Part shown: positions 1 to 5,243 of the stretch, one piece after another | Layout of the letters: every line of letters begins with the position of its first letter | Numbering within the stretch: position 1 is the stretch's first letter | NCBI GenBank assembly: GCA_016839385.1 | Contig: JAEOUK010000476.1 | Span: 1 to 5,243 of the forward strand | Reading direction: 5' to 3' | Source: Promethearchaeota archaeon | GTDB lineage: Archaea; Asgardarchaeota; Lokiarchaeia; Sigynarchaeales; MK-D1 | DNA length: 5,243 nucleotides | Notes under the pieces: generated by a model | Seen by the model: the letters and a program-made list of their open reading frames with translations, nothing else | Database searches by the model: none | What the model was told of the DNA's origin: nothing | Made by a program: the position numbers and the translations under genes

Positions 1-557
1 GAATAATTCCAAATATCGATCCATTCGATATGATATTTACACCTTATTATAATAAGTCATTTATCCCAGATGTTTGTGATATAATTGATCAAACAATAAG
101 TGTTCTAAAAAATCAGCCATTAAAACTTGATAAAAATAATTTAAATAAAGAAGATTTGAATTTAAAGAAATACTATGTTGATCTTAGTCGAATTGAAGAA
201 CTTAAATCTATTAAATCATCACATTTTGACCTTACTAAATTAATAACATTATGTGAGGAATTGAATATTGCAAATCAAAATAAATGCTATCTGTCAATTG
301 CTATGTTAACAAGATCAGTTATTAATCATGTTCCACCTATCTTTTCTTCTAAAACATTTAAAGAAATTGTAAATAACTATAAAGGATCAAAATCGTTTAA
401 AGAATCAATGGAGCATTTGGAAAACTCTATGAGGAAAATATCTGATTCACATTTACATACAACAATAAGGAAAAAAGAAACATTGCCAAATTTTGTACAA
501 GTAGATTTCTCTTCAGATTTGGATGTTCTATTGTCTGAAATTGTAAGAATATTGTAA
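1..557 (+). CDS. Unrecognised protein, C-terminal part (5' end outside window)
   Basis: The frame is open from the first base (first full codon at 3) to the TAA at 555-557. The first ATG, at 30, has no Shine-Dalgarno before it and the codons ahead of it read as ordinary protein, so I take this as the end of a longer gene; if ATG 30 were the start the protein would be 175 aa. Numbering from that Met, residues 63-115 and 120-175 are mostly helical in character and end in a hydrophobic segment (LDVLLSEIVRIL). This C-terminal region resembles one I have seen recurring in unnamed bacterial proteins, but I cannot name a family. Two R-x(4-5)-H patterns (R95/H100 and R135/H141) recall the Rx4-6H motif of HEPN ribonucleases; this is suggestive only. 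No membrane segment or signal is visible. The gene ends only 3 bases before the attC at 561, as cassette genes often do. Confidence 0.75.
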   Translation, partial: IIPNIDPFDMIFTPYYNKSFIPDVCDIIDQTISVLKNQPLKLDKNNLNKEDLNLKKYYVDLSRIEELKSIKSSHFDLTKLITLCEELNIANQNKCYLSIAMLTRSVINHVPPIFSSKTFKEIVNNYKGSKSFKESMEHLENSMRKISDSHLHTTIRKKETLPNFVQVDFSSDLDVLLSEIVRIL

Positions 558-591
558 AATTTCTAACAAGAGCATATTATGATGCCCATCG
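1..591 (+). mobile_element. Integron gene cassette 1 (partial, right end only)
   Basis: This is the right-hand part of a cassette whose left boundary lies outside the window. It holds the truncated unrecognised gene and ends at the G|TT crossover point G591/T592 of the shortened attC. Because that attC has lost its centre, this cassette may no longer be separable from the next one. Confidence 0.6.
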
Positions 592-597
592 TTAGAT
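561..597 (+). other. Collapsed attC recombination site (37 bp)
   Basis: The left simple site is TTCTAAC (561-567) and the right one GTTAGAT (591-597, a perfect GTTRRRY match). TCTAAC pairs with GTTAGA, and inside them GCAT (572-575) pairs with ATGC (582-585) around a 6-base loop. Its outer arms are nearly those of the 99-bp attC at 3285: TTCTAACAAG then GCAT on the left, and ATGC, one changed base, CATCGTTA on the right. The roughly 62 central bases, which would carry the extrahelical bases and terminal loop, are missing. Known attC sites are rarely shorter than about 55-60 bp, so this one is probably a deletion derivative with poor or no activity. Confidence 0.65.
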
Positions 598-658
598 ACT
601 TTAATAATATTGCATAGAGAGTAAGTACTTAATTCATAGTGCTATTTCCTATTTTTTT

Positions 659-663
659 GGAGG
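659..663 (+). promoter_or_regulatory. Strong ribosome binding site (GGAGG) for the TIR gene
   Basis: GGAGG sits 7 bases before the ATG at 671 and fixes that start codon. It is the only strong Shine-Dalgarno in the window; the other cassette genes have weak or no recognisable sites. Confidence 0.85.
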
Positions 664-670
664 TTGTCAA

Positions 671-1747
671 ATGAATAAAAAAGTCTTTATCTCTTACCCT
701 AATACAAGTAAAGACATTGCAGAACTATTGGTAAATTATCTTGAGAAAAGTGGCATACAAGCAGTTTGGATTGACACAGATGAAATATCAGTGGGTGAGA
801 ACATCAGTCGACGTCTTAAGGAAGGAGTACGGGAGTCTGCTTGTTGTGTTTTCTTACTAAATACATACTCTTTAGAATCATCCTGGTGTATGGCTGAAGT
901 CGGATCTTTTTGGGGAGCCGATAAAAAGATTATCATGTATCCTATCGAACCTCGCTGTCCTATACCTGATTATCTTGTAGGAACTCGATTTGCGAATAAT
1001 CTTGATGAGGTGGTCAAAGCTTGTAAAGAGGTAGGGGAACCTACTTATAGTTACGGGGAACCCTTTCATCAAATGTTTCGCAGAAGTGGAATGACTGCGG
1101 CTTTTAGAATCCCAGAGGAAAATCCTGCTCGGGACAATAGAATTAAACAACTCATATCGGAAGAATGTGAGTTGTCCGGTCAAAAAGCCTTTCGTCTTAT
1201 GGCCAGTTCAGGATTTAACTATTTGAGTTCGAATGGTCAATCATGGAAAGTGGGCCTGGGAGATGCAATACTTGACATTAAAGCTAGCTTTTCTGTTGTC
1301 CTTGAATCCCCATTTTCATTATTCGCTAAAACTAGAGCTTTGGCAAATCAGGTCACCCATCATCACTGGCAAGAAAAAATTTCACTTTCTGAACTTGAGA
1401 AATTGAACCAGCTTGATAATGTATCTATTAGAGTCACTGAGCATGCCGTAAATTGTTCTTTGTTTTTTACAAGGAGAGCAGTATTCTATGATCCATACCT
1501 CTGGGCTCGACCCAAACCAGCTCGCAAGACAGAAAATAATTTTTGGGTATTTGAGTTTACCAAAGTTGATGAGCAAGATTATGACTGTTACGAACTTCTT
1601 ATGAAACATTTCGATTTTATCGAATCCACGAGTATTCCACTTCAAGAATTTCTTGGTGAAAACCATAAAAAATATAATGAGAATACCGTAAGATTTCGCC
1701 AAGAAATGGAAGCAAAGCTGAAAAAGTTTTTAAATGAGAAAGAATGA
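671..1747 (+). CDS. TIR-domain protein with C-terminal PLD-like region
   Basis: 358 aa, start fixed by GGAGG 7 bases upstream. Residues 1-120 form a TIR domain: first strand KVFISYP (4-10), a D/E-rich turn WIDTDEISVG (33-42), the strand CCVFLLN (58-64) and the signature SSWCMAE (70-76), in which E76 is the expected catalytic glutamate. Bacterial TIR domains with this residue commonly cleave NAD+ or make cyclic ADP-ribose-type signals. Residues about 135-325 look like a single degenerate phospholipase-D-like unit (core strand AFRLMASSGFNYL, 173-185; later SLFFTRR then FYDPYLWARP and FWVFEF), with no HxK...D catalytic motif, so a sensing or oligomerising role is more likely than lipase activity. 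A charged helical tail closes the protein. No signal peptide or membrane helix is seen, so it should be cytoplasmic. Its TGA overlaps the next ATG by 4 bases, indicating translational coupling. The TIR call is firm; the C-terminal call is an inference from pattern. Confidence 0.9.
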   Translation: MNKKVFISYPNTSKDIAELLVNYLEKSGIQAVWIDTDEISVGENISRRLKEGVRESACCVFLLNTYSLESSWCMAEVGSFWGADKKIIMYPIEPRCPIPDYLVGTRFANNLDEVVKACKEVGEPTYSYGEPFHQMFRRSGMTAAFRIPEENPARDNRIKQLISEECELSGQKAFRLMASSGFNYLSSNGQSWKVGLGDAILDIKASFSVVLESPFSLFAKTRALANQVTHHHWQEKISLSELEKLNQLDNVSIRVTEHAVNCSLFFTRRAVFYDPYLWARPKPARKTENNFWVFEFTKVDEQDYDCYELLMKHFDFIESTSIPLQEFLGENHKKYNENTVRFRQEMEAKLKKFLNEKE

Positions 1748-2898
1748 ATAAAAAAAGTCTTTTAGATCGTTTGAATCCCAATTATCATTATAATCCAATC
1801 GCTTATCACGATAGCTGGATTTCAGTTGACCCAATAATTGGCTGCCAACTCAATTGTCAATACTGCTATATGCAAATGACTAATTGGACAGATGTGCAAC
1901 CAGAGGTTATATATTCCGTACCTCAAATTCTTAAAATGTTATTGGAGCATAAATATTTTACTCCACACCAGACTGTACTCAGCTTCGCTAATCAAACAGA
2001 TCCATTTCTTCACAAAAATATCGAATTGACTCTCCAATTTTTAAAAATATTGGATTTGAATAAACTCAAGAATCCCGTTGTTCTTGTAACTAAAAAATAC
2101 ATTCCTGACTATTTTATTGATCAAATTTCATATTTGAGATTTGTAAGACCAATATTTTGTCTCAGCTATTCCGGCCTACCCAGAAATATTGAAAAAGGAG
2201 TTAATCCAGATGAAAATCGAAGAAATTTTCGAAAGTTATTTGACCATAACATCCGTGTAGTCCATTTTTGGCGTCCGTTGCTCAGAGCAAATGGAACTCT
2301 TGAGGCGTTACAGGAAGTTATGGATTATGTAGTTAAATATGCATTAGCCTCTGTTTATATAGGTATTAAACTAAATCCATATCTCATACTACTTTACAAT
2401 AGGAATCCTTATTTGAAAATTCCTCAACATGTAAATGAGCAATATGGCGATTACATTCCAGAGGGAATAGAAGAACGTCTTAGAACACTTGCAAAGAGAA
2501 AATATCCTCATTATCCACTTTATATGCACGCATCTTGCGCTGTTAGCCTGGCATTATCGATACCAGATTATAATGCTACTATCTATAGGGACCCGATTTG
2601 TAAACGTAGTGAGTGTCCATTTTGGAAGCGACAAATTTGTGAAAATGCACAGTCTGTTCCAGATTCCAAAAAGATTAGAAATTTACTCGCACGAATTTTC
2701 TTAAATAATAAGTTCGAAGTCACAAATGAGGCTGTTTACATTTCAGGAAATTTAAATCAAGAAGATTACAGTTTTCTGCTTCATCAACTTAATTATCCTT
2801 TGATAGTGAAAGATCTATGTTACAATCGTGTCTTGAGGGGAAGTATATTCAGTAAAAATGATGAAAACAACCTAAACCAAGGGAATTGTCAAAAATGA
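1744..2898 (+). CDS. Radical SAM protein, spore-photoproduct-lyase-like family
   Basis: 384 aa, starting at the ATG inside the ATGA overlap with the TIR gene; a weak purine run GAGAAAG precedes it. The CxxxCxxC motif is C34, C38 and C41 within IIGCQLNCQYCY, which should hold the 4Fe-4S cluster that cleaves S-adenosylmethionine. The aromatic after the last Cys is typical, and GCxxxCxYCY is the form seen in the SplB/COG1533-type group. The barrel appears to span about residues 25-215 (ISVDPIIGC, VVLVTKK, FCLSYSG, VYIGIKLNP). Past it, four more cysteines (C265, C286, C291, C299, in IC then SECPFWKRQIC) could bind a second iron-sulphur cluster or zinc. The last 75 residues form a small separate region. 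The substrate is unknown: spore photoproduct repair is unlikely in this setting, and a nucleotide or nucleic-acid substrate is only a guess from the MazG neighbour. It is not viperin-like in the sequence around the cluster motif. Confidence 0.88.
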   Translation: MNKKSLLDRLNPNYHYNPIAYHDSWISVDPIIGCQLNCQYCYMQMTNWTDVQPEVIYSVPQILKMLLEHKYFTPHQTVLSFANQTDPFLHKNIELTLQFLKILDLNKLKNPVVLVTKKYIPDYFIDQISYLRFVRPIFCLSYSGLPRNIEKGVNPDENRRNFRKLFDHNIRVVHFWRPLLRANGTLEALQEVMDYVVKYALASVYIGIKLNPYLILLYNRNPYLKIPQHVNEQYGDYIPEGIEERLRTLAKRKYPHYPLYMHASCAVSLALSIPDYNATIYRDPICKRSECPFWKRQICENAQSVPDSKKIRNLLARIFLNNKFEVTNEAVYISGNLNQEDYSFLLHQLNYPLIVKDLCYNRVLRGSIFSKNDENNLNQGNCQK

Positions 2899-3245
2899 GA
2901 GAAAATATTACGATTCATGAAATAATGGAGAAAACAACTGGTCTTCAGAAACTTTTTCGAAAAATTGAAAATAAGCCCTGGACTATTGATACATTTATAA
3001 TTGAACTTTTGGCGGAAGCAGGCACACTTGCAGATAGCATTATGATAAAAGAGGGGTATAGAAATCTCAGAACAGGACAAAAACCTATCGATTTAGAGGA
3101 TGATATTTGCGATATACTTTTTGTACTTTTTATGATTGCAGACTATTATGAAATTAATATAGGAAACTCGTATTTATCAATGATAGCTTCGACTCGAAGC
3201 AAGCTTGAAGCAAAACTTAAAGATAACTTACAAAAGACAAAATGA
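2895..3245 (+). CDS. MazG-like nucleotide pyrophosphohydrolase
   Basis: 116 aa from ATG 2895, which overlaps the radical SAM stop as ATGA and lies about 10 bases after AAGGGA. An in-frame TTG at 2886 would add three residues, but it directly abuts that purine run and is less likely. The protein is all-helical: WTIDTFIIELLAEAGTLAD (29-47) carries the first acidic pair E37/E41, and LEDDICDILFVLFMIADYY (67-85) carries the second metal-binding half. This is the MazG arrangement, which hydrolyses nucleoside triphosphates to monophosphate and pyrophosphate with Mg2+. The second half reads D70-x-x-D73 where MazG usually has E-x-x-D, a conservative change that should still bind metal. At this size it is a single-domain MazG-like protein, probably forming dimers or tetramers. 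As the last gene of the operon it may remove or recycle a nucleotide made or consumed by the TIR and radical SAM enzymes; that link is inferred. Confidence 0.82.
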   Translation: MRENITIHEIMEKTTGLQKLFRKIENKPWTIDTFIIELLAEAGTLADSIMIKEGYRNLRTGQKPIDLEDDICDILFVLFMIADYYEINIGNSYLSMIASTRSKLEAKLKDNLQKTK

Positions 3246-3284
3246 TAAAGTTAAAACATTAATCAGTATCATTCACTAAATTGT

Positions 3285-3383
3285 TTCTAACAAGTGCATT
3301 GACGCTGACCTTGTGGAGCTGCTCGTGAATTGCTAAGCCTTTTCCGGTTGCATCCACAAGGCAGGTCATGCACATCGTTATCT
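3285..3383 (+). other. Integron attC site (99 bp) ending cassette 2
   Basis: The left simple site is TTCTAAC (3285-3291) and the right one GTTATCT (3377-3383), with the crossover after G3377. Inner arms pair as GTGCAT/ATGCAC, GAC/GTC, CTG/CAG, CC/GG and TTGTGGA/TCCACAA around a 35-base loop (3318-3352). T3300, G3304 and A3308 are left unpaired on the left arm only; such one-sided extrahelical bases are the hallmark that lets integrase choose the correct strand. The hairpin is followed by TCTTTTT, so it could also weaken transcription into the next cassette. Confidence 0.88.
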
Positions 3384-4378
3384 TTTTATTGCATATTGAC
3401 ATATGGAATTAATTAAAAAACTGATTGATCTTTTTAATGATCTTCGACGGATTAATTTTAATTCAGAAGAAAAACCAAGTGATGCTGAAAACCTTACTGA
3501 TATACTTGAAATTGTAGCTGTAGCAGCAGACATAAAACCAACACACCTTAATGGTCAGGGATGTATAAGTTTAGAACTTATAAATAATTTAGAAAAGATA
3601 GCCTCAAGACATGACCTATTAACATTAAGGACGAAATCTATAAAACCTTACATGCATCGGAAACCAAATTATGATCTAGAAATCTTTGAATGGAATCAAA
3701 ATAATTTAATTGATAGAAATAAATGGCCCGATATCCTATGGATTTATAAGGATGATTCACTTATTGATTTGATTCATAATACTGTATCAGGAAAAATTAA
3801 TGTATCTAAGGTTTTAGGATATCCTGATTGCTGTGTTAATCATTATCTAGAGGTTGGGCTTCATACTTCAGAATTATATGTAGATGCATTACGTCGAGTT
3901 TACAATGTGACAAAACCAGAAGAAATTATAGAATTAATGAGGAAAGATACAGATGTGAATGTTGATGAAATCCCTGTGGAAGCAACAATCAAGCTTTCGG
4001 GATGGGTCTTACCATATGTTCAATTCAATGCATGTCCTAAGTGTCTAAAATCTTCTGATTCCCCTTCAAAAAAAATTAATTATAATATGAGAAATTTAGC
4101 ATTCCAGTTATCAGAATCTTTTGGATGTGAGATTTGGAAAGCAAAATATATTGAAAAAACTTCTGATTATAGATTAAAAAATATTAAAAGAAATGATCCA
4201 TGTCCTTGCTGTTCTGGTAAAAAATACAAAAAATGTTGTGGAAGGTAATCTGGTTCGTTGTTACTTATTCTTAAATATTGATTTAATAATTAGATAACTT
4301 TTCCACCCGACCACGCTACCAGCCGCTGTGAAATTGCGAGCTCGGCTTTGAAGTGGCGCGTGGGCGGGTGAGGGTGGG
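3378..4378 (+). mobile_element. Integron gene cassette 3 (SEC-C protein)
   Basis: The cassette is 1001 bp from T3378 to G4378. Its first bases TTATCT are the exact complement of the left arm AGATAA of its own attC at 4292-4384. It contains one gene, whose ATG lies 25 bases after the left boundary, a normal short cassette leader. Confidence 0.82.
3403..4248 (+). CDS. SEC-C motif protein with GYPDCC (DUF483-like) region
   Basis: 281 aa. ATG 3403 is the first start after an in-frame TGA at 3397-3399, so the start is well bounded, although no clear Shine-Dalgarno precedes it. The C-terminus (residues 264-281, NDPCPCCSGKKYKKCCGR) is a SEC-C zinc-binding motif like that at the end of SecA; C267, C269, C278 and C279 fit the metal ligands, with an extra Cys (C270) where Gly is usual. 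In the middle, KVLGYPDCCVNHYLE (136-150), then NACPKC (209-214) and NYNMRNLA (226-233), recall DUF483-type proteins, which share a YPxCC motif and a downstream Cys pair. The N-terminal 130 residues are not recognised. No membrane segment is present. The motifs point to a metal-binding cytoplasmic protein, perhaps binding nucleic acid or protein; the function is unknown. It is the sole gene of its cassette. Confidence 0.85.
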   Translation: MELIKKLIDLFNDLRRINFNSEEKPSDAENLTDILEIVAVAADIKPTHLNGQGCISLELINNLEKIASRHDLLTLRTKSIKPYMHRKPNYDLEIFEWNQNNLIDRNKWPDILWIYKDDSLIDLIHNTVSGKINVSKVLGYPDCCVNHYLEVGLHTSELYVDALRRVYNVTKPEEIIELMRKDTDVNVDEIPVEATIKLSGWVLPYVQFNACPKCLKSSDSPSKKINYNMRNLAFQLSESFGCEIWKAKYIEKTSDYRLKNIKRNDPCPCCSGKKYKKCCGR

Positions 4379-4384
4379 TTATCT
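4292..4384 (+). other. Integron attC site (93 bp) ending cassette 3
   Basis: AGATAAC (4292-4298) and GTTATCT (4378-4384) are perfect complements and form the outer simple sites, with the crossover after G4378. After spacers of 5 and 7 bases, CACCCG pairs with CGGGTG, CCACGC with GCGTGG and AGCCG with CGGCT, interrupted by mismatched or unpaired bases. The left simple site is not a strict RYYYAAC match, but its fit to the right end and to the cassette start supports the call. The site is GC-rich against AT-rich flanks. Confidence 0.83.
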
Positions 4385-4400
4385 GAAATGATATAGTAAT

Positions 4401-4631
4401 ATGAAGACACAAAAGAAAGATAATTGGGAATATACGAATGAATATGGTGAGAAATGGATATTTGAATATGATTCCTTAACCGGTGTAGGTAACCTCAAAG
4501 GATCTGATATCAGTTGGCAAAGCTATAAGGTAATTGATGGAAAGGCAAATGGTTTATTATTAAATGAAGGTGAGTTAAAATGGCTCAAAGAAATTTGGGA
4601 GAAGGTTACTGCGAATAAGTCTGGTTATTAA
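4401..4631 (+). CDS. Small unrecognised cassette protein (76 aa)
   Basis: 76 aa, not recognised. ATG 4401 lies 22 bases after the cassette boundary, the usual position for a cassette gene; no Shine-Dalgarno is visible, and a three-codon ATG-ATA-TAG frame lies just ahead. The sequence is rich in Trp, Lys, Glu and aromatic residues (WEYTNEYGEKWIFEYDS, then NLKGSDISW) and looks like a short beta-strand section followed by a helix (GELKWLKEIWEKV). It has no cysteine, signal peptide or membrane helix, so it is probably a small soluble protein. Its position directly ahead of an antitoxin-like gene raises the idea of a two-gene unit, but it does not look like a known toxin fold. Confidence 0.65.
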   Translation: MKTQKKDNWEYTNEYGEKWIFEYDSLTGVGNLKGSDISWQSYKVIDGKANGLLLNEGELKWLKEIWEKVTANKSGY

Positions 4632-4646
4632 AACATAAAAGGGTTC

Positions 4647-4665
4647 AGATAATATACTGTTATCT
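4647..4665. repeat. Short inverted repeat matching attC simple sites (possible attC relic)
   Basis: AGATAA (4647-4652) and TTATCT (4660-4665) are perfect complements 7 bases apart. The right half, GTTATCT at 4659-4665, is identical to the right simple sites of the attCs at 3285 and 4292, and the left half differs from AGATAAC only at its last base. It lies 16 bases after one stop codon and 26 bases before the next start codon, where a cassette junction would be expected. It could also be a chance hairpin; it lacks the T-run of a terminator on the + strand. Confidence 0.45.
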
Positions 4666-4690
4666 AAAAATAAAGATGTGAGAACAAACA

Positions 4691-5032
4691 ATGGATCTTT
4701 ACGCAATAAAGCAAGCCATTTTAAACCTTACAGATATTGAATTCGCCAGATTCCAGAATTGGTTCGATAAAATAGGCTGCAATCGAATAAATAAGAATGC
4801 CAAAAGCAGTAAAATAAGACAGGCTGTTCTGAATCTAACAGATAAGGAATTTGGTCATTTCTGGGACTGGTTCGAGGATTTGTGCGATGAACTATGGGCC
4901 GAGGAAGTAGAAAATGATCCGATAGCTCGTAAGTGCTTGGAAATTGGATACATGATAATGAGTAAGCCAGATCCTGGTAAGTTTCTTGCTGATTTACTTG
5001 GCGGGAGTAATGAGGCAAAAGAAAAAGAGTAA
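4691..5032 (+). CDS. Antitoxin-like protein with duplicated N-terminal motif
   Basis: 113 aa from ATG 4691; a weak GTGAGA lies 8 bases upstream. Residues 6-28 and 42-64 are repeats of one motif (IKQAILNLTDIEFARFQNWF against IRQAVLNLTDKEFGHFWDWF; 13 of 23 positions identical). This pattern of an AIxxL(S/T)xxEFxxFxxWF helix pair followed by an acidic stretch with a Trp (here ELWAEEVENDP, 67-77) is common at the N-terminus of small antitoxin-like proteins from type II toxin-antitoxin loci. Such proteins usually carry one copy. The remaining residues (78-113) are helical and end in a charged tail. No recognisable toxin gene follows before the attC; the stop codon overlaps the first base of that attC. 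The role could be an orphan antitoxin or an unrelated helical adaptor; the family call is from pattern only. Confidence 0.72.
   Translation: MDLYAIKQAILNLTDIEFARFQNWFDKIGCNRINKNAKSSKIRQAVLNLTDKEFGHFWDWFEDLCDELWAEEVENDPIARKCLEIGYMIMSKPDPGKFLADLLGGSNEAKEKE
4706..4882 (+). repeat. Intragenic duplication in the antitoxin-like gene
   Basis: Bases 4706-4774 and 4814-4882 encode two copies of a 23-residue motif in the same frame, separated by 13 residues. The DNA copies have diverged at many positions, so the duplication is old and is maintained at protein level. Confidence 0.7.
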
Positions 5033-5136
5033 GATAACCAGGCGCTTGACTTGACCTTGCTTTCCTGACCGTGAATCGTGCAAGCAAGGTATTTGGGGCG
5101 CAAGGCAAGTCAGCTCTTCGAACCCCGCAGTTAAAT
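5032..5136 (+). other. Integron attC site (105 bp, asymmetric) ending cassette 4
   Basis: The left simple site is AGATAAC (5032-5038), overlapping the stop codon of the preceding gene. The arms pair as GCT/AGC, GACTTG/CAAGTC and CCTTGC/GCAAGG (5044-5060 with 5099-5114), leaving T5047 and A5054 unpaired on the left, the usual one-sided extrahelical bases. The right simple site is taken as GTTAAAT (5130-5136), a perfect GTTRRRY match. The right spacer is about 15 bases against 5 on the left, so the right end is less certain than in the other sites. Confidence 0.72.
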
Positions 5137-5243
5137 TTTAGGTTATACGATATTTTGTCTAACGCCTTTATCATTAAATTATAAAAAATCGGTTACTTAT
5201 CTAGGTTTTTTCCACAATAGATTTAGCTCGTTTAATTGTTCTA
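5131..5243 (+). mobile_element. Start of the next cassette (partial, no gene visible)
   Basis: These 113 AT-rich bases follow the last crossover point. I see no start codon leading to a meaningful frame and no terminator. GTCTAAC at 5157-5163 fits the RYYYAAC left-site consensus, but no matching right arm lies within the window. The gene of this cassette probably begins beyond the right edge. Confidence 0.4.

What the first reader, a model, noticed from the sequence alone, without database searches (positions are those of the whole stretch)
592..3377. Three-gene TIR / radical SAM / MazG operon packaged as one integron cassette: candidate defence system
Three enzymes centred on NAD, S-adenosylmethionine and nucleotide triphosphates are encoded with two ATGA overlaps inside one mobile cassette. 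TIR domains with the catalytic glutamate are established anti-phage effectors or signal makers (for example Thoeris), and MazG and radical SAM enzymes (for example prokaryotic viperins) each occur in defence or nucleotide control. I know of no described system with this exact trio. I infer that the radical SAM enzyme makes or modifies a nucleotide, MazG sets its level, and the TIR protein responds by NAD depletion or signalling.
Basis: partly seen in the sequence, partly recalled or inferred. Interest (0 to 1): 0.85.

Follow-up and report, generated by a model that had tools for sequence, protein, structure and literature searches.

The report
Radical-SAM partnered, effector-swapping TIR system
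A three-gene mobile cassette appears to be one member of a rare bacterial immune-like system in which the same presumed sensor domain is fused to many different cell-killing domains and is paired with a radical-chemistry enzyme.

Summary
A TIR gene, a radical SAM gene and a MazG-like gene overlap by ATGA twice in one probable integron cassette (592-3377). Among 78 homologues the CTD is joined to TIR (32), two hydrophobic segments (20), an unannotated domain (10), DUF4062 (4), and single CAP12-TIR, calcineurin and EAD7 domains. Exchange of killing domains on a constant domain is typical of phage defence. Exact contig-length matches tie rSAM to CTD on 10 further contigs (0.3 expected), rSAM to MazG on 7, all three on 3. 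In one Acidobacteriaceae contig a RelA/SpoT-type gene is present instead of MazG. The rSAM model is closest to spore photoproduct lyase. The MazG-like family has an invariant Thr at one canonical metal-ligand position, so pyrophosphatase activity is uncertain. Partners were not found for most long CTD contigs, and the genomes searched hold the system almost nowhere. Best reading: a new TIR-effector immunity system controlled by an SPL-like radical SAM enzyme. Defence and the signal are inferred, not shown.

The parts
592..3377 (+). whole cassette between the presumed attC recombination points
555..603 (.). left attC-like site (short; core GTTAGAT at 591)
   Evidence: bottom-strand DNA fold of 545-610 z -3.3, 2 of 200 shuffles as good; inverted arms 555-567/591-603
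671..1747 (+). TIR-CTD effector gene (358 aa)
671..1042 (+). TIR domain (residues 1-124), putative NADase; catalytic E76 at 896-898
1055..1744 (+). CTD (residues 129-358): conserved PLD/Nuc-like, HKD-less presumed sensor; invariant C262 at 1454-1456
   Evidence: CTD profile matches all 78 homologues, most of which built it; Foldseek top hit NucT E 1.8e-6; invariants
1744..2898 (+). radical SAM gene, spore-photoproduct-lyase-like, 384 aa
1843..1866 (+). CxxxCxxC radical SAM cluster motif (C34, C38, C41)
   Evidence: invariant in the 39 sequences aligned
2536..2640 (+). second cysteine set C265-C286-C291-C299, candidate auxiliary Fe-S cluster
   Evidence: invariant in the 39 sequences aligned; also in the five Streptomyces and alphaproteobacterial cousins aligned
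2895..3245 (+). MazG-like gene, 116 aa
3003..3113 (+). MazG-like metal-site region E37..D73, with ExxE changed to E41xxT44
   Evidence: T44 invariant in 31 sequences; aligned to YpjD; canonical motif recalled
3284..3382 (.). right attC-like site
   Evidence: bottom-strand DNA fold of 3280-3385, -22.2 kcal/mol, z -4.5, 0 of 200 shuffles as good

Best explanation
The cassette encodes a self-contained immune-type system. The TIR-CTD protein is the effector: its HKD-less PLD-like CTD holds the N-terminal killing domain off until a cue arrives, then the TIR domains assemble and destroy NAD+, arresting the cell. The SPL-like radical SAM enzyme is the partner and most likely makes or modifies the nucleotide or nucleic-acid ligand that the CTD reads. 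The MazG-like protein (RelA/SpoT-type in another locus) supplies, trims or binds that nucleotide. Shown: operon structure, motif conservation, recurrence of the parts together, effector swapping on a constant CTD. Inferred: NADase action here, defence role, rSAM substrate, CTD ligand, direction of control (activating or restraining).
For: Among 78 proteins the CTD follows N-termini that fall into a TIR cluster (32), clusters with two hydrophobic segments (20 members, plus 1 with one), an unannotated cluster (10), DUF4062 (4) and six singles including CAP12-TIR, calcineurin and EAD7; 5 have no or a short N-terminus. DUF4062 is reported as a TIR-like antiphage NADase (PMC13174449, preprint, abstract and passages). 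rSAM and CTD share exact contig length on 10 contigs besides the window (null mean 0.32, maximum 4 in 20,000); rSAM and MazG on 7 (0.10, maximum 3); CTD and MazG on 4 (0.17, maximum 4); all three on contigs 4008, 13217 and 22972, with TIR, DUF4062 and CAP12-TIR effectors. CTD and rSAM distances correlate over 12 pairs (Mantel r 0.45, 1 of 20,000 permutations as high); rSAM-MazG over 8 pairs r 0.52, 141 of 20,000. In L006 a CTD protein, a RelA/SpoT gene and rSAM are adjacent. TIR E76 in 27 of 27 compared.
Against: Contig length is an indirect link and most hits lack a partner by it: 10 of 76 CTD hits with a length match an rSAM, 14 of 49 rSAM hits match a CTD or MazG, 8 of 30 MazG hits match either (window left out). 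Of 17 CTD hits with a longest contig of 10 kb or more only 3 match an rSAM (lists). The method misses partners: the L006 CTD is 97% identical to P0096, yet its neighbouring rSAM (best 65%, P0045) is not. The MazG-like metal site is altered. The system is nearly absent from genomes: one locus in the pattern scan, and in two draws of 396 and 399 genomes only that same genome, the centre of the draw. Other window cassettes give only weak PADLOC hits, through a SEC-C motif. A distant Sinorhizobium CTD has no rSAM of this family in the 12.5 kb read.
Confidence: 0.55

Rival explanations
1. Guard arrangement: rSAM (with MazG or RelA) constantly makes a nucleotide that restrains the CTD effector; phage attack on the nucleotide pool or on the enzyme releases it, as in Panoptes.
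For: An enzyme partner with swappable, potentially toxic effectors; Panoptes gives a precedent (PMC12657218, abstract and passages).
Against: No family hit suggests a relative of OptS or OptE among the window proteins; nothing here distinguishes activation from restraint.
Confidence: 0.2
2. rSAM modifies the effector protein itself, for example at invariant C262 or nearly invariant C306 of the CTD, rather than making a small ligand.
For: Invariant Cys262 in the CTD; an extra four-Cys set in the rSAM, as recalled for peptide- and protein-modifying rSAM enzymes.
Confidence: 0.15
3. Addiction or toxin-antitoxin module that stabilises the cassette array; defence is incidental.
For: Integron cassettes often carry TA pairs (recalled); compact overlapping genes.
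Against: An iron-sulphur radical enzyme is unlike described antitoxins (recalled); the N-terminal domains match defence repertoires.
Confidence: 0.1
4. Nucleotide or DNA-damage housekeeping: rSAM repairs a lesion or makes a modified nucleoside, MazG cleans the pool, TIR only signals stress.
For: SPL-like fold; nucleotide genes near some cousin rSAMs.
Against: Would not explain exchange of two-segment, NADase-type, CAP12-TIR and calcineurin domains on one CTD.
Confidence: 0.1

Closest known systems
Thoeris (ThsB TIR plus effector)
   Same: TIR domain with catalytic Glu; weak ThsB profile matches
   Different: no ThsA-like gene among the window ORFs scanned; the TIR is fused to a PLD-like CTD and encoded with rSAM and MazG-like proteins
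CBASS / Pycsar / type III CRISPR effectors
   Same: constant sensor domain fused to exchangeable effectors (recalled); TIR, two-segment membrane and CAP12-TIR types also occur here
   Different: no CD-NTase, cyclase, Cas10, SAVED or CARF hit outside the TIR part; CTD is PLD-like and the partner is rSAM
Swarozyc (DUF4062 NADases, PMC13174449)
   Same: DUF4062 is one of the N-terminal domains found on this CTD
   Different: the paper's main text has no occurrence of 'radical', 'MazG' or 'phospholipase' (figures and supplements not seen)
Panoptes (PMC12657218)
   Same: possible logic of an enzyme whose nucleotide controls an effector
   [quoted passage not shown] no such hit here
Spore photoproduct lyase (SplB)
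   Different: 14% identity; SPL aligns to residues 1-262 only, so the C-terminal part with three of the four extra cysteines is outside the match; operon context
Prokaryotic viperins
   Same: radical SAM fold, nucleotide theme (recalled)
TIR-APAZ of SPARTA
   Same: N-terminal TIR plus a C-terminal regulatory domain; TIR part matches
   Different: no Argonaute among the window ORFs scanned; SPARTA rows in the VIA list align residues 1-124 only

Membership tests
TIR NADase effector | TIR domain above Pfam cut-off | tested here: met
   TIR_2 66.4 bits, cut-off 28
TIR NADase effector | conserved catalytic Glu | tested here: met
   E76 in 27 of 27 compared, of 32 in the TIR cluster
TIR NADase effector | NAD+ cleavage | not testable with these tools
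   needs an assay
Thoeris | Thoeris TIR model above cut-off | tested here: not met
   ThsB_TIR 17.9 bits, cut-off 21.2; NCBIfam ThcB4 32.1 bits, cut-off 220
Thoeris | ThsA partner in the operon | tested here: not met
   no such hit among the ORFs scanned
viperin | match to a viperin profile | tested here: inconclusive
   no PADLOC hit at E<=1 and no viperin among NCBIfam hits; that these libraries hold viperin models is recalled, not checked
viperin | fold nearest to viperin | tested here: inconclusive
radical SAM superfamily | CxxxCxxC and radical SAM fold | tested here: met
   invariant in 39 aligned; model pLDDT 92 matches SPL and PFL-AE; Pfam score is below cut-off
MazG / all-alpha NTP-PPase | sequence relation | tested here: met
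   27 of 31 members hit PF03819 at E<=0.1, the window copy does not; YpjD E 1.1e-7 by profile
MazG / all-alpha NTP-PPase | metal motif ExxE...ExxD (recalled) | tested here: not met
   E41xxT44 with T44 invariant, and D70xxD73 with D70 nearly invariant; E37 and D69 invariant
phospholipase D superfamily (CTD) | PLD/Nuc fold | tested here: met
   Foldseek top hit NucT E 1.8e-6, then SauUSI, Nuc, PLD3 and PPK1. Limits: aligned ranges are not printed there, the VIA list was filled by TIR, and sequence methods see no relation
phospholipase D superfamily (CTD) | catalytic HxK(x4)D (recalled) | tested here: not met
   no conserved HxK in 67 aligned sequences; the only His in the invariant or nearly invariant columns is H313, followed by F314
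CBASS | CD-NTase gene | tested here: not met
   no such hit among the ORFs scanned
integron cassette | flanking attC that folds on the bottom strand | tested here: met
   z -4.5 and -3.3
integron cassette | consensus core boxes | tested here: inconclusive
   one of four boxes fits strictly
integron cassette | integrase on the same replicon | not testable with these tools
   no genome held

The most novel reading that the evidence does not exclude
A previously undescribed immunity class in which a radical SAM enzyme, not a nucleotidyltransferase or a TIR, creates the immune signal or lesion mark, read by a catalytically dead PLD-like receptor that is exchanged among NADase, membrane, calcineurin and other effectors, with MazG- or RelA/SpoT-type proteins tuning the signal.
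Probability: 0.3. Interest if true: 0.9.

Novelty: new variant of a known kind. Interest (0 to 1): 0.72.

Why it matters
If right, it adds a radical-chemistry branch to bacterial immune signalling and a new sensor fold (an HKD-less PLD domain) that plugs into many known killing domains. It would also be a three-gene system small enough (2.8 kb) for an integron cassette; [quoted passage not shown] It gives immediately testable mutants.

Tried and rejected
Viperin reading: not first choice because SPL scores higher; viperin is not excluded. Thoeris and CBASS membership: rejected. Phage or viral carriage: no CTD-protein or rSAM match at E 1e-5 in 50,697 phage records; in viral contigs 130 and 41 pattern stretches, none confirmed. 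No nucleotide match of the cassette in plasmids. rSAM hits in 37 plasmid records are below 60% identity (26-36% in the 20 listed); the nine stretches read (L001-L005, L016-L019) hold no CTD beyond one 54-residue match at E 0.008 in L017. A sequence-level link of the CTD to PLD enzymes failed: hhalign with six single sequences found nothing (five carried PLD-type HKD motifs, the sixth was an unrelated ORF caught by the motif), and a CTD profile found nothing in the PDB at E<=10, so the PLD assignment rests on the fold search and an eye comparison with the L012 protein. Rfam: no match at E<=1. Promoter-like sites 13 against 11.2 expected, terminators 0 against 1.5, in 540-3400. Literature: 0 papers with all of radical SAM, TIR domain, MazG, anti-phage; 0 with spore photoproduct lyase, phage and TIR domain; 0 with 3 of phospholipase D-like, TIR domain, radical SAM, DUF4062, calcineurin-like; listings only. 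PMC7159879 mentions radical SAM once, in FtsH ternary systems. PMC2945992 passages only show a MazG cassette used in Vibrio expression tests. Most subscription papers are not held.

Full report
What is there. The window is 5,243 bases, 34% G+C, with its main genes on the + strand and hairpin-forming attC-like sites between gene groups. The cassette 592-3377 holds TIR (671-1747), rSAM (1744-2898) and a MazG-like gene (2895-3245), joined by two ATGA overlaps. The bottom strands around 545-610, 3280-3385 and 4288-4388 fold better than shuffles (z -3.3, -4.5, -3.0); the fourth stretch, 5030-5150, does not (z -0.8). Core boxes fit the consensus only partly.

The first gene is two domains, and the second is the key. 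Residues 1-124 are a TIR domain with E76 kept in 27 of 27 TIR relatives compared. A search of 5.8 billion proteins gave 78 proteins, the query included. All 78 match a CTD profile that most of them helped to build, some only in part. By BLAST clustering their N-termini form a TIR cluster of 32, three clusters of 15, 4 and 2 (20 of these 21 with two hydrophobic segments by a simple hydropathy count, one with one), an unannotated cluster of 10, DUF4062 (4), and six singles, among them CAP12-TIR, calcineurin and EAD7; 5 have no N-terminus or a short one. The query was the TIR protein, so TIR is favoured in this count. Invariant in 67 aligned sequences are R154, E165, C262, D274, P275 and H313 among others.

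CTD fold. The model of the whole protein has mean pLDDT 91.9, pTM 0.71. Foldseek's best hit is NucT, a PLD-family nuclease (E 1.8e-6), with SauUSI, PPK1, Nuc and PLD3 further down among TIR proteins. No conserved HxK exists, so PLD nuclease activity is unlikely. Sequence methods did not see the relation, and the second aligner's list was filled by the TIR part. I infer an HKD-less PLD-like sensor.

The MazG-like protein. 31 relatives, the query included, align with strict conservation. Against YpjD the canonical ExxE (recalled) is E41xxT44, with Thr invariant, and the second half is D70xxD73; E37 and D69 are invariant. The family may have a changed substrate or may bind without hydrolysis.

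Do the parts travel together? I could not open the contigs, so I used exact equality of longest-contig lengths. Besides the window: rSAM-CTD 10 matches (null mean 0.32, maximum 4 in 20,000), rSAM-MazG 7 (0.10, maximum 3), CTD-MazG 4 (0.17, maximum 4, so the weakest of the three), all three on contigs of 4008, 13217 and 22972 bases, with TIR, DUF4062 and CAP12-TIR effectors. Over 12 CTD-rSAM pairs (one CTD partial) the distances correlate (Mantel r 0.45, 1 of 20,000); over 8 rSAM-MazG pairs r 0.52, 141 of 20,000. The one openable locus, L006 (Acidobacteriaceae MAG), has a CTD protein 1980-3059, a RelA/SpoT-domain gene 3056-3931 (PF04607 E 1.1e-12) and rSAM to 5045, and no match to the window's MazG-like protein by tblastn. 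So MazG is not universal.

Against linkage: only 10 of 76 CTD hits with a known length match an rSAM, and 3 of the 17 of 10 kb or more; 14 of 49 rSAM hits match a CTD or MazG, 8 of 30 MazG hits match either (and the lists). The search is leaky: L006's CTD is 97% identical to P0096, yet its rSAM neighbour, at most 65% identical to any hit, is not. CTD effectors without rSAM therefore cannot be excluded. A distant Sinorhizobium CTD has no rSAM of this family in the 12.5 kb read.

Rarity. One locus confirmed in a pattern scan of 84,980 species genomes. In draws of 396 genomes of its phylum (CTD) and 399 of its class (rSAM) only that same genome, the centre of the draw, matched. No match in phages, none confirmed in viral contigs. 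Most hits lie on short contigs from jgi, lgn, ena or ncbi sources, presumably metagenomes (inferred).

How it probably works. A constant domain with exchangeable killing domains is the design of CBASS, type III CRISPR and related systems (recalled; constant cores with variable effectors are described for other conflict systems in PMC7159879, passages). DUF4062 is reported as a TIR-like NADase in antiphage defence (PMC13174449, preprint, abstract and passages). I therefore read the cassette as an immunity system: rSAM makes or alters a nucleotide or nucleic-acid cue, MazG- or RelA-type proteins tune it, the CTD reads it, the TIR domain depletes NAD+. Activation versus restraint (as in Panoptes, PMC12657218, passages) is open, as is direct modification of the CTD by the rSAM.

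Known or new. My searches of the held papers found none that joins these parts (most subscription papers are not held). Integrons are known to bank defence genes (PMC12444791 and PMC12409362, passages). I rate it a new variant of a known kind, because defence is inferred; with an rSAM-made signal proven it would be a new class.

Noticed in passing
L004:6097-8248, L005:6118-8242, L018:6950-9843: Cousin rSAM genes on Mesorhizobium, Labrenzia and Streptomyces plasmids are followed by a 3'-5' exonuclease and a small AAA ATPase (Pfam RNase_T and AAA_28 checked in L004); in 5 of 6 annotated Streptomyces stretches class II aldolase and murA genes precede the rSAM. A separate recurrent module of unknown role.
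   Followed up: partly
L006:3056-3931: RelA/SpoT-domain protein between a CTD protein and rSAM; resembles small alarmone synthetases (YwaC E 1.5e-7) and hits PADLOC candidate PDC-S33, E 9.6e-14.
   Followed up: partly
L008:5827-6543: Distant CTD-like protein (30% identity) on Sinorhizobium meliloti plasmid p_3, with no rSAM of this family in the stretch read.
   Followed up: partly
P0057 and P0076 (contig length 6158): A TIR-CTD and a DUF4062-CTD protein share one exact contig length, suggesting two effectors in one locus.
   Followed up: no
window 3403-4248: Next cassette: 281-aa protein with a C-terminal SEC-C motif (PF02810) and weak DUF483 similarity; weak PADLOC hits through the SEC-C part (PDC-S12 E 4.6e-6).
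   Followed up: no
window 4691-5032: 113-aa protein with two similar stretches (ILNLTDIEFARFQNWFD / VLNLTDKEFGHFWDWFE), weak DUF6686.
   Followed up: no
window 1-557: 3' part of an unannotated gene in the preceding cassette; no PADLOC match and no Pfam match above cut-off.
   Followed up: no
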